This document shows positions 1 to 64,000 of a stretch of 64,000 nt of DNA, piece by piece. The notes beneath the pieces were generated by a model. It searched no databases. It saw only the letters and a list, made by a program, of their open reading frames with translations, and was not told where the DNA came from. Source of the DNA: an uncultured Bradyrhizobium sp. GTDB taxonomy: Bacteria > Pseudomonadota > Alphaproteobacteria > Rhizobiales > Xanthobacteraceae. The stretch is from NCBI RefSeq assembly GCF_947648125.1, contig NZ_CANSMR010000009.1, forward strand, positions 62,001-126,000, read 5' to 3'. Position 1 is the stretch's first letter; the number at the start of each line of letters is the position of its first letter. A program made the position numbers and the translations under genes.

Positions 1-732
1 ACCTATTCGGCCGAGCGCCAGCCGGTGGGCAAGCAGATCGTGACCCGCGCCAACAAGAGCATCGGCGACTTCCCGCCGATCTTCGAGGCGGTGGGCCTCG
101 TCGCCTCGACCGATCCGGCTGAGGCACGCAAGGCGATCGCCGCGCGCAAGGCGCCGAGCGCCGAGGGCAAGGCGCGCCGCAAGAAGCTCTACGAGGCCAT
201 CGCCAACAAGAGCTACGAGTTCAACTGCCACGGCGTCGAGATGAACCAGCGCTACGGGTCGACCGCCGTGGTCTCCGATGGCACGCCGATGCCGGCGTTC
301 ACCCGAGATCACGAGCTCTATTATCAGGCCACCACCTGGCCCGGCGCGCACCTGCCGCATGTCTGGGTCGAGCATCAGGGCGAGCGGAAGTCGACGCTCG
401 ATCTCACCGGCAAGGGCCGCTTCACGCTGCTCACCGGGATCGGCGGCGACGGCTGGAAGGCGGCTGCCGCTGCGGTCGAGAAGGCCTACGGCCTGCCGGT
501 CGATGTCGTGACCATCGGCCCGCAAGGCTGCGACGCGCTCGACATCTATGCCGACTGGTATCGCCAGAGCGAGGTCGACGAGGACGGCTGCGTGCTGGTG
601 CGGCCCGATATGTACGTCGCCTGGCGCGCCAAAGAGGCGGCGGCTGACGCCTCCGATGTGCTGCTCGAGGTGTTCGGCCAGATCCTCGGCCGCAGCGCGA
701 AGCCGCAGACGAAGTCCGTCGCCGCCGCGTGA
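1..732 (+). CDS. FAD-dependent aromatic (phenol) hydroxylase, C-terminal part, TfdB-like
   Basis: The reading frame is open from base 1, so the gene starts outside the window and only its last 243 residues are seen. The visible part matches the C-terminal half of class A flavin monooxygenases of the 2,4-dichlorophenol 6-monooxygenase (TfdB/PheA) type: a PGAHLPHVW stretch, then STLDL, RFTLLTGIGGDGW, and the late VRPDMYVAWRA motif. This part forms the thioredoxin-like tail domain; the FAD-binding GxGxxG lies upstream and is not visible. Such enzymes add a hydroxyl group to phenolic rings using NAD(P)H and O2. An ABC importer starts 82 bases downstream on the same strand, which suggests uptake and oxidation of an aromatic acid or phenol. 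The exact substrate is not determinable. Confidence 0.78.
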   Translation, partial: TYSAERQPVGKQIVTRANKSIGDFPPIFEAVGLVASTDPAEARKAIAARKAPSAEGKARRKKLYEAIANKSYEFNCHGVEMNQRYGSTAVVSDGTPMPAFTRDHELYYQATTWPGAHLPHVWVEHQGERKSTLDLTGKGRFTLLTGIGGDGWKAAAAAVEKAYGLPVDVVTIGPQGCDALDIYADWYRQSEVDEDGCVLVRPDMYVAWRAKEAAADASDVLLEVFGQILGRSAKPQTKSVAAA

Positions 733-814
733 TGGGGCGCGACGCAGGCAATTCTTTTTCAGAACGAAATGAACGGCAGCCGGCATGCAACCGGCTCGCC
801 GCAAGGAGGGGAAA

Positions 815-2140
815 ATGACCAAGGACCATTTGAACGTCATGTCTTTCGATCGCCGCCGCGTGCTGCAAGGCATCGCCGGTGGGTTCGCCGCCGCAGGCAC
901 GACCACGTTGTTCGCGCCGGCCGTGCAGGCCGCCAACAAGCCGATCAAGATCGGTTATGTCTCGCCGAAGAGTGGCCCGCTCGCTGCCTTCGCCGAAGCC
1001 GACGATTTCGTGCTCGGCGAATTCCGCAAGTTCATCAAGGATGGCGTCAAGGTCGGATCGCAGACCTATCCGGTCGAGGTGGTGACCAAGGACAGCCAGT
1101 CGAATCCGAACCGCGCCGCCGAAGTCGCCAAGGAGCTGATCACCCGCGACAATGTCAGCCTGATCGTGGTCGGCGCCACGCCCGAGACCAATAACCCGGT
1201 GGCGACGCAGTGCGAGCTCGAGCAGGTGCCGTGCATCTCGACCGTCGCGCCGTGGCAGACCAATTTCATCGGCCGCCAGGCCAATCCCGGCGACCCCAAG
1301 AGCTGGAAGCCGTTCGACTACACCTTCCATTATTTCTGGGGGCTCGAGGACGTGATCGGCGTCTTCACCAGCATGTGGAGCCAGGTCGCGACCAACAAGT
1401 CGGTCGGTGCGCTGTTTCCGAACGATGCCGATGGCAACGCCTGGGGCGACACCACGATCGGCTTCCCGCCGGTCATGGCCAAGCAGGGTTTCAAACTCAC
1501 CGATCCCGGCCGCTTCCAGAATCTCACCGACGATTTCAGCTCGCAGATCGCCGCATTTCGTGGCGCCGATTCCGAGATCATCACCGGCGTGATCATCCCG
1601 CCCGACTTCACCACGTTCTGGAATCAGGCGCGGCAGAAGGGGCTGAAGCCGAAGGTCGTGTCGGTCGCCAAGGCGTTGCTGTTCCCGGCATCGGTGCAGG
1701 CGCTCGGCAAGGGCGGCAACAACATCTCCACCGAGGTGTGGTGGACGCCGACGCATCCCTACAAATCGAGCCTCAGCGGCGTCAGCGCCGCCGATCTCGC
1801 CAAGGGATATGAGCAGGCCTCCAGCAAGCAATGGACCCAGCCGATCGGCTTCGTGCATTCGCTGTTCGAGGTCGCGATCGACGCCATCAAGCGCTCGGGC
1901 GACCCGGCGGATGGTGCAGCGCTGGCGAAAGCGATCGGAGCGACCAAGCTTGACACCATCGTGGGCCAGGTTGCATTCGGCTCCAGCGCGGTGCCGCCGT
2001 TCGCTGCGAAGAACATCGCCAAGACGCCGCTGGTCGGCGGCCAATGGCGGCTCAACGGCGACAGGTACGACATGGTGATCACGGACAACAAGCTGGCGCC
2101 GCAGATCCCGCTCGGCGGCGACATGCAGGCGCTGAGCTAG
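815..2140 (+). CDS. Liv-type ABC transporter substrate-binding protein, Tat-exported
   Basis: A 441-residue periplasmic binding protein of the type I (LivJ-like, Peripla_BP_6) fold. The N-terminus carries a twin-arginine signal (DRRRVLQG) followed by a hydrophobic stretch and a VQAA cleavage region, then the typical opening IKIGYVSPKSG. The ATG at 815 is preferred over an in-frame ATG at 785 because a strong ribosome site (AAGGAGGG, 803-810) precedes it. It is the first gene of a five-gene importer (binding protein, two ATPases, two permeases). The neighbouring phenol hydroxylase suggests an aromatic ligand rather than leucine, but this is inference from context only. Confidence 0.92.
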   Translation: MTKDHLNVMSFDRRRVLQGIAGGFAAAGTTTLFAPAVQAANKPIKIGYVSPKSGPLAAFAEADDFVLGEFRKFIKDGVKVGSQTYPVEVVTKDSQSNPNRAAEVAKELITRDNVSLIVVGATPETNNPVATQCELEQVPCISTVAPWQTNFIGRQANPGDPKSWKPFDYTFHYFWGLEDVIGVFTSMWSQVATNKSVGALFPNDADGNAWGDTTIGFPPVMAKQGFKLTDPGRFQNLTDDFSSQIAAFRGADSEIITGVIIPPDFTTFWNQARQKGLKPKVVSVAKALLFPASVQALGKGGNNISTEVWWTPTHPYKSSLSGVSAADLAKGYEQASSKQWTQPIGFVHSLFEVAIDAIKRSGDPADGAALAKAIGATKLDTIVGQVAFGSSAVPPFAAKNIAKTPLVGGQWRLNGDRYDMVITDNKLAPQIPLGGDMQALS

Positions 2141-2168
2141 CAAGCGCGTTCCGGACGAATTGTTCATC

Positions 2169-2197
2169 GGAGATGCGCGGGCCACCCGCGCATCTCC
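2169..2197 (+). promoter_or_regulatory. Intercistronic stem-loop between binding protein and ATPase genes
   Basis: A perfect 13-bp stem (2169-2181 pairing with 2185-2197) with a 3-base CCA loop lies 28 bases after the binding-protein stop codon and 28 bases before the ATPase start. There is no T-run, so it is not a standard terminator. In ABC operons, hairpins at this position commonly protect the binding-protein message and lower downstream expression; that role is inferred here. Confidence 0.6.
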
Positions 2198-2225
2198 TCG
2201 AAGCAAATGGATGCGGTGAGCGACC

Positions 2226-2939
2226 ATGCTCGAACTCCATGCCGTCTCGAAGCGGTTCGGCGCCATCGTGGTCGCCGACGCCATCGATCTGACGCTGTCC
2301 TCCGGCGAAGCGCTGGGCGTGATTGGGCCGAACGGCGCCGGCAAATCGACGCTGTTCAACCTGATCACCGGGCTGCTGCGGCCGGATGTCGGCCGCGTCG
2401 TCCTCGATGGCGTCGATATCACGGCTCTCTCGCCCGAGGCACGCTGCCGCGCCGGCATCGGGCGCTCGTTCCAGATCCCGCAGCCGTTCGATCACCTCTC
2501 GGTGTTCGAGAACCTTGCGGTTGCCGCCCAATTCGGCGGCGGCCTCTCGGAGGCGGATGCGGTCCAGCATTGCGGCCGCATGCTTGATCTGACCGGCCTC
2601 GAAGCCAAGGCCAATCGGCTCGCCGGGAGCCTGCCGCTGCTCGATCGCAAGCGGCTCGAACTGGCGCGGGCGCTCGCCACCAAGCCTCGCACGCTGCTGC
2701 TCGACGAGATCGCAGGCGGCCTCACTGATGCTGAATGTCACGAACTGGTCGAGACCATCCGCACCATCCATGCCGAAGGTGTCGGCATCATCTGGATCGA
2801 GCATGTGGTGCACGCGCTGCTCGCGGTAGTGCAGCGGCTGGTCGTGCTGAACTTCGGCAAGATCGTCGCGCAAGGCGTACCGGCCGAGGTGATGCGCTCG
2901 CGCGAGGTCGAGACCATCTACATGGGAGTCCCGGCATGA
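2226..2939 (+). CDS. Liv-type ABC transporter ATP-binding protein (LivG family)
   Basis: A 237-residue ABC ATPase that energises import. The Walker A motif GPNGAGKST is near residue 38, followed by the family-typical LFNLITG. The signature region is atypical (AGSLPLLDRKRLELARAL instead of LSGG-type), which is normal for LivG proteins, and Walker B is LLLDEIAGGL. The IWIEHVVHA segment is the H-loop region. The gene overlaps the next ATPase by four bases (ATGA), so the two are translationally coupled and probably form the ATPase heterodimer. Confidence 0.92.
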   Translation: MLELHAVSKRFGAIVVADAIDLTLSSGEALGVIGPNGAGKSTLFNLITGLLRPDVGRVVLDGVDITALSPEARCRAGIGRSFQIPQPFDHLSVFENLAVAAQFGGGLSEADAVQHCGRMLDLTGLEAKANRLAGSLPLLDRKRLELARALATKPRTLLLDEIAGGLTDAECHELVETIRTIHAEGVGIIWIEHVVHALLAVVQRLVVLNFGKIVAQGVPAEVMRSREVETIYMGVPA

Positions 2940-3640
2940 CCGCGCTGCTCAATGTCACGGCGCTCGATGCGTTCTATGGCGACTTCCAGGCGCTGTTCGG
3001 CATCGATTTCGAATTGACGGAGGGCGAGGCGGTCGCGGTGATCGGCGCCAACGGCGCCGGCAAATCGACCATGCTGAAGTCGCTGGCCGGGCTCGTGAAG
3101 AACCGTCCCGACGCCATCCGCCTCGGCGGGCGGGCGATCGGCAATGCATCCGCCGCCAGCATCGTGCGGCTCGGCCTTGCGCTGGTCCCCGAGGGCCGTC
3201 AGCTGTTTCCCTCGCTCAGCGTCGAGGAGAACCTGCTGATCGGCGCCTATGGCGGCGAACGCAGCGCGCCCTGGGATCTCGCCGCCGTCTACCGCATGTT
3301 TCCGGTGCTGAAGGAGCGGCGGCGCGGTGCCGTCACGGCGCTGTCGGGCGGCCAGCAGCAGATGGTCGCCATCGGCCGCGCGCTGATGTCCAACCCACAG
3401 GTCCTGCTGTGCGACGAGATCAGCCTCGGGCTCGCGCCGATTGTGGTGGAGGACATCTACCGCATGCTGCCGCAGATCCGTTCGGGCGGCACCGCGGTCG
3501 TGCTGGTCGAGCAGGACATCGCCCGCGCACTGCGCGCCGCCGATCGCTTCTATTGCCTGCAGGAGGGACGGGTGACGTTGAGCGGGCGGCCCAAGGATGT
3601 GGATCAGGACACGATCCGCGCGGCCTATTTCGGAGCATGA
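2936..3640 (+). CDS. Liv-type ABC transporter ATP-binding protein (LivF family)
   Basis: A 234-residue ABC ATPase, the second nucleotide-binding subunit of the importer. Walker A is GANGAGKST, the signature motif is LSGGQQQM, Walker B is LLCDEISLGL and the H-loop lies at VLVEQD, where the usual His is replaced by Gln, as is common in LivF. It starts at ATG 2936, overlapping the upstream stop codon, and is followed seven bases later by the permease gene. The Q-loop segment LVPEGRQLFPSLSV is the hallmark of this family. Confidence 0.92.
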   Translation: MTALLNVTALDAFYGDFQALFGIDFELTEGEAVAVIGANGAGKSTMLKSLAGLVKNRPDAIRLGGRAIGNASAASIVRLGLALVPEGRQLFPSLSVEENLLIGAYGGERSAPWDLAAVYRMFPVLKERRRGAVTALSGGQQQMVAIGRALMSNPQVLLCDEISLGLAPIVVEDIYRMLPQIRSGGTAVVLVEQDIARALRAADRFYCLQEGRVTLSGRPKDVDQDTIRAAYFGA

Positions 3641-3647
3641 GGGAGCC

Positions 3648-4514
3648 ATGAGCGGGTTCGATACCATCATCGAGGGCGTGCTGCTCGGCGGCGTCTATGC
3701 GCTGTTCGCGCTCGGCCTGTCGCTGATCTTCGGCATCATGCGCCTCGTCAATCTGGCGCATGGCGATCTGATCCTGCTCGCGGCCTATCTGGTGCTCAGC
3801 GCCACCACGGCGCTCGGCCTGCCGCTTGCGGCCGCGGCCCTGCTGATTGTCGTGACGATGTTCGTGCTCGGCTTCGTGCTGCAGCGGCTGGTGCTGGAGC
3901 GCGTGCTCGGCGACGACATCCTGCCGCCGCTGCTCGTCACCTTCGGCCTGTCGATCGTGATCCAGAACGGGTTGCTGCTCGGCTACGGCGCGGATAGCCG
4001 CCGGCTCCAGGCAGGCGCCTTCGAATCCTCGTCGGTGATGCTGGCTCCTGGCCTGAGCGTCGGGCTGGCGCCGCTGACCGCGCTGGTGACGGCGATCGCC
4101 GCCGTCGCGCTGCTTCAGCTGATTTTCTATCGCACCTCGCTCGGCCGCGCCTTCCGCGCCACCGCCGACAATCCCGCGATCGCGCAATTGATGGGCGTCA
4201 ATGAGCGCAATGTCTATGCGATTGCGGTCGGGCTCTCGCTCGCGGTGTCGGTGATTGCGGCTATCGTGTTCGGCATCCGCGCCAGCTTCGATCCGTCGAT
4301 CGGCCCGGCGCGGCTGCTCTATGCATTCGAGGCCGTGATCATTGGCGGCCTCGGCAGCCTGTGGGGGACATTGGCGGGCGGCATCGTGCTCGGGCTCGCG
4401 CAGGCGATCGGGGGGCGGATCAACCCGGAGTGGCAGATCCTGGCCGGCCATCTCACCTTCCTGGCCGTGCTGATGGTGCGGCCGCGCGGCCTCTTTCCGG
4501 CGAGGCGGGCATGA
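3648..4514 (+). CDS. Liv-type ABC transporter permease (LivH family)
   Basis: A 288-residue inner-membrane permease with about eight hydrophobic segments. The N-terminal GGVYALFALGLSLIFG and the NLAHGDLILLAAY motif are diagnostic of LivH. A conserved LGRAFRATADNPAIA cytoplasmic loop (the coupling region contacting the ATPase) lies near residue 165. The end GGLGSLWGTLAGGIVLGLAQ and RPRGLFP match the family. GGAG precedes the start (3641-3644). The stop overlaps the next start as ATGA. Confidence 0.92.
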   Translation: MSGFDTIIEGVLLGGVYALFALGLSLIFGIMRLVNLAHGDLILLAAYLVLSATTALGLPLAAAALLIVVTMFVLGFVLQRLVLERVLGDDILPPLLVTFGLSIVIQNGLLLGYGADSRRLQAGAFESSSVMLAPGLSVGLAPLTALVTAIAAVALLQLIFYRTSLGRAFRATADNPAIAQLMGVNERNVYAIAVGLSLAVSVIAAIVFGIRASFDPSIGPARLLYAFEAVIIGGLGSLWGTLAGGIVLGLAQAIGGRINPEWQILAGHLTFLAVLMVRPRGLFPARRA

Positions 4515-5605
4515 GCGTTGAAACCATTCGTATCCCGGCAAGCCGGGAGGAGCGCGCGGTGGAAGCGCCGGTGTGGCAAGTTCGGGTCGGCACGCGCTTG
4601 TCGCGCGGTGCGGCCGTCGCCGGCATCGCGCTGGTCGTGGTGCTCGCCGTGCTGCCGGCGATCGCATCGCGTAACCTGATCCAGGATCTCATCTTCGTCT
4701 TCACCATGCTGACGCTGGCGCAGCTCTGGAACGTGCTGGCCGGGTGGGGTGGGCTGGTGTCGGTCGGGCAGCAGGCCTTTGTCGGGCTCGGCGCCTATGC
4801 GCTGTTCGCCGGCATCGTGATGGCCGGGCTCGATCCCGTGGCAGCGATCCCGCTGGCCGGGCTGTTCGCGGCGCTGATCGCGGCGGTGCTCGGACCGCTG
4901 CTGTTCCGGCTGGAAGGGCCATATTTCGCGATCGGCAGCTGGGTTGCCGCCGAAGCGTTGCGGCTGATCTGCGCCCAGTTCAAGTCGCTCGGCGGCGGCA
5001 CCGGGATGTCGATCTCGCCGAGCGAACTGTCGCAGATGTTCGGGCTGAAGGCGGTGCAGGCGCTGCTCGGATTGCGTCCGGCGGCCGCGCGCGACGTGCT
5101 GGTCTACTGGCTGGCGCTGCTGCTCGCCGTGCTGGTCACGCTCGGCATCTACGCCTTTATCCGCTCGCGCCATGGCCTCGCGCTGGCGGCCAGCCGCGAC
5201 AACGCGGCGGCGGCGCGCAGCGTCGGCGTGCGCACCGCGCGGATTCGCCATATGCTGTGGATCGCGGTCGCGTTCGCCACCGGCATGGTCGGCGCGGTGG
5301 TCTATCTACAGAAGGCACGCATCTCACCGGACGCCGCCTTCAGCGTCACCGACTGGACCGCCTATGTGATCTTCATCGTCGTGATCGGCGGGGTGCGCAC
5401 CATCGAAGGCCCGATGGTGGGCGTGCTGCTGCTGTGGGGGCTCGTCACCTGGCTCGCCCAATATGGCAGCCTGTACCTGGTCGTGCTCGGCACGCTCGCC
5501 ATCCTGATCATGCTGTTCATGCCGAGGGGCGTGTGGGGCGCGGCGGCGCGCCGCTGGCAGGTACAGCTGTTTCCGACCCAGCGCTGGCTTGGTCGCAGTC
5601 GGTAG
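4511..5605 (+). CDS. Liv-type ABC transporter permease (LivM family)
   Basis: A 364-residue membrane permease, partner of the upstream LivH-type subunit. After a polar N-terminal extension of about 35 residues come multiple hydrophobic segments, the LAQLWNVLAGWGGLVSVGQQAF motif region of LivM (near residue 72), and the loop HGLALAASRDNAAAARSVGV. The C-terminus has FIVVIGGVRTIEGPMVG and MPRGVWG. It starts at ATG 4511 inside the preceding stop codon. It is the last gene of the importer; palindromic repeat DNA follows. Confidence 0.92.
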   Translation: MSVETIRIPASREERAVEAPVWQVRVGTRLSRGAAVAGIALVVVLAVLPAIASRNLIQDLIFVFTMLTLAQLWNVLAGWGGLVSVGQQAFVGLGAYALFAGIVMAGLDPVAAIPLAGLFAALIAAVLGPLLFRLEGPYFAIGSWVAAEALRLICAQFKSLGGGTGMSISPSELSQMFGLKAVQALLGLRPAAARDVLVYWLALLLAVLVTLGIYAFIRSRHGLALAASRDNAAAARSVGVRTARIRHMLWIAVAFATGMVGAVVYLQKARISPDAAFSVTDWTAYVIFIVVIGGVRTIEGPMVGVLLLWGLVTWLAQYGSLYLVVLGTLAILIMLFMPRGVWGAAARRWQVQLFPTQRWLGRSR

Positions 5606-5689
5606 CTCCGGCTGCGCGATCCCACGCCCTCACACCGTCATCCTGAGAGAGTGTGAACGTATGACTCTCGATGACGCAACATACTCGAT

Positions 5690-5811
5690 GTCGTCCCTGC
5701 GAAAGCAGGGACCCATACTCCGCGGCGGGTGTTATGAAAGGGACTCGTCGTCCCAGTGGTGCGAAACTATAAGCTTCGGTGGTTATGGGTCCCTGCTTTC
5801 GCAGGGACGAC
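5690..5811. repeat. Palindromic repeat element, family R2 (GTCGTCCCTGC... type)
   Basis: Two perfectly inverted 28-base arms (5690-5717 and 5784-5811) enclose 66 bases. Each arm is itself a hairpin, CCCTGC-GAAA-GCAGGG. The element lies between an operon end and the 3' end of the minus-strand gene at 5863, so it could act as a bidirectional terminator or mRNA-end structure. A related element occurs at 55094-55219. I associate this type with intergenic repeats in Bradyrhizobium from memory. Confidence 0.75.
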
Positions 5812-5862
5812 ACTGAATCTGTTGTCCAGTCACTGAGCACTATCGCCTGCGGTCGGCGCGCC

Positions 5863-6327
5863 TCAGAACATCGTGTTGTTGTTCGCCGGATTTTCCGGAA
5901 CGGGCTGCACCACGTCCCAATGCTCGACGATCTTGCCATCCTCGAGCTTGAAGATGTCGACGATCGCGTTGCCGCGGGTGCCGGGTTCGCGCACCGCATG
6001 GACGTGCAGGATCACATAGTCGCCGTCGACGAACGAGCGCTTGATCTCGCTATGCGAGTTCGGAAACTTCTCGCGCAGGAAGCCGATGAACTTGCGGAAG
6101 CCTTCGGGGCCGTCGGCCGCGCCGGGATTGTGCTGCACGTAGCGGTTGCCGACATAGGCGAGTGCCGCGTCGGCGTCCTTCTGGTTCAGCCCCTTCTCGT
6201 AGAAGGCCAGCACCGCCTTGCGGTTGGCTTCCTGTTGCGCTTCGCTGGTGGCGGCCATCGCGGCGGAAGATGCGAGCGCGAGGAAGAGGGCGGCGACGGC
6301 TGTCCGCGGCCGGAGGATGGTCTTCAT
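5863..6327 (-). CDS. Exported SnoaL-like / NTF2-fold protein
   Basis: A 154-residue protein with a Sec signal peptide (MKTILRPRTAVAALF..., cleavage near SAAMAA) and a SnoaL-like NTF2 fold: AFYEKGLNQKDADAALAYVG, the YVQHNPGAADGPEGF motif and VDIFKLEDGKIVEHWDVVQ. ATG 6327 is chosen because it gives a clean signal peptide and has GGGAG about ten bases upstream; a longer frame to 6399 adds a polar, unlikely N-terminus. Proteins of this family are predicted periplasmic nuclear-transport-factor-2-like or polyketide-cyclase-like enzymes of unknown substrate. The gene stands alone and points toward the R2 repeat. Confidence 0.85.
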   Translation of the reverse strand: MKTILRPRTAVAALFLALASSAAMAATSEAQQEANRKAVLAFYEKGLNQKDADAALAYVGNRYVQHNPGAADGPEGFRKFIGFLREKFPNSHSEIKRSFVDGDYVILHVHAVREPGTRGNAIVDIFKLEDGKIVEHWDVVQPVPENPANNNTMF

Positions 6328-6444
6328 CTGGTGACTCCCGAGGCTGATGGCGCGCGACCCGCGCGGTGGATAGCGCTCTCTACAGCCTCCGTGCGTCACC
6401 CGAAAGAACGCACTCCAGGTTCACATGGTCACCGGAAGATACCG

Positions 6445-6543
6445 GAGCCCCGTTCCGATTGGACCGGAACGGGGCTCTGGATTCTTGTTTTGACGCGTTT
6501 TCTTGACGCGAACCGGTATCCACTTCGCTGGAAAACGCTCTGG
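6445..6543 (-). repeat. Intergenic repeat, family R3 (AGAGCGTTTTC...GAGCCCCGTTCC type)
   Basis: Read on the minus strand, this element begins with the AGAGCGTTTTCCAGCGAAGT sequence and ends with an inverted repeat GAGCCCCGTTCCG/CGGAACGGGGCTC (6445-6457 with 6465-6477). A second copy in the opposite orientation is at 21041-21142. It sits between two minus-strand genes, just downstream of the hydrolase at 6546. The two copies share both ends and the core, so this is a dispersed repeat rather than a single terminator. Confidence 0.75.
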
Positions 6544-6545
6544 CC

Positions 6546-7466
6546 TCACGCCGCCTTCACCGCAGCCCCATGCGCGTGCTTGTCGATGGCGTCGATGATC
6601 TGCGGCCACATCGGGATCGGCAATGCGTGGCCCATGCCCTCGACCATCAGGAGCTTTGCGCCGGGGATCGAGACCGCGGTGTCCTTGCCGCCTTCGGGAT
6701 GCACCAACGGATCGACGGTGCCGTGGATCACCAAGGTCGGTGCCTTGACGCTGCGCAGGCGCTCCTTGCGGCTGCCGGAGGCAAGGATGGCGCGGAGCTG
6801 GCGGCCGACGCCCTCCGGATTGAGGCCGCGCTCAAAGGTGCGCCGCGCGCGTTCCGGGTCCAGCGCCTCATCCTCGGGGAACGAGCCGTTGCGCAGCACC
6901 TTCCAGGTCTGGCCGAAGCGGACGAAATACTCCTCCTTGCTCTTCGGCGGCGGCGCCATCAGCACCGCCGTCGCCTCGCGGGTCGGACCCGGTATCTTCG
7001 GATTGCCCGTGGTCGACATGATCGAGGTCAGCGAGCGCACGCGCTCGGGAAAGGTGATCGCAACCTCCTGCGCGATCATGCCGCCCATCGAGGCGCCGAC
7101 CAGATGCGCTTTGCGGATGCCGAGCGCATCCATCAATCCGATCGTGTCGCGCGCCATGTCAGCCAGCCGGTAGGGCGCTGCGACCGGAATCTTCAGGAAG
7201 CGCAGCTTGAGCAGCTCGAGCGCGGTCAGCCGCTTGCCGCCGCTCATGCGGGAAGACTTGCCGATGTCCCTGTTGTCGAACCGGATCACGCGAAAACCGC
7301 GCGCGGCAAGCCGGCGACAGAATTCGTCGTCCCAATGGATCATCTGGGCGCCGAGGCCCATGATCAAAAGCAGCGGCTCCGCATTCGCATCGCCAAAAAT
7401 CTCGTAGCAGATGTCTATGCCGTTCGCGCGGGTTAGTTGCGGCAACTGATGGGCATGCGTGGTCAC
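6546..7466 (-). CDS. Alpha/beta-fold hydrolase
   Basis: A 306-residue soluble alpha/beta hydrolase. The oxyanion region is LLLIMGLGAQ (near 33-41), the nucleophile elbow is GASMGG with Ser126, the acid is probably the Asp in VIHGTVDPL, and the catalytic His lies in GMGHALP near the C-terminus. DNRDIGKSS is the conserved loop after strand 4. The family includes esterases, epoxide hydrolases and ring-cleavage C-C hydrolases; nothing here fixes the substrate. It is a single gene, divergent from the PHA genes that begin at 7648. Confidence 0.85.
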   Translation of the reverse strand: MTTHAHQLPQLTRANGIDICYEIFGDANAEPLLLIMGLGAQMIHWDDEFCRRLAARGFRVIRFDNRDIGKSSRMSGGKRLTALELLKLRFLKIPVAAPYRLADMARDTIGLMDALGIRKAHLVGASMGGMIAQEVAITFPERVRSLTSIMSTTGNPKIPGPTREATAVLMAPPPKSKEEYFVRFGQTWKVLRNGSFPEDEALDPERARRTFERGLNPEGVGRQLRAILASGSRKERLRSVKAPTLVIHGTVDPLVHPEGGKDTAVSIPGAKLLMVEGMGHALPIPMWPQIIDAIDKHAHGAAVKAA

Positions 7467-7647
7467 GGGCGTCCTCTCCTGGATTCGCGGTCAGGAAGGG
7501 GCATGCTGCCACGGTTTGACGCAGCGCAGAAGAGCTTCGACGTCGCTGGGCGCGCCGCGCAGTTGACCGATCAACGGCAACAGTGTCGTATGGCACAAAC
7601 AAACGGAAGCGCGACAAGCGCTCGAGATTGGTGTGGAGGAGGGCCGC

Positions 7648-8031
7648 ATGGCCGACAAGGGCAACGACCCTGCCGTGATCTGGCAGACGATGATTGGCGA
7701 GATGGAGAAGGGGTTCAACTCCTTCGGCAACCAGTTGATGAGCTCGCCTGAATTCTCGAAGGTGATGAATCAGGCCGGCAGCGCCGCGGCGGGCGCGCAG
7801 AAGCAGCTCGGCGAGCTGATGGAGAAATATCTGCTGGCGATGAACCTGCCGAGCCGCGCGCAGCTCGTCGGCATGGCCGAGCGTCTGCAGTCGATGGAGA
7901 ACCAGCTCAACGAGATCAAGACGCTGCTGCAGCAGGTGCATCACAATTCACTGGCGCCGGACGACGGTCACGGCGCAACGCCACGGCCGCCGCGCACCAG
8001 ACGCCCGCCATCGGAGGGAGACAGCAAATGA
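7648..8031 (+). CDS. Short PhaE-like subunit of class III PHA synthase
   Basis: A 127-residue helical protein with a ribosome site GGAGGAGGG (7635-7643) just before ATG 7648. Its C-terminal part (NLPSRAQLVGMAERLQSMENQLNEIK) matches the C-terminal end of PhaE/PhaR subunits of PHA synthases, including the conserved NLPSR segment. It overlaps phaC by four bases (ATGA), which supports a stoichiometric partner. Known PhaE proteins are about 350 residues and PhaR about 200, so this is an unusually short version that keeps mainly the synthase-contacting end. A role as PhaC activator is inferred from sequence and coupling. Confidence 0.75.
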   Translation: MADKGNDPAVIWQTMIGEMEKGFNSFGNQLMSSPEFSKVMNQAGSAAAGAQKQLGELMEKYLLAMNLPSRAQLVGMAERLQSMENQLNEIKTLLQQVHHNSLAPDDGHGATPRPPRTRRPPSEGDSK

Positions 8032-9110
8032 ATGCTCCCACCGGGTTTGATTTCGCCTCGATCTCCGAACGGGTACAGTCCGAGGTGCAGCGCGCGATCC
8101 AGCGCAGCATCAAGGGCGTCGAGTATTTCTCGAGCTCGGGCCCCGAGCTCGGCTCGACGCCGAAGGACGTGCTGTATTCGCGCGGCACCATGAACCTCTA
8201 TCACTACCGGCCTCAGGCCGACGAAGTCTATCGCGTGCCGGTCCTGATCGTGATGGCGACCACCAACCGCGGCTACATCCTCGACCTGGTGCCGGGGCAA
8301 AGCTTCATCGAATTCCTGCTCAAGCGCGGCTTCGACGTCTACATGCTGGACTGGACCGCGCCGAAGCCCGAGGAAAAATCGCTGCGCATGGAGGACTACG
8401 TCCTCGACTTCATTCCGGAATCGGTCCGCCGCGTGCAGCAGGATTCCGGCGAGAAGGACGTCTCCGTGATCGGCTACTGCTTCGGCGGCGTGTTGTCGCT
8501 GCTCTATGGCTCGATCTTCAGCGACGGGCCGATGAAGAACCTGATCTGCTTCACCACGCCGATCGATTTCCGCGAGATGAAGCTGTTCTCGAATTTCGCC
8601 GATCGCCGCTACTTCGACGTCGACCGCCTGATCGACAGCACCGGCAACATGCCGCCCGAACTGATCCTGCAATCGTTCGACATGCTGCGGCCGGCCGCGC
8701 GCGTGGTCGGCCAGATCCAGCTCTGGGACAACATCTGGAACGACGAGTTCGTCAAGTCGTACCGGATGTTCGACCGCTGGGCGACCGACACGCTGCCGCT
8801 GGCCGGCGAGTATTTCCGCGCCATCACCAAGGACCTGATGTGGGACAACAAGCTCTACAACGACACCATGACGGTCGGCGGCCGCGCGGCCAAGCTCGCC
8901 GACATCAAGGTGCCGATCCTGCATGCGGTCGCCGAGCACGACCACATCGTGCCCTATGACGCGGCAAAGCACCTCATCACCAAGATCGGTTCCGAGGACA
9001 AGGAGGAGGTGATGCTGAAAGGCGGTCACGTCTCGCTGGTCGCCGGCGCCAATGCAATCAAGCGGCTGTGGCCGAAACTGGACTCCTGGTTGGGCAAGAG
9101 ATCGACCTAA
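8028..9110 (+). CDS. phaC: Class III poly(3-hydroxyalkanoate) synthase PhaC
   Basis: A 360-residue polymerase that joins (R)-3-hydroxyacyl-CoA units into PHA at the granule surface. The length matches class III PhaC (about 355), not class I/II (about 560-600). The lipase-like box is GYCFGG with nucleophile Cys151; Asp305 (AEHDH) and His334 (GGHVSL) complete the triad at the spacing expected for this class. DWTAPKPEE and the PIDFREM segment are family signatures. It is translationally coupled to the PhaE-like gene upstream and followed 26 bases later by a GNAT gene, probably the same transcript. Confidence 0.93.
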   Translation: MNAPTGFDFASISERVQSEVQRAIQRSIKGVEYFSSSGPELGSTPKDVLYSRGTMNLYHYRPQADEVYRVPVLIVMATTNRGYILDLVPGQSFIEFLLKRGFDVYMLDWTAPKPEEKSLRMEDYVLDFIPESVRRVQQDSGEKDVSVIGYCFGGVLSLLYGSIFSDGPMKNLICFTTPIDFREMKLFSNFADRRYFDVDRLIDSTGNMPPELILQSFDMLRPAARVVGQIQLWDNIWNDEFVKSYRMFDRWATDTLPLAGEYFRAITKDLMWDNKLYNDTMTVGGRAAKLADIKVPILHAVAEHDHIVPYDAAKHLITKIGSEDKEEVMLKGGHVSLVAGANAIKRLWPKLDSWLGKRST

Positions 9111-9136
9111 GAAGGGTCGACTTGAGAGAGATCGAC

Positions 9137-9733
9137 ATGACCGAACAACGTTCCTATCCGCGCCACGTCAAGACCGAGGCCGGCGACATCGAGTTCCGGC
9201 TGATGAAGCGGGCCGACGAGGCCGCGGTGCTGGCCTTCGCGCAGCAGCTGCCGACGCATGATCTGCTGTTCCTGCCGCGCAACATCAGCCAGCCGAAGGT
9301 GCTGTCGGCCTGGATCAACGAGATCGAGCGCGGCGACATCACGAGCCTGCTCGCGGTCAAGGACGGCAAGGTGGTCGGCTGCGGCACCCTGGTGCGCGAT
9401 CCGCACTCCTGGTCGCCGCATGTCGGCGAGATCCGGATGGTGGTGTCGCTCGACGTGCGCGGGCAGGGCGTCGGCCGGGCGCTGTCGCAGGAGACGTTCG
9501 CTATTGCCCTTGGCGCCGGGCTGGAGAAGTTCTCCGTACAGATGACAGTCGACCAGCGGGCGGCGATCGCACTGTTCGAAAGCCTCGGCTTCAAGGCGGA
9601 GGCCCTGCTGCGCGACCATGTCCGCGACGTCGAGGGCAAGACCCACGATATCGTCGTGCTCGGCCACAACGTGGCGCAAGTCCGGGCGCAGATGGAGGCG
9701 TACGGGGTGTCCGAGGCGGTTGGCGGTAATTAG
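9137..9733 (+). CDS. GNAT-family N-acetyltransferase
   Basis: A 198-residue acyltransferase with a GNAT core: acetyl-CoA pyrophosphate-binding loop VRGQGVGRAL (R/Q-x-x-G-x-G/A type) near residue 110, preceded by the beta-4 strand GEIRMVVSLD and followed by ALFESLGFKAEALLRDHV, the beta-6/7 end of the fold. ATG 9137 is preferred because the alternative start at 9068 would run inside phaC. It lies 26 bases after phaC and could belong to the PHA operon; its substrate is unknown. Confidence 0.82.
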   Translation: MTEQRSYPRHVKTEAGDIEFRLMKRADEAAVLAFAQQLPTHDLLFLPRNISQPKVLSAWINEIERGDITSLLAVKDGKVVGCGTLVRDPHSWSPHVGEIRMVVSLDVRGQGVGRALSQETFAIALGAGLEKFSVQMTVDQRAAIALFESLGFKAEALLRDHVRDVEGKTHDIVVLGHNVAQVRAQMEAYGVSEAVGGN

Positions 9734-9806
9734 AAACCGTAATCCGCCGGTTCGTTAGGCAGTCTGCCGGATATTCATCCTGTTCACACGTTCGTGATAT
9801 CGCGCT

Positions 9807-9822
9807 GCAACATTGATGTTGC
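9807..9822. promoter_or_regulatory. Palindromic operator candidate upstream of the phasin gene
   Basis: A perfect inverted repeat GCAACAT-TG-ATGTTGC lies about 93 bases before the phasin start; the flanking three bases on each side (CGC/GCG) extend it with one mismatch. The TGC...GCA core resembles sites described for PhaR (AniA-type) repressors of phasin genes in alphaproteobacteria. Binding is inferred, not shown. Confidence 0.45.
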
Positions 9823-9914
9823 GGCGCACCATGAATTGTGACACAACAGCCATGCCCCGGGCCAAACCGGACGGGGTGAGCCCATAGCTCAAACCTGAGG
9901 ATGGAGAGACCCCA

Positions 9915-10391
9915 ATGACCACCGAAACCAATTCCGTGCTGAACAGCGTCAAGGAAGCCTTCGCGCCCGTCACCGAGGCGTTCACCAAGCTCCAGAACCT
10001 GGAAGTTCCGGAAGCCGCCCGTGAGTTCGTGAAGAAGCAGGCCGAGGCCGCCAAGACCCGCGCCGCCGATGCGTATGCCGGCTCCGAGAAGGTGACCAAC
10101 GTGATCGAGACCGCAGTTGCCGGTTCGGTGACCGAAGCCGCCAAGATCAGCCGCAACATCCAGCAGGCGATCTACCAGGACGCCGAGGCGTTCTTCGCCG
10201 GCATCGACAAGCTCGCTTCCGCCAAGTCGCTGAGCGAAGCTGCCCAGATCCAGTCGGACCTGGTCCGTGCGCGCGGCGAACTGTTCGTCTCGCGGGCGAA
10301 GGCCACCACCGAGTATCTCGGCAAGCTCGTCGCTGACGGTGCGAAGACCGCGCAGGACAACTTCTCGAAGGTCTACAGCAAGACCGCCTGA
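9915..10391 (+). CDS. Phasin, PHA granule-associated protein
   Basis: A 158-residue protein, almost entirely amphipathic alpha helix and rich in Ala, Lys and Glu, with no Cys or Trp. It fits the alphaproteobacterial phasin family (Phasin_2): FTKLQNLEVPEAAREFVKKQ near the N-terminus and DLVRARGELFVSRAKATTEYLGKL near the C-terminus. Phasins coat PHA granules and control their number and size. Its position beside phaC supports this. It has its own promoter region of about 180 bases with a palindrome, and a strong terminator follows the stop codon. Confidence 0.9.
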   Translation: MTTETNSVLNSVKEAFAPVTEAFTKLQNLEVPEAAREFVKKQAEAAKTRAADAYAGSEKVTNVIETAVAGSVTEAAKISRNIQQAIYQDAEAFFAGIDKLASAKSLSEAAQIQSDLVRARGELFVSRAKATTEYLGKLVADGAKTAQDNFSKVYSKTA

Positions 10392-10422
10392 TCGCGCTTG
10401 CGCTGACCAACTGCCCTTTTCG

Positions 10423-10453
10423 AAGGCCCGCCAGTTTGCGGGCCTTCTTTTTT
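10423..10453 (+). terminator. Rho-independent terminator after the phasin gene
   Basis: A perfect 9-bp GC-rich stem AAGGCCCGC/GCGGGCCTT with a six-base loop (10432-10437) is followed by CTTTTTT (10447-10453). It lies 31 bases after the phasin stop codon. This is the clearest intrinsic terminator in the window and fits a highly expressed phasin message. Confidence 0.92.
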
Positions 10454-10479
10454 GGGCGCACTCCCATACATCACCACAT

Positions 10480-10573
10480 GGTGAGGAGGCGCTCTTGCGC
10501 CGTCTCGAACCATGAGGCCACCATGCGGGCCCCATCCTTCGAGATGCGCTTCGCGCTCCCTGAGGATGAGGGT
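10480..10573. repeat. Dispersed repeat, family R4 (CCATCCTTCGAGA...CTGAGGATGA type)
   Basis: Contains GGTGAGGAGGCGC at the left end, then CCATCCTTCGAGATGCGC and CCTGAGGATGAGG. The same layout is seen at 15191-15293 and, as a rearranged form, at 58559-58664. The inner part is an imperfect palindrome (CATCCTTCGAG ... CTCAGGATG). It fills the gap between the phasin terminator and the DUF445 gene; apparent reading frames here are by-products. Confidence 0.7.
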
Positions 10574-10597
10574 CGTTCGTTCAATCGAAGGTCCCCC

Positions 10598-11881
10598 ATG
10601 ACCCTTCCCGCCGCCCTCATCGCAACGCCCGTCGATGCCGAACGCGCGGCCGAGCTGCGGCGCGTGAAGTGGCTGGCGACCGGCGTGCTGGCGGCAACCC
10701 TCGTCATCTTCATCGCATCGAAGGCGCTGCTGCCGGTGCATCCCGTGTTCGGCTTCATCGCGGCATTTGCCGAGGCCGCGACCATCGGCGGGCTCGCCGA
10801 CTGGTATGCCGTCGTCGCCCTGTTCAAGCGGCCGCTGGGGCTGCCGATTCCGCACACCGCGATCATCCAGAGCAACCAGGAGCGCATCGCCGAGAAGCTC
10901 GGCGAATTCATCGAGAACAATTTCCTGGAAGCCGGGCCGGTCGAGGCTAAGCTGCGCGAGATCGATTTCGGCAGCTTCATCGCCGACTGGCTGCGCGACC
11001 GCAAGCGTTCCGAAGATCTCGCCCGCTTCGTGCTGCGGATGCTGCCCGAAGCATTTGCCGCGACCGAGAGCTCGGGCCTGATGCAGTTCATCAGCCGCCG
11101 CGTCACGACGCAGGTACTTTCGATCGATCTCGCGCCGCTTGCGGCCGGCGCGCTGCGCGGCTTCGTGCAGGAGGGCAAGCATGGCGGCCTGCTCGACGAC
11201 ATCCTGCGCGTGCTGCACCAGACGCTGACGCAGCAGGAGACCATGGCCGTGATCCGCGACAAGGTCCGCGCGGAGATGCCGACGCTCTTGAGGCTCTATC
11301 GCGCCGACAAGTTCGTGGTGAACCGGATCATCGCCTCGGCGACGAAATTCTTCGAGGAAGTGCGCAACGATCCGCAGCATCCGTTCCGCGGCGAGTTCGA
11401 CCGCATGCTGCTGTCGTTCGTCGACCGGCTCGGCAGCGACAAGGCATTCGCCGATCGCATCGACGGTCTCAAGCGCGATCTGATGGCGCGGCCGGAGCTC
11501 GCCAATCTCGGGCGCACCATCTGGGCCAACGTCAAGGATTTCATCGAACGCAGCGCCTCGGGCGAGTCGCAGGTGCTGCAGCATCAGCTGGCGAGAATGT
11601 TCGTCGAGGCCGGCGACGCGCTCGACGGCGACGCCGAGCTGCGCGCCGAAATCAATCAGGGCCTGGTCGCGATCCTGCGCTCGGTCGTTGCCGAACAGAA
11701 GAGCGGTGTCTCGACCTTCATCGCCGACCAGATGAAGAGCTGGGACATGGAGCAATTGATCTCGCTAATCGAGGTCAATGTCGGCAAGGATCTGCAATAC
11801 ATCCGCTTCAACGGCTCGCTGATCGGCGGGCTTGCCGGCTTGGCGCTCTACACGCTGGAATATGTGCTGCGGCTGCTGTGA
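10598..11881 (+). CDS. DUF445 (YjiN-like) membrane-anchored protein
   Basis: A 427-residue protein of the DUF445 family. One N-terminal hydrophobic segment (residues about 27-47, LATGVLAATLVIFIASKALL) and a short C-terminal one (GGLAGLALYTLEYVLRLL) flank a long helical soluble region. The GGLADWYAVVALFKRPLGLPIPHTAI motif just after the first segment is the family hallmark. ATG 10598 is preferred over upstream ATGs because these lie in the R4 repeat. Function of the family is not established. It is a single-gene unit. Confidence 0.87.
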   Translation: MTLPAALIATPVDAERAAELRRVKWLATGVLAATLVIFIASKALLPVHPVFGFIAAFAEAATIGGLADWYAVVALFKRPLGLPIPHTAIIQSNQERIAEKLGEFIENNFLEAGPVEAKLREIDFGSFIADWLRDRKRSEDLARFVLRMLPEAFAATESSGLMQFISRRVTTQVLSIDLAPLAAGALRGFVQEGKHGGLLDDILRVLHQTLTQQETMAVIRDKVRAEMPTLLRLYRADKFVVNRIIASATKFFEEVRNDPQHPFRGEFDRMLLSFVDRLGSDKAFADRIDGLKRDLMARPELANLGRTIWANVKDFIERSASGESQVLQHQLARMFVEAGDALDGDAELRAEINQGLVAILRSVVAEQKSGVSTFIADQMKSWDMEQLISLIEVNVGKDLQYIRFNGSLIGGLAGLALYTLEYVLRLL

Positions 11882-11896
11882 CCGATTGGGCACGGA

Positions 11897-11948
11897 GGTC
11901 ACTTTAGTTGTGGCAAGTGTGACCTGGGCCGCTTGCACCAAAGTGACC
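11897..11948. promoter_or_regulatory. Inverted-repeat operator candidate upstream of a lipase-like gene
   Basis: GGTCACTTT (11897-11905) and AAAGTGACC (11940-11948) are perfect 9-base inverted copies 34 bases apart, with a related AAGTGTGACC between them (about 11914-11923). The spacing suggests two or three regulator half-sites. They lie 16 bases after the DUF445 stop and about 130 bases before the hydrolase start. The regulator is unknown. Confidence 0.35.
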
Positions 11949-12078
11949 GGTTCCCTAGCTTTTCAAGGTTGATTGTTGCGTTGCGGAACGATTCCGCCGG
12001 GTTTGCGTCAATCCTGTTGACCCATCCTGTTGATCCCATTGCCGGCCGCCGAAACGTCGTGCCGGAAGAGGAGTTGAA

Positions 12079-12849
12079 ATGTCCGTTGCTGCGCAGACGC
12101 TTCGCCCGCCGTCCAGGACGCTGATGTTCCTGGAAGGCCGCGCCATTCACGAGCTCGGTGCCTTTCTTGGCGCATTGCCGCTGCTGAGCCTCGCGCCGCG
12201 CGGCGATGGGCATCCAGTGCTGGTGCTGCCCGGGCTGATTGCCTCCGATATGTCCACGCGCCCGCTGCGCGACTTCCTCAAGAGCAAGGGCTACGCCGTC
12301 AGCGGCTGGCGCCAGGGCCGCAACCTCGGGCTTCGCGCCGGCGTGCAGGACGGGATGGTCGATCTGCTGCAGGAGATGAATGAGACCAGCGGCCGCAAGG
12401 TCTCGGTGGTCGGCTGGAGCCTCGGCGGCCTCTATGCGCGCCAGCTCGCCAAGATGATGCCTGACCGCGTGCGCCAGGTGATCACCCTCGGCAGCCCGTT
12501 TGCCGCGGGCCCGAAGTCGACCAACGCCTGGCGGGTCTACGAGATGGCCAGCGGGCGCCGTGCCGACGAAGAGGATTCCCGTTTCGGTGGCGCGCTCGCC
12601 AGCGCGCCGCCGGTGCCGACCACCGCGATCTTCAGCCGCACTGATGGCGTCTGCGCCTGGCAGGGCTGCCGCGAGCAGGCCTCGTCGATGACCGACAGCA
12701 TCGAGGTCGAGAGCAGCCATTGCGGCATGGGCCATCATCCGGCCGTGGTCTACGCGGTCGCCGATCGCCTCGCGCAGAAGGACGGCGAGTGGGCGCCGTT
12801 CGATCGCAGCGGCTGGCGCAGCCTCGTCTATCCGGATCCCAACCGCTGA
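12079..12849 (+). CDS. Lipase-like alpha/beta hydrolase
   Basis: A 256-residue alpha/beta hydrolase of the triacylglycerol-lipase/PGAP1-like type. PVLVLPGLIASD (near 45-56) is the oxyanion strand, GWSLGG (near 113-118) the nucleophile elbow, SRTDGVCAW the likely acid loop and SHCGMGHHP the catalytic His region. No signal peptide is seen, so it is probably cytoplasmic. The substrate is not determinable; a lipid ester or a PHA-related ester is possible given the location. GGAAGAGGAG precedes the ATG. Confidence 0.83.
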   Translation: MSVAAQTLRPPSRTLMFLEGRAIHELGAFLGALPLLSLAPRGDGHPVLVLPGLIASDMSTRPLRDFLKSKGYAVSGWRQGRNLGLRAGVQDGMVDLLQEMNETSGRKVSVVGWSLGGLYARQLAKMMPDRVRQVITLGSPFAAGPKSTNAWRVYEMASGRRADEEDSRFGGALASAPPVPTTAIFSRTDGVCAWQGCREQASSMTDSIEVESSHCGMGHHPAVVYAVADRLAQKDGEWAPFDRSGWRSLVYPDPNR

Positions 12850-12942
12850 CGCTTCTTTCTTGCCTCTTCCCGCTTGTGGGGCGAGGCAGAAGCTGGCGCG
12901 GCTGCATTGTCGTGAATCGACAAAACGCGCTATGCGTTGAGC

Positions 12943-13812
12943 ATGCCACAGCCGCTTGCCCGCATCGTCGATCAGCTGAAGCGCGAGCCGTCACGCACGG
13001 GCTCGATCATCATCACCGTGTTCGGCGATTCCATCGTGCCGCGCGGCGGCTCGGTGTGGCTCGGCACGCTGCTCGAATTCTTCAAGTCGCTCGACATCGA
13101 CGGCAATGTGGTGCGCACCGCGATGTCGCGGCTTGCCGCCGACGGCTGGCTCGAGCGCAGCAAGGTCGGCCGCAACAGTTTTTATCGCTTGAATGCGAAG
13201 GGGCGGCAGACCTTCGACACCGCAACCAGGCACATCTACGATCCGCCGCCGTCGGACTGGACCGGCCGCTTCGAGCTGCTGCTGATCGGCAATGCCGAGG
13301 ACCGCGATGCCGCGCGCGAGGCGTTGAAGAATGCCGGCTTCGGCAGCCCGCTGCCCGGCGTGTGGGTCGCGCCGTCGGGCGCGCCGATCCCCGATGAAGC
13401 GTCGCGTGCGATCCGGCTCGAGGTCTCGGCGGAGGATGACAGCGGGCGCCGGCTGCTCAGCGAGAGCTGGCCGCTCGACCGCACCGCGGACGCCTATCTG
13501 AAATTCATGAAGACGTTCGAGCCGCTCCACGGCTGGATCGTCAGAGGCGAGAAGCTGAGCGATGCCGACGCCTTCACCGCCCGCATCCTGCTGATCCATC
13601 ACTACCGCCGGGTCGTGCTGCGCGATCCGCTGCTGCCGTATCAGCTGCTGCCGAAGGATTGGCCGGGCAGGGCGGCGCGGAAACTCTGCGGCGAGATCTA
13701 TCGCGGGCTGCTTCCGCCGTCGGAACAATGGCTTGACGACCATGCAACCAATGAGGACGGGCCGCTGCCGAAGCCCAACGGGGCCGTGGCGCGCCGTTTC
13801 GACGGCGTCTGA
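12943..13812 (+). CDS. paaX: PaaX, phenylacetyl-CoA-responsive transcriptional repressor
   Basis: A 289-residue regulator with an N-terminal winged-helix domain (SRTGSIIITVFGDSIVPRGG, then VRTAMSRLAADGWLERSKVGRNSFYRL), a central domain (DWTGRFELLLIGN) and the C-terminal PaaX domain (RILLIHHYRRVVLRDPLLPYQLLP). PaaX represses phenylacetate genes until phenylacetyl-CoA binds. It stands directly upstream of paaABCDE on the same strand, 75 bases before paaA. ATG 12943 is used; a TTG six bases earlier is possible. The usual 300-residue size is kept. Confidence 0.93.
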   Translation: MPQPLARIVDQLKREPSRTGSIIITVFGDSIVPRGGSVWLGTLLEFFKSLDIDGNVVRTAMSRLAADGWLERSKVGRNSFYRLNAKGRQTFDTATRHIYDPPPSDWTGRFELLLIGNAEDRDAAREALKNAGFGSPLPGVWVAPSGAPIPDEASRAIRLEVSAEDDSGRRLLSESWPLDRTADAYLKFMKTFEPLHGWIVRGEKLSDADAFTARILLIHHYRRVVLRDPLLPYQLLPKDWPGRAARKLCGEIYRGLLPPSEQWLDDHATNEDGPLPKPNGAVARRFDGV

Positions 13813-13830
13813 ACATATTACAAAAACTTC

Positions 13831-13858
13831 TTGCATTCTGAGATTTGTGTTATATATT
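13831..13858 (+). promoter_or_regulatory. Candidate paaA promoter in an AT-rich gap
   Basis: The 75-base gap between paaX and paaA is far richer in A+T than its surroundings. TTGCAT (13831-13836) and TATATT (13853-13858) are 16 bases apart and fit a sigma-70-type promoter. The start codon follows about 30 bases later after GGGAGGT. A PaaX site is expected here, but I cannot define its half-sites with confidence. Confidence 0.45.
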
Positions 13859-13887
13859 TCTTCCAACAACACATTGGGAGGTCGGCC

Positions 13888-14880
13888 ATGTACACGCAGG
13901 CGCTCAACTCATCCGACGGCGACGATCGCGGCGTCGAGGATGTCGCCCGTGCCAGTCAGTTCCAGGCCCGCATCGATGCCGATGAGCGCATCGAGCCGAA
14001 CGACTGGATGCCGGCGGCCTACCGCAAGACGCTGACCCGGCAGATTTCCCAGCACGCCCATTCCGAAATCGTCGGCATGCTCCCCGAGGGCAACTGGATC
14101 ACCCGAGCGCCGTCGCTGCGCCGCAAGGCCGCACTGCTCGCCAAGGTGCAGGATGAATGCGGCCACGGGCTCTATCTCTATGCCGCCGCCGAGACGCTCG
14201 GCACCTCGCGCGAGGAGCTGGTCGACGGCATGCTCTCCGGCAAGGCGAAATACTCCTCGATCTTCAACTACCCGACCCTGACCTGGGCCGACATCGGCAC
14301 CATCGGCTGGCTGGTCGACGGTGCGGCGATCATGAACCAGATCCCGCTGTGCCGCTGCTCCTACGGCCCCTATGCGCGCGCGATGATCCGCGTCTGCAAG
14401 GAAGAGTCGTTCCACCAGCGTCAGGGTTTCGAGATCATGGTGACGCTGTGCCGTGGCACCGCGGAGCAGAAGGCGATGGCGCAGAACGCGCTCGATCGCT
14501 GGTGGTGGCCGGTGCTGATGATGTTCGGCCCGCCGGACCAGGTCAGCCAGCACAGCGACACCTCGACCAAGTGGAAGATCAAGCGCTTCTCCAACGACGA
14601 GCTGCGCCAGAAATTCATCGACGCCACCGTGCCGCAGGCCGAGTTCCTCGGGCTGACGATTCCGGATCCCGGCATGAAGCAGAACGAGAACGGCAATTGG
14701 GTGCACAGCCCGATCGACTGGGACGAGTTCAAGCAGGTGCTTGCCGGCAACGGCCCCTGCAACCGCGATCGCCTCGCCGCGCGCCGCAAGGCGCATGAGG
14801 AAGGCGCCTGGGTGCGCGAGGCCGCGATGGCCTATGCCGAGAAGCGCAAGAGCCGCCAGCTCGCGCAAGCCGCAGAATAA
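13888..14880 (+). CDS. paaA: Phenylacetyl-CoA 1,2-epoxidase catalytic subunit PaaA
   Basis: A 330-residue diiron oxygenase subunit that, with PaaB, PaaC and reductase PaaE, epoxidises the ring of phenylacetyl-CoA. Ferritin-like metal-ligand motifs are visible: QDECGHG (Glu and His ligands, near residue 88) and [13 protein letters not shown] (EExxH, near 170-182). The length matches E. coli PaaA (309) with a slightly longer N-terminus. ATG 13888 is chosen for the strong GGGAGGT site seven bases before; an open frame further upstream overlaps the promoter. First gene of paaABCDE. Confidence 0.95.
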
Positions 14881-14893
14881 GGGAGCGCTAGAG

Positions 14894-15181
14894 ATGGCCA
14901 CGCCGAACGTTCCGCTCTGGGAAGTCTTCATCCGCAGCCGCAACGGCCTTGCGCACAAGCATGTCGGCTCGCTGCATGCGGCGGACTCGACGCTCGCCCT
15001 GCAGGCCGCGCGCGACATCTACACCCGCCGCGGCGAAGGGCTGTCGATCTGGGTGGTGCCCTCGAATGCGATCACCGCGTCCGATCCGTCCGAGAAGGGC
15101 ATGATGTTCGAGCCGGCGGAATCGAAGATCTACCGCCACCCGACCTTCTACGACGTCCCCGACGAAGTCGGGCATATGTGA
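14894..15181 (+). CDS. paaB: Phenylacetyl-CoA epoxidase subunit PaaB
   Basis: A 95-residue structural subunit of the epoxidase. WEVFIRSRNGLAHKHVGSLHAAD and ALQAARDIYTRRGEGLSIWVVPS are typical of PaaB, which bridges PaaA-PaaC units. It starts 13 bases after paaA with GGGAGCGC upstream. Length equals that of E. coli PaaB (95). Nothing is missing. A dispersed repeat separates it from paaC, unusual inside this operon. Confidence 0.95.
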   Translation: MATPNVPLWEVFIRSRNGLAHKHVGSLHAADSTLALQAARDIYTRRGEGLSIWVVPSNAITASDPSEKGMMFEPAESKIYRHPTFYDVPDEVGHM

Positions 15182-15190
15182 ATTTCACCC

Positions 15191-15293
15191 GTCATGGCGA
15201 GGAGGCGTGTAGCGCTCTCTCGGACCATGACGCCCCGATCGTAACCGCGGCCATCCTTCGAGACGCCTGCTGTGCAGGCTCCTCAGGATGACG
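15191..15293. repeat. Dispersed repeat, family R4, inserted inside the paa operon
   Basis: GTCATGGCGAGGAGGCG, CCATCCTTCGAGACGCC and CTCAGGATGACG appear in the same order as in the 10480-10573 copy. It occupies nearly the whole 144-base gap between paaB and paaC, where the other paa genes are coupled or nearly so. It can form a long hairpin in the message and could change relative expression of paaAB and paaCDE. Confidence 0.72.
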
Positions 15294-15325
15294 TCGAGCA
15301 AGTGGATGCAGGTGGAATAGAGAAC

Positions 15326-16102
15326 ATGGCAACCGCCAACATCGAAGTTTCCGAAACGCCGCTGGTGCTCTACGCACTGCGCCGCGCCGACGATGCGCTG
15401 ATCCTCGGCCATCGGCTGTCCGAATGGTGCGGCCATGCGCCGGCGATGGAAGAGGACATGGCGCTCGCCAATATGGGTCTCGACCTGCTCGGCCAGGCCC
15501 GCGAGCTCTACAGCTACGCGGCCAAGGTCGAGGGCCGCGGCAACGACGAAGACAAGCTCGCCTATCTGCGCGACGTCAGGCAGTACCGTAATCTGCTGCT
15601 GGTCGAGCAGCCGAACGGCGATTTCGCCCGCACCATGGTGCGGCAGTTCTTCTACGCGGTGTTCGCCGATCTCTACTGGCGCGCGATGATGGCATCCACC
15701 GATCCGACGTTTGCTGCGATCGCGGCGAAGTCGGAGAAGGAGAGCGCCTATCATGTCAGGCATTCGTCGGAATGGATCGTCCGGCTCGGCGACGGCACCG
15801 AGGAGAGCCACCGCCGCGCGCAGGACGCGATCGACGATCTCTGGGCCTTTACCGGCGAGATGTTTGCGGTCGACGACGGCGAGCGCGGCCTGATCGATGC
15901 CGGCATCGCGATCGATCCTGCGACGCTGAAGCCGCGCTGGCTGAAGACGGTCACCGGCATCGTCAACGAGGCGACGCTGGCATTGCCGAAGAGCGATTGG
16001 ATGCAGCAGGGCGGCCGCACCGGCAGCCATAGCGAGCATCTCGGCCATCTCCTCAGCGAATTGCAGTCGCTGCAGCGGACCTTTCCGGGGGCAACATGGT
16101 GA
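15326..16102 (+). CDS. paaC: Phenylacetyl-CoA epoxidase subunit PaaC
   Basis: A 258-residue ferritin-like subunit that pairs with PaaA but lacks a complete diiron site, as in the family. Landmarks are LILGHRLSEWCGHAPAMEEDMALANMGLDL-type N-terminal helices (position 25-55), GQARELYSYAA, and KSEKESAYHVRHSSEWIVRLGDGTEES in the second half. ATG 15326 is preferred; an upstream in-frame start at 15272 would lie in the repeat. It overlaps paaD by seven bases, so the two are coupled. Confidence 0.94.
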   Translation: MATANIEVSETPLVLYALRRADDALILGHRLSEWCGHAPAMEEDMALANMGLDLLGQARELYSYAAKVEGRGNDEDKLAYLRDVRQYRNLLLVEQPNGDFARTMVRQFFYAVFADLYWRAMMASTDPTFAAIAAKSEKESAYHVRHSSEWIVRLGDGTEESHRRAQDAIDDLWAFTGEMFAVDDGERGLIDAGIAIDPATLKPRWLKTVTGIVNEATLALPKSDWMQQGGRTGSHSEHLGHLLSELQSLQRTFPGATW

Positions 16103-16599
16103 CGGTTGCACTCAGCGATGCCGATCTGCGTCGGCGCGCCTGGAGCGCCGCCGCGCAGGTGGTCGATCCCGAAATCCCGGTGCTGACCATCGCCGACCTC
16201 GGCGTGCTGCGCGATGTCGCGGTCCACGACGGCCATGTCGAGGTCGCGATCACGCCGACCTATTCCGGCTGTCCCGCGATGAACATGATCGCGCTCGAGA
16301 TCGAGCTGGCGCTGGAGCGCGAGGGCATTCACCGGCCCAAGGTCCGCACCGTGCTGTCGCCGGCCTGGACCACGGACTGGATGAGCGAGGACGGCCGCCG
16401 CAAGCTCAAAGAGTACGGTATCGCGCCGCCGCTGCCGGGCTCCTCGCGCCGCGCGCTGTTCGGCGAGCAACAGGTCGCGTGCCCGCAATGCGGATCAGGC
16501 GACACCGAACTGCTGTCCGAATTCGGCTCGACCTCCTGCAAGGCGCTGTGGCGTTGCAAGAGCTGCCGTGAACCCTTCGACTACTTCAAGTGTCATTGA
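16096..16599 (+). CDS. paaD: PaaD, Fe-S/zinc maturation protein of the phenylacetyl-CoA epoxidase
   Basis: A 167-residue protein with an N-terminal MIP18/DUF59 domain (VVDPEIPVLTIADLGVLRDV; TYSGCPAMNMIALEIE) and a C-terminal zinc ribbon with paired cysteines (CPQCGSGD and CKSCREPF). PaaD is needed for a working epoxidase and is thought to assist metal-cluster assembly. It begins within the end of paaC and paaE begins three bases after its stop codon. Full length for the family. Confidence 0.94.
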   Translation: MVTVALSDADLRRRAWSAAAQVVDPEIPVLTIADLGVLRDVAVHDGHVEVAITPTYSGCPAMNMIALEIELALEREGIHRPKVRTVLSPAWTTDWMSEDGRRKLKEYGIAPPLPGSSRRALFGEQQVACPQCGSGDTELLSEFGSTSCKALWRCKSCREPFDYFKCH

Positions 16600-16601
16600 C
16601 C

Positions 16602-17678
16602 ATGTCGACCCCACGATTCCACCGTCTGTCCGTCAGCGATCTGCGCCGCGAGGCGTCGGACGCCATCTCCATGACCTTTGCGATCCCCGACGATCTGCAA
16701 GACGACTATCGTTTCACGCCCGGCCAGTATCTGACGCTGCGCACCACGATGGATGGCGAAGAGGTCCGCCGCTCCTATTCGATCTGCTCCGGCCCCGACG
16801 ATGGCGAATTGCGCATCGCGGTGAAGAAGGTCGATGGCGGCGCCTTCTCGAACTGGGCCGCCGACGAGCTGAAGGCCGGCGACGAGCTCGACGTGATGAC
16901 GCCGACCGGCCGTTTTGGCGTGGCGCATGCGCCCGGCGAGGCGCGGACCTATGTCGGCTTCGCCGCCGGCAGCGGCATCACGCCGATCCTCTCGATCATC
17001 AAGGGCGTGCTGGCGCGCGAGCCGGGCAGCCGCTTCTTCCTGTTCTACGGCAACCGCTCGACCGAAGGCGTCATGTTCCGCGAGGCGCTGGAGGAGCTGA
17101 AGGACCGCTTCATGCAGCGGCTGTCGGTGTTCCACGTCATCTCGGGCGAGGAGCAGGACATCCCGATCCTGCACGGCCGGCTCGATGGCGAGAAGGTGCG
17201 GGTGCTGCTGCGCTCACTGGTGCCGGCCGCGACGGTCGATCACGTCTTCGTCTGCGGCCCTGCCGCAATGAGCGAGACCATCGAGGCGACCTGCCGCGAA
17301 ATCGGCATCGCCGAGGAGCGCATTCATGTCGAACGCTTCGTGTCGGAGTTCGGCGGCAAGCCGCGAGCAAAGATCGTCGTTCCCGCCGGCGCGCCGCCGA
17401 AGGCAGTCGCCGGACTGATCATCGATGGCAAGCGCCGCGAGGTGCCGGTGGCCGATGGCGAGTCGATCCTCGACGCCGCGCTGCGCGCCGGCATGGACCT
17501 GCCGTTCGCCTGCAAGGGCGGCATGTGCTCGACCTGCCGCGCCAAGCTGGTCGAAGGCGAGGCACCGATGGATCTGAACTATTCGCTGGAGCCGTGGGAG
17601 CTGAAGGCGGGGTTCATTCTCACCTGCCAGGCCAAGCCGTGCTCCGGCAAGGTCGTGGTCGATTACGACCACGTCTAA
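16602..17678 (+). CDS. paaE: Phenylacetyl-CoA epoxidase reductase PaaE
   Basis: A 358-residue electron-transfer flavoprotein passing NADPH electrons to PaaA. The N-terminal FAD domain has RRSYSICS, the NAD(P)-binding domain GFAAGSGITPILSI, and the C-terminal plant-type [2Fe-2S] ferredoxin has CKGGMCSTCRAK plus a fourth Cys in ILTCQAKP. ATG 16602 gives the usual N-terminus; a GTG at 16590 is an alternative. It is the last gene of the epoxidase operon; paaI follows after 95 bases. Confidence 0.95.
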   Translation: MSTPRFHRLSVSDLRREASDAISMTFAIPDDLQDDYRFTPGQYLTLRTTMDGEEVRRSYSICSGPDDGELRIAVKKVDGGAFSNWAADELKAGDELDVMTPTGRFGVAHAPGEARTYVGFAAGSGITPILSIIKGVLAREPGSRFFLFYGNRSTEGVMFREALEELKDRFMQRLSVFHVISGEEQDIPILHGRLDGEKVRVLLRSLVPAATVDHVFVCGPAAMSETIEATCREIGIAEERIHVERFVSEFGGKPRAKIVVPAGAPPKAVAGLIIDGKRREVPVADGESILDAALRAGMDLPFACKGGMCSTCRAKLVEGEAPMDLNYSLEPWELKAGFILTCQAKPCSGKVVVDYDHV

Positions 17679-17691
17679 TTCTTTCTGCGCG

Positions 17692-17720
17692 TTGACACCC
17701 CCGGTGTCGCGCCCAACACT
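17692..17720 (+). promoter_or_regulatory. Candidate promoter/operator before paaI
   Basis: TTGACA (17692-17697) matches a sigma-70 -35 box, although the -10 region (AACACT at 17715) is poor. GACACC-CCC-GGTGTC (17694-17708) is a perfect short inverted repeat overlapping the -35 spacer, suited to a repressor. A GC hairpin (GGCCCG/CGGGCC, 17736-17754) follows before the paaI start. Together they suggest paaI-paaK have separate control from paaABCDE. Confidence 0.4.
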
Positions 17721-17773
17721 AACCTAACGCCAAGAGGCCCGCTGCAAACGGGCCCACGCACAGGGAGTTCGAT

Positions 17774-18232
17774 GTGAACATCAAGGCCACGCTATCGCCC
17801 GAGGATGTCGCCCGCGCCTGCGCGGATGCGATGTGGAAGGAAGACGACGCCAGCAAGGGTCTCGGCATGGAGCTGGTCGAGATCAAGCCGGGGCAGGCGG
17901 TGATGGCGATGACGGTGCAGCCGCACATGGTCAATGGCCAGCGCATCTGCCATGGCGGTTACATCTTCACGCTCGCGGACTCTGCTTTCGCCTTTGCCTG
18001 CAACAGCCGCAACGATCGCGCGGTGGCGGCGCAGGGCAACGTGACGTTCATCCGGCCCGGTAAGCTCGGCGATCGTCTGGTCGCGACCGCGCGCGAGATC
18101 TCGCGCAGCGGACGCTCGGGAATTTACGACGTGCGCGTTACTGCCGTCGACAGCGTGATCGCCGAATTCCGCGGGCACTCGCGGGTGATACCGGGCACCT
18201 GGCTGCCCGACACGGACATCAAGGCACCATGA
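17774..18232 (+). CDS. paaI: PaaI, hydroxyphenylacetyl-CoA thioesterase
   Basis: A 152-residue hot-dog-fold thioesterase. ICHGGYIFTLADSAFAFACN carries the HGG motif and the Asp used in catalysis by PaaI enzymes; AAQGNVTFIRPGKLGDRL is the second conserved strand pair. PaaI releases CoA from dead-end CoA esters made during phenylacetate degradation. It starts with GTG 17774, preceded by CAGGGAG. paaK begins 16 bases after its stop, so both are likely one transcript. Confidence 0.92.
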   Translation: MNIKATLSPEDVARACADAMWKEDDASKGLGMELVEIKPGQAVMAMTVQPHMVNGQRICHGGYIFTLADSAFAFACNSRNDRAVAAQGNVTFIRPGKLGDRLVATAREISRSGRSGIYDVRVTAVDSVIAEFRGHSRVIPGTWLPDTDIKAP

Positions 18233-18248
18233 TTTCGAGGGACATGTG

Positions 18249-19574
18249 ATGGCAAAGCTCAACGTCAAGGATAGCGGCTATCACGCCGAGCTCGATGCGG
18301 CCGAACGCGCCTCGCGCGACGAGATCATGGCGCTGCAGACCAAGCGGCTCGCCTGGTCTCTCAGGCGCGCCTATGACAATGTGGCGCATTACAAGAAGAG
18401 CTTCGACGCGGCGGGCGTGCACCCGTCCGACTTCAAGCAGCTTTCCGATCTCGCCAAGTTTCCGTTCACGGTGAAGACCGATCTGCGCGACAACTATCCC
18501 TTCTACATGTTCGCAGTGCCGCGCGAGCAATTGGTGCGCGTTCATGCTTCCTCCGGCACGACGGGTAAGCCGATCGTGGTCGGCTACACCAGGGCCGATA
18601 TCGATACCTGGGCGGATGTGATGGCGCGCTCGATCCGCGCCGCCGGCGGCCGCACCGGCATGCTGATGCACAATGCCTATGGCTACGGCCTGTTCACCGG
18701 CGGCCTCGGCGCGCATTACGGCGCCGAGCGGCTCGGCTGCACGGTGATCCCGATCTCCGGCGGCATGACCGAGCGGCAGGTGCAGCTCATCAACGACTTC
18801 CGGCCTGACATCATCACGGTGACGCCGAGCTACATGCTGGCGATCCTCGACGAGTTCAAGCGGCAAGGGCTCGACCCGCGCAAATCGTCGCTGAAGTTCG
18901 GCATCTTCGGCGCCGAGCCCTGGACCAACGCGATGCGGGTCGAGATCGAGCAGGCCTTCGATATGGATGCCACCGACATCTATGGCCTGTCGGAGGTGAT
19001 CGGCCCTGGCGTCGCGCAGGAATGCGTGGAGACCAAGGACGGCCTGCACATCTGGGAGGATCACTTCTACCCGGAGGTGATCGATCCCCTGACGGGCAAG
19101 GTGCTCGGCGACGGCGAGAAGGGCGAGCTGGTGTTCACCTCGCTGACCAAGGAAGGTTTTCCGATCATCCGCTACCGCACCCGCGACCTGACGCGGCTGT
19201 TGCCCGGCACGGCGCGGCCCGGCATGCGGCGGATGGAGAAGGTGACCGGCCGCTCCGACGACATGATCATCCTGCGCGGCGTCAACGTATTCCCGACCCA
19301 GATCGAGGAGGCGCTGCTGGCGACCGACTGGTGCGGCGGCCATTTCGTCATCGAGCTGACCCGCGAGGGCCGCATGGACGAGATGACGGTACTCGCCGAA
19401 GCCCGGCCCGAGAGCTGGGACGGCGAAGGACTGACCGCGCACGCCGAAAAGGTCTCCGCGTTCATCAAGAACACGATCGGCATCTCCACCCGCGTCCGCG
19501 TCGTCGCGCCCGAGACGCTGGAGCGTTCGCTCGGCAAGGCGAAACGTGTTTACGACAAGCGCCCGAAAGAATAG
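18249..19574 (+). CDS. paaK: Phenylacetate-CoA ligase PaaK
   Basis: A 441-residue AMP-forming ligase that activates phenylacetate to phenylacetyl-CoA, the first pathway step. The P-loop is SSGTTGKP (near residue 100), YGLSEVIGPGVAQEC is the adenylate-binding motif, and the hinge GRSDDMIILRGVNVFPTQIE is typical of PaaK. The catalytic Lys is in the C-terminal GKAKRVYDKR. ATG 18249 is used; GTG 18246 is adjacent. An amidase gene follows after 35 bases. Confidence 0.95.
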   Translation: MAKLNVKDSGYHAELDAAERASRDEIMALQTKRLAWSLRRAYDNVAHYKKSFDAAGVHPSDFKQLSDLAKFPFTVKTDLRDNYPFYMFAVPREQLVRVHASSGTTGKPIVVGYTRADIDTWADVMARSIRAAGGRTGMLMHNAYGYGLFTGGLGAHYGAERLGCTVIPISGGMTERQVQLINDFRPDIITVTPSYMLAILDEFKRQGLDPRKSSLKFGIFGAEPWTNAMRVEIEQAFDMDATDIYGLSEVIGPGVAQECVETKDGLHIWEDHFYPEVIDPLTGKVLGDGEKGELVFTSLTKEGFPIIRYRTRDLTRLLPGTARPGMRRMEKVTGRSDDMIILRGVNVFPTQIEEALLATDWCGGHFVIELTREGRMDEMTVLAEARPESWDGEGLTAHAEKVSAFIKNTIGISTRVRVVAPETLERSLGKAKRVYDKRPKE

Positions 19575-19609
19575 CCTCTCGCCCGCAATGCAAGAGGGCG
19601 CGGGTTTCC

Positions 19610-21040
19610 ATGGCCGATACCAATGAAGCAACCGCCGCGGAGATCGTGGCTGATATCCGCGACGGGAAGCTGACGGCGGTCAGCGTCGTCGAGGCGGCAC
19701 TCGATCGTGCGGAGCGGCTCAAGCACCTCAACGCCTTCATCGTGCTGAACCGCGACGGCGCGCTGGCGGCGGCGCGCGAGGTCGATACCGGGAAACGCAC
19801 CGGCGTGCTGGCGGGGCTTCCCATCGTCGTAAAGGACAACATCAACACATCAGATCTGCCGACATCCGGCGGCACGCCGGCGCTGCAACACGCGCGGCCC
19901 GCGCGCAATGCGCCGTCGCTGCAAAAGCTGCTCGATGCGGGTGCCGTTGTCATCGGCAAGACCAATCTGCACGAGCTCGCCTTCGGCATCACCAGCACCA
20001 ATCTGGCGCCGTTCGCGGGACCGGTGCGGAATCCATACGACACGACCCGGATCCCGGGCGGGTCGTCCGGCGGAACGTCGGCGGCGATCGCAGCACGGAT
20101 CGCCACCTGCGGCCTTGGATCGGACACCGGCGGCTCGACCCGCGTGCCCGCGGCGCTGACCGGGACCGTGGGGCTCAGGCCTTCGGTCGGCAATGGCGGC
20201 GCCGAGCGGCGCTATCACGACGACAACCAGGTGGTTCCGATCAGCCATACCCGCGACACCGTCGGCCCGATGGGACGCACGGTCGCCGATGTCGCGCTGC
20301 TCGATGCCGTGATCACCGGCACGCCGCCGGCCGCAGCCGTTCCACTACGCGGCGTGCGTCTCGGCGTTCCCGCCTGTTTCTGGAGCGGCCTCGACCGCGA
20401 TGTCGAGACGGTTGCTCGCGCGGCCCGCGCACGGCTCACGGCGGCTGGCGCGGTGCTGGTCGATGTCGATATGCCTGACCTGTTCGAGCAGAACGACAAG
20501 GTGTCGTTCGTGCTCGCGTTGCATGAACCGATCGCCGACATCCCGGCCTGGCTCGCCGCCTCCGGGATTGAAGGGATCACGCTGTCCGACATCGCAGCCG
20601 CCGTCGCCAGTCCCGACGTGGTCGGCGCGTTCGGTGCCATCACCGCGGACGCCTTCGGTGCCGCCTATGACGATGCGATCAAGGTGCAGCGGCCGGCGCT
20701 GCAGGCGATCTATGCCGCCTATCTCAGGGACAACAAACTGGATGCCATCCTGTTTCCGACCACGATCGCGCCTGCGCCTGTGATCAACGAGAAGACCGGG
20801 TCCAGCGAGATGTCGGTCAATGGCGGCGAGCCGGTGTCGACCTTCGGCACCATGATCCGCAACACCGATCCCGGCAGCAATGCCGGCCTTCCCGGGCTGT
20901 CGCTCTATGCCGGCATGACGCCTGATGGCCTGCCGGTTGGGCTCGAGCTCGATGGCCTGGTCGGCGGCGATGCCAGGTTGCTTGGGCTCGGCCTGTCGAT
21001 CGAAGCGATCCTGGGCACGGCACCACCGCCGAAGCTCTGA
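19610..21040 (+). CDS. Amidase-signature hydrolase at the end of the paa cluster
   Basis: A 476-residue amidase-signature enzyme. The Ser-cisSer-Lys triad is visible: Lys75 (VVKDNIN), Ser152 in GGSSGG and Ser176 in GSDTGGS. It lies 35 bases after paaK on the same strand, so it may release phenylacetate (from phenylacetamide) or indole-3-acetate (from indole-3-acetamide). An indoleacetamide hydrolase is known in Bradyrhizobium, and mandelamide hydrolases are related. The context favours an arylacetamide substrate; the exact one is inference. The R3 repeat starts right after the stop codon. Confidence 0.85.
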   Translation: MADTNEATAAEIVADIRDGKLTAVSVVEAALDRAERLKHLNAFIVLNRDGALAAAREVDTGKRTGVLAGLPIVVKDNINTSDLPTSGGTPALQHARPARNAPSLQKLLDAGAVVIGKTNLHELAFGITSTNLAPFAGPVRNPYDTTRIPGGSSGGTSAAIAARIATCGLGSDTGGSTRVPAALTGTVGLRPSVGNGGAERRYHDDNQVVPISHTRDTVGPMGRTVADVALLDAVITGTPPAAAVPLRGVRLGVPACFWSGLDRDVETVARAARARLTAAGAVLVDVDMPDLFEQNDKVSFVLALHEPIADIPAWLAASGIEGITLSDIAAAVASPDVVGAFGAITADAFGAAYDDAIKVQRPALQAIYAAYLRDNKLDAILFPTTIAPAPVINEKTGSSEMSVNGGEPVSTFGTMIRNTDPGSNAGLPGLSLYAGMTPDGLPVGLELDGLVGGDARLLGLGLSIEAILGTAPPPKL

Positions 21041-21142
21041 CCAGAGCGTTTTCGAGCGAAGTGGCTACCGGTTCGCGTGAAGAAAACGCGTCGAAACACG
21101 AATCTAGAGCCCCGTTCCGATTCGATCGGAACGGGGCTCTAG
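21041..21142 (+). repeat. Intergenic repeat, family R3
   Basis: Begins directly after the amidase stop codon with CCAGAGCGTTTTCGAGCGAA and ends with a perfect 15-bp stem (21107-21121 with 21125-21139) closed by a three-base loop. It is an opposite-strand relative of 6445-6543, sharing AGAGCGTTTTC, ACCGGTTCGCGT, AAAACGCGT and the GAGCCCCGTTCC stem. The terminal hairpin could end transcription of the paa-amidase unit, though only a weak T-run is present. Confidence 0.78.
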
Positions 21143-21240
21143 GTCTCCCGCAACAAGCCCCTTGAATTGATCGGTCAGTCGATTAGTCATGGCATGAGGC
21201 CGCCCAGCGGCCGCGATCCGCGCGCCTTGCGGCGCGCTTC

Positions 21241-22275
21241 ATGACCAAGACTGGACTGCCCATGCCGCCGGCCCCGCCAGCAAATCGTCAACCTGTCGAT
21301 GCCCGTTGCGTCCGCCTGCGGACGAAGGCGGAGAATGCGGCGGCGGTCGCGCCTGTTGTCGAGACGCATGCGCTGTTGCGGGGGGATAACGACGTCCTGA
21401 TCGAGGTGAAGGCGGCGGCGGTCAATCCGTCTGACGTCAAGGCCGCGACCGGGCTGATGCCTTATGCCGTCTTCCCGCGCACCTCGGGCCGCGACTACGC
21501 CGGCGTCGTGATCGACGGTCCATCGGGCTTGGTCGGACGCGAGGTGTTCGGCTCGTCCGGCGACCTCGGCATCCGCCGCGACGGCACCCATGCCACCCAT
21601 CTGGTGGTCGAGGCCGATGCCGTGGTGGACAAGCCTGCCAGCGTCTCCTGGCAAGAAGCCGCCGGGATCGGCGTGCCCTTTGTCACCGCGATGGAAGGCC
21701 TGCGCCGGGCCGGCGTGCCGAAGGCGGGCGAGACCGTGCTGGTGATGGGCGTCAACGGTAAGGTCGGCCAGGCCGCCGTGCAGATCGCAAGCTGGCACGG
21801 CGCGCGCGTGATCGGCGTGGTGCGCAAGAGCGAGCCCTATGAGGGCCACAGCAATTCGCCGGTCGAGGTGATCGATGCCTCCACAACCGATGTCGCCGCG
21901 CGGGTGCGCGAGCTGACCGGCGGCAAGGGCGCCGACATCGTCTACAACACGGTCGGCGATCCGTATTTTCAGGCCGCGCACAAATCACTGGCGCTGCGCG
22001 GCCGGCAGATCCTGATCGCGGCGGTCGACCGCATCGTGCAGTTCAACATCCTCGAATTCTATCGCGGCCAGCACACCTATGTCGGCATCGACACGCTCGC
22101 GCTGTCGTCGGTTGCGACCGGCGAGGTGCTGCGCGAGCTCGCGCCGGGCTTTGCCAGCGGACATCTGAAGCCGTTTCCGATCAGGCAGAGCGCGATCTAT
22201 CCGCTGGAACAGGCCAAGGCGGCGTTTGTTGCCGTGGCCGGCTCGTCGCGCGACCGCGTGATTTTGCGACCGTAA
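21241..22275 (+). CDS. Zinc-type / quinone oxidoreductase-like medium-chain dehydrogenase
   Basis: A 344-residue MDR-superfamily oxidoreductase. The GroES-like N-terminal half has VKAAAVNPSDVKAATGLMP and GRDYAGVV; the Rossmann half has VLVMGVNGKVGQAAVQIA and GADIVYNTVGDPYFQ. The zinc-ligand Cys and His of true alcohol dehydrogenases are absent, which points to the quinone oxidoreductase or enoyl reductase branch. ATG 21241 is used; ATG 21262 is an alternative. The R1 repeat follows. No functional partner is evident. Confidence 0.83.
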   Translation: MTKTGLPMPPAPPANRQPVDARCVRLRTKAENAAAVAPVVETHALLRGDNDVLIEVKAAAVNPSDVKAATGLMPYAVFPRTSGRDYAGVVIDGPSGLVGREVFGSSGDLGIRRDGTHATHLVVEADAVVDKPASVSWQEAAGIGVPFVTAMEGLRRAGVPKAGETVLVMGVNGKVGQAAVQIASWHGARVIGVVRKSEPYEGHSNSPVEVIDASTTDVAARVRELTGGKGADIVYNTVGDPYFQAAHKSLALRGRQILIAAVDRIVQFNILEFYRGQHTYVGIDTLALSSVATGEVLRELAPGFASGHLKPFPIRQSAIYPLEQAKAAFVAVAGSSRDRVILRP

Positions 22276-22281
22276 TCCACC

Positions 22282-22363
22282 GTCATTGCGAGGAGCAAAG
22301 CGACGAAGCAATCCATTCTCTGTCGTGTGATAGTATGGATTGCTTCGCTTCGCTCGCAATGAC
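22282..22363. repeat. Palindromic repeat, family R1 (GCAATCCAT / ATGGATTGC type)
   Basis: Inverted arms GTCATTGCGAGGAGC...AGCAATCCAT (22282-22316) and ATGGATTGCTTCG...CGCAATGAC (22335-22363) flank a short variable loop. Two more copies lie at 44948-45030 and 47437-47520. All sit between genes close to stop codons. The shared arms with varying loops identify a dispersed palindromic (REP-like) element. Confidence 0.82.
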
Positions 22364-22384
22364 GAAGGCAATTGAAGGATTGTT

Positions 22385-23440
22385 ATGGACACCGCCACGA
22401 TCGTCATCCTCGCCGCCCTGATCATCGGCCTGATCTATGGCTCGGTCGGGCTCGTCAGCGGCTTTTGCATGATGAGCGGCCTGCGCGGCTGGTGGGCGGA
22501 CGGCGACGGCCGGCTGGTGCGCACCTACGCGCTGGCGATGGGGGTTGCGATCGCAGCCTCGCAGCTCCTGGCCTCTGCGGGCCTCGTCGATCTCGGCAAG
22601 TCGATCTATCTGCAACCGTCGTTCTCGGCACCGGTGATGTTCCTCGGGGGGCTGTTGTTCGGTTACGGCATGGTGCTGTCGAACGGCTGCGGCTCGCGGG
22701 CGCTGGTGCTGCTCGGGCGCGGCAATCTGCGTTCCTTCGTGGTCGTGATCGTGCTCGGCATCTTTGCCGAGATGACGCTGAAGGGCCTGATCGCGCCGCT
22801 GCGGATCGCGATGGTGCAGGCGTCGCAGGCCACGGTGTCAGCCAATTCGGTGCCGGCGCTGCTGGCAGAGATCGGCCTCGGCGCGGTGTCGGCGCGGATG
22901 GTGGCGGCTTCGGTGCTATCAGCCGTCCTGATCATTTTCGCCTTTGCCCATGCGCCATTCCGAAAATCGCCTGGCCAGATTGTGGCCGGCCTGATCGTCG
23001 GCCTGCTGGTGGCGGGCGGCTGGTACGCGACCGGCTATCTCGGCGCCGATGATTTCAACCCGGTGCCGGTGACATCGCTCACCTTCATCGCGCCGATCGC
23101 CGACGCGTTGCAGTATGTGATGCTGTCGACCGGCTCGACGCTCAATTTCGGTATCGTCACCGTGTTCGGCGTGTTCGCCGGCAGCCTGGTCACCGCGATT
23201 GCCACCGGGCGCTTCCAGCTCGAAGGCTATCGGTCGCCGCAGCACATGCTGCGCTCGGCAAGCGGCGCCGCGCTCATGGGCGCCGGCGGCGTGATGGCGT
23301 TCGGCTGTTCGGTCGGGCAGGGGCTCACCGGCTTGTCGACGCTGTCGCTGTCGTCCTTCATTGCGATTGCCGGAATCATGCTCGGCGCCGGCGCCGGCCT
23401 GCGCGGGAGCTTGCGGGTCAGGCCGCTCGCGACGGCCTAG
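22385..23440 (+). CDS. YeeE/YedE-family sulfur (thiosulfate) transporter
   Basis: A 351-residue membrane protein with about nine to ten hydrophobic segments. Conserved cysteine motifs of the YeeE/YedE family are present: GFCMMSG near residue 30, SNGCGSRAL near 102 and FGCSVGQGLTG near 305. YeeE proteins pass thiosulfate through the inner membrane using these cysteines. A rhodanese-type sulfurtransferase is found 2.4 kb downstream but in another transcription unit. ATG follows GGATTGTT; the ribosome site is weak. Confidence 0.85.
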   Translation: MDTATIVILAALIIGLIYGSVGLVSGFCMMSGLRGWWADGDGRLVRTYALAMGVAIAASQLLASAGLVDLGKSIYLQPSFSAPVMFLGGLLFGYGMVLSNGCGSRALVLLGRGNLRSFVVVIVLGIFAEMTLKGLIAPLRIAMVQASQATVSANSVPALLAEIGLGAVSARMVAASVLSAVLIIFAFAHAPFRKSPGQIVAGLIVGLLVAGGWYATGYLGADDFNPVPVTSLTFIAPIADALQYVMLSTGSTLNFGIVTVFGVFAGSLVTAIATGRFQLEGYRSPQHMLRSASGAALMGAGGVMAFGCSVGQGLTGLSTLSLSSFIAIAGIMLGAGAGLRGSLRVRPLATA

Positions 23441-23491
23441 GGCGTGTACTCATAACCGTCGGCTTCCAGTAACATTCCGGGGGAGAAGGTG

Positions 23492-24694
23492 GTGTCTGAA
23501 AGACTTCAAATCGCCATCATCGGCGGTGGAATCGGGGGCCTGACGGCTGCGCTGGCCTTACGGGCGCGCGGATTGAGCGTCACGGTCTTTGAACAGGCTA
23601 GCGAGCTGCGCGAGATGGGCGCGGGGGTTTCCATCCTTCCCAACGCCACGTGTCTGCTCCAACGGATCGGCCTGACAGGAGGGATCGAGAAAATAGGTTC
23701 TCCAATAACCGGTCTGGTGATGCGGACATCCGTTGGTGAGGTTATCTATACGTCGACGACCCCCTCGACAGGTATCCAGAGTTATAATGTTCATCGGGCA
23801 GAATTTCTGAAACTGCTCGCCGACACCCAACCGGAAGGCACACTCCACTTGGGTCATCGCCTGTCGGAAGCCAGAGAAACAAATGATCGCGTGCGCTTGA
23901 CGTTTTCGAATGGCGCAATTGTCAATTCCGACGTCGTGATCGGAGCCGACGGCATCCACTCTGCCGTGCAACGCGAGATCGGACTGAAAACCTATCCATC
24001 GAGCGAAGGGGTAATGGCTTACAGAGGCCTGATCCCGACCGAGAAGCTTTCATGGGCGAAAGACATCGGAGGCCGAGTATCGAGGTGGAACGGGAAAGGC
24101 CGCAGTTTCATATGTTATCCGGTGTCGAGTGGCCGATTGATGAACATGGTCGCTTTTGTCCCCACCAATTTGGATTCGGAGGAATCGTGGACGGCCCCGG
24201 GTGACCTGAAGGCGTTAAGCGCCGAATATGCGGGTTGGGACGATCCCGTGCTGGAAACAATAGGCGCTCTCGACGCGACATTTCGCTGGGGCATTTATGA
24301 TCGAGTGCCCCTGCCACATTGGTCTGCTGGTCGGATGACGCTGCTTGGTGACGCGGCCCACCCGATGGTGCCACATCTCGGCCAGGGCGCCGCGCAAGCG
24401 ATCGAAGACGGCTTCACGCTTGCAGTATTTCTGGAAGGCGCCAAACAACAAGATGTCCCGAGGCGGTTGAAGGCCTACGAACAAATCAGGATTGAGCGGA
24501 CGAGCCTAATCCAAAAACTCGCGCGGGATGCTGGCAAATTCTATCGTGCCGAGTATGAGACCGCGGCGGAACGAGACCACCTCATGGCGCAGTGGACGCA
24601 ATGGAGGGCATCGACGGAATGGATCCGCGGACACGATGCGGAGAAAGCCGCGAAAGGAGCATTTGTACTAGCTAAGGATGCCGGATCTATCTAA
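23492..24694 (+). CDS. FAD-dependent monooxygenase, salicylate-hydroxylase-like
   Basis: A 400-residue class A flavin monooxygenase. FAD-binding GGGIGGLTAALALRARG is at the N-terminus, DG motif VIGADGIHSAVQ in the middle and GDAAHPMVPHLGQGAAQAIED near residue 285. This family hydroxylates salicylate, 6-hydroxynicotinate and similar aromatics. Start: two adjacent GTG codons (23489, 23492) follow GGGGGAGAAGG; the second has the better spacing. Base composition falls to about half G+C here, in contrast to the upstream gene, suggesting different ancestry. Confidence 0.87.
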   Translation: MSERLQIAIIGGGIGGLTAALALRARGLSVTVFEQASELREMGAGVSILPNATCLLQRIGLTGGIEKIGSPITGLVMRTSVGEVIYTSTTPSTGIQSYNVHRAEFLKLLADTQPEGTLHLGHRLSEARETNDRVRLTFSNGAIVNSDVVIGADGIHSAVQREIGLKTYPSSEGVMAYRGLIPTEKLSWAKDIGGRVSRWNGKGRSFICYPVSSGRLMNMVAFVPTNLDSEESWTAPGDLKALSAEYAGWDDPVLETIGALDATFRWGIYDRVPLPHWSAGRMTLLGDAAHPMVPHLGQGAAQAIEDGFTLAVFLEGAKQQDVPRRLKAYEQIRIERTSLIQKLARDAGKFYRAEYETAAERDHLMAQWTQWRASTEWIRGHDAEKAAKGAFVLAKDAGSI

Positions 24695-24846
24695 GCCGCG
24701 ACGTCCGTTGGCCCCTTTGAGACATGCCGACCGGCTCTGAGAATGTCCGTTCTCCGGGGAGGATCGGAAGTGATCGGCCGCCGGCCAAAACGAAGCGAAT
24801 GGCCCTGAGCGGACATGAGGTGTCAGCAAGATCACGTCTTTAATTG

Positions 24847-25788
24847 TCACGCTTCTCCGTCAGCGCTGATCTCGGCTGGCAGGCTCGGATCAGCGCTCCA
24901 CTCTGCCCACGACCCATCGTAAAGCCGGACATCGCCGTGCCCCAGCAGTTTCAGAGCCAGCATGCCACACGCGGCCGCGTACCCTGTGCCGCAATAAGTA
25001 ATCACCCGCCTGTCATTTGATATCCCTGCAGCTGCATACATGCCTGCGAGTTTCTCCGGCGCGGAGAACATGAAATCGCGTCGCTCCACTAGAATACGTG
25101 CGCGCTCAGCCGAGGTCGCTTCCGCCAAAGCCGGATCAACATTGGCAAGATAGGGAACGTTGACGGCGCCCGGAATGTGACCGGGACGTTGCCCCCACAG
25201 GTGACGGTCGCCGCGGCCTTGGTATAGCTCGGGGGTCAGACAGTCGACGAGCACCGTGCCGCGCTGTCCGAGCGCATCGCGAACATCCTGCTTTGTTGCA
25301 AGCCAGCCAGAGATGGGCGACGCAGCAAAGGTCGTGGCCTGAACATGCGGTAATTCTGTAGTCAGGGGACGCCCTTCGTTCACCCATTGCCGAAGTCCCC
25401 CATCGAGAACGCGCACTTTGTCGTGACCATAATAGTTCAAGGCCCACCACAGTCGCGCTGAGCCAAGCGGGAAGCCCATGTTGTCATAGGTAACGACGAG
25501 AGTTTCGCGATCGACGCCGAGCCGGCTCATGGCGGCGGCAAAGCGCTCCGGCGGCGCCAGCATTTCAGGAACCGGATGCTCCGGATCGGAAAGCTCCGCG
25601 ATCATGCCTGCGAACACCGCGCCGGGAATATGACCCGCACGGTAGCCATCATGATCGTCGAAACTTATGCCGCGACCATTCTCATAGCGGGACTCCCGGC
25701 GCACATCGATGATCCGCACCATCGGGTCGTCCAGATGGGCGGCAAGCCACGTCGTGCTTGCGAGCGGAGAGCCATCAACCGAGGACAT
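24847..25788 (-). CDS. Rhodanese-type sulfurtransferase (two-domain)
   Basis: A 313-residue tandem-rhodanese protein. Domain 1 (about 8-140) contains RIIDVRRES and GHIPGAVFAG but no Cys at the active-loop position; domain 2 (about 165-305) has VLVDCLTPELYQGR, GHIPGAVNVPY and the active loop ITYCGTGYAA with Cys266. The loop differs from both the thiosulfate sulfurtransferase CRKGVT and mercaptopyruvate sulfurtransferase CGSGVTA forms, so substrate choice is open. A standalone minus-strand gene in the lower-GC region. Confidence 0.87.
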   Translation of the reverse strand: MSSVDGSPLASTTWLAAHLDDPMVRIIDVRRESRYENGRGISFDDHDGYRAGHIPGAVFAGMIAELSDPEHPVPEMLAPPERFAAAMSRLGVDRETLVVTYDNMGFPLGSARLWWALNYYGHDKVRVLDGGLRQWVNEGRPLTTELPHVQATTFAASPISGWLATKQDVRDALGQRGTVLVDCLTPELYQGRGDRHLWGQRPGHIPGAVNVPYLANVDPALAEATSAERARILVERRDFMFSAPEKLAGMYAAAGISNDRRVITYCGTGYAAACGMLALKLLGHGDVRLYDGSWAEWSADPSLPAEISADGEA

Positions 25789-26036
25789 GACGACACCTGC
25801 AAGTGGCGAGCGTTCATACTGGCTGCGTCGAAGTCCAACCGCAAGGCTCTATTTCTGCTTCTGGCCCATCGCGACCGTTCGCGCGGCACGAGGAAACGTC
25901 CGAAGTCAAGGTAAGACCGGAAGTCACCCGCTAACGTTCAAACCGACGCGAAGACCCGATCCGGAAGTTGGCATCAGGGAAACGACAGGCCCGGTCGCCT
26001 CCAATTCCAACCATCCACCGTTATCAGATCGTGGGG

Positions 26037-26279
26037 TCATCCTGCGGATTGGACGCCTCGTGGATCGACATCTCGGTTCGCGGCGATGTAGTCGATCTTG
26101 CCGCGCGAGATACCGATATCGTGGAGCGCCATATCGCTCAGGTCGGACAGCCTGGCCCGAAGCTGTCGGCGTTCGTGCCATTCGCGAAGGGCGGCGCGGT
26201 AATTGGCGAGCAGGCTCAGCCCAAGTCGAACCGGCGCGAAGGTCTGTCTCGACGCGGACACATCGAAAGTTGTAGCCAT
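26037..26279 (-). CDS. DUF1127 small protein
   Basis: An 80-residue basic protein whose C-terminal part (RLSDLSDMALHDIGISRGKIDYIA) is the DUF1127 (YjiS-like) motif. Members are small, Arg-rich peptides; some have been linked to RNA or regulator turnover and phosphate or small-RNA control in alphaproteobacteria. ATG 26279 follows GGGGAGA at a spacing of eight, which decides it over a longer frame starting at 26315. It is divergent from the large regulator at 26443. Confidence 0.82.
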   Translation of the reverse strand: MATTFDVSASRQTFAPVRLGLSLLANYRAALREWHERRQLRARLSDLSDMALHDIGISRGKIDYIAANRDVDPRGVQSAG

Positions 26280-26442
26280 CTGAAATCTCCCCGGTATCTG
26301 CCTCCGACAAAGCAAGGATGTCAGGACGCCGCAGGATGCGCTTGATACCCGGCTTACATTTTCCTTGCCGGCGGCTTATTGTTTGCGTTCCAAGCGGTGC
26401 TGGAGCCTCCATGATCGGAGACCGCCTAAAGGGACTGGCAGC

Positions 26443-28008
26443 TTGCGCTATCTCTTCGAGGAGTACGCTTTAGACACTGACCGGCGCGAGCTGCATCGCG
26501 GAGCGGACGTCGTCTCCGTGGCGCCACAGGTATTCGACTTGCTCCATTACCTGATCCGCAACAGGGAGCGCGTTGTCGGCAAAGACGACCTCATCAGTGC
26601 CATTTGGAATGGGCGCATCGTATCCGATGCGGCGCTGACGACCCGTCTGAACGTCGCCCGAAGTGCGATCGGCGATTCCGGTGAAGAACAACGCCTCATC
26701 AAAACATTGCCGCGAAAGGGCTTTCGTTTCGTCGGCGTAGTGCACGAAACGAGTCGGCCGACTGGTGCGGCGATCCTCTCGGACAGCGACTTGGACTCTT
26801 CAGAAGTCGCGCTCGCCCTCCCGGACAAGCCCTCGATCGCAGTATTACCGTTTCAGAACATGAGCGGCGATCCTGAGCAGGAGTATTTTGCGGACGGGAT
26901 GGTTGAGGAGATCACGACGGCGCTTTCGCGGTTCAAATGGTTGTTCGTGATCGATCGTAATTCGAGTTTCACCTTCAAGGACAGAACGATCGATATCAAG
27001 GAAGTCGGACGCAGGCTTGGCGTGCGTTATGTCCTTGAGGGGTCTGTGCGCAGGGCGTCGGGGAAGGTTCGCATTGCAGGGCGGTTGATTGATGCAGTGA
27101 CGGGCGCGCACATCTGGGCGGACAGGTTCGAGGGTGACGTGACCGAGGTTTTCGTCCTCCAGGACGAAGTAACGGCCGCCGTCGTCTCAGCCATTCAGCC
27201 AAAACTGCTGCAAACAGAAATAGCGATGTCCGCGCGGCGGCGACCAGAGACCCTCACCGCTTATGACTTTTATCTCCGAGCCGTGCAGGCTTACCATTCC
27301 ATGACCCACGAAGGGTTGACCGAGGCGATAAGGCTGGCTCATCGTGCTTTGGAGCTGGACCCTCGGTTCGGATTTGTCGCTGCTCTGGCAGGTGTCTGTC
27401 ACTTGCGAAACGTCCTTTTGGGCTCTGCTCTCGATCCTGAATCTGATCGCAAGGAAGCAGTTCGGCTTCTTCGCCTGGCATTGAGCGTCGACGATGGTGA
27501 TCCAGACACGTTAGCAATGGCTTGCCTAGTCTCAGCATTCATGGTCGGCGATTGTGAAAGTGAGATCGAAATGGCGGACCGGGCGGTCGCGCTAAACCCA
27601 AATTCATCTCTCGCATGGACCAACAGAGGCTGGGTCTATAAAATTGCGGCGCTGCCGGAGGAAGCAGTCCGCAGCTTTGAACGTGCCATTCGCATGAGCC
27701 CAGTAGACCCACGGCAACACCTAACGTTTGGTGGGATGGGGATGGCCTTTATTGAGCTTGGTCGCTTTGACGAGGCCATCGTCGCAGGGAAGAAGGCCCA
27801 ACGTCAGAATCCCTCCTATTCGGGAGCTTACCGTTGTCTTGCGTCCGCTTTCGCCCATCTCGAACGTGACGCTGAGGCGCGTGAGGCGGCGGTGCGTCTG
27901 CTTGAGGTCGACCCCGACTTTACAGTATCAGCATGGATTGCTCGGGGTGGGCAATCAAACTCGAAGCTGCTGATTGAAGGACTCCGGAAAGCGGGCTTGC
28001 CCGAATGA
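26443..28008 (+). CDS. CadC-like winged-helix regulator with TolB-like and TPR domains
   Basis: A 521-residue protein often annotated as adenylate cyclase in rhizobia, but no cyclase catalytic domain is present. The N-terminal 95 residues form an OmpR/CadC-type winged helix (LHRGADVVSVAPQVFDLLHYL; LPRKGFRFVG). Residues about 125-250 match a TolB-like amino-terminal fold (SIAVLPFQNMSGDPEQEYFADG). The rest is tetratricopeptide repeats (ALELDP, ALNPNSSLAWTNRGWVY). No membrane segment is clear. The TTG at 26443 is chosen because the domain starts there and AAAGGGA precedes it. Confidence 0.83.
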   Translation: MRYLFEEYALDTDRRELHRGADVVSVAPQVFDLLHYLIRNRERVVGKDDLISAIWNGRIVSDAALTTRLNVARSAIGDSGEEQRLIKTLPRKGFRFVGVVHETSRPTGAAILSDSDLDSSEVALALPDKPSIAVLPFQNMSGDPEQEYFADGMVEEITTALSRFKWLFVIDRNSSFTFKDRTIDIKEVGRRLGVRYVLEGSVRRASGKVRIAGRLIDAVTGAHIWADRFEGDVTEVFVLQDEVTAAVVSAIQPKLLQTEIAMSARRRPETLTAYDFYLRAVQAYHSMTHEGLTEAIRLAHRALELDPRFGFVAALAGVCHLRNVLLGSALDPESDRKEAVRLLRLALSVDDGDPDTLAMACLVSAFMVGDCESEIEMADRAVALNPNSSLAWTNRGWVYKIAALPEEAVRSFERAIRMSPVDPRQHLTFGGMGMAFIELGRFDEAIVAGKKAQRQNPSYSGAYRCLASAFAHLERDAEAREAAVRLLEVDPDFTVSAWIARGGQSNSKLLIEGLRKAGLPE

Positions 28009-28019
28009 GCGCGCGTATG

Positions 28020-28140
28020 TCGGCGCCGATGTGGTGACCGAAGCCTCCTTTGCGGCGCACGAGTCCGGAAATGGCCCTATCCGGACCTGACAGGCTTGGC
28101 TGGCGATGTCCGTTATTGAGGGCAAAGCCGACCCTCTCCG
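28020..28140. repeat. Degenerate intergenic repeat
   Basis: The 242-base gap before 28251 contains GTCCGGAAATGGCCCTATCCGGACCTGAC and GCGATGTCCGTTATTGAGGGC-like pieces. Similar TGTCCG...GCGGACATG pieces occur at 24744-24820. They resemble decayed members of a rhizobial intergenic repeat. No gene or promoter is clear. Confidence 0.35.
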
Positions 28141-28250
28141 TCGAGCATCCGGACTTCTGAGTTTGACCCTAGCCCCGTGCGAGTTGAGACCAAAGGTCCT
28201 ACAATAGATTTCGCGGCACATGGCAGATGCGAGTCATCAGGAGGTCCTCC

Positions 28251-28706
28251 ATGCCAGAGATCAACACCAGGTTTCTGTTCACGATCACCCTAGAGATTCA
28301 AGTATCCGTTCTTGGCGACACTCCCTATGGCCGCCGCCGGATTTTTCATTTTGACGGCGGTAGCTTCGACGGACCGAAGCTCAAGGGCAAGGTGTTGCCG
28401 GGTGGCGGCGGATGGTCTCTGATCCGCCGCGACGACGTGATGGAGGTGGACGTGCGGTTGGCTCTCGAGACCGACGACAACCATCAGATCTACACAGCCT
28501 GGAAGGGCCTTCGTCATGGTCCGAAAGAAGTCATGGATCGCCTTTATCGAGGCGAAATCGTCGACCCGGGAGCCTACTATTTCCGCACCACGCCTTACTT
28601 CGAGACGAGTTCGGAAAAATACGACTGGCTGAACCGCATCTGCTCGATCGCCAGCGGTTCGCTTTCGCCGAACGCACGAACGCTAGATGTTTTTCAGGTG
28701 TTGTAG
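28251..28706 (+). CDS. DUF3237 family protein
   Basis: A 151-residue protein, mostly beta strands, of the DUF3237 type: RRIFHFDGGSFDGPKLKGKVLPGGGGW, then DVRLALETDDNHQIYTAWKG and YYFRTTPYFETSSEKYDWLNRI, which are the recognisable landmarks. The function of the family is not established. ATG 28251 is chosen over 28227 because AGGAGGTCC lies three to nine bases before it. It is a single gene in the lower-GC segment. Confidence 0.83.
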   Translation: MPEINTRFLFTITLEIQVSVLGDTPYGRRRIFHFDGGSFDGPKLKGKVLPGGGGWSLIRRDDVMEVDVRLALETDDNHQIYTAWKGLRHGPKEVMDRLYRGEIVDPGAYYFRTTPYFETSSEKYDWLNRICSIASGSLSPNARTLDVFQVL

Positions 28707-28710
28707 TCAA

Positions 28711-28800
28711 TGCGTCAAACGTCTGCTGTTGGCCCAAGGCCGACATGCAGCGACGTCGGTTTCGACGTCAGCTTCCGAGACCGAAGCGGACGTGACGAAT
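28711..28800 (-). repeat. Degenerate intergenic repeat that yields a spurious MSALGQ-type reading frame
   Basis: On the minus strand the segment reads as MSALGQQQTFDAL, a phrase I know from many spurious small proteins in rhizobial genomes. The underlying DNA (AACGTCTGCTGTTGGCCC...) is the common repeat, not a gene. It lies between two unrelated convergent genes. Confidence 0.5.
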
Positions 28801-28819
28801 CTATGAGTACAGGCCCTAA

Positions 28820-29728
28820 TTACGCACGCGCCGGCGCGTCCGCGAGCGAGCTCAGCGCGATCCCGCCGACGATCAGCGCCGCGGCGATCGCCAGCGAAAG
28901 ATCGATCGGTTCGCCGAGCAGCAGCGCCGCGGTCACGATGCCGACGATCGGCGTCGCGGTCGTGCCGAGTGAGGTCGTCAGTGCCGGCAGGCTCTTGTTG
29001 ACAACAGACATCGCCCAATACGCCAGCGCCGTGCCGATGAAGCCGGAATAGAGGAACAGCAGCACAAGGTGCGGCGACCATGTCACCGTGGGCACGCCCT
29101 CGGTGACCAGCGCCGCCATGGTCAGCACCACGGTCGCGACCAGCACCTGCCAGAGCAAGAGCTGCAGCGGCGTCGCGATCCAGCGGTGCGAACGGATATA
29201 GATGATGTTGGCGGCCCAGCAGATTGCGGCAATGATGATCATGCCGGCGCCGGCAATGACGTGCAGATTGCTCCAGTCCAGTGACGCCGGGTTGAGGATC
29301 ACGCAGAGGCCGGCGAGCCCCAACGCGACCCCGACGAGCTTGAGCGCGCCGAGCCGTTCGGTTCGCGCCGCGCCGGCGGCCAGCGCGACCCAGAGCGGCG
29401 TGGTGTAGCCGAGCACGACGCCCTTGCTGGCCGGCAGATAGCGCAGGCCGGCGGCGACCAGGGTCGAGAAGAACGTCATGTGCAAGAGCGCGACGCTGAG
29501 CACGACAGGGACATCGGCGATCCGCGGAATGATCAGATTGCCGCTGGCGCGCAGGATCACCAAGAGGGCGACCAGGGCGACCCAGCTGCGGATCGATGCG
29601 GTCCACAGCGGCGGCACCGCCTCGACCAGCGATTTCGTCACCGACCAGTTGGTGCCCCAGGCCAGCACCACGACGATGAACAAGGCGGCGGCTTTGGCGG
29701 GGGATAGGGATTGGTTCACGGGCGGCAT
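28820..29728 (-). CDS. EamA/DMT-family transporter
   Basis: A 302-residue inner-membrane exporter with ten predicted helices in two EamA halves. WGTNWSVTKSLVEAVPPLW in helix 1, YTTPLWVAL, and GTALAYWAMSVVNKSLPALTTSLGTTATPIVG in the second half are typical. Such transporters export amino acids or metabolites. It is divergent from a MocR-type regulator, which often controls such neighbours. The annotated ATG (29728) lacks a well-spaced ribosome site; the GTG at codon 4 has AAGG nine bases before it and may be the true start. Confidence 0.87.
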   Translation of the reverse strand: MPPVNQSLSPAKAAALFIVVVLAWGTNWSVTKSLVEAVPPLWTASIRSWVALVALLVILRASGNLIIPRIADVPVVLSVALLHMTFFSTLVAAGLRYLPASKGVVLGYTTPLWVALAAGAARTERLGALKLVGVALGLAGLCVILNPASLDWSNLHVIAGAGMIIIAAICWAANIIYIRSHRWIATPLQLLLWQVLVATVVLTMAALVTEGVPTVTWSPHLVLLFLYSGFIGTALAYWAMSVVNKSLPALTTSLGTTATPIVGIVTAALLLGEPIDLSLAIAAALIVGGIALSSLADAPARA

Positions 29729-29763
29729 CCTTGCAGGCGATACCGCTTGTCAATAGGATCGCA

Positions 29764-29811
29764 CTGGCTCTATCGAAAGAGCCAGATTTGACAGATCAAA
29801 GGAGCCAGATT
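29764..29811. promoter_or_regulatory. MocR-type operator candidate (direct repeats plus inverted copy)
   Basis: GAGCCAGATT occurs twice in direct orientation (29780-29789 and 29802-29811), 22 bases apart, i.e. two helical turns. An inverted copy CTGGCTCT (29764-29771) pairs with AGAGCCAG (29778-29785). MocR/PdxR-type regulators typically bind direct repeats, so this looks like the shared operator of the divergent EamA and MocR genes. The second repeat overlaps the regulator's start codon, suggesting autoregulation. Confidence 0.6.
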
Positions 29812-31267
29812 GATCCTCGCCGAATTGCTCGCGCTGAAGCGTGCGGATGATGCCGGGCTGACCGCGCAGCTGACGCAGCAGCTGCGTGCGCTGATGGCGA
29901 GCGGCCGGATCAGGAGCGGGGCCGTGCTGCCGTCGAGCCGCACCCTTGCGGCCGAGCTCGACGTGTCGCGCAACACGGTCACACATACCTATGAGCAGCT
30001 CGCGGCCGAGGGGTATCTGCGCGTCGCTGCGCGGCGGCGGCCGGTGGTCACCGACGATATCGAGGCACGCTTCGCCAAGCCTGCGCCCGCGCCAAGGCGC
30101 GAGGCGGCCCGCAAGCCGTTGCTGTCGCCCTGGGCCCTGCAGCTCTCCGACACCGATTGGCCGCTGTCCTACCAGGCCGACTTCCGGCCGCTGCGTCCCG
30201 GGCTTGCGGATGCGCGCGAATTTCCGCACGAGATTTGGGCGCGCTGTCTGCGCCGCAGTGCGCTGCGCCGCCGCTTCAATGATCAGACCGTGATCAACCG
30301 GCCAAGCCTGCGCGAGGCCTTGCGCGACTATCTCGAAGTCAGCCGCGGCGTGCGCGCCGAGGCCGATCAGGTTCTGATCCTGCCGACGGCGCAGGCGGCG
30401 CTGACGCTGATAGCCGCGACCACCATCGTGGCCGGCGATGCGGTGTGGACCGAGGATCCCGGCTATCCCGGCGCCGCGGCGGCGTTTCGCGCGGCCGGCG
30501 CCGCCGTCGTCGGCGTCAGGCTCGATCAATGGGGCATGATGCGGACGCGCGAGGCGCGCGCGCCGAAGCTCATCTTCACGACACCGTCGCATCAGCACCC
30601 GACCGGGCGGGTGATGCCGGTTGCGCGCCGCACCGAGCTGTTGGCGGCGGCCGAGCCCGGCAAGACCTGGATCGTCGAGGACGATTACGACGGCGAGTTT
30701 CACTATGACAGCCGCCCGATGCCGGCCCTGCAAGGGCTCGATCGCGAGGGACGCGTGCTCTATCTCGGCACCTTCGCCAAGGCGATGACCGCCGACATCC
30801 GCATCGGCTATCTGGTGGTGCCGCCATCACTGGCACGGACGATGGAGATCGCGCAGCGTCACCTCGGGCTGATCGCCTCCGTGCACGTCCAGGAGGCGCT
30901 GGTCGGCTTCATGGCCGACGGGCATTTCCTGGCGCATGTCAGGCGGATGCGGCGGATCTACCGCGCGCGCCGCGACCACCTCGCCTCCGCGCTGACGCGG
31001 CAGCTCGAGCCGGTGCTCACGGCCGAAGTCCCACCCGGCGGCATGCAGCTGATCGCACGGTTCAAGGATGGCGCCGCGGACCAGAGCGCGGTGACGCGGC
31101 TGGTCGCCGCCGGGGTCGAGGTGCGCGCGCTGTCGAGCCTTGCGCTGGAGCGGCCGCACGACCACGGCTTGTTGCTCGGCTTCGCCGCCTGGCGCGAGAA
31201 CGAGATCGGTGCCGCGGTCCGCATCATGGCGAACTGCCTGACGGGGAAGCGCTCCGCGCGCGGGTAG
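29810..31267 (+). CDS. MocR-family transcriptional regulator (GntR wHTH + aminotransferase-like domain)
   Basis: A 485-residue fusion: N-terminal GntR winged helix (residues about 12-80, LPSSRTLAAELDVSRNTVTHTYEQLAAEGYL) and a type I aminotransferase-like domain that binds pyridoxal phosphate. The PLP Lys is in LGTFAKAMTADIRIGYLV; VEDDYDGEF holds the conserved Asp. MocR/PdxR members respond to PLP or amino compounds. It begins with TTG 29810 after AAAGGAG. The adjacent divergent EamA transporter is the likely target. Confidence 0.9.
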   Translation: MILAELLALKRADDAGLTAQLTQQLRALMASGRIRSGAVLPSSRTLAAELDVSRNTVTHTYEQLAAEGYLRVAARRRPVVTDDIEARFAKPAPAPRREAARKPLLSPWALQLSDTDWPLSYQADFRPLRPGLADAREFPHEIWARCLRRSALRRRFNDQTVINRPSLREALRDYLEVSRGVRAEADQVLILPTAQAALTLIAATTIVAGDAVWTEDPGYPGAAAAFRAAGAAVVGVRLDQWGMMRTREARAPKLIFTTPSHQHPTGRVMPVARRTELLAAAEPGKTWIVEDDYDGEFHYDSRPMPALQGLDREGRVLYLGTFAKAMTADIRIGYLVVPPSLARTMEIAQRHLGLIASVHVQEALVGFMADGHFLAHVRRMRRIYRARRDHLASALTRQLEPVLTAEVPPGGMQLIARFKDGAADQSAVTRLVAAGVEVRALSSLALERPHDHGLLLGFAAWRENEIGAAVRIMANCLTGKRSARG

Positions 31268-31454
31268 AAGGGGCGCACGCACGATTTCGGAATATTGGAA
31301 AAATATCGCTGAGTTGCCCGACGTGTCAAGCAGCCTTGTCGAACGCCGGCAGCCGCCGGCTACTTTGCATGGGGTTGTTTTCGATATTTCAAGCGGAGAG
31401 AGTGTACAGCGGACATGCTGCTTCGGCGCGGGCCCACCTCGCTGCGTCGCAGGC

Positions 31455-32675
31455 TCACTCCGCAGCCCTGGTGACGATCCGCACCTCCGATGTCAGCGTC
31501 TTGTGCACCGGGCACTTGTCGGCGATCTCCATCAGCCGCTTGCGCTGGTCGGCGTCGAGCTCGCCCTCGATCCTGATGACGCGGTCGATCTGGTCGAGCA
31601 TGCCCTCGCGCGTCTCGCACTCCTCGCAATCCTTCGCATAAATCTTGTTGTGCTGGAGCGTTACGGTGATGCGATCGACCGGCAGCGACTTGCGGTCGGC
31701 ATACATCCGCATCGTCATCGAAGTGCAGGCGCCGAGACCAGTGAGAAGGAAATCGTAAGGCCCGGGGCCGGAATCCTGGCCGCCGACGGCGACCGGCTCG
31801 TCGGCCAGCATGCGATGCGGACCCGTGGTGACGGTCTGCTGGAATTTGCTGGCGCGGGTCTCCTGTACGACGACGTTGCGCGGCGCGCTGCCGGTGTCGG
31901 CCACCGGCCGCGGCGCAAGGTCGACGTAGCGCTCGGCCCAGGCGCCGATCACGTCGGCGACATAGGCGGCATCCTGCTTGCCGCTCAAAAGATGATCCGC
32001 GCCTGCAAGCGAGACGAAGCTCTTCGGGTGCTTGGCCGAGGTGAAGATATGCGTGGCGTTGTCGATGCCGACGGTGTCGTCGGTCGGCGAGTGCATGACC
32101 AGCAGCGCCTTGTGCAGCTTGGTCACCTGCGCCATCAGGTTCTGCTCGGCGACGTCGTCGAGGAATTCGCGCTTGATGCGGAAGGGGCGGCCGGCGAGCG
32201 AGACCTCGCCTTCACCCTGCGCGCGGATGTCCTCGATCCGGTCCTTGAAGAAATGCGTGACATGGACGGGATCGGACGGTGCGGCGATGGTCGCAACCGC
32301 CTTCGCCTCGGGGATCTGGCCTGCGGCCGCGAGGATCGCGGCGCCGCCGAGGCTGTGGCCGATCAGGATCGCAGGCGCCTTGCGGGTCTCGCGCAGATGG
32401 TCGGTGGCGCGGACGAGATCGGCGACGTTCGATGTGAACGTCGAATTGGCGAAATCGCCCTCGCTGGAGCCGAGGCCGGTGAAGTCGAAACGCAGCGTGG
32501 CAATACCCTTCGCAGCAAGGGCAACCGCGATGCGCTTGGCCGCCAGCACGTCCTTGCCGCAGGTGAAGCAGTGCGCGAACAGCGCATAGGCCTTGATCGG
32601 CCCGTCCGGCGTATCAAGCGCGGCGGCAAGCTGATGGCCGCCCACACCGGTGAATTGAAAGCGTTCGTGCGGCAC
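31455..32675 (-). CDS. Fused alpha/beta hydrolase - OsmC family protein
   Basis: A 406-residue fusion. Residues about 1-250 are an alpha/beta hydrolase (LFAHCFTCGKD, LRFDFTGLGSSEGDF, nucleophile box GHSLGG, ADHLL as His region). Residues about 270-406 are an OsmC/Ohr-type domain with the two redox cysteines (GLGACTSMTM and DKCPVHKTL). OsmC proteins reduce organic peroxides; the hydrolase half may deliver an esterified substrate. It is 25 bases upstream-overlapping neighbour of a sulfite-oxidase-like gene on the same strand. Confidence 0.9.
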   Translation of the reverse strand: MPHERFQFTGVGGHQLAAALDTPDGPIKAYALFAHCFTCGKDVLAAKRIAVALAAKGIATLRFDFTGLGSSEGDFANSTFTSNVADLVRATDHLRETRKAPAILIGHSLGGAAILAAAGQIPEAKAVATIAAPSDPVHVTHFFKDRIEDIRAQGEGEVSLAGRPFRIKREFLDDVAEQNLMAQVTKLHKALLVMHSPTDDTVGIDNATHIFTSAKHPKSFVSLAGADHLLSGKQDAAYVADVIGAWAERYVDLAPRPVADTGSAPRNVVVQETRASKFQQTVTTGPHRMLADEPVAVGGQDSGPGPYDFLLTGLGACTSMTMRMYADRKSLPVDRITVTLQHNKIYAKDCEECETREGMLDQIDRVIRIEGELDADQRKRLMEIADKCPVHKTLTSEVRIVTRAAE

Positions 32676-32699
32676 GGGCAGGCTCCTTGTGTTGATCGG

Positions 32700-33362
32700 T
32701 CAGTCGCCAGAATAGCGCTGTTCGGCCCAGGGATCACCGCGATTGTGATAGCCGCGCACCTCCCAGAAGCCCGGCGCATCCGCAGGTAAAAATTCGATGC
32801 GCTGTAGCCATTTGGCGCTCTTCCAGAAATACAGATGCGGCACCACCAGCCGCACCGGGCCGCCATGCTCCTGCTCCAGCGGCTTGCCCGACCAGCTATG
32901 GGCCAGCAGCGCGTCCTCGGCGGCGAAATCCTCGAGCGACAGGTTCGTCGTATAACCGTCATAGCAATGCAGCGCGACGAAGCGCGCGTCCTCGCGCGGT
33001 CGGCAGGCGGCGAGCAGGTCGCGGGTGGCGAGGCCTTCCCACTGATTGTCGTAGCGCGACCAGGTGGTGACGCAGTGAATGTCGGAGACGAACCTGGTCT
33101 GCGGCTGCGCCGCGAATTGCGGCCAGTTCCAGTAGATCGTCTGCTCAACCGCGCCGTAGACGTCGAGCCGCCAGCGCTCTTGCGTCACGTTCGGCATCAA
33201 TCCAAGATCGAGCACCGGCCAGTCCGCCGTCAGATGCTGTCCCGGCGGCAGGCGCTGCTCGTCCGGCCGGGTGATCTTGCCGGTGAGGAATTTGCCCTCG
33301 CGCGCCCAGCGCTGCTTGCTGCGCGTCAGCTTGCTCTCGGGTGGCTCGGTGTCGTCGGTCAT
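32700..33362 (-). CDS. Sulfite-oxidase-like molybdopterin oxidoreductase
   Basis: A 220-residue protein of the oxidoreductase molybdopterin-binding family. The Mo-ligand Cys97 lies in SDIHCVTTWSRYDN, followed by FVALHCYDGYTTNLSLEDF and GGPVRLVVPHLYFWKSAKW, all typical. It lacks a signal peptide and the dimerisation domain of full sulfite oxidases, resembling the short cytoplasmic subgroup related to MsrP/YedY. No heme partner is adjacent. It lies 13 bases after the MFS gene on the same strand. Confidence 0.87.
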   Translation of the reverse strand: MTDDTEPPESKLTRSKQRWAREGKFLTGKITRPDEQRLPPGQHLTADWPVLDLGLMPNVTQERWRLDVYGAVEQTIYWNWPQFAAQPQTRFVSDIHCVTTWSRYDNQWEGLATRDLLAACRPREDARFVALHCYDGYTTNLSLEDFAAEDALLAHSWSGKPLEQEHGGPVRLVVPHLYFWKSAKWLQRIEFLPADAPGFWEVRGYHNRGDPWAEQRYSGD

Positions 33363-33375
33363 CGGCGTTGCGCCA

Positions 33376-34698
33376 TCATTCGTGGCGATGCATCGCGGAG
33401 TCGTGCTTGGTGTCGCGCATGGTCGAGTAGATCAAGAGCGACAGGAAGATCATGCCGCTGAGATAATAGTAGAACCAGTCCTCATGCCCGATGCTCTTGA
33501 AATAGAGCGCGACCGCGGGCGCGGTGCCGCCGAAGATCGACACCGTGATGGCGTAGGGCAGGCCAACGCCGAGCGCACGGACATTGGTCGGGAACAGCTC
33601 GGCCTTCACGATCGCATTGATCGAGGTGTAACCGGCGACGAAGATCCAGGCGCCGCAGATCAGGAGGAAGGCGATGAAGGGCGACTTGGTCTCCTTCAGG
33701 GCGGTCAGGATCGGGATCGTTGCCAGCGTGCCGACGACGCCGAAGAAGATCAGCAGCGGCTTGCGGCCGATACGGTCCGATAGCGCGCCATAGATCGGCT
33801 GCAGGAAGGTCGCGAAGATCAGCGAGCCGAAGATCACGAAGGTGGTCTGGTCCTCGGTGAGGCCGACCGACAGTTTCACGAAGGTCTGCATGTAGGTGGT
33901 GAAGGTATAGAACGCCGCGGTGCCGCCGGCGGTGAGGCCGACCACCAGCAGCAATTCGCGCGGATAGTTCAGGAGGCCGACGATCGAGCCGGTCGGCTTG
34001 GAGACCTTCTTGGCCTCCTCGAACGCCTCGGTCTCGTGCAGGCCGCGCCGCATCACCGCCGCGAAGATCGCGAGCATGGCGCCGATCACGAACGGAATCC
34101 GCCAGCCCCAGGCTTTCAGCTCGTCCGGCGTCAGGAACACCTTCTGCAGCAACAGCAGCACGATGATCGCGGTGAGCTGGCCGCCGATCAGCGTGACGTA
34201 CTGGAAGCTCGAATAGAAGCCGCGATGCTTGGCGTCGGCGACCTCGCTGAGATAGGTGGCACTGGCGCCATACTCGCCGCCGAGGCTCAGGCCCTCGATG
34301 ATGCGGGCGAGCGCCAGGATCGCCGGTGCGGCAATGCCGATGGTGGCATAGGTCGGCGTCACCGCGATGATCAGCGAGCCGAAGCACATGCAGACGACGG
34401 ACAGCGTCAGCGACAGCCGCCGGCCATAGCGGTCGGCGATGTAGCCGAACAGCCAGCCGCCGAGCGGGCGCATCAGGAAGGTCGCGGCAAACAGCACGGC
34501 GGCATTGAGCTGCTGCACCACCGGATCGCTGTGCGGGAAGAACGCCGGCGCGAAATACAGCGCGAACGCGGTGTAGGCGTAGAAATCGTACCATTCGACG
34601 AGATTGCCGACCGAGCCGATGAAGATCGCCTTGACCCGCCGCTCGACGTCATGGATGTCGAGATGGTCGCTCGCGGATTGAGCGGTTTGTTCGGACAT
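33376..34698 (-). CDS. MFS metabolite:H+ symporter (KgtP/ProP-like)
   Basis: A 440-residue MFS transporter with 12 helices. The N-terminal SVGNLVEWYDFYAYT, loop 2-3 motif GYIADRYGRR and RIIEGLSLGGEYGASATYLSE are typical of the metabolite:H+ symporter subfamily (alpha-ketoglutarate, shikimate, proline/betaine types). The substrate cannot be chosen from sequence alone. It is transcribed toward the sulfite-oxidase-like gene and could form an operon with it. Confidence 0.9.
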   Translation of the reverse strand: MSEQTAQSASDHLDIHDVERRVKAIFIGSVGNLVEWYDFYAYTAFALYFAPAFFPHSDPVVQQLNAAVLFAATFLMRPLGGWLFGYIADRYGRRLSLTLSVVCMCFGSLIIAVTPTYATIGIAAPAILALARIIEGLSLGGEYGASATYLSEVADAKHRGFYSSFQYVTLIGGQLTAIIVLLLLQKVFLTPDELKAWGWRIPFVIGAMLAIFAAVMRRGLHETEAFEEAKKVSKPTGSIVGLLNYPRELLLVVGLTAGGTAAFYTFTTYMQTFVKLSVGLTEDQTTFVIFGSLIFATFLQPIYGALSDRIGRKPLLIFFGVVGTLATIPILTALKETKSPFIAFLLICGAWIFVAGYTSINAIVKAELFPTNVRALGVGLPYAITVSIFGGTAPAVALYFKSIGHEDWFYYYLSGMIFLSLLIYSTMRDTKHDSAMHRHE

Positions 34699-34782
34699 TG
34701 GCAGGCCTCCCCGGATTCTCTGGCTCGATTCCGGGGCAACCTATCTCATTTGCGTGGTGCGGTGTAACTGCTGTCCTGTTCT

Positions 34783-36009
34783 TCAGGCGTTCTTGCCGAA
34801 CAGAACGGGCAGTTGACGCGGGCCGCGCACCGTGCCTTCGGACCAGGTGACCTTGCCGGCCGGGTCGAGGCGGTAATCCGGAATCCGCTTCAGCCATTCC
34901 TCGATCGCCACCTGCATCTCCATCCGCGCCAGGTTGGAACCGACGCAGCGGTGGATGCCGAGGCCGAAGGCGGCGTGGCGGTTCTCCTTGCGGTCGATCA
35001 CCACCTTGTCCGCATCGGGGAACATGGCGGGGTCGCGGTTGGCCGCGGGGAACGACAGCAGCACCATGTTGCCGGCCTTGACCGGGCAGCCGGAGATCGT
35101 CGTTTCCTTCATCACCTCACGGGCCATCGTCACCGGCGAATAGGCGCGCAGGAATTCCTCGATCGCGGTCGGGATCAGCGCCGGCTCCGCGACCAGGCGC
35201 TCGCGATCGGCGGGCGTCCTGGCGAGGTGCCAGAGCGAGGAGCCGAGCGCGCTCCAGGTGGTGTCGATGCCGGCGATCAGGAGCAGCCGCAGCGAGCCGA
35301 GCACGTGCTCGTCGGTCAGCGGCTGACCGCCCGGGCCCTTGGCCCGCAACAGCTGCGAGATCAGATCGTCGCCCGGCTCAAGCTTGCGCTGCTCGAGATG
35401 GGCCATGAAGTAGCCGGTCATCTCGCGCACGCCGCTCATCATCTCGTTCTCGTCCTTGATGCCGAGCTCGAGGATCTGGTGGATCCACTTGATGAAGAGG
35501 TCGCCGTCCTTCTCAGGAATGCCGAGCATGTGGGCAATGGCGCGCACCGGGATGTGCTTGGTGTAGCGCGCCGCGGCGTCGCAATGGCCATCGGCGATGA
35601 ATGCGTCGATCAGCTCGTTGCAGATCGCGCGCACCCGCGGCTCCAGCCGCTTCATCGCGTCCGGTGTGAAGGGCGGCAGCAGCACCTGCTTGGCGGGCTT
35701 GTGCTCCGGCGGATCGGAGGTGATCGGCGGCGCACGGGCCGTGATCTCGGGGCGGACGTCGCGCACGATGACGCGGCGCGAGGAGAAGTGCTCGGTGTCG
35801 TAGGCGATCTCTTTCACCGCCTGATAGGTGGTCGGCATGTAGCAGCCGAGGAAGCGCTCGGTATGCACGACCGGCGAGGCCGCGCGCAGCGTCTCCCAGA
35901 TCGGGAACGGGTCGTCGGTCCAGACCGGATCAGTATGGTCGAAATCATGGACCCAGTCGGTGACCGGGGGATGTTCGGGCAGATAGCTTGCGGACGGGGA
36001 ATCGGACAT
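34783..36009 (-). CDS. Cytochrome P450
   Basis: A 408-residue soluble P450. The I-helix motif is AGIDTT (246-251), the K-helix ExxR is E285-x-x-R288, and the heme loop FGLGIHRCVG has the thiolate Cys355. ATG 36009 is preferred over 36036 because AAGGA precedes it and the extension is unrelated. It is 75 bases downstream of a small ferredoxin gene on the same strand, which likely supplies electrons. The family relatives in Rhodopseudomonas-like bacteria oxidise aromatic acids and terpenoids; the substrate is not known here. Confidence 0.94.
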   Translation of the reverse strand: MSDSPSASYLPEHPPVTDWVHDFDHTDPVWTDDPFPIWETLRAASPVVHTERFLGCYMPTTYQAVKEIAYDTEHFSSRRVIVRDVRPEITARAPPITSDPPEHKPAKQVLLPPFTPDAMKRLEPRVRAICNELIDAFIADGHCDAAARYTKHIPVRAIAHMLGIPEKDGDLFIKWIHQILELGIKDENEMMSGVREMTGYFMAHLEQRKLEPGDDLISQLLRAKGPGGQPLTDEHVLGSLRLLLIAGIDTTWSALGSSLWHLARTPADRERLVAEPALIPTAIEEFLRAYSPVTMAREVMKETTISGCPVKAGNMVLLSFPAANRDPAMFPDADKVVIDRKENRHAAFGLGIHRCVGSNLARMEMQVAIEEWLKRIPDYRLDPAGKVTWSEGTVRGPRQLPVLFGKNA

Positions 36010-36084
36010 CAGCTCGTTTCCTTCTCGTTCGATCAAAACGCTGGTCGGCTCAACGGGACGCCACGCGGCCGTTGCTGTTGGCCG

Positions 36085-36291
36085 CTATTCCTCGGTGACT
36101 TCGATCGCGATTTCCGGGCAGTTGGTCTGTGCGAGCCAGGCCTTGTCCTCAAGCCCGGCCGGCACGGTCCCGTCGCCGACTTCATGGGCGTTGCCGTATT
36201 CGTCGAGCTCGAACAGTTCGGGCGCGAGCGATTTGCAGCGGGCGTGACCCTGGCACTTGTCCTGGTCGACGCGGATTTTGAGCTTGGACAT
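36085..36291 (-). CDS. CxxHxxC-type ferredoxin partner of P450
   Basis: A 68-residue ferredoxin. Cluster residues are Cys13, Cys19 and Cys58 (followed by Pro59) with His16 in the place of the usual fourth Cys: C-x2-H-x2-C-xn-C-P. Such ferredoxins with a noncanonical residue carry [3Fe-4S] or unusual [4Fe-4S] clusters and serve P450s in Rhodopseudomonas and Mycobacterium. ATG 36291 follows GGGAGAG. It is the first gene of the P450 operon. Confidence 0.92.
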   Translation of the reverse strand: MSKLKIRVDQDKCQGHARCKSLAPELFELDEYGNAHEVGDGTVPAGLEDKAWLAQTNCPEIAIEVTEE

Positions 36292-36751
36292 GCAAGCACT
36301 CTCCCTCGGCTTTGGCGCACAGGTGGGGGGCGCGCCGGGTTCCTCATTTTGGTTTATGCAAGTTCCAGCTTGCTTGGGCGACCTCTTAACCGGCCGCCAA
36401 GTTATAGCATATTACATTATTGTCGCGGTTGTCCGTCAAGCGAAAATTCAGCGGGCGGCAGTCCCGCCGCAGGTTACGAAAACCTTCGCAACCACTGATT
36501 TTTGGGTGCCTGGAGGCTGATGCCTGGGTCCCCGCCGGTCCCGGCGAGGGAAGCGGTGTCCGCGATCGGGCGTGTTGTCTTCTCAAGGTGAGACCGGTGG
36601 CGCGGCAGCCGACAAGACGCCATCGACGTCTGTGGCCATGACCTTGCGCCACGTTCCGCTGGGGATCTCTCGCGATCGACCGGCACAATGCTCGCACCCC
36701 CTGCCGCGAGGCGGCGCTCAGTCGCCGCGCGCGGCAGCAGGTCGTCGGCGG
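36292..36751. other. Intergenic region between the caspase gene 3' end and the ferredoxin start
   Basis: 460 bases with no gene I can support. The ferredoxin-proximal part is AT-rich and contains a promoter (36411-36439). The rest holds GC hairpins, for example GCGGCG/CGCCGC at 36711-36728 and a CCCCGCC...GGCGAGG pair near 36525-36555. None has a T-run. Short frames here are not gene-like. Confidence 0.5.
36411..36439 (-). promoter_or_regulatory. Candidate promoter of the ferredoxin-P450 operon
   Basis: On the minus strand TTGACG (36439-36434) and TGTAAT (36416-36411) are 17 bases apart, close to a sigma-70 consensus. The following ATATGCTATAACTT is AT-rich in contrast to flanks. The ferredoxin ATG lies about 115 bases downstream. 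Confidence 0.5.
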
Positions 36752-38131
36752 CTATGCCGGTACCAGTGGCGGTGATGCGATTGCGCCATTCAAGGCGATC
36801 GTCGGCGCGGATGCCGCGTCTGAATCAGCCGTCGAGACCGCGTAATTGTCCCATCGGCCCAGATCAAATGTGCTCGCGGTGAGAATTCGGAAGTAAAGCG
36901 CACTGTTATTGCGTAATGCCGCCCAAGCATAGGGTGGCAGATTATATGTGGCGCCGGTGAAGCGCGACTTGACCTGCGGGTCGTTCCACGAGGCGTAGAA
37001 ATTGTCGGCGGTTCGTTGTGCCGGATAGCCAAAACAGTTCGGATCGCTCGTGATCTCAAATGCATAATACGCGTTGGCGCCGGGCGATACGGTGAAGGCG
37101 GGACCGTTGCTTTTCGAACGATCGTAAGTGCTGGGGCCGGTGACCACAGGACCCTGCTGGGTGGTGGGCGGCTTTGCCGGTTGGCCCGTCGCCGAGGTGC
37201 GTTGATCGACCACGATCGTCAGTGGCTTCGAGTTGGTGAAGACGTCGTCGTTGACCCCGACCGTAAAGTAGTTCGGTGTCTGTTCGGCTGGCATCAGCGC
37301 CAGGATCGCTTGATGGAATTGCGGCAGCGAGCCGGTGAAATTGCCGCTGTTCCAGACTGACAGGAGTTTTTCGGTAAAGAGCCCGTTGCTCTGGCCGTCC
37401 TGCGATTCCTGATTGTCTTGACAGCCGGAGATCAGGATCACCGAAGCGGTAATCGCGCCACGCTTGCGGGTCCATTGCGCGGCTTCGTACATCGGCATGT
37501 CGCGCTCGAAGACATCGAGTGCGACGGAGGGAGGAATCGACCGCTTTTGTGTCGCTGCAACGTCAGGAGCGGGGCCGCGCGCACGCGTATTTGCGGCAGG
37601 CGCGTAAACCGACTTGAGGTTCTGTAGTCCGCGGCCCTGCGGGAAGATTGGAATTGCTTTGCGTTTCGACTGCGGCCATCGGATGCCGCTCGGGATGAAC
37701 AACTCTCGAATGACGGTGCCGCTGTGGCAACTGTCCGAATAGACCTCGATGCGCACGTTGGCCGCAAACTGGCCCCACAGATTGTAGAGCTCGTGTCCGA
37801 GGACCATGCGGTCGTAAGCCACCCAGGTGTCGTCAAGACCATTGGGCGAGTCGCCGGTCGTGTCCGGGACCTGGCCGCCGTGACCGGAATAGGAGATGAC
37901 GCAGGTATCTCCGGACTGCAAATTGTACGCAGCCTGGCCGATGGCTCCGAGAATGGCGTCGGCGGTCGCCTCACCATCAAGAAGCTTCTGCGTCGTGAAA
38001 CCCTGCGACTGACAAATCGTCTCCATCGCATTGGCATCGTTGATGCAGCCGGCCAGCGTGCCCGCCCAGCCGTTGTACTTCGATGCATCGACGCCGTTCA
38101 AACCAATATGTAGCGAAAAGCCCTGACTCAT
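36752..38131 (-). CDS. Caspase-like protease (bacterial metacaspase/orthocaspase) with C-terminal extension
   Basis: A 459-residue protein. Residues about 3-300 form a peptidase C14 caspase fold: GLNGVDASKYNGWAG, CVISYSGHGGQ with catalytic His84 and YSDSCHSG with catalytic Cys135. SGCQDNQESQDG (near 236) and NGLFTEKLL match the late caspase core. After a Pro/Thr-rich linker (317-340) a C-terminal domain of about 110 residues (NFYASWNDP, LPPYAWAALRN) is unassigned. No signal peptide is seen. It begins 12 bases after the 984-residue protein, so it is last in a three-gene unit. Substrate and role are unknown. Confidence 0.88.
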   Translation of the reverse strand: MSQGFSLHIGLNGVDASKYNGWAGTLAGCINDANAMETICQSQGFTTQKLLDGEATADAILGAIGQAAYNLQSGDTCVISYSGHGGQVPDTTGDSPNGLDDTWVAYDRMVLGHELYNLWGQFAANVRIEVYSDSCHSGTVIRELFIPSGIRWPQSKRKAIPIFPQGRGLQNLKSVYAPAANTRARGPAPDVAATQKRSIPPSVALDVFERDMPMYEAAQWTRKRGAITASVILISGCQDNQESQDGQSNGLFTEKLLSVWNSGNFTGSLPQFHQAILALMPAEQTPNYFTVGVNDDVFTNSKPLTIVVDQRTSATGQPAKPPTTQQGPVVTGPSTYDRSKSNGPAFTVSPGANAYYAFEITSDPNCFGYPAQRTADNFYASWNDPQVKSRFTGATYNLPPYAWAALRNNSALYFRILTASTFDLGRWDNYAVSTADSDAASAPTIALNGAIASPPLVPA

Positions 38132-38143
38132 AACATTCTCCTC

Positions 38144-41098
38144 CTACAGAAGATCAGCGGTAATTCCGATAACGCTGCCCTTGTTAAGGTCCCAATTGCG
38201 CCAGGCGGTCGTGAGCGTGCCGCTTGCGCGGGTCTCGACCAGCGCGAACTGCAGTGTCTGATGTGCCAGATAGTCGTTGATCGGCAGCGTAAACGAAGCG
38301 TCGGCCGTGCTGGCTTCAGCCAGACTGATGGTCTCGATGTGGCTGTTTCCCTCGAGGCGTGCCTGGACGGCAAGTGCAGTCAACTGATGGTTGGAAAAGT
38401 TGAGCTGATTGATGAACGTCACGGTGCTGGTGACGTCTTCGACGAACACGTCAAGCTCCTCGATCGACGTCGCAGCGACCGCGGTGGCGTTGGCAAACGC
38501 TCGCGTGGTCGCCGGATCAACTTTCGCGGTAACGGTTGTCCCTGGCGCGAGCGTGGTGTTTACGGCCACAACCTGGCTTGTCGCGCTTGCCGTCGACGTG
38601 ACCAGGTCCGTGACGTTCATGGCCTGCTGTGTGCGATTGGTGAGTGTCGCGGTGTCGCCTTGCAGTGCCACCGTCACCGGGCCGGATTCGGGAGGTCCAA
38701 CCACATTGCTGTCGACGATCAGCGCGGCGTTGACGCTGCTGCCGTCTGGCAGCGTGAAGGTAACGCCGCCCTGAATGCCGCTGCGATCGAGCACGGCGGT
38801 AAGGAGCGCGGCATTGGCCAGCGGCAGGCTGAGGGTAATGGTGATGGCGTCGAGTACGGTGACTGCTTGCGGCGTGCCCAATTCGGCGGGTAACGCCCAC
38901 GAATAGCCGACCGTGGCCGCGACGAACGGATCCGTCGGATAGACGATCGCCGGCGTGCTGCCCGACGGCGTCAGGGCGACAAGCTTCGCGCCGAGCTGCA
39001 GCAACGCCCCGGGAGAGACGTCCGGAATCAGTGTCGTGGTCAAGGCGTACCGATTGTTCGCAGGATCGACATCGAGCAGGCCATACAGCATGATCATCGG
39101 TCGGAAGGCCTTGCTGCCGCTTCCGTCGCCGAAACGCCCGACCCGGTACGCCGTCGGCGCGACCATGAAGCGTCCTGGCTGTTGCAGCGAGCGAAACACG
39201 CGGAACGCCGGATCACGCAACGTGGTGACTTCATCGAATGCCTTCAGCGCGGTTTCGCCGAGCTTCAGGGAATCCTGGCAGCCGATCGCTGTTGCAACCC
39301 CGGCATCATTGCGCTGGAGATAGAAGTTCCCGTAGCTGCCGCACGGCAGCGAAGCGTCGGTGGTCTCCTCGCGTACCACCGAACGCGTCACCAGCGTCCG
39401 GTGCGGAGTGATTATTGCCGGGATAAGATGCGGCTGAATGTCCGCAGGCGGTATTGGCGTGACCGCAAGGTGCGAGACGGCCGGTGTCGCCGGTGCCCGT
39501 CCGGCAATCGAAGGGCTCTCGCGGTCGAACTGCACCGAACCAGACGCACTGACGATTTTCAGGTCCTGCCTGACCAGCGTTGGTCCGCGCACCTGCGCCG
39601 GCAGATCGTTGACGGTGGCCACCTTGGCAATCTGGTGGACGAGGCCGCCTCCGATCACGTGGAACGTCTGGGGGCTGTCAAAGATGTACTGGTAGGAGGT
39701 GAAAGCGTAGGAGACGACGACGCGCGGCGGCTCACCGGTTCCGGGAAATGCCAGTGACGCATAGGTCAGCCGCACCCAGTCGTCGAGCAACGCGACGGTG
39801 ATCGTGATCTGGTCGCCGGTCTGGGACACTGTTCCGGGAAATCGCTGGGATTGAATCTCGCTGGTGCCCGCACGGCGATACGGAATCTGCAGCGCGCATG
39901 ACAGATTTTGCAACGGAACCGCTTGCAGCCTGCGATCCGGATTGGCCGCGGCGACGGCGGCCGTCTCTGGCGTCATCGCGGCCTTGACGGTGAGCCGCAC
40001 GGTTGCTGTCAATCCGGTTCTTGCGGTGCCGTCCGAGCCAAGCACCGAGCCGGTTTTTGCCAGCACAAAGGAGAACGCCGCGTTCGCGGCATTGTCGCTG
40101 GCCGCCGGCTTCACCAATGTGAAGGTCGGTGCATACCAGCCGGCCTTCGGGTCGAGCGCATCGGGCCACCAATGCGCGGCGACATCGGACACCACCGGGT
40201 AGTTCTGGGTGGGAGACTGGGTATCATCGAGGTGCAGCGGCAGCACGTACATATCGTTGCCGATGAACGTATGTGCGTGCGCATTGAGAGCGATGCCCTG
40301 GCTCGTGGCGCCGCCCGAGATCAGCGCGGCCGCCGAAGGCTGCGCGATGTGGCTTGCTGTCATCGCGAACGGCAGGGAGGTGAGCCGGTTGTTCATTGCA
40401 ACAAGCGGCACCGCCGCCGGCGCCGCCCGCAATGCCGTTTCACCGCCCGACAGGTTCTTCCGTAGCGGCGGCACACGGTTCGCGGTGCCGTCGGCATTCA
40501 CGACCAGCAGAGACAAATAAAGGTTGCGATCCAGGCCATCGAGAATCCCGCCAAGCACGAGGTCGAGCGACAAATCGTCAATCGGTGGACCGTCGACGAT
40601 CTCGGTCACAAGTCGAAGCCGCGATGCCCGTCGGTCGAACGCGTAGAGCACGTCGAGCGCGGCTTCCGGCGGCAGGGACGTGCCGATGGTGCCCTCGACC
40701 CGCGTTCCGAACAGGTCGGTGCCGGCATAGAACGCGCGACTGTCACGCAGCGAGCACCGGCCGGCACGGACGAACAGCTTCCGGCATGGTGCGTCCAGCC
40801 GCGAGGCGAGGGCCGCGATGTCCTGTTCGGGGGTCTCGAACGCAATCACCAGCGACAGCGAACCGCATGTCACCAGCGGTGCGATGGAGGCGTCGTCGAG
40901 CGTCGGCATACGCGACAGCACCAGTGTCAACGCCACCCGCGGGCGGCCGGCGATGTCGCGCGCCACCCGCGGCTTGCCCGAGAGATGGTCGTAACCATCT
41001 CTCGTACGCCGCACCTGGACCGATGCTGGACCCGGCAGATCAAGCCTGCTCCAGCCGGATGTCGTGCTCGTCGCGATGTGTGGTCCAAGGGCAGACAT
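38144..41098 (-). CDS. Large uncharacterised protein of the caspase-linked operon
   Basis: A 984-residue protein with no recognised domain, no signal peptide and no clear membrane segment. It is rich in Ala, Thr, Val and Leu with alternating hydrophobic patterns that suggest extended beta structure. The middle contains possible unit boundaries (VARDIAGRPRV, EEARGIAL-type turns, VVVSYAFTSYQYIFDSPQTF). The C-terminal third (VTFTLPDGSSV; VTVALQGDTATLTNRTQQAMNV) looks like immunoglobulin-like sandwiches. It lies 15 bases after the 762-residue gene and 12 before the caspase gene; co-transcription is almost certain. Function unknown. Confidence 0.8.
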   Translation of the reverse strand: MSALGPHIATSTTSGWSRLDLPGPASVQVRRTRDGYDHLSGKPRVARDIAGRPRVALTLVLSRMPTLDDASIAPLVTCGSLSLVIAFETPEQDIAALASRLDAPCRKLFVRAGRCSLRDSRAFYAGTDLFGTRVEGTIGTSLPPEAALDVLYAFDRRASRLRLVTEIVDGPPIDDLSLDLVLGGILDGLDRNLYLSLLVVNADGTANRVPPLRKNLSGGETALRAAPAAVPLVAMNNRLTSLPFAMTASHIAQPSAAALISGGATSQGIALNAHAHTFIGNDMYVLPLHLDDTQSPTQNYPVVSDVAAHWWPDALDPKAGWYAPTFTLVKPAASDNAANAAFSFVLAKTGSVLGSDGTARTGLTATVRLTVKAAMTPETAAVAAANPDRRLQAVPLQNLSCALQIPYRRAGTSEIQSQRFPGTVSQTGDQITITVALLDDWVRLTYASLAFPGTGEPPRVVVSYAFTSYQYIFDSPQTFHVIGGGLVHQIAKVATVNDLPAQVRGPTLVRQDLKIVSASGSVQFDRESPSIAGRAPATPAVSHLAVTPIPPADIQPHLIPAIITPHRTLVTRSVVREETTDASLPCGSYGNFYLQRNDAGVATAIGCQDSLKLGETALKAFDEVTTLRDPAFRVFRSLQQPGRFMVAPTAYRVGRFGDGSGSKAFRPMIMLYGLLDVDPANNRYALTTTLIPDVSPGALLQLGAKLVALTPSGSTPAIVYPTDPFVAATVGYSWALPAELGTPQAVTVLDAITITLSLPLANAALLTAVLDRSGIQGGVTFTLPDGSSVNAALIVDSNVVGPPESGPVTVALQGDTATLTNRTQQAMNVTDLVTSTASATSQVVAVNTTLAPGTTVTAKVDPATTRAFANATAVAATSIEELDVFVEDVTSTVTFINQLNFSNHQLTALAVQARLEGNSHIETISLAEASTADASFTLPINDYLAHQTLQFALVETRASGTLTTAWRNWDLNKGSVIGITADLL

Positions 41099-41113
41099 GG
41101 CTGCTCCGCCCGA

Positions 41114-43402
41114 CTAGGCTGGTTCGAAGCTCGAGAACACAACCTCGTCCTTTGGAGCCGGTGCACCCCTCGATGCGCCGCCATCTCCGGGGGACGCCGC
41201 CCAGCCGTCGACTTCGCCATAGCCGCCGGAACCGGGCGCGCCCTTGCCGGTCGGCGGAGGCGCCGTTGGTTTCAACGTACTGGGCGGAGGTACGACGTGA
41301 CCGGTCGAGGGCGGCGGCGTTGCCGGCGCACCTTGTCCAGTTGTCGTTGAGGCGATCGCAGACAACGGGACATCCTTCTTCGTGACGTTGGGATCATCCG
41401 GCGTCGGTACCGTCACCATCAGCCCGCCGCTGCCGCCCGTCGAGATCGGAGTGGTCGTCGACCATTCCTGTCCGTGGGTGAACAGCGTGCCTTTGACCAC
41501 GACGCGAACCGAATATTGAAACTTCGGCACGAAATTCTTCTGCCCGGTGTAAACCAGCCAGTAGCGCGGCGTGTTTTGATCCGCGAACTTGAAGGTGAAC
41601 TTGACCGGATCCCGGTCATTGCCGTCGTCGCGCTTGCCCAGCGCCTGCATCGTCACTTCGACGTATTGGGTGTCGTCGGTCAGATTGGCGCCAAGCAGGA
41701 TCGGCCCGACCGAGAGCGTGCCGGCTTCCTCGACGCGGACTTCAACCGCGATTGTGTTGTCGGGCGTTCCGAGCGGGCTTGGATCGAGATCGACGATGTC
41801 CTTCTCGACCTGCACGCGTGCATATGGATTCTCGAATTCGCTCGGCGGCTCGGTAAAGTGAATCTGCCGCTTCAGGAACATCTTGTCCGGCTCCCAGCCC
41901 GCCGGCGGATGGGCAACGTCGCTCTTCTGCTTCATGAACGTCGCGGTATCGAAATGGGCGTCCGGTCCATCGGACGGACTGAATACGTGTCCATCCCATT
42001 GCAGGGCGCCGTCGGCGTTGGGATAGCCAACCTGACAGGACAGGAATGCCACGGGTTCACCGACCCACTTCTGCGTCGGATCCGGCCAGTTCACCACCGG
42101 CTTGAAGACGCGCGCGACCTTGCGGTCCCAGTCGCCGATATCGACCGTAAGGAAGTAGACCTTGTCCTTGGCGGGATTGGCCCGGATTTCATCCGCCACG
42201 CCGTCGAGCGTGCCGCCGACCTGATAGTTCTGCAGGTAGGCGATTTCCTTGGTCTCGTGATACTCCAGATCGAGGTTGGTGCGCTGCTCGCGCAGTTTGA
42301 ACGCGGCGCCGCCACCGAAGCCGAGGAAGCCGCCACTGGCCTGTGCCGGTTGCTCGTTGAATGGTGCCGGGTCGAAGATCACCTGCTTCGCCAGGTCCAT
42401 GAACTTCTGGAAGATCAAGTCGCTCCGCTTGTCCATATATTCTTGCAGCTTGTCTGCCCCAGGCAGCGACTGGTCGACGAATGTATGGACCTCGATGTCG
42501 CCGGATTCGCGGAGGCTGTCGTATTGGGCTTGAATGTCGGCGCTCCAGAACAGACCGCCGGCGTGTGCGGCACCAGAGAAGTGATCCTGGATTCTCGACC
42601 AATGACCGGTGATGTCGATCGTCATCAGGGGACTGACCACCCGGACCATCATGTTCTGCGTCACGTTCATCACGCCGGTGCCGAGATTATGAAAGCCGCT
42701 ATAGGCAACCGCCGCCGGGATGCTGCCGAGCAGCGCGCTGTAAGCCTTCTCCGCGCCTGGATCGATGGTGCCGGGGCCTTGCCCTGACAGCTTCACGAAC
42801 ATCGGGTCGATGTTGGTGCCGCGATAGCTCTGCGGCACCGTGCGGGGCATGACTCCCGCCGGCAGATAGGAGCGGTTGAGCCCGATCGTCGGTGGCGCTC
42901 CTGCGATTGGGCTCTTGCTCGACATCACGGCCGGAATGCCACGGCTGTCGCCCGGCAAGGTGTTGGAGAGCACGCACTGATTGCTGACGATGGGAATGAA
43001 AGTGAACCATGGCTTCTGATTCGAGGTGTATCGCCACAGCGGATTGTCATGTGTGCGAACCTGATCGATCAGCGCCGCATGGGCATCGGCCAGCACGTTG
43101 TCCGGCGGCGCCGCAGTCGTCGCGAAATTGATCAGCCCGCCCGCCACTTCGTTGTCGGAACTGGTTTCGCCGACGGTGGTGCCGCTCGATCGCACACCGG
43201 CGAAGTGGATCATGCTGAACTTGTAGTCGCCGTTGGGCTTCCGCGCGAGATTGACCTGCTCGGGCAGCCAGTAATACACCGGCGCTTGCCCGGCTGCCTG
43301 CAATTGCTGGTTGTGCGCATCGACCCAGTAGCTGATACGCCACCCAGATTTCGTCACGACCTGATTGCCGACTGCGAAAAGCGGTCCAACTGGCGTCACC
43401 AT
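41114..43402 (-). CDS. Large uncharacterised protein, first gene of the caspase-linked operon
   Basis: A 762-residue protein with no domain I can name. It opens GPLFAVGNQVVTKSGWRISYWVDA, has a central Gly-rich stretch (GGFLGFGGGAAF near 352), and a beta-rich region (VKFTFKFADQNTPRYWLVYTGQ). The final 110 residues are a low-complexity Pro/Gly/Ala tail (TPPPSTGHVVPPPSTLKPTAPPP) ending FSSFEPA. No signal peptide. GGAG precedes the start by about nine bases. The tail could be a protease-cleaved or sorting segment given the downstream caspase; that is conjecture. Confidence 0.8.
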   Translation of the reverse strand: MVTPVGPLFAVGNQVVTKSGWRISYWVDAHNQQLQAAGQAPVYYWLPEQVNLARKPNGDYKFSMIHFAGVRSSGTTVGETSSDNEVAGGLINFATTAAPPDNVLADAHAALIDQVRTHDNPLWRYTSNQKPWFTFIPIVSNQCVLSNTLPGDSRGIPAVMSSKSPIAGAPPTIGLNRSYLPAGVMPRTVPQSYRGTNIDPMFVKLSGQGPGTIDPGAEKAYSALLGSIPAAVAYSGFHNLGTGVMNVTQNMMVRVVSPLMTIDITGHWSRIQDHFSGAAHAGGLFWSADIQAQYDSLRESGDIEVHTFVDQSLPGADKLQEYMDKRSDLIFQKFMDLAKQVIFDPAPFNEQPAQASGGFLGFGGGAAFKLREQRTNLDLEYHETKEIAYLQNYQVGGTLDGVADEIRANPAKDKVYFLTVDIGDWDRKVARVFKPVVNWPDPTQKWVGEPVAFLSCQVGYPNADGALQWDGHVFSPSDGPDAHFDTATFMKQKSDVAHPPAGWEPDKMFLKRQIHFTEPPSEFENPYARVQVEKDIVDLDPSPLGTPDNTIAVEVRVEEAGTLSVGPILLGANLTDDTQYVEVTMQALGKRDDGNDRDPVKFTFKFADQNTPRYWLVYTGQKNFVPKFQYSVRVVVKGTLFTHGQEWSTTTPISTGGSGGLMVTVPTPDDPNVTKKDVPLSAIASTTTGQGAPATPPPSTGHVVPPPSTLKPTAPPPTGKGAPGSGGYGEVDGWAASPGDGGASRGAPAPKDEVVFSSFEPA

Positions 43403-44270
43403 AATGATACTCCGCTTGGGTTGCGGCGATCGACGGCGCTCAGAGAATTTGTGAAACCGCCTCGCCGTATGAAAGTTGCGCGGGATCTCTCCAGATGGAG
43501 GGATACCGAAAAATCGAGCTCAGCCATTTGTGGCTGCTCATCCGTCAATTCGCGGTCACGCGATACTTCCATTCGAAGGCGCGGGTCGCACGATGAGCAA
43601 GTTTGGGAAGTTCCCAGGATTGATAATTGCGGTCGCAGTTTGCGCCGGCATCAAGATGCATTGGAAAAACTAGAAATATTGATCGAACCGTTTGTCTTGC
43701 ATGCCTTCCTCCTTGCCCAATACTGGCTTCGGAACGGATGCGACTTGTGCAGTGGTATTCTCGATCCTTGCAACCAGCATGCTAGACCCGTTGCGGTCGT
43801 TCCTTAGTGAGATCGTTCACAGCCTCAGAGGTGATTTGCGGGAGTGGTAAACATTTTGCGGCCCTATTCGGTTTACTTCGCTAAGTATGCAGCCAACAGT
43901 TGAGCTTCATCTTGCGCAAATCGAGCTCGGTTCGGCTTCCTGCCGCCGCAGGCGCGGCAAGAAGAAGTGAAGCGGTGCCTGTACATGTGGGCGCGGCAGG
44001 CCGGCTTCAGTTGCAGCTCACGGATGGTGGTGGGCGCGGAGGTCAATCATCCAGTCGATCAGGAAAGCGGGGGGACCGACCGGCCGTGTCCGGCCTTGAA
44101 GATTGCCCGGGCGAACGAGGCAAGCTTCGCGGATATGGCCGGAGGATCCGGCAGGTCGCCGCCACCGGCATTGCGGATGTCGCATCCCCCATTCGAAGGG
44201 GTGACGTAAGCCTTTGATTTCGCTATCCTGTCCTCTCGATGGGCATCGCACTCGAGCAATCATTGCGGCA
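43403..44270. other. 868-base gap upstream of the caspase-linked operon and the TetR gene
   Basis: Contains the shared control region for the divergent units. Base composition is lower in GC than the flanks. Reading frames here (43900-44217 plus and 44018-44299 minus) have no coding pattern and no ribosome site; a possible membrane peptide at 43593 is listed separately. No repeat family member or terminator was recognised. Confidence 0.4.
43593..43673 (+). CDS. Possible 26-residue membrane peptide
   Basis: A short frame with polar N-terminus (MSKFGKFPG), hydrophobic core LIIAVAVCAGI and basic tail KMHWKN, the pattern of small membrane peptides. It lies divergent to and 190 bases from the caspase-linked operon. 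No strong ribosome site is seen (GAAGG is about 12 bases upstream). It may be chance. Confidence 0.2.
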   Translation: MSKFGKFPGLIIAVAVCAGIKMHWKN

Positions 44271-44903
44271 ATGGGACAAATCATTCGTAAGCCGTTCAAA
44301 ACCTACCACCATGGCGACCTCCGCGAAGCCCTGATTCAGGTGGCGTTACGCGAGGTCGAGCTCGGTGGCCCCGAAGCGATCAGCATCAAGGCGCTGGCCA
44401 AGCAACTCGGCGTCTCGCAGCCGGCGCCGTACCGGCATTTCGCCGACCGCGAGGCGTTGCTGGAGGCGGTGACCGCGGAAGCGTTCCGGCAGTTCAACGT
44501 GATCATGCGCGAGGCGATCGAGCAGCCCGGCAAGGGCTCGAAACTGTCGCGCTTTGCCCAGGCTGCGCTCGCCTTCGGGCTCGAGCGCCACGGTATCTAC
44601 CGCTTGATGTTCGCGTCCCGAACCATGGCCTGCGCGCCTGTCGGCAGCGAGCTGCACGTCGCGGCAATGGAAACGCTGGCGCTGCTGATCGAGTCGTTCG
44701 AGGCGCCGGCCGTCGGGCTGTTGCGCGAACGGCAGGCGCTGAAGATCTGGGCCGGGCTGCACGGCATCGTGATGCTTGCCGAGCAGGGCCTGCTCACCGG
44801 CGAAGTCGGCCAGATCAGCCGCGAGGAACTGATGGACGAGATCGTCGAGCAGACCAAGCTCGCGCTCACCGTCGCGCTGCATGCGACGGAAGAGAAGGCG
44901 TAG
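44271..44903 (+). CDS. TetR-family transcriptional regulator
   Basis: A 210-residue regulator. The HTH (residues about 30-58) reads ISIKALAKQLGVSQPAPYRHFADREALLEAV. The rest is a helical ligand domain of the TetR_C-type (FGLERHGIYRLMFASRTM, near 105-122). ATG 44271 fits the usual short N-terminus (YHHGDLREALIQVALREV); a longer frame starts at 44214. It lies between the caspase-linked operon and an amidase; its target is unknown. Confidence 0.87.
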   Translation: MGQIIRKPFKTYHHGDLREALIQVALREVELGGPEAISIKALAKQLGVSQPAPYRHFADREALLEAVTAEAFRQFNVIMREAIEQPGKGSKLSRFAQAALAFGLERHGIYRLMFASRTMACAPVGSELHVAAMETLALLIESFEAPAVGLLRERQALKIWAGLHGIVMLAEQGLLTGEVGQISREELMDEIVEQTKLALTVALHATEEKA

Positions 44904-44947
44904 GGCAGATCGTCTGCAGCCGATCCCTTCGTCCTAGATAGCCACGC

Positions 44948-45030
44948 CATTGCGAGGAGCGAAGCGACGAAGCAATCCATTGCTCTGCGCGCTCGGTGAC
45001 GATGGATTGCTTCGCTTCGCTCGCAATGAC
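44948..45030. repeat. Palindromic repeat, family R1
   Basis: Inverted arms CATTGCGAGGAGCGAAGCGA...ATCCAT (44948-44980) and ATGGATTGC...CGCAATGAC (45002-45030) around a 21-base loop. Same element as at 22282 and 47437. It sits between the convergent TetR and amidase genes, where it could serve both as a bidirectional terminator. Confidence 0.82.
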
Positions 45031-45068
45031 AAAGTGGAGGGTGTCGCCCACGCTCTCCACCATGAGGG

Positions 45069-46493
45069 TTAGGAACGCGGCGCGCGCGGATCGATCGGGG
45101 TGGTGCCGCGCACGCCCAGAATGTCCTCGAGCACTTTCGCGCCGGCCAGAAGCTGCGCCTCGGCGCGGGGCTTGGCCACCATCTGCAGACCGACCGGCAG
45201 GCCCGACGCGGTGAAGCCGCACGGCAGCGACAACGCCGGGCAGCAGGCCAGCGTGATCGCATAGACGATGCCGAGCCATTCGATGTAATTGTCGAACTTC
45301 TTGCCGTCGCATTCGGCGACATAGCGGTTCTCGACCGGGAACGGCGGCACGATGGTCGCGGGCGCCAGCAGCAGGTCGTATCGCTCGAAGAATTCAAGCG
45401 CACGCGCGGTGATCGCGACACGCTGCGCCTCGGCGCGCTCGAGCTTCTCGACGGTGAGCTTCAGCCCTTCCTCGATGTTCCAGATCACTTCGGGCTTGAG
45501 CAGGTCGCGCTTGGTGCGCAGCAATTCGGCCTTGCTGATCGCGAAGTCGAATGCGCGCAGCACATGGAAGCATTCATGGGCCTCGCGGAAGTCGGGATGC
45601 GCCTCCTCGACGATCGCGCCGGCTTCCGCGAACCGCTCCGCGGCCTTGCGGGTCACCGCCTTGACCTCGGGATCGACCGGCGTGATGCCGAGATCGGACG
45701 AGTAGGCGATGCGCTTCGGCTTCTGGTTCGAGCGCGCCGCGGACAGGAACGATGTCGGCAGCACCGGCAGCGACAGCGGATCGGCAGCATGCTCGCCGCT
45801 CATTGCGTCGAGCAGCAGCGCGAGGTCCTCGACATTGCGCGCCATCGGTCCCTGCTGGCCGAGCGTGCGGTCGACGCCGAATTTCGGCGTCTGCGCGACG
45901 CGGCCGATTGACGGCCGGAGGCCTACGACGCCGCAGAAGCTCGCCGGGTTGCGCAAGCTGCCGCCCATGTCGGAGCCGTGGGCGAGCCACGCGGTGCCGC
46001 TGGCAAGTGCCGCCGCGGCGCCGCCGGAGGAGCCGGCGGCCGAGCGCGATGTGTCCCAGGGATTGCGGGTCGGACCGAACACCTCGTTGAAGGTGTTGGC
46101 GCCGGCGCCGAATTCCGACGTGTTCGACTTGGCGTAGATCACGCCGCCATTCTGTTCGAGGCGTTCGACCAGGATGTCCGACTTCGCGGGGATGTTGTCC
46201 TTGAAAATCGGCGAGCCCAGCGTGGTCAGCACGCCGGAGACGGCGGTGAGGTCCTTGATCGGGACCGGAAGGCCCGCAAGCAGGCCGCGCTCGCTGGCCG
46301 GCTTCTGCATCAGGGCCTTGGCATGAGTACGTGCACGGTCGAAGCAGAGCGTCGGCAGTGCGTTGACCTTGCCGTCGACCTCGGCGATGCGCTTTTCCAG
46401 CACATCGAGCAGGTCGAGCGGCGTGACGTCGCCGGCTTTCAGTTTCTCGACGACGGCACACGCCGTTTCCTTCACCAAGCCCTGATCAGCCAT
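45069..46493 (-). CDS. Amidase-signature hydrolase
   Basis: A 474-residue amidase-signature enzyme with Lys80 (PVPIKDLT), cis-Ser155 in AAGSSGG and nucleophile Ser179 in HGSDMGGS. It resembles aryl/acyl amidases and the GatA-like group but has no tRNA context. It shares little beyond the signature with the amidase at 19610, so the two are not recent copies. It is divergent from the alpha/beta hydrolase at 46582, 88 bases apart, and both may share control. Confidence 0.9.
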   Translation of the reverse strand: MADQGLVKETACAVVEKLKAGDVTPLDLLDVLEKRIAEVDGKVNALPTLCFDRARTHAKALMQKPASERGLLAGLPVPIKDLTAVSGVLTTLGSPIFKDNIPAKSDILVERLEQNGGVIYAKSNTSEFGAGANTFNEVFGPTRNPWDTSRSAAGSSGGAAAALASGTAWLAHGSDMGGSLRNPASFCGVVGLRPSIGRVAQTPKFGVDRTLGQQGPMARNVEDLALLLDAMSGEHAADPLSLPVLPTSFLSAARSNQKPKRIAYSSDLGITPVDPEVKAVTRKAAERFAEAGAIVEEAHPDFREAHECFHVLRAFDFAISKAELLRTKRDLLKPEVIWNIEEGLKLTVEKLERAEAQRVAITARALEFFERYDLLLAPATIVPPFPVENRYVAECDGKKFDNYIEWLGIVYAITLACCPALSLPCGFTASGLPVGLQMVAKPRAEAQLLAGAKVLEDILGVRGTTPIDPRAPRS

Positions 46494-46581
46494 GCACCGT
46501 TGCTCCTATGTCTTCCGTTTGCTTGTGCTGTAGAACATTTCCTGCCGTCGTGGCAATGCGACGAGAACCGAAGAGGCATGG

Positions 46582-47433
46582 ATGGCAGCGTTGTTTTCCG
46601 CGCTGGACTGGCGCGCGATGAGCCAGCAGGAGCGGGACCTCGGCTTGAACAATGGCGTTGCCGTCAAGGGCAGCGCCGAAATCGCCGCCCGCTGGGAGCA
46701 GCGCTCCGCGGCGATGCGGCAGAAGCGTCCCGACCGTCTCGACCTCCGATATGGCGCGCGTGAGCGCAACCGGATCGATTTCCTTAAAGCCCGCGACGGC
46801 GCGCCGACGCTGTTGTTCATCCACGGCGGCTATTGGCAGACCCGCGCCAAGGAGGTCTTCACGGTCTTTGCCGAGGGGCCGATGGCGCACGGCATCAATG
46901 TGGCGCTGATCGGCTACACGCTGGCGCCGGATGCGACGCTCGATGACATCGTCGCCGAGATTCACGCAGGCATCGATTTTCTTGCCGGGCAGTTGCCCGC
47001 GCTCGGTGCCGCTGTGGAAGGCATCGTCGTGTCGGGCTGGTCGGCCGGCGGACATCTGACCTCGATGGCGCTGTCGAACGCCCATGTCCGGGCCGGCATG
47101 GCGATCTCGGGCATCTATGACCTCGAGCCGATCAGGCATTCCTATCTCAACGAGAAGCTGAGGCTCGACGAAGCCTCCTCACGGCGCAATTCGCCCATGA
47201 TGCAGCAAGGCGGCACGGCGAAACCGCTGTCGCTGGTGGTCGGCAGCGCCGAACTGCCGCTGCTGCGCAAGCAGACCGCCGATTTCGCCGGCCATCGCGC
47301 CCACTACGATTTGCCGGTGACCTATGAGGAGATCGCGGGAGCCGACCATTTCTCGATCATGAACCAGATGCTGGCGCCGCAGGGGCGTGTCACGACGCTG
47401 ATCCGACAGTTGTTCGAACGGACGGCCGACTAG
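46582..47433 (+). CDS. Alpha/beta hydrolase, kynurenine-formamidase/esterase-like
   Basis: A 283-residue hydrolase of the hormone-sensitive-lipase/arylformamidase group. The oxyanion motif is FIHGGYW (near residue 80), nucleophile box GWSAGG (near 152), and the late GADHFSIMNQ holds the His. The family includes kynurenine formamidases and esterases that cleave N-formyl or ester bonds. No other kynurenine genes are seen. ATG 46582 is used although an out-of-frame ATG lies four bases before. Confidence 0.86.
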   Translation: MAALFSALDWRAMSQQERDLGLNNGVAVKGSAEIAARWEQRSAAMRQKRPDRLDLRYGARERNRIDFLKARDGAPTLLFIHGGYWQTRAKEVFTVFAEGPMAHGINVALIGYTLAPDATLDDIVAEIHAGIDFLAGQLPALGAAVEGIVVSGWSAGGHLTSMALSNAHVRAGMAISGIYDLEPIRHSYLNEKLRLDEASSRRNSPMMQQGGTAKPLSLVVGSAELPLLRKQTADFAGHRAHYDLPVTYEEIAGADHFSIMNQMLAPQGRVTTLIRQLFERTAD

Positions 47434-47436
47434 GCC

Positions 47437-47520
47437 GTCATTGCGAGGCGCGAAGCGACGAAGCAATCCATCGCTCCGCATATGCCGATGCATGGATTGC
47501 TTCGCTTCGCTCGCAATGAC
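47437..47520. repeat. Palindromic repeat, family R1
   Basis: Begins three bases after the hydrolase stop codon. Arms GTCATTGCGAGGCGCGAAGC...CAATCCAT and ATGGATTGCTTCGC...GCAATGAC (47492-47520) flank a variable loop. It lies between convergent genes, as does the 44948 copy. Confidence 0.82.
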
Positions 47521-47531
47521 GGGGAGAGGGA

Positions 47532-48308
47532 TCAACCCCACCCCGACGTCAGCCCGCCATCCACCGTGTAGATCACGCCCGACGTATAGCCTGCGCGATC
47601 GGAGGCCAGGAACGCCATCAGGTCGCCGATCTCGCGCGCATGCGCGGGGCGGCCGAGCGGCAGGCCCTTCTGGAACTCCTTGTAGCGGTTCTCGTCGCCG
47701 AACTGGTTCTTGGCACGGGTCTTGAGCAGCGTGACGTGGCGGTCGGTGCCGACCGGGCCGGGGTTGATGCCGACGACGCGGATGTTGTCGGCGAGGCTCT
47801 TGCCGCCGAGCGCGCGGGTGAACGACATCAGCGCCGCATTGCCGGCGCTGCCGCAGATGTAATTGGCGTCGAACTTCTCGCCGGCCGCGCCGATATCGTT
47901 GACGATCACACCGCCGCCGCGCGCCTTCATCTGGGCATAGATCGCGCGCGTCAGGTTGACATAGCCGAACACCTTGAGCTCCCAGGCATGCCGCCAGGTC
48001 GCCTCGTCGATCTTGTCGATCGAGCCGCCCGGGATGTCGCCGGCATTGTTGACGAGGATGTCGATATCGGCAGCCTCTTTTGCCAATCGCGCCAGATCCT
48101 CGGATTTGCGCAGGTCGACGATGCTGATCGCGGCATCGATCTGGTGCGCCGAACGAAGGCGCTCGGCCAGCGCCTTCAACTGCTCGCCGTTGCGGGCGGC
48201 GAGCAGCAAATTGGCGCCTTCCTCGGCAAAGGCTTCGGCGGCGGCCGCGCCAATGCCCTTGGAGGCGCCGGTAATCAGGACACGCTTGCCGCGCAGATGC
48301 AGATCCAT
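47532..48308 (-). CDS. SDR-family protein with altered catalytic site
   Basis: A 258-residue short-chain dehydrogenase-like protein. The NAD(P) motif GASKGIG (14-20) and NNAG (87-90) are intact. At the catalytic position the usual Y-x-x-x-K is G153-S-A-G-N157, and the Ser normally 13 residues before is missing (NDIGAAG). The nearby Tyr150 is out of register. The protein therefore may not use the classical SDR mechanism. The fold end INPGPVGTDR is present. It is a single gene divergent from the dehydrogenase at 48478. Confidence 0.87.
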   Translation of the reverse strand: MDLHLRGKRVLITGASKGIGAAAAEAFAEEGANLLLAARNGEQLKALAERLRSAHQIDAAISIVDLRKSEDLARLAKEAADIDILVNNAGDIPGGSIDKIDEATWRHAWELKVFGYVNLTRAIYAQMKARGGGVIVNDIGAAGEKFDANYICGSAGNAALMSFTRALGGKSLADNIRVVGINPGPVGTDRHVTLLKTRAKNQFGDENRYKEFQKGLPLGRPAHAREIGDLMAFLASDRAGYTSGVIYTVDGGLTSGWG

Positions 48309-48477
48309 GGGATGTCTCGCTTTGGTATGAGGAACGAACGTCGGCGAAATTGGTGGGGCAGGGTCGCGCCGCGGTCAACACTGCACTGCAGCGTTGCGCT
48401 CGCGCGAAGTTTGGTCCATTGCAGGACCATCAGGATAGGCGGCATTGCCGGCCGGGCAAATCACAAGGGTGTTCTCG

Positions 48478-49554
48478 ATGAGCAGCAAAAAGCAGTATCG
48501 GATTGCGGTCATTCCCGGCGACGGCATCGGCAAGGAAGTGATGCCGGAGGGCCTGCGCGTCATCGAGGCGGCGGCGAAGAAGCACGGCGTCGACGTGAAG
48601 TTCGATCATTTCGACTTCGCCTCCTACGACTATTACGAGAAGCACGGCGAGATGATGCCGGCCGACTGGAAGGACCAGATCGGCAAGCATGATGCGATCT
48701 ATTTCGGTGCGGTGGGCTGGCCGGCCAAGATCCCGGATCACATCTCGCTGTGGGGGTCGCTCATAAAATTCCGCCGCGAGTTCGACCAGTATGTCAACCT
48801 GCGCCCGGTTCGGCTGATGCCCGGCGTGCCGTCGCCGCTGGCAAACCGCAAGCCCGGCGATATCGACTTCTGGGTGGTGCGCGAGAACACCGAGGGCGAG
48901 TACTCCTCCGTCGGCGGCCGCATGTTTCCGGATACCGACCGCGAATTCGTCACCCAGCAGACCGTGATGACCCGCATTGGCGTCGACCGCATCCTGAAAT
49001 TCGCGTTCGATCTCGCGCAGTCGCGGCCGAAGAAGCATCTGACCTCGGCGACCAAGTCGAACGGCATCTCCATCACGATGCCCTATTGGGACGAGCGCGT
49101 GGAGGCGATGGCCAAGAAGTATCCGGGGGTGAAGTGGGACAAGTACCACATCGACATTCTCACCGCGAACTTCGTGCTGCATCCGGACTGGTTCGACGTC
49201 GTGGTCGGCTCCAATCTGTTCGGGGATATCCTCTCCGACCTCGGTCCGGCCTGCACCGGCACGATCGGCATCGCGCCGTCGGGCAACATCAATCCGGAAG
49301 GCGATTTCCCGTCGGTGTTCGAGCCCGTCCATGGCTCGGCGCCTGACATTGCCGGGCAGGGCATCGCCAACCCGATCGGCATGATCTGGTCGGGCGCGAT
49401 GATGCTGGAGCACCTCGGCGAGAAGCAGGCAGCAGCCGCCATCGTCGGCGCGATCGAGCGCACGCTCGGCGAACGCACGCTGCGCACCCGCGACCTCGGC
49501 GGCAATGCCGACACCACGGCGTGCGGCAAGGCCGTCGCGGAGATGGTGGATTAA
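48478..49554 (+). CDS. Tartrate dehydrogenase / D-malate dehydrogenase family enzyme
   Basis: A 358-residue beta-decarboxylating dehydrogenase (isocitrate/isopropylmalate superfamily). N-terminal IAVIPGDGIGKEV, substrate loop DFWVVRENTEGEYSSVGG, metal site GSNLFGDILSDLG and the adenine-binding PVHGSAPDIAGQGIANP are all present. The pattern RENTEGEYS with LWGSLIKFRREFDQYVNLRPV fits the TtuC/DmlA group, acting on tartrate or D-malate. ATG 48478 is taken; upstream in-frame GTG starts are less likely. It is alone between a divergent SDR and a repeat. Confidence 0.88.
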   Translation: MSSKKQYRIAVIPGDGIGKEVMPEGLRVIEAAAKKHGVDVKFDHFDFASYDYYEKHGEMMPADWKDQIGKHDAIYFGAVGWPAKIPDHISLWGSLIKFRREFDQYVNLRPVRLMPGVPSPLANRKPGDIDFWVVRENTEGEYSSVGGRMFPDTDREFVTQQTVMTRIGVDRILKFAFDLAQSRPKKHLTSATKSNGISITMPYWDERVEAMAKKYPGVKWDKYHIDILTANFVLHPDWFDVVVGSNLFGDILSDLGPACTGTIGIAPSGNINPEGDFPSVFEPVHGSAPDIAGQGIANPIGMIWSGAMMLEHLGEKQAAAAIVGAIERTLGERTLRTRDLGGNADTTACGKAVAEMVD

Positions 49555-49569
49555 GCTGCGCTGTCAATC

Positions 49570-49660
49570 ACGGGGTCGTCCTGGCGAAGGCCAGGCGTAA
49601 CCCACCATCTTCGCGGCAACAAAGTCGGCGGGTTACGCTTCGTTAACCCGCCCTACGGTC
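49570..49660. repeat. Intergenic repeat with GGCGGGTTA/TAACCCGCC hairpin
   Basis: Contains GTCGTCCTGGCGAAGGCCAGG, GCGTAACCC (49595-49603) and the stem GGCGGGTTA/TAACCCGCC (49627-49635 with 49644-49652). GCGTAACCC also pairs with GGGTTACGC (49630-49638), so two folds compete. It lies between two convergent dehydrogenase genes. The hairpin motif is one I know as frequent between rhizobial genes. Confidence 0.55.
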
Positions 49661-50583
49661 TACCCCTTCACGATCCGTCGGCAATGCTCCCATGCCGCGT
49701 GGATCAGGTTCTCGCTCGCCTCGGGTGTGCGGAAGGCGGAGTGCGCCGACAGCGTCACGTTCGGGATCTTCGTCAGCGGGTGATCCTTCGGCAGCGGCTC
49801 GATGTTGTAGACATCGAGGCCGGCGTGGCGGATGTGGCCGGAGTTGAGCGCGTCGATCATCGCCTGCTCGTCGACGATCGCGCCGCGCGCGGTGTTGATC
49901 AGCACCACGCCCTTTTTCATCTTGGCGATCTTCGCGCACGTGATCAGGCCGCGGGTCTCGTCGTTCAAGAGCAGATGGATCGAGACAACGTCGCTGTTTG
50001 CCAGCACCGTGTCGAGCTCGGTGAATTCGACGCCCGGATGGCTCTTCGGCGACCGGTTCCAGGCGATCACCTTCATGCCGCTGCCGAGCGCGATGCGGGC
50101 GACCTCGGCGGCGATGCCGCCGAAGCCGACCAGGCCGAGCGTCTTGCCGGTGAGCTGCATGCCGTCCTCGCGCAGCCAGTTGCCGGCGCGCATCTCGCGG
50201 TCCATCTGCGCGATCACCCGCGCCGACGACCACATCAGCGCGATCGCGGATTCCGCGACCGCGGTGTCGCCATAGCCCTTGATCAGATGCACGGAGATGC
50301 CGAGCTCGGCGAGCTCTTCCGGGTTCATGTAGCTGCGCGCGCCGGTGCCGAGGAACACGACATGCTTCAGGCCGGCGCATTTCTTCGCAATGTCGGTCGG
50401 CAGTGCGGTGTGATCGACCACCGCGATCTCGGCGCCGTCGAGCACCGCCGGATAGTCCTCGGACTTGATGTCCGGATTGCGGTTGATCCGCATCTTGGGA
50501 TCGCCTGACTTCTCCAGTCGCTCCGTGATGACAGCGAGCGATTCATTGGCGTCGACAAACACTGCGCGCACGAAAGCCTCCAT
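49660..50583 (-). CDS. D-2-hydroxyacid dehydrogenase
   Basis: A 307-residue NAD-dependent D-isomer dehydrogenase. The dinucleotide motif is LGLVGFGGIAAEVA (near 150), catalytic Arg is in NTARGAIVDE, Glu in YNIEPLP and His in SAHSAFRTPEA. The family includes glyoxylate/hydroxypyruvate reductases and phosphoglycerate dehydrogenases; the short length without ACT domain argues against a serine-pathway enzyme. It is 18 bases after the M20 amidohydrolase gene on the same strand, so they form one transcript. Confidence 0.9.
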   Translation of the reverse strand: MEAFVRAVFVDANESLAVITERLEKSGDPKMRINRNPDIKSEDYPAVLDGAEIAVVDHTALPTDIAKKCAGLKHVVFLGTGARSYMNPEELAELGISVHLIKGYGDTAVAESAIALMWSSARVIAQMDREMRAGNWLREDGMQLTGKTLGLVGFGGIAAEVARIALGSGMKVIAWNRSPKSHPGVEFTELDTVLANSDVVSIHLLLNDETRGLITCAKIAKMKKGVVLINTARGAIVDEQAMIDALNSGHIRHAGLDVYNIEPLPKDHPLTKIPNVTLSAHSAFRTPEASENLIHAAWEHCRRIVKG

Positions 50584-50601
50584 CGAAGGAAGAAAGGATG
50601 A

Positions 50602-51852
50602 TCAGGACGCGACGCCGGCGAGTGCCAGCACCGTATGCATCAGGACGTTGGCGCCGGCGGCGCAATCGGTCTGCGTGGCGTCTTCCAGCTCGTTGTGGCT
50701 GATGCCGTCCTTGCAGGGCACGAACACCATCGCCGCCGGCATTACCGTGTTGAGGTTACAGGCGTCGTGGCCGGCGCCGGAGGTGATGCGGCGGTGCGAA
50801 TAGCCGAGCTGCTGGGCCGCGTTCTCCACGGCGTCGACCAGCTTCGGGTCGAAATGCGTCGGCGCCTTGCGCCAGACGAGATCAAGCTGAACCTCGACCT
50901 TCCGCTTTGCTGCGATCTCGGCGACCGCAGCACGGAGATCGCGATCGAGCGCGTCCATGATCGCGGCGTCGGCGCTGCGGCAATCCACCGTGAAGGCGAT
51001 CTCGCCGGGGATGACGTTGCGCGAGGGGCTCGCGATCACCGCCTCGCCGATAGTGCCGACCGCCTTCGGGCCATGTTTCTTCGCAATGCTTTCCATCGCC
51101 AGCACGATCTCCGACAGCGTCGCCAGCGCATCACGGCGCAGCGGCATCGGGGTCGAGCCGGCGTGGCTCTCAAAGCCTGTGATCTTGCCGTCGTACCACA
51201 ACACGCCCTGGCCAGAATCGACCACGCCGATGGTCTTGCCCTCGGCCTCCAGGATCGGGCCCTGCTCGATATGCAGTTCGACAAAGCTGGTGAATTTCTG
51301 GCGGCCGACCGGGGCATCGCCGCGATAGCCAATCGAGTCCAGCGCCTGCGCCACCGTGACGCCCTCGGCGTCCTTGCGCGACAAAATGTCGTCGGTGGTG
51401 AAATCGCCGACATAAGCGGCCGAGGCCATCATCGCCGGTGCGAAGCGCGAGCCTTCCTCGTTGGTCCAGTTGCAAATGCAGATCGGCAGCTCGGTCTCGA
51501 TCCCGGCATCGTTGAGCGTGCGCACCATCTCGAGCGCGGCCAGCGTGCCGAGGATGCCGTCATATTTGCCGCCGGTCGGCTGGGTATCGAGATGCGAGCC
51601 GACGCCGATCGGCGGCTTCGACATATCCTGCCCTTTCCTCAACCCGAACATCGAGCCGAGCGCATCGACCTGCACCTCGAGACCGGCGTTCTCGCAGGCC
51701 TTGCGGAACCAGTCGCGCACCTGCTTGTCTTCGGCGCTGAGGGTCAGCCGCCGCACGCCGCCCTTTGGCGTTGCACCGAACTGCGCGGTTTCATGGATGG
51801 TGCCCCAGAGGCGGGCGGAATCGATCTGCAGGTTGGTGGCGGCTCGGCTCAT
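50602..51852 (-). CDS. M20-family N-carbamoyl-amino-acid hydrolase / allantoate amidohydrolase-like enzyme
   Basis: A 416-residue Zn (or Mn)-dependent hydrolase of the hydantoinase/carbamoylase group of M20. Metal-site motifs: GSHLDTQPTGGKYDG (His and Asp), NEEGSRF (Glu pair), FVELHIEQGP (His) and SGAGHDAC (His). Dimer-domain start GFESHAGSTPMP is also typical. Such enzymes cleave the carbamoyl or ureido group from N-carbamoyl-L-amino acids or allantoate. Neighbours (hydroxyacid dehydrogenase, LysR, hydro-lyase, ABC importer) suggest use of an amino-acid-like nutrient. Confidence 0.9.
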   Translation of the reverse strand: MSRAATNLQIDSARLWGTIHETAQFGATPKGGVRRLTLSAEDKQVRDWFRKACENAGLEVQVDALGSMFGLRKGQDMSKPPIGVGSHLDTQPTGGKYDGILGTLAALEMVRTLNDAGIETELPICICNWTNEEGSRFAPAMMASAAYVGDFTTDDILSRKDAEGVTVAQALDSIGYRGDAPVGRQKFTSFVELHIEQGPILEAEGKTIGVVDSGQGVLWYDGKITGFESHAGSTPMPLRRDALATLSEIVLAMESIAKKHGPKAVGTIGEAVIASPSRNVIPGEIAFTVDCRSADAAIMDALDRDLRAAVAEIAAKRKVEVQLDLVWRKAPTHFDPKLVDAVENAAQQLGYSHRRITSGAGHDACNLNTVMPAAMVFVPCKDGISHNELEDATQTDCAAGANVLMHTVLALAGVAS

Positions 51853-51866
51853 TGCGGCTCTTCCCT

Positions 51867-52799
51867 TTACGCGACCGTTTTTTCATGACGCGCCGCTCTC
51901 GCGCCGTCAACCGCCACGCTCGCCTGCGCGATCTGCCTGGCGAGATTGGCGACGCGTTCGATGGCGACCGCATCGGGGGAGGCGAGCCAGCTCGCGGTGA
52001 AGGTGAGGGGCGGCAGCTTGAGGTCGGTATCGAGCAATTGCAAGCGGCCGTCGGCGAGCTCGTTCTCGACGATCGCCGATGGAATCACCGCAATGCCAAG
52101 GCCTTCATTGGCCATGTGGATCACGGTTGCGAGCGAGGTCGAGGCGTGCAGGCGGATCGGCGGCAGATCGGGGGCGTTGAACAATGCGCGCACGGTCTCG
52201 TAAGGCTGCGTCTTGCGCGGAAATGTGATGATCGGAAACCGCGCCAGATCCCGCCGCGCCACCGGGCCGGGGCCGAGGCCAAGCGACGGGCTGGCCAGGA
52301 AGCCGATCGGGTAATCGCACAGCACATGATTGTGCGCGCCGGACGCCGAGACCGGTCCGAGCACGAAGGCGAGCTCGATCTCCTGCGCCAGCAGTCGCGG
52401 GGTCAGGTTCGGCGTGATGTCGACCTCGATTTCCAGCGACAGGTTCGGGTAGATCTCGTTGACGCTCTTGACCAGCCGCGGCAGCCAGGTGTGGACAATG
52501 GTCTCCGCGACACCGAGCCGCAGCGCGCCGCGCATCGCCGACCGGTCGCCGACCTCCGCCATCATCTCCGAACGCAGGCCGATCAGCTTCTCGGCGTAGG
52601 TCATCATCAGCCGTCCGCTCGGCGTCGGCGAGGCCACCCGGTGGTCCCGGTTGAGCAGCTTGACGCCCATCTCGCGCTCGAGCTGGGCGATGCGCTGCGA
52701 GATCGCCGGCTGGGTGGTGTTGAGCCGCTGGGCGGCGCCGCGGAAGCTGCCGAGCTTGACGACCCAAAGGAACGTTTCGATCGAGCGGAAGTCCGTCAT
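51867..52799 (-). CDS. LysR-family transcriptional regulator
   Basis: A 310-residue regulator: winged HTH at residues about 1-60 (SFRGAAQRLNTTQPAISQRIAQLERE) and a periplasmic-binding-like effector domain (GALRLGVAETIVHTWLPRLV). ATG 52799 is used; an ATG nine bases upstream is possible. It is divergent from the hydro-lyase at 52920, with a perfect palindrome between. LysR proteins often activate the divergent gene when a pathway compound binds. It may also control the amidohydrolase, which follows it after 14 bases on the same strand. Confidence 0.92.
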   Translation of the reverse strand: MTDFRSIETFLWVVKLGSFRGAAQRLNTTQPAISQRIAQLEREMGVKLLNRDHRVASPTPSGRLMMTYAEKLIGLRSEMMAEVGDRSAMRGALRLGVAETIVHTWLPRLVKSVNEIYPNLSLEIEVDITPNLTPRLLAQEIELAFVLGPVSASGAHNHVLCDYPIGFLASPSLGLGPGPVARRDLARFPIITFPRKTQPYETVRALFNAPDLPPIRLHASTSLATVIHMANEGLGIAVIPSAIVENELADGRLQLLDTDLKLPPLTFTASWLASPDAVAIERVANLARQIAQASVAVDGARAARHEKTVA

Positions 52800-52815
52800 T
52801 GGAAGCATATCCCCG

Positions 52816-52838
52816 ATCGATAAATCCTATTTATCGAT
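52816..52838. promoter_or_regulatory. LysR-type operator palindrome
   Basis: ATCGATAAAT-CCT-ATTTATCGAT is a perfect 10-base inverted repeat with a three-base centre and contains T-N11-A (TAAATCCTATTTA), the LysR box. It lies 17 bases before the LysR start and 82 bases before the divergent hydro-lyase. A second half-like GATTAGAAAGGACGATTAG follows at about 52842-52860. Confidence 0.8.
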
Positions 52839-52919
52839 TTTGATTAGAAAGGACGATTAGACATTATATCACGCTTGGTGTTGGTTTGTCCTTGTCGAGA
52901 TTATGGGCAGGAGAATCCC

Positions 52920-53738
52920 ATGACTGTTTTTGCGGCAGTGCAGCGATCTCAGGGGGAGCTGGTACTGGCGAGCGTCGAAGCGCGCCGCGCCTGTCGTGAC
53001 GGCGTGGCCTCGGCCACCACGGCCGGTCTCGCCAACGGTTTCGTCCAGGGCAATCTGGCGATCCTGCCGGAGAAACTCGCCGGCGCCTTCCACCGGTTCT
53101 GCCAGCTCAATCCGAAACCGTGCCCGATCATCGGCATGTCCGATGTCGGCGACCCGCGGATCCCCGCGCTCGGCCTCGACCTCGACATCCGCACCGACGT
53201 GCCGCGCTACCGGGTCTGGCGCGACGGCGAGGTGGCCGACGAGCCGACCGACATCACCAAATACTGGCGCGACGATCTCGTCACCTTCGTGCTCGGCTGC
53301 TCCTATTCGTTCGAGGAGGCGCTGCTGGAGGACGGGCTGCCGATCCGTCACATCGAACGCAACCTGCGTGTGCCAATGTACCGGACCGACATCGCCTGCC
53401 AGCCGTCGGGGCCGTTCGCCGGACCCATGGTGGTGTCGATGCGCCCGTTCAAGCCGGCGGATGCGATCCGCGCGGTGCAGATCACGTCGCGCTTTCCGTC
53501 GGTGCATGGCGCACCGGTCCACCTCGGTCATCCGCATGCGATCGGCATCAAGGATATCGCCAAGCCCGACTATGGTGATGTGGTGCCGGTGGCCGATGAC
53601 GAGATCCCGGTGTTCTGGGCCTGTGGCGTGACGCCGCAATCGGTGATCGCAAGTGCGAAGCTGCCGTTTGCGATCACGCATTCGCCGGGCCTGATGCTGG
53701 TGACCGATCTCAGGAACAGGCAGCTGGCTGTGCTCTGA
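52920..53738 (+). CDS. DUF1445 putative hydro-lyase / D-glutamate cyclase-like protein
   Basis: A 272-residue protein of the DUF1445 family. [30 protein letters not shown] is the N-terminal part; [24 protein letters not shown]-type loop and [33 protein letters not shown] are diagnostic. Relatives are D-glutamate cyclases that form 5-oxo-D-proline, or unclassified hydro-lyases. It starts at ATG 52920 after CAGGAGAATC. It is likely activated by the divergent LysR and precedes a complete Liv-type importer. Confidence 0.86.
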
Positions 53739-53824
53739 ATAGGCAATTCGTGCAATTCATTGAGGCTTTACTGCGCGCTACAAGCGTCACATCGATAATA
53801 ACAAGCTGACCAAGGGGAATTGCG

Positions 53825-55072
53825 ATGACGATCTCTCGCCGTAACGTGTTGCTGGGTGCCACTGCTGCCGCTGCGCTCGGTCCGATGGCCGCGCGCGCGC
53901 AGACCAGCGAAGTGGCAATCGGCGTGATCTATCCGTTGTCCGGATCCAGCGCCGCGATCGGTGTCGACGCGCAGCATGCCTTCAACACCGCGGCCGAGAT
54001 CATCAACAAGAACTATGATTTCGCGCTGCCGCTCGCCAAGGGCGAAGGCCTGTCCGGCCTCGGCGGCGCCAAGGTCCGCCTGGTGTTCGCCGACCACCAG
54101 GCCGACCCGCAGAAGGGCCGCGCCGAGACCGAGCGGCTGATCACCCAGGAGAAGGTCTGCGCCGTCGTCGGTACCTACCAGAGCGCGGTCGCCGTCACCG
54201 TCAGCCAGACCTGCGAGCGCTACGGCATTCCGTTCATCTCGGCCGACAACTCCTCGCCGAGCCTGCATCGCCGCGGCCTGAAGTATTATTTCCGCGCCTC
54301 GCCGCATGACGAGATGTTCTCGACCGCGATGTTCGACTTCTTCGATGCGATGAAGAAGAAGGGCCAGAAGATCGAGACCCTGGCGCTGTTCCACGAGGAC
54401 ACCATCTTCGGCACCGATTCGGCGAATGCCCAGATCAAGCTCGCCGGCGAGCGCGGCTACAAGATCGTCAGCGACATCAAGTACCGCGCCAATTCGCCGT
54501 CGCTGACCGCCGAGGTGCAGCAGCTCAAGGCGGCGAATGCCGACGTGCTGATGCCGTCGAGCTACACCACCGACGCGATCCTGCTGGTCAAGACCATGGC
54601 TGAGCTCGGCTACAAGCCGAAGAACATCATGGCGCAGGATGCCGGCTTCTCCGAGAAGGCGACCTATGACGCGGTCGGCGACAAGCTGGACGGCGTGATC
54701 TCGCGCGGCAGCTTCTCGCTCGACCTGGCGCAGAAGCGGCCGATGGTCGGTCTCATCAACGAGATGTACCGCGCCAAGTCCGGCAAGGACTTCAACGATT
54801 ACTCGTCGCGCCAGTTCATGGGTCTGATCGTGATGGCCGACGCCATCAACCGCGCCAAGTCGACCGACGGCGAGAAGATCCGCGAGGCGCTGGTCGCTAC
54901 CGACATGCCGGGCGACGTGACCATCATGCCATGGCGGCGCGTCAAGTTCGACGAGATGGGGCAGAACAACTTCGCCGATCCGGTGCTGCTGCAATATACC
55001 GCGAAGAACTTCGTGACGATCTTCCCGGAACAGGCCGCCGTCTCCGAGGCGATCTGGCCGATGAACAGCTGA
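53825..55072 (+). CDS. Liv-type ABC transporter substrate-binding protein, Tat-exported
   Basis: A 415-residue binding protein with a twin-arginine signal (SRRNVLLG, cleavage near RAQT). The mature part opens VAIGVIYPLSGSSAAIGVDAQ, then VRLVFADHQADPQKGRAETERL and the AVVGTYQSAVA motif of the LivK type. Its sequence is different from the binding protein at 815. It begins 86 bases after the hydro-lyase gene and is first of a second importer. The ligand may be an amino-acid derivative judged by the LysR-regulated neighbours. Confidence 0.92.
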   Translation: MTISRRNVLLGATAAAALGPMAARAQTSEVAIGVIYPLSGSSAAIGVDAQHAFNTAAEIINKNYDFALPLAKGEGLSGLGGAKVRLVFADHQADPQKGRAETERLITQEKVCAVVGTYQSAVAVTVSQTCERYGIPFISADNSSPSLHRRGLKYYFRASPHDEMFSTAMFDFFDAMKKKGQKIETLALFHEDTIFGTDSANAQIKLAGERGYKIVSDIKYRANSPSLTAEVQQLKAANADVLMPSSYTTDAILLVKTMAELGYKPKNIMAQDAGFSEKATYDAVGDKLDGVISRGSFSLDLAQKRPMVGLINEMYRAKSGKDFNDYSSRQFMGLIVMADAINRAKSTDGEKIREALVATDMPGDVTIMPWRRVKFDEMGQNNFADPVLLQYTAKNFVTIFPEQAAVSEAIWPMNS

Positions 55073-55093
55073 TCGGTCGCTCAGCTTCCCTAC

Positions 55094-55219
55094 GTCGTCC
55101 CGGGCAAGCGAAGCGCGACCCGGGACCCATTACCACAGGCAGGTATTTTGCGATGATTGGTTGTTGTCCTTCCTACCGATACGTTCGTGGTAATGGGTCC
55201 TGGCTTTCGCCAGGACGAC
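55094..55219. repeat. Palindromic repeat, family R2 variant
   Basis: GTCGTCCCGGGCAAGCG and GGACCCATTACCAC (55123-55136) at the left; GTGGTAATGGGTCC (55187-55200), then TGGCTTTCGCCAGGACGAC at the right. The 14-base arms are perfect inverted copies. It fills the gap between the binding protein and the first permease gene, an unusual place within an importer operon, and may reduce downstream expression relative to the binding protein. Confidence 0.72.
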
Positions 55220-55250
55220 GCTGGAATAATGCGGTGACTGGGGCGCAGCG

Positions 55251-56129
55251 GTGACAGCCGAGACCATTATCCAGAGTTTGGCGAGCGGCCTCTTGATGGG
55301 GCTGCTCTACGGACTGATCGCCGCAGGCCTCGCATTGATCTTCGGATTGATGGACGTCGTGAATTTCGCGCACGGCGAATTCCTGATGATCGCGATGTAC
55401 GTGACCTTCTTTCTGTTCGCGTTCTTCGCGATCGATCCCTTGCTCGCGGCGCCGTTGGTCGCCGCAGCATTGTTCGTGTTCGGCGCGGTGGTCTACCTGC
55501 TGGTGGTCCGCTTCGCGATGCGCGCCAAGGCCAATGCCGGCATGGTGCAGATCTTCTCCACCTTCGGCCTTGCGATCGTGATGCGGGGCCTCGCCCAGTT
55601 CTTCTTCACACCCGACTACCGCAGCGTCACCAACTCCTGGGTCGGCGGCAAGACGATCTCGATCGCCGGCATCTACCTGCCGGAGCCGCAGCTGATCGGC
55701 GCGATGCTGTCGATCGCGGCCTTCGTCGCGCTCTACTTCTTCATCAATCGTACCGATTTCGGCCGCGCGCTCGAGGCGACGCGCGAGGACGCCGGCGCGG
55801 TGGCGCTGGTCGGCATCGACAAGAACCGGGTGTTCGCGCTCGGCTGGGGCCTCGGTGCGGCGCTGGTCGGACTTGCCGGCGCCATCATGGCGATCTTCTT
55901 CTACGTCTATCCCGACGTCGGCGCGTCGTTTGCGCTGATCGCCTACGTCACCGTGGCGCTCGGCGGCTTCGGCAGCGTGTTCGGCGCCTTTGCCGGCGGC
56001 ATCATCGTCGGCCTGGTCGAGGCGACCACCGCGCTGATCCTGCCGCCGTCGCTGAAATCGGTCGGCATCTATGCCGTCTATCTCCTGGTCGTCTTCATCC
56101 GCCCGCGTGGCCTGTTCGGATCGATGTGA
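55251..56129 (+). CDS. Liv-type ABC transporter permease (LivH family)
   Basis: A 292-residue permease with the LivH landmarks GLLYGLIAAGLALIFGLMDVVNFAHGEFLMIAMY, FGRALEATREDAGAVALVGID as the coupling loop and RPRGLFGS at the end. GTG 55251 is the start; a ribosome site is weak. The stop overlaps the next start by one base (TGATG). Part of the second importer, in the order binding protein-H-M-G-F, unlike the first importer. Confidence 0.9.
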   Translation: MTAETIIQSLASGLLMGLLYGLIAAGLALIFGLMDVVNFAHGEFLMIAMYVTFFLFAFFAIDPLLAAPLVAAALFVFGAVVYLLVVRFAMRAKANAGMVQIFSTFGLAIVMRGLAQFFFTPDYRSVTNSWVGGKTISIAGIYLPEPQLIGAMLSIAAFVALYFFINRTDFGRALEATREDAGAVALVGIDKNRVFALGWGLGAALVGLAGAIMAIFFYVYPDVGASFALIAYVTVALGGFGSVFGAFAGGIIVGLVEATTALILPPSLKSVGIYAVYLLVVFIRPRGLFGSM

Positions 56130-57115
56130 TGGACACCAACTTCGCCCAACGCCGCAGGCGTGACCTGATCGTGGCGGCCTGCCTTGCGGTGATCGCAGCG
56201 CTGGTGCCGCTGTTCGTCAAGGACGTCTACGTCCAGAACATCATGGTCTTGACCTTGATGTATGCCGCGCTGTCGCAGAGCTGGAACATCCTGTCCGGCT
56301 ATTGCGGACAGATCTCGCTCGGCCATGCGCTGTATTTCGGGCTCGGCGCCTACACCACCGCGCTGCTGTTCACCAAGTTCGGCGTGCTGCCGTGGTTCGG
56401 CATGCTGGCGGGCGGGGCGATCTCCGCGGTGATCGCGATGGCGCTTGGCTATCCCTGTTTCCGCCTGCGCGGGCATTATTTCGTGATCGCGACCATCGTG
56501 ATCGCCGAGATCGCGCTGCTCCTGATCCAGAACTGGGATTGGGCGGGCGCGGCGCTCGGCATCGATATCCCGGTGCGCGGCGACAGCTGGCTGAAATTCC
56601 AGTTCACCCGCTCGAAGCTGCCGTACTTTTATTTCGCGCTGGCGCTGGCCTGCATCGCCTGGCTCGTCACCTGGTGGCTGGAAGATTCCAAATGGGGCTA
56701 TTGGTGGCGCGCGGTGAAGGATAACCCCGACGCGGCCGAGAGCCTTGGCGTCGTCGTGTTCAATTCCAAGATGGGCGCGGCGGCGGTCTCCGCCTTCCTC
56801 GTTGCCGTTGGCGGCAGCTTCTATGCCCAGTTCGTCTCCTATATCGACCCCGAAAGCGTGATGGGCTTCCAGTTCTCGCTGTTGATGGCGCTGCCCGCGG
56901 TGCTCGGGGGCATCGGCACGCTGTGGGGGCCGGTGCTCGGCGCCGTGATCCTGATCCCGCTCACCGAGCTGACGCGATCCTTTGTCGGCGGTTCCGGCCG
57001 CGGCGTCGACCTGATCGTCTATGGCGCACTGATCGTTGCGATCTCGCTGGCACTGCCGAAGGGGCTCGTCAGCGTGTTCAGCATGCTCTCCGGGCGCAAG
57101 GAGGCCACGCGATGA
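56129..57115 (+). CDS. Liv-type ABC transporter permease (LivM family)
   Basis: A 328-residue permease. AALSQSWNILSGYCGQISLGHALYFGLGAYT is the LivM motif region; WWWRAVKDNPDAAESLGV is the coupling loop, and GIGTLWGPVLGAV the late motif. ATG 56129 overlaps the upstream stop. The end overlaps the ATPase start by four bases (ATGA). Confidence 0.92.
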   Translation: MDTNFAQRRRRDLIVAACLAVIAALVPLFVKDVYVQNIMVLTLMYAALSQSWNILSGYCGQISLGHALYFGLGAYTTALLFTKFGVLPWFGMLAGGAISAVIAMALGYPCFRLRGHYFVIATIVIAEIALLLIQNWDWAGAALGIDIPVRGDSWLKFQFTRSKLPYFYFALALACIAWLVTWWLEDSKWGYWWRAVKDNPDAAESLGVVVFNSKMGAAAVSAFLVAVGGSFYAQFVSYIDPESVMGFQFSLLMALPAVLGGIGTLWGPVLGAVILIPLTELTRSFVGGSGRGVDLIVYGALIVAISLALPKGLVSVFSMLSGRKEATR

Positions 57116-57843
57116 CGGCGCTCCTGGAGACTCGCGGCGTCTGGCAGCGCTTCGGCGGCCTCGTCGCCAATAGCGACGTCTCGATCTCGGTCGGGCGCGG
57201 CGAGATCGTCGGCCTGATCGGCCCGAACGGCGCCGGCAAATCGACGCTGTTCAACTTGATCGCGGGCGTGCTGCCGCCGACGCAAGGCTCGATCGTGTTC
57301 GACGGCGAGGACGTGACAAAGCTCCCGGCGGCGGAACGCTGCCAGCGCGGCGTCGGGCGCACCTTCCAGGTGGTCAAGAGTTTCGAGACCATGACCGTGA
57401 TCGACAACGTCATCGTCGGCGCGCTGATCCGCAACACCAAGATGCGGATCGCGCGACAGAAGGCCTATGAGGTGCTGGAGTTCTGCGGCCTTGCGGTGCG
57501 CGCCGACAAACTTGCCGCCGACCTCGTCCCGTCGGAGAAGCGCCGGCTCGAAGTCGCCCGTGCGCTCGCCACCGAACCGAAGCTGCTGCTGCTCGACGAA
57601 GTCCTCACAGGGCTGACGCCGGTCGAGGCGCAGACCGGTGTCGAGCTGGTGCGCAAGGTCCGCGCGACAGGCGTCACCGTGCTGATGGTCGAGCATGTGA
57701 TGGAAATCGTGATGCCGCTGGTCGACCGCGCCATCGTGCTCAATCTCGGCAAGGTGCTGGTCGAGGGCAAGCCGACTGAGGTCGTCCGCAATCCAGAAGT
57801 CATTTCTGCCTATCTCGGGGATCGTCATGCTGTCGGTGCGTGA
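57112..57843 (+). CDS. Liv-type ABC transporter ATP-binding protein (LivG family)
   Basis: A 243-residue ATPase. Walker A GPNGAGKST, LFNLIAG, Walker B LLLLDEVLTGL and the H-loop VEHVMEIV are visible; the signature is degenerate (ADLVPSEKRRLEVARAL), as is usual for LivG. It is translationally coupled to livM-like upstream and overlaps the LivF-type gene by 17 bases. Confidence 0.92.
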   Translation: MTALLETRGVWQRFGGLVANSDVSISVGRGEIVGLIGPNGAGKSTLFNLIAGVLPPTQGSIVFDGEDVTKLPAAERCQRGVGRTFQVVKSFETMTVIDNVIVGALIRNTKMRIARQKAYEVLEFCGLAVRADKLAADLVPSEKRRLEVARALATEPKLLLLDEVLTGLTPVEAQTGVELVRKVRATGVTVLMVEHVMEIVMPLVDRAIVLNLGKVLVEGKPTEVVRNPEVISAYLGDRHAVGA

Positions 57844-58531
57844 AGTCACCACCGCCTATCAGGGCCTGGTTGCGATCTCCTCGGTGTCGATCGACGTCAC
57901 CAAGGGCGAGATCGTCTGTGTTGCGGGCGCCAACGGCGCGGGCAAGTCGACGCTGCTGAAATCGATCGCCGGTGCCGAGCGTCCGCGCGCCGGCACCGTC
58001 ACCTTCGACGGCAAGCGGATCGACGGCCAGCCGCAGCACGTCATCACCGCTGAAGGCATCGCCTTCGTGCCAGAGAATCGCCGGCTGTTTCCGCGGCTCT
58101 CGGTGCGCGACAATCTGCGGCTCGGCAGCTACCTCTATCGCAGCCAATCCGACCGCGATGCGCCGCTCGACCTCGTGTTCAATCTGTTCCCGCGGCTCGG
58201 CGAGCGGCTCGAGCAGCGCGCGGAGACCTTGTCCGGCGGCGAGCAGCAGATGCTCGCGATCGGCCGGGCGCTGATGACACGGCCGCGGCTCCTGATGCTC
58301 GACGAGCCGTCGCAAGGCATCATGCCGAAGCTGGTCGACGAGATCTTCCAGGCCGTGAAGCGCATCCGCGACGCCGGCATGACGGTCCTGATCGTCGAGC
58401 AGCGCATGGCCGAGTGCCTGGAGATCGCCGACCGCGCCTACATCCTGCAGACCGGCCGCGTGCTGATGCAGGGCACCGCGGCGGAGATCACCGGCAATCC
58501 CGACGTGCGCAAGGCGTATCTGGGGCTGTAG
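57827..58531 (+). CDS. Liv-type ABC transporter ATP-binding protein (LivF family)
   Basis: A 234-residue ATPase with Walker A GANGAGKST, Q-loop FVPENRRLFPRLSV, signature LSGGEQQMLAIGRALM and Walker B LLMLDEPSQGI. The H-loop region is VLIVEQRM. It overlaps the preceding gene by 17 bases, the largest overlap in this operon. It is the last importer gene; a repeat element follows. Confidence 0.92.
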   Translation: MLSVREVTTAYQGLVAISSVSIDVTKGEIVCVAGANGAGKSTLLKSIAGAERPRAGTVTFDGKRIDGQPQHVITAEGIAFVPENRRLFPRLSVRDNLRLGSYLYRSQSDRDAPLDLVFNLFPRLGERLEQRAETLSGGEQQMLAIGRALMTRPRLLMLDEPSQGIMPKLVDEIFQAVKRIRDAGMTVLIVEQRMAECLEIADRAYILQTGRVLMQGTAAEITGNPDVRKAYLGL

Positions 58532-58558
58532 CGCCAAGGCATCGCCGCGCACGCACCC

Positions 58559-58664
58559 GTCATCCTTGTGCGCGCCCCTTTGGCGCGCCTCGAAGGATGG
58601 GCCGCGCGCGACGCGAGTATGTGGCATCCTTCGAGGCTCGCTGCGCTCGCACCTCAGGATGACG
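58559..58664. repeat. Dispersed repeat, family R4 variant
   Basis: GTCATCCTTGTGCGCGCC...GCCTCGAAGGATGGGCC forms one imperfect palindrome and GGCATCCTTCGAGGCTCGC...CTCAGGATGACG the other half seen in other R4 copies. It lies between the importer and the convergent minus-strand gene at 58778. Confidence 0.68.
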
Positions 58665-58777
58665 TCAGTGTTTGCGGCGCGGCGAGCGGCCCGGATGAGC
58701 GACTTGCGAAGGCGGAAGCGACATTCGTGAGTGTGCCGTGTATCGCTCATGCGGGCTACGGATCCAGCCCACGCAGC

Positions 58778-59059
58778 CTACTTGTCCTTGCCGTCTTCGA
58801 CCTTCTCGACCTTCGCGGCGAGGTCCGGCACGCGGGTGACGCGGTAGGTTGCGTTGCTGCAGGTCAGCGTCCAGGCCTCGTTGTCGGGCTTGGAGAGCTT
58901 GTCGTCCCGTTCGGCCTTGAGCGGCTTGTCGCAGGCATAGCCTTGCGCACGCAGCTGGATCGCCAGCAGGTCGGGCAAGGTCTCCTCGGCCCGCGCGGCC
59001 GATCCCGCGAGGCCGCTCGTGAACAGAGCTGCGAATGCCAAGCCTGTGAGCCTCGTCAT
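58778..59059 (-). CDS. Small exported protein of unknown function
   Basis: A 93-residue protein with a Sec signal peptide (MTRLTGLAFAALFTSG, cleavage near SAARAE). The mature part has two cysteines (YACDKP, LTCSNA) in position for one disulfide and ends with a Lys/Glu/Asp-rich tail. ATG 59059 is chosen because GGAGGA lies six bases upstream and a signal peptide starts there, in place of a TTG at 59074. I do not recognise a family. Confidence 0.75.
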   Translation of the reverse strand: MTRLTGLAFAALFTSGLAGSAARAEETLPDLLAIQLRAQGYACDKPLKAERDDKLSKPDNEAWTLTCSNATYRVTRVPDLAAKVEKVEDGKDK

Positions 59060-59077
59060 GACTGTCCTCCGCAAATC

Positions 59078-59581
59078 TTACACCTGTTGCAGTGATGCGC
59101 TTCTTTCCATGAGGGTGAGGGGCGTTCCGTTGTATTCGATCCGTTCGAAGGTCTTCCAGCCCAGCCGCGCATACATCGCTTCGCTGTGCGGGGTGAACAA
59201 GTACAGCCGGTCGAAGCCCAGTTTGGCGCTTTCATCGGTGGCGCGCAGACTCAATGCGGACGCTACTCCCTGTCCGCGATGTTCCCTCGGGACGTACACC
59301 GAGGACAGCCACGGCGTCAGATGCTTGTGGGTGATGCTCGCCGCCAAGATGCCGGCCGATCCCAACGGCGTTCCGTCCTCGCTCAATGCAACGATCGCCA
59401 TCGGCAACGCGTCTTTCTGGAGCGATCGACGGAGCCTCTCGGTTCGATCTTCGAGCGTGGCCGCCGGCGTCAGGTAGCCGAACTGAGCGTGCTGCCATGC
59501 TGCGATCGTTGGCACGAGTGCTGGATGGTCAGCTAGATATTCGATCGTTACTTTCGGTTGCCTGATCAAATGTTCAGTCAT
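59078..59581 (-). CDS. GNAT-family N-acetyltransferase
   Basis: A 167-residue acetyltransferase. The acetyl-CoA loop is REHRGQGVASAL (near 98-109), strand beta-4 LSSVYVPRE and strand beta-5 RLYLFTPHSEAMYARLGWKTFE are typical. It overlaps the otnC gene by eight bases (59574-59581) on the same strand, so it is probably translated from the otnC transcript. Nothing shows that it belongs to the threonate pathway. ATG 59587 is an alternative start. Confidence 0.8.
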   Translation of the reverse strand: MTEHLIRQPKVTIEYLADHPALVPTIAAWQHAQFGYLTPAATLEDRTERLRRSLQKDALPMAIVALSEDGTPLGSAGILAASITHKHLTPWLSSVYVPREHRGQGVASALSLRATDESAKLGFDRLYLFTPHSEAMYARLGWKTFERIEYNGTPLTLMERSASLQQV

Positions 59582-60233
59582 GCCCATGTTCCGGCAGCGT
59601 CAGCCCGAACACTTTGGTCAAATCCTTGACCTGTTCGGGCGAGAGATAGCGCGGGTTCAGCCCGCGCAGCAGCAGATAGAGTTTGGCGGTTTCCTCCAGC
59701 TCCTCGGTCGCAAACACCGCCGCCTCCAGTGTGTCGCCGGAGACGACGGGACCATGATTGGCGAGCAGCACCGATGAATATTTCCCGGCCAGCCCCCTGA
59801 TCGCATCCGCAACGGCGGGATCGCCGGGGCGATAATAGGGCACCAGCGCGGTCTGGCCGCACTTCATGACGTAATAGGCCGTCATCGCCGGCAGCGCGGC
59901 GCGCGGGTCGATCTCGGGCAGCATCGAAAGCGCGACCGAATGGGTCGAGTGCAGGTGCACCACGGCACCGGCCGTTGCGCGGGTCTGGTAGAGCGCGGTG
60001 TGCAGCGGCACTTCCTTGGTCGGGGCATCGCCGGAGACCAGCCGGCCGTTGCCGTCGAGCCGCGACATCTTCGCCGGATCGAGGAAACCGAGCGAGGCGT
60101 TGGTCGGCGTCACCAACCAGCCGCCGTCGTCGAGCCGGACGCTGATATTGCCCGAGGAGCCCGGCGTCAGCCCGCGCTCGAACAGCGAGAGGCCGAAGCG
60201 GCAGATGTCCTCACGAAGCCTTGTTTCGCCCAT
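59574..60233 (-). CDS. otnC: 3-oxo-tetronate 4-phosphate decarboxylase OtnC (class II aldolase family)
   Basis: A 219-residue class II aldolase/adducin-domain enzyme. LTPGSSGNISVR, TPTNASLGFLDP, the Zn-binding HLHSTHSVAL and LANHGPVVSG are diagnostic. With LtnD, OtnI and OtnK it completes threonate catabolism: it decarboxylates 3-oxo-tetronate 4-phosphate to dihydroxyacetone phosphate. It is divergent from ltnD-otnI-otnK, 178 bases apart, rather than inside that operon. Full length. Confidence 0.9.
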   Translation of the reverse strand: MGETRLREDICRFGLSLFERGLTPGSSGNISVRLDDGGWLVTPTNASLGFLDPAKMSRLDGNGRLVSGDAPTKEVPLHTALYQTRATAGAVVHLHSTHSVALSMLPEIDPRAALPAMTAYYVMKCGQTALVPYYRPGDPAVADAIRGLAGKYSSVLLANHGPVVSGDTLEAAVFATEELEETAKLYLLLRGLNPRYLSPEQVKDLTKVFGLTLPEHGHD

Positions 60234-60411
60234 CCGCTTTCGTCCACCCGGTTTCGTCCGCCTGTTTTCGCCTTGGCGCTATTCGTTTCCCGCTTTGTCT
60301 CATGCTTTGGCAGCGCGGCCAAGCCGTGATAGGCAAGCAGTAAGCGCGCATGATCCGGAAAGATGGGAAACCGTTCCATGCGCAATCAAGTAAAAAGTTG
60401 AGGATCGCCGC

Positions 60412-61323
60412 ATGTCCAGTTCCGCAACACCGCACGTCGCCGTCATCGGGCTGGGCTCGATGGGATACGGCATGGCGACCTCGCTCAAGCGCGCCGGTTT
60501 TGTCGTGACCGGCTGCGATGTCTCGGCCGATGCCGTCGCACGCTTTGTGGCCGACGGCGGCAAGGGCGCGAAAACGCCGGCCGAGGCGGCCAGGGATGCC
60601 GACATCGTCGTCAGCGTCGTCGTCAATGCGGCGCAGACCGAGGCCATCCTGTTCGGCAAGGACGGCGCCGCCGAGACCCTGGCCAAGGACGCGGTCTTCA
60701 TCTCCTCGGCGACCATGGATCCCGATATCGCGCGGCGGCTGGCGAAGCAGCTGGAGGCGACCGGCCGGCATTATCTCGATGCCCCGATCTCCGGCGGCGC
60801 GCAGCGCGCGGCACAGGGTGAATTGACGATTCTCGCCTCCGGCAGCGCGGTGGCGTTTGCGAAGGCGCGGCCGGCGCTGGATGCGATGGCGGCAAAGCTC
60901 TACGAGCTCGGCGATGCGGCAGGGCAGGGCGCCGCGTTCAAGATGATCAACCAGCTGCTGGCCGGTGTGCATATTGCGGCCGCCTCGGAGGCGATCGCCT
61001 TTGCCGCCAAGCAGGGCCTCGACATCAGGAAGGTCTATGAGGTGATCACGGCCTCCGCCGGCAATTCCTGGATGTTCGAGAACCGCATGCCGCATGTGCT
61101 CGACGGCGACTATGCGCCGCGCAGCGCGGTCGAGATTTTCGTCAAGGACCTCGGCATTATCCAGGACATGGCGCGCAATGCGCGCTTTCCGGTGCCGGTC
61201 TCGGCCGCGGCGCTGCAGATGTTCCTGATGACATCGGCCGCCGGCATGGGCCGCGACGACGATGCGTCGGTGGCGCGGATGTACGCGCAGGTCACCGGCA
61301 CCAAGCTTCCCGGCGCGAAATAA
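60412..61323 (+). CDS. ltnD: L-threonate dehydrogenase-like NAD(P)-dependent oxidoreductase LtnD
   Basis: A 303-residue beta-hydroxyacid dehydrogenase. Dinucleotide motif VIGLGSMGYGMA at the N-terminus, substrate motif DAPISGGAQRAAQGELT (near 126), catalytic Lys in GAAFKMINQLL. Its operon with otnI and otnK and the divergent otnC points to oxidation of a four-carbon acid sugar at C2. Names for L-threonate or D-erythronate versions cannot be separated by sequence alone. Confidence 0.88.
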   Translation: MSSSATPHVAVIGLGSMGYGMATSLKRAGFVVTGCDVSADAVARFVADGGKGAKTPAEAARDADIVVSVVVNAAQTEAILFGKDGAAETLAKDAVFISSATMDPDIARRLAKQLEATGRHYLDAPISGGAQRAAQGELTILASGSAVAFAKARPALDAMAAKLYELGDAAGQGAAFKMINQLLAGVHIAAASEAIAFAAKQGLDIRKVYEVITASAGNSWMFENRMPHVLDGDYAPRSAVEIFVKDLGIIQDMARNARFPVPVSAAALQMFLMTSAAGMGRDDDASVARMYAQVTGTKLPGAK

Positions 61324-61335
61324 CAGGATCCTGCA

Positions 61336-62118
61336 ATGCCCCGCTTTGCCGCCAACCTCACCATGATGTTCAACGAGGTCCCGTTCCTCGACCGCTTCGA
61401 GGCGGCGGCGAAAGCGGGCTTCACCGCGGTCGAGTTCCTGTTTCCGTACGACCATCCGGCCGACGAGGTCGGCAAGCGGCTGAAGGCCGCCGGGCTGACG
61501 CAGGCGCTGTTCAATCTGCCGCCGGGCGACTGGAACGCCGGCGAGAAGGGATTTGCCGCGCTGCCTGATCGCTTCGCCGATTTGCAAGCGAGCCTGAAGA
61601 CCGCGCTGCCTTATGCGCAGGCGACCGGCGTCAAGCGCGTGCATCTGATGGCCGGGATTGCCGACCGCAGTGATGCCAAAGCGGTTGCTGCGTTTCGCAA
61701 ATCGGTCGCTCACGCCGCCGAGTTCTTCGCGCCGCACGGCCTCGACGTCGTGATCGAGCCGATCAATCCGCGCAACGTGCCCGGTTACTTCCTCAACGAC
61801 TTCATCTTCGCGCGCGACCTGATCAAGGAGCTTGATATCGCGAACCTGAAGCTGCAGTTCGACATCTATCACTGCCAGATCATCCATGGCGACGTCACCA
61901 TGCGGCTGCGCGAGATGATGCCGATCATTGGCCACATCCAGATCGCCTCGATCCCCTCGCGCAACGAGCCCGACGGCGAGGAGCTGAATTATCCGTTCCT
62001 GTTCGGTGAGCTCGACCGGCTCGGTTACGGCGGCTTCGTCGGCTGCGAATACAATCCGCGCGGCAAGACCACCGATGGTCTTGCCTGGTTCAAGCCCTAC
62101 GCCGGAGTGAAGCCGTGA
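61336..62118 (+). CDS. otnI: 2-oxo-tetronate isomerase OtnI (hydroxypyruvate isomerase family)
   Basis: A 260-residue TIM-barrel isomerase. RFAANLTMMFNEVPFLDRFEAAAKAGF and VEFLFPYDH begin the barrel; VIEPINPRNVPGYFL and LQFDIYHCQIIHGD contain metal ligands, and GHIQIASIPSRNEPDGEELNY is characteristic. It converts 2-oxo-tetronate to 3-oxo-tetronate. It starts 12 bases after ltnD and overlaps otnK by four bases. Confidence 0.9.
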   Translation: MPRFAANLTMMFNEVPFLDRFEAAAKAGFTAVEFLFPYDHPADEVGKRLKAAGLTQALFNLPPGDWNAGEKGFAALPDRFADLQASLKTALPYAQATGVKRVHLMAGIADRSDAKAVAAFRKSVAHAAEFFAPHGLDVVIEPINPRNVPGYFLNDFIFARDLIKELDIANLKLQFDIYHCQIIHGDVTMRLREMMPIIGHIQIASIPSRNEPDGEELNYPFLFGELDRLGYGGFVGCEYNPRGKTTDGLAWFKPYAGVKP

Positions 62119-63389
62119 CACTCGCACTCGGTTGCATCGCCGACGACTATACCGGCGCCTCCGACCTCGCCAACACGCTGACCCGCGCCGGCCTGCGCAC
62201 GGTGCAGACCATCGGTGTGCCCGCCGACGATCTCGCGCTGCCGGAGGTCGACGCCGTCGTGGTGTCGCTGAAGAGCCGTTCGATCGAGGCCGGCCTTGCC
62301 GTGACGCGTTCGCGCGCGGCGGAAGCCTGGCTGCGCGGCCGGGGCGCCGGGCATATCCTGTTCAAGATTTGCTCGACCTTCGATTCTACCGATGCCGGCA
62401 ATATCGGTCCGGTGATGGACGCGCTGCGCGCCGACTCCAAGGACAATATCGTGCTGGTGACGCCGGCCTTCCCGGAAACCGGCCGCACCGTCTATCAGGG
62501 CAATCTGTTCGTCGGCTCGGTGCCGCTGAACGAGAGCCCGCTGAAGGACCATCCGCTCAACCCGATGCACGATTCCAATCTGGTCCGCGTGCTGGCGCGC
62601 CAGAGCAAGACCAAGGTCGGCCTGGTCGATCTGGCGACGCTGAGCCGCGGCACCGAGGCGGTTCGGGCCAAGCTCGCCGAGCTCGCGCGCGCTGGCATCG
62701 GCGCTGCGATCGTCGACGCGGTGTTCGACCGCGACCTCGAGGCCATCGGGCAGGTGGCGCTGGATCATCGTCTGTCGGTCGGCGCCTCCGGCATCGGGCT
62801 TGGATTGGCGCGGGCGCTGGCCGCTGGTAAGGCCAAATCGGCTGCCGTGAATGCTGCGACCAGCGCTGCGATCGGCGGGCCGGCCGCCTGCCTCGCCGGC
62901 AGTTGCTCGCAGGCGACCCTGCGCCAGATCGCCAGCGCCGAGAAGGTGATGCCGGTCCTGCACCTCGATCCCGAGCGGGTGATCGCCGGCAAGGACGAGG
63001 CGCAGCGCGCGCTAGCCTGGGCCAAAGAGCGGCTCGGCACGGGTCCAATCCTGATCGCCAGCAGTTCGACTCCGGAGGAGGTGGCTGCTCTGCAATCCCG
63101 TCATGGCCGTGATGCAGCCGGACATGCGATCGAGCAGGCAATGGCCGACCTCGCTGAGGGGCTGGTGCGGTCGGGTGTGCACAGGCTGGTTGTCGCCGGT
63201 GGTGAAACTTCAGGCGCCGTGGTCGATCGCCTGGGTATCCCGGGATTCCTGGTCGGGGCGGAGATCGCTGCGGGCGTGCCGGTTCTGCGCGCGGTCGGCG
63301 CTGGAAAAGACGAGATGGTGCTTGCCCTGAAATCAGGCAATTTCGGCGGGCCGGAGTTCTTCTCGGACGCGCTGGCATTGATGCCTTGA
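62115..63389 (+). CDS. otnK: 3-oxo-tetronate kinase OtnK (DUF1537 family)
   Basis: A 424-residue four-carbon acid sugar kinase. The N-terminal half (CIADDYTGASDLANTL; FKICSTFDSTDAGNIGPVMDAL) binds the sugar, the C-terminal half binds ATP (VVAGGETSGAV; VGAGKDEMVLALKSGNFG). It phosphorylates 3-oxo-tetronate. It overlaps otnI by ATGA. A perfect hairpin (TGATGCGC/GCGCATCA, 63387-63407) overlaps its stop codon and may end the transcript, without a T-run. Confidence 0.92.
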   Translation: MTLALGCIADDYTGASDLANTLTRAGLRTVQTIGVPADDLALPEVDAVVVSLKSRSIEAGLAVTRSRAAEAWLRGRGAGHILFKICSTFDSTDAGNIGPVMDALRADSKDNIVLVTPAFPETGRTVYQGNLFVGSVPLNESPLKDHPLNPMHDSNLVRVLARQSKTKVGLVDLATLSRGTEAVRAKLAELARAGIGAAIVDAVFDRDLEAIGQVALDHRLSVGASGIGLGLARALAAGKAKSAAVNAATSAAIGGPAACLAGSCSQATLRQIASAEKVMPVLHLDPERVIAGKDEAQRALAWAKERLGTGPILIASSSTPEEVAALQSRHGRDAAGHAIEQAMADLAEGLVRSGVHRLVVAGGETSGAVVDRLGIPGFLVGAEIAAGVPVLRAVGAGKDEMVLALKSGNFGGPEFFSDALALMP

Positions 63390-63407
63390 TGCGCCTGTCG
63401 CGCATCA
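63387..63407 (+). terminator. Hairpin overlapping the otnK stop codon
   Basis: TGATGCGC (63387-63394), loop CTGTC, GCGCATCA (63400-63407), a perfect 8-bp stem directly at the stop codon. No T-run follows, so termination is uncertain; it may instead protect the 3' end. Confidence 0.35.
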
Positions 63408-63567
63408 TGTCGGGATGATGACTGATATCTCCGTAGTTCAACGGTGAACCAAATTAACCCTACTTAAGGAGGGGGGCTGGCTTTGATATCTGCGGCGCAC
63501 CGCCGCGCCATCAGTCTTGTTTCCGCACGAACGGGTCTAGCGAGCCCGGCACCCAAGAGACCCCACG

Positions 63568-64000
63568 ATGTTCGCCAAATTCTCGATCCGCGCCAAGATC
63601 ATTGCCGCGGTTGCGTTCCTGCTTGTTGCGCTGACGGGCATGGGCCTGCTTGCAGTCTGGAATATGCGGGCGATCAACGCCAGCACCGTCGACATCACGA
63701 CCAACTGGTTGCCGAGCGTGCGCGTGCTCGGCGAGCTGCGTGCCGGGGTCATCACCTACCGCAACGTGATCCGCGAACACATGCTCTCGGAAACGCTGGA
63801 AGAGAAGCTGGCCGCCGAAAAAACGCTCGCCAGCGTCGTCGAGATGACCGCCAAGACGCGGGTCAAGTACGAGCCGATGATCACTTCACCCGAAGAGCGG
63901 GCGCTCTACCGGCAGTGGTCCGACACCTGGGACAAGTACCGCAAGGGCACCGAGGAAGTGATGAGCCTGTCGCGCAAGGAAGCCGGCAAGCTTCCGCATG
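63568..64000 (+). CDS. Methyl-accepting chemotaxis protein, N-terminal part
   Basis: The frame opens at ATG 63568 and stays open to the window end: 144 residues are visible. A cytoplasmic FSIRAKI start leads into a membrane helix (about 9-29, AAVAFLLVALTGMGLLAVW) and a helical periplasmic sensor (VDITTNWLPSVRVLGELRAGVITYRNVIREHMLSE) that fits the 4HB_MCP four-helix-bundle domain. The second helix, HAMP and signalling domains would lie outside. Its closeness to threonate genes may indicate a matching attractant, which is conjecture. The ribosome site is weak. Confidence 0.87.
   Translation, partial: MFAKFSIRAKIIAAVAFLLVALTGMGLLAVWNMRAINASTVDITTNWLPSVRVLGELRAGVITYRNVIREHMLSETLEEKLAAEKTLASVVEMTAKTRVKYEPMITSPEERALYRQWSDTWDKYRKGTEEVMSLSRKEAGKLPH

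Follow-up and report, generated by a model that had tools for sequence, protein, structure and literature searches.

Two large conserved proteins encoded with swappable, tag-marked cutting enzymes suggest an undescribed modular system

Known systems and the Bradyrhizobium locus

Bacterial gasdermins are encoded in pairs with proteases, in which the protease varies beside a constant partner. In cellulosomes, through dockerin and cohesin, and in secretion systems, whose effectors carry marker domains, one small domain marks unrelated enzymes for one assembly. The EACC1-caspase system is a two-gene conflict system that, in the relevant sections of its description, usually has a constant caspase, a partner with one transmembrane (TM) segment, and variable domains fused to the caspase (Kaur et al. 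2020, PMC7159879). Corresponding sections of the same paper describe Trypsin-NucA/EAD1 systems, mostly from Alphaproteobacteria, in which multiple peptidases occur alongside partners that resemble lysozyme or papain (PMC7159879).

The locus described here lies in a 64,000-nucleotide stretch of DNA from an uncultured Bradyrhizobium sp., referred to as the window. Two large proteins, P1 and P2, are encoded ahead of a caspase-family protease (Table 1). The original prediction of a tight minus-strand unit of three genes was borne out, the gaps in the open reading frame list being 15 and 12 bases. Two further Bradyrhizobium copies are 99% identical to the window in P1, 95 and 98% in P2 and 88 and 98% in the caspase. 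The dN/dS ratios against these copies, 0.03-0.24 for all three genes, indicate that the module is under purifying selection. Together with a gene order that recurs in another phylum, these ratios argue that the unit is not a chance arrangement.

Table 1. Features of the module and their positions in the window
Feature	Position	Strand	Remarks
P1 gene, first in unit	41114-43402	minus	762 aa
P2 gene, second in unit	38144-41098	minus	984 aa
Caspase-family (C14) protease gene, third in unit	36752-38131	minus	459 aa; H84/C135; GSU0716-like
Tag domain	36755..37159	minus	caspase residues 325-459; common to subtilases and papain-like candidates of other P1-family loci
P1 Pro/Gly-rich tail	41117..41410	minus	P1 residues 665-762
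Inserted segment with module, ~7.8 kb	36454..44254	n/a	empty site in G004, G070

The third gene product is, by its Pfam match to Peptidase_C14 (9.5e-22, 78.3 bits against a cut-off of 21.4), a member of that superfamily and a predicted protease. H84 and C135, which we take to be the catalytic His and Cys, are invariant in the three aligned module caspases and intact in the window, as the original prediction had stated. Its closest solved relative is the Geobacter protein GSU0716 (PDB 3bij; 4.7e-73, best stretch residues 1-145). The genome of the window has 12 caspase genes.

Searches of Pfam, NCBIfam, PHROGs and PADLOC (best 0.085) and of PDB sequences (best 0.19) gave no significant match to P1 or P2. 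These HMM searches, which the original prediction had proposed, agree with its statement that neither protein has a recognised domain. Its further statement, that the proteins lack signal peptides and membrane helices, was assessed from hydropathy alone. The maximum 19-residue Kyte-Doolittle mean is 0.95 for P1 and 1.08 for the caspase; a value of 1.6 is the usual mark for a membrane helix. P2 reaches 1.85, from residue 752, but other P2 proteins have maxima of 1.20, 1.61 and 1.56 at different places, and for this reason the P2 peak is not read as a conserved helix.

Members of the P1 family are mostly ~680-900 residues long, with an N-terminal YxLP-type domain and the most conserved stretch at ~198-342. 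P2 adjoins P1 in all five P1-P2 loci seen, and sequence comparison is suggestive of weak copies of the P1 N-terminal domain within it. Distant relatives of P1 belong to the family by reciprocal profile match: a P1 profile found the G156 relative at 2.0e-10, the reverse profile from distant members found the window P1 at 2.8e-4 in a search of the whole genome, and the profile-profile comparison within the family gave an E value of 1.2e-30. Neither the distant members against NCBIfam nor their profiles against the PDB gave a significant match. Two candidate relatives were spurious, one in G033 (9.1e-4, tail region, 3 stops) and one in G123 (8.9e-4, 7 stops). A candidate P2 in the G156 cluster was also set aside, as the segment profile matched the G156 protein only when it contained that protein.

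AlphaFold2 gave a mean pLDDT of 29 for P1, from an alignment with two near-identical rows, and 49.5 for the fragment 195-350. The low-confidence model of this fragment had no match at E <= 0.001 in a fold search of the PDB. Because of the low pLDDT and the lack of a fold match, no fold is claimed for P1.

The original prediction also offered the low-complexity tail of P1 as a cleavage target. The tail is Pro/Gly-rich as described (20 P and 14 G), and at 98 residues from residue 665 it is slightly shorter than the 110 given. It is poorly conserved, being absent in G706 and aligning between the window and Deinococcus in short pieces alone, and it is also present in G513, which has no caspase. 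It is a weak candidate for a target specific to the caspase.

Distribution, enzyme exchange and mobility

Outside the window, P1-P2 was also found on a Deinococcus taeanensis plasmid and in three further genomes of Pseudomonadota (G388, G513 and G706); the G388 copy is decayed, both genes being remnants. In all five independent P1-P2 loci the two genes are neighbours and keep their order. Relative to the window, the plasmid proteins have 45% (P1), 31% (P2) and 48% (caspase) identity. All three genes have the same order on that plasmid, and the neighbourhood search that had been suggested thus reached outside the phylum.

The gene that follows P1-P2 is not always a caspase. It encodes a caspase in three of the five loci and a subtilase in G513 (PF00082, 1.2e-42). 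The divergent G706 locus has no caspase; a GH25 lysozyme is encoded two genes on, and no protease was found among the four neighbours scanned. Since G513 has a subtilase and G706 a lysozyme, and neither has a caspase, the caspase appears to be one of several exchangeable enzymes. The constant part of the module is P1-P2. Of the proposed new caspase-based system, the three-gene neighbourhood is kept far beyond Bradyrhizobium, but a caspase basis is not supported, the caspase being replaced in these two genomes. Wall-related domains are encoded in four of nine P1-family loci: PG_binding_1 (Deinococcus), an Rv2525c-like GH (G513), GH25 (G706) and Amidase_3 (G156).

P1 is patchy, occurring in 1/15, 1/15 and 1/62 genomes of three genera, and the inserted segment of Table 1 has an empty counterpart site in two genomes; in three more (G069, G044 and G077) the site holds other genes. 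From these comparisons the module is a rare insertion that moves horizontally. When each end region was searched by itself for signs of a transposon, there were no direct repeats, and the inverted repeats were weak and confined to the right end. No relatives of P1, P2 or the P1-family profiles were found in viral contigs, where the caspase has three, and phage records gave no match to the window P1 or its Pararhizobium relative.

By eye, the flanks of the window copy look metabolic (P450, transporter, TetR regulator, amidase), and nothing beside it was recognised as a trigger or immunity gene. The Pararhizobium cluster has an ABC transporter set ~6 kb away, and the Deinococcus cluster a barstar-family gene ~8 kb away; neither is obviously part of the module. 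An annotated EAD1 gene adjoins the Paracoccus cluster.

A domain common to the swapped proteases

The C-terminal part of the module caspase is an undescribed domain of ~130 residues that is found on unrelated proteases and is called here the tag. The first reading of the locus overlooked this link between the proteases and the module. The tag profile was built from seven copies on caspases and subtilases, including those of G388 and G513, whose matches are therefore by construction. Searched against 1968 ORFs from 16 loci, it picked out, at 1.9e-7, a papain-like candidate protease belonging to the distant G156 cluster. Once the G156 row had been included, the Pararhizobium homologue came up at 6.4e-5, against 0.88 for the best shuffled ORF. 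Papain-like candidate proteases that carry the tag occur in these two clusters, both of them distant and both with relatives of P1. None of the tag members had a significant Pfam match, the best being 0.039, for one of eight members, to an Ig-type domain.

The window's genome has a single tag match, on the module caspase, one of its 12 caspase genes. Of 245 genomes in the family of G388, two have the tag; both carry P1, and the tag copies of both are in the profile. The third P1 carrier found in that family, G706, is without it. In the Paracoccus cluster, where P1 relatives occur with trypsin, tyrosinase and PLD genes, no tag was detected. As G706 and Paracoccus have no detected tag, docking through it would not be universal. 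A tag-like stretch in Ensifer lies inside no recognisable gene and was excluded from the counts.

Proposed function and relation to known systems

The preferred reading, which we give an even chance, is that a P1-P2 core, as a scaffold or in delivery, takes up tag-marked exchangeable hydrolases, probably for conflict or cell killing. P1 and P2, both large and apparently soluble, would most likely join in one assembly, either a scaffold or a delivery particle. The tag would most likely dock the hydrolase onto this assembly, as dockerins and effector marker domains do elsewhere. Upon a trigger, the assembly would bring protease activity, and in several loci also cell-wall-acting activity, to its target. 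The most likely role would be to kill the cell under attack, or a competitor. A bolder form, in which P1-P2 is an undescribed class of macromolecular assembly whose docking domain loads wall hydrolases as well as at least three unrelated protease families (caspase, subtilase, papain-like), as a weapon or suicide machine with plug-in proteases found across phyla, is tentative and somewhat doubtful.

The conserved gene order and the swap of proteases beside constant large partners would also suit a caspase-centred suicide system, with P1 and P2 cut and activated as substrates or as gasdermin-like pore formers and the other proteases being other activators; the partner logic of bacterial gasdermins points the same way. 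This is unlikely, as hydropathy gave no conserved membrane helix in P1 or P2 (a beta-barrel pore would still be compatible), the Pro/Gly tail is weakly kept and also found without a caspase, and G706 has a lysozyme with neither a caspase nor a protease among the neighbours scanned. Similarly improbable is an extracellular P1-P2 particle that is released on lysis or in another way and brings its hydrolases to bear on rivals. The marker-domain logic of the tag and the wall-binding and wall-cutting domains, which are on proteins with no evident signal peptide by eye (four N-termini viewed), are consistent with it, but no injection-system genes were recognised by annotation or by eye in the fetched neighbourhoods, and the ABC set and the barstar-family gene do not obviously belong to the module. 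An accessory complex for stress, envelope or metabolic proteolysis, with no role in conflict, would fit flanks that resemble ordinary metabolism by eye; the patchy mobile distribution and the swapped enzymes suit conflict modules better than housekeeping, making it very unlikely.

A type of caspase here goes together with a conserved pair of partners and with a domain predictive of interaction, which bears on the role of bacterial caspases. As subtilase or papain-like candidates take its place in the same setting elsewhere, a simple question can be put to the test, whether the tag binds P1 or P2, and the sequence of the tag can serve in the search for more members.

No title or abstract in the full-text literature searched, in which subscription papers are mostly outside coverage, describes the P1-P2 pair. 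Like gasdermin pairs, the module has variable proteases and a constant partner. P1 and P2 are much larger than a gasdermin, and they match no model in the libraries searched, among them Pfam and PADLOC, which may lack a bacterial gasdermin model. Among PADLOC models the caspase alone was matched, by the 'caspase' model PDLC02987 (2.5e-9) and over the caspase domain region alone (residues 24-278). GSU0716-type metacaspases have the caspase domain and H/C dyad in common with the module caspase. The module caspases carry the tag in addition, whereas six other GSU0716-like caspases (L032, L037, L039, L040, L059, L060) that were compared show none. As in cellulosomes and marker-domain systems, one small domain is found on catalytically unrelated enzymes, but the tag and P1-P2 have no significant Pfam match.

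The Trypsin-NucA/EAD1 systems, as far as the relevant sections describe them, resemble P1-family loci in their multiple peptidases, their lysozyme- and papain-like enzymes and the EAD1 gene by the Paracoccus cluster. They differ in that the three window proteins have no NucA or EAD1 match, and those sections describe nothing like P1-P2. The window caspase falls outside the NCBIfam caspase_w_EACC1 subfamily (18.6 bits, cut-off 140), and the gene upstream of it is not a one-TM EACC1 gene but P2, with no family match or conserved TM helix by hydropathy. The EACC1-caspase system, in the sections that describe it, nevertheless shares with the module a caspase gene that follows a constant partner, and variable parts; there the variation lies in domains fused to the caspase, whereas the module exchanges the protease itself.

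The operon and its insertion site

Three minus-strand ORFs, separated by gaps of 15 and 12 bases in the ORF listing, lie where the original prediction placed them. They encode a 762-residue protein (P1), a 984-residue protein (P2) and a 459-residue hydrolase with H84 and C135, and together form the module. The last product is a caspase-family protease, matching PF00656 at 9.5e-22 and the PADLOC "caspase" model at 2.5e-9, and the nearest solved protein is GSU0716 of Geobacter (3bij; 4.7e-73). Across the 8.57 Mb of the window's genome, PF00656 gives 12 matches. P1 and P2 gave nothing significant across four family libraries or against the PDB sequences. By hydropathy, P1 and the caspase lack both membrane helices and signal peptides; the one hydrophobic stretch of P2 (hydropathy 1.85 from residue 752) is unmatched in the other P2 proteins.

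A single-protein search of genome contigs found two loci, the copies in B. altum and B. uaiense. Relative to these two species respectively, dN/dS was 0.03 and 0.11 for P1, 0.24 and 0.23 for P2, and 0.10 and 0.12 for the caspase. P1 matched in 3 of 98 genomes of the Bradyrhizobium sample: the window's own, G049, and a third judged spurious (9.1e-4, confined to the tail). The B. uaiense block is 98.2% identical to the window with matching flanks at 89-93%, and the B. altum match is restricted to the module region within the 22 kb compared. In genomes G004 and G070 the site is empty, window positions 36453 and 44255 adjoining within a few bases, and G069, G044 and G077 carry other genes there. 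The module thus amounts to 7.8 kb inserted at a variable site between P450 and TetR genes; the replacements in the three genomes include SDR and TetR types, by eye. A short dispersed repeat occurs near the right flank.

Coordinates of features in the window and in related loci (L-numbers)
Feature	Location	Strand	Remarks
P1	window 41114-43402	-	first gene
P2	window 38144-41098	-	second gene
Caspase	window 36752-38131	-	last gene; tag domain at residues 325-459
Insertion	window 36454-44254
B. uaiense block (L013)	window 36689-44906
B. altum match (L012)	window 36759-43820
Dispersed repeat	window 44945-45049, 47435-47521		~80-105 bp, about 80-94% identical; copies across several Bradyrhizobium genomes
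Vps62-like protein, G706	L022:14428-15693		near GH25 lysozyme of the divergent P1-P2 locus
Tag-like stretch, Ensifer adhaerens plasmid	L058:10001-10228		39.5% identity; outside any recognisable gene; looks like a remnant
Fused GSU0716-like caspases, rhizobial	L040:4930-6840, L039:4906-6840		behind another region, GDSL-lipase-like in L040
P1-type cluster, Paracoccus plasmid	L031:1993-27845		large; adjoins trypsin-EAD1-ATPase set
Short P1 relative, G433	L029:8915-10330		471 aa; hydrophobic N-terminal stretch, signal-peptide-like by eye

A constant pair with a changing enzyme

The distribution of P1 is patchy. A single P1 query matched 2 of 398 Pseudomonadota genomes and a four-row profile matched 5, one of which, with 7 stops, was dismissed as spurious. 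P1 was found in 3/245 genomes of the family of genome G388, and its carriers in three genera amount to 1/15, 1/15 and 1/62 genomes. Among 72,556 plasmid records the sole P1 match was a Deinococcus taeanensis plasmid, on which homologues of P1, P2 and the caspase follow one another as in the window (aligned identity 45, 31 and 48%).

The gene that follows the pair varies. G388 retains P1 only at its start and P2 only in a later part, apparently through an internal deletion; a caspase and a subtilase come next. G513 has P1, P2 and a subtilase bearing an Rv2525c-like glycoside-hydrolase domain. In G706, P1 and P2 have diverged and come with a protein containing hydrophobic stretches, a GH25 lysozyme and a protein of Vps62-like type. 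The stretches examined in G513 and G706 contain no caspase. P1-P2 is present in all five independent loci and the caspase in three, and therefore P1-P2 is the constant part. The original prediction of a caspase-linked system holds as to a conserved system, but the caspase is one of several interchangeable parts rather than its fixed centre.

More distant P1 relatives were reached with profiles. The P1 profile matches G156 at 2.0e-10 and G433 at 8.7e-7. A local run on retrieved proteins adds matches in the Pararhizobium and Paracoccus clusters (best 7.9e-14). In reverse, a distant-member profile picks up the window P1 at 2.8e-4 across the whole window genome, and it matches 2/398 Pseudomonadota genomes. 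A profile-profile comparison within the family gave E 1.2e-30 under options that may have imposed a global alignment; outside neighbours scored near zero in this run, but so did several single family members. The G156, Pararhizobium and Paracoccus clusters each have several P1-type genes. Neighbours include a NAL1-type trypsin-like protease and Amidase_3 in G156, and a PLD-like protein, tyrosinase and trypsin in Paracoccus, where an annotated EAD1 protein and an ATPase lie upstream. The N-terminal domain of P1 may recur in P2 as weak copies, which is suggestive only (2.8e-5 for the G513 P2 and 0.0078 for the window P2, against 0.17 for the best shuffled sequence; the rows listed do not include the Deinococcus and G706 P2).

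A tag domain on unrelated proteases

The last ~130 residues of the window caspase form a domain, the tag, that is also found on the Deinococcus and G388 caspases and on subtilases, once in G388 and three times in G513. A 7-copy profile run against 1968 ORFs of 16 loci gave an extra match, a 536-residue protein of the G156 cluster (1.9e-7). Its homologue on a Pararhizobium plasmid (26% identity, E 1e-38) carries the tag at 6.4e-5, the best shuffled value being 0.88 (2293 ORFs of 20 loci). Both retain Cys, His and Asn in papain-like order (C298, H469 and N485 in P0004 numbering). Neither matched a Pfam family, so that "papain-like", and their status as candidate proteases, is our own reading.

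In six of nine P1-family loci (window, Deinococcus, G388, G513, G156, Pararhizobium) the tag belongs to a protease or a candidate protease, and none was found in G706, G433 and Paracoccus. The window's genome has one match, on the window caspase. Within the G388 family, scored at no more than 17 candidate places per genome, 2/245 genomes (G388 and G513) have it, every copy inside the module; since both contributed to the profile, the informative part is the 243 tag-free genomes. When one tag copy was searched against the 72,556 plasmid records, it hit the caspase of Deinococcus and the Ensifer remnant. Comparison with six further GSU0716-like caspases (L032, L037, L039, L040, L059, L060) showed no tag in them; those of L040 and L039 lie near papain-type, trypsin-like or CHAP-domain genes. 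The tag had no PDB match, and its best Pfam match was at 0.039, in one of 8 members.

Predicted action and comparison with known systems

One domain is common to catalytically unrelated proteases encoded beside P1-P2 or their relatives. Most simply, the tag would dock its enzyme onto P1-P2 or these relatives, a prediction made from sequence. Wall-related domains occur in 4 of 9 P1-family loci, with part of the neighbours scanned, and suggest action at the cell envelope; the patchy, mobile distribution points to a putative role in conflict or defence.

The literature searched, seen in part, gave no published description of P1-P2 or the tag. As far as the consulted portions of these papers go, Zhang et al. 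2012 (PMC3482391) describe caspase domains in polymorphic toxins as releasing peptidases or toxins, and the two systems of Kaur et al. 2020 (PMC7159879), one joining a caspase to EACC1 and the other trypsin-NucA to EAD1, do not fit the P1-P2 module. The metacaspase operons in the consulted portion of Asplund-Samuelsson et al. 2012 (PMC3501461) include that of Geobacter sulfurreducens, which contains an amidase, and a protease operon of four Rhizobium strains; they agree with the gene company of the module loci.
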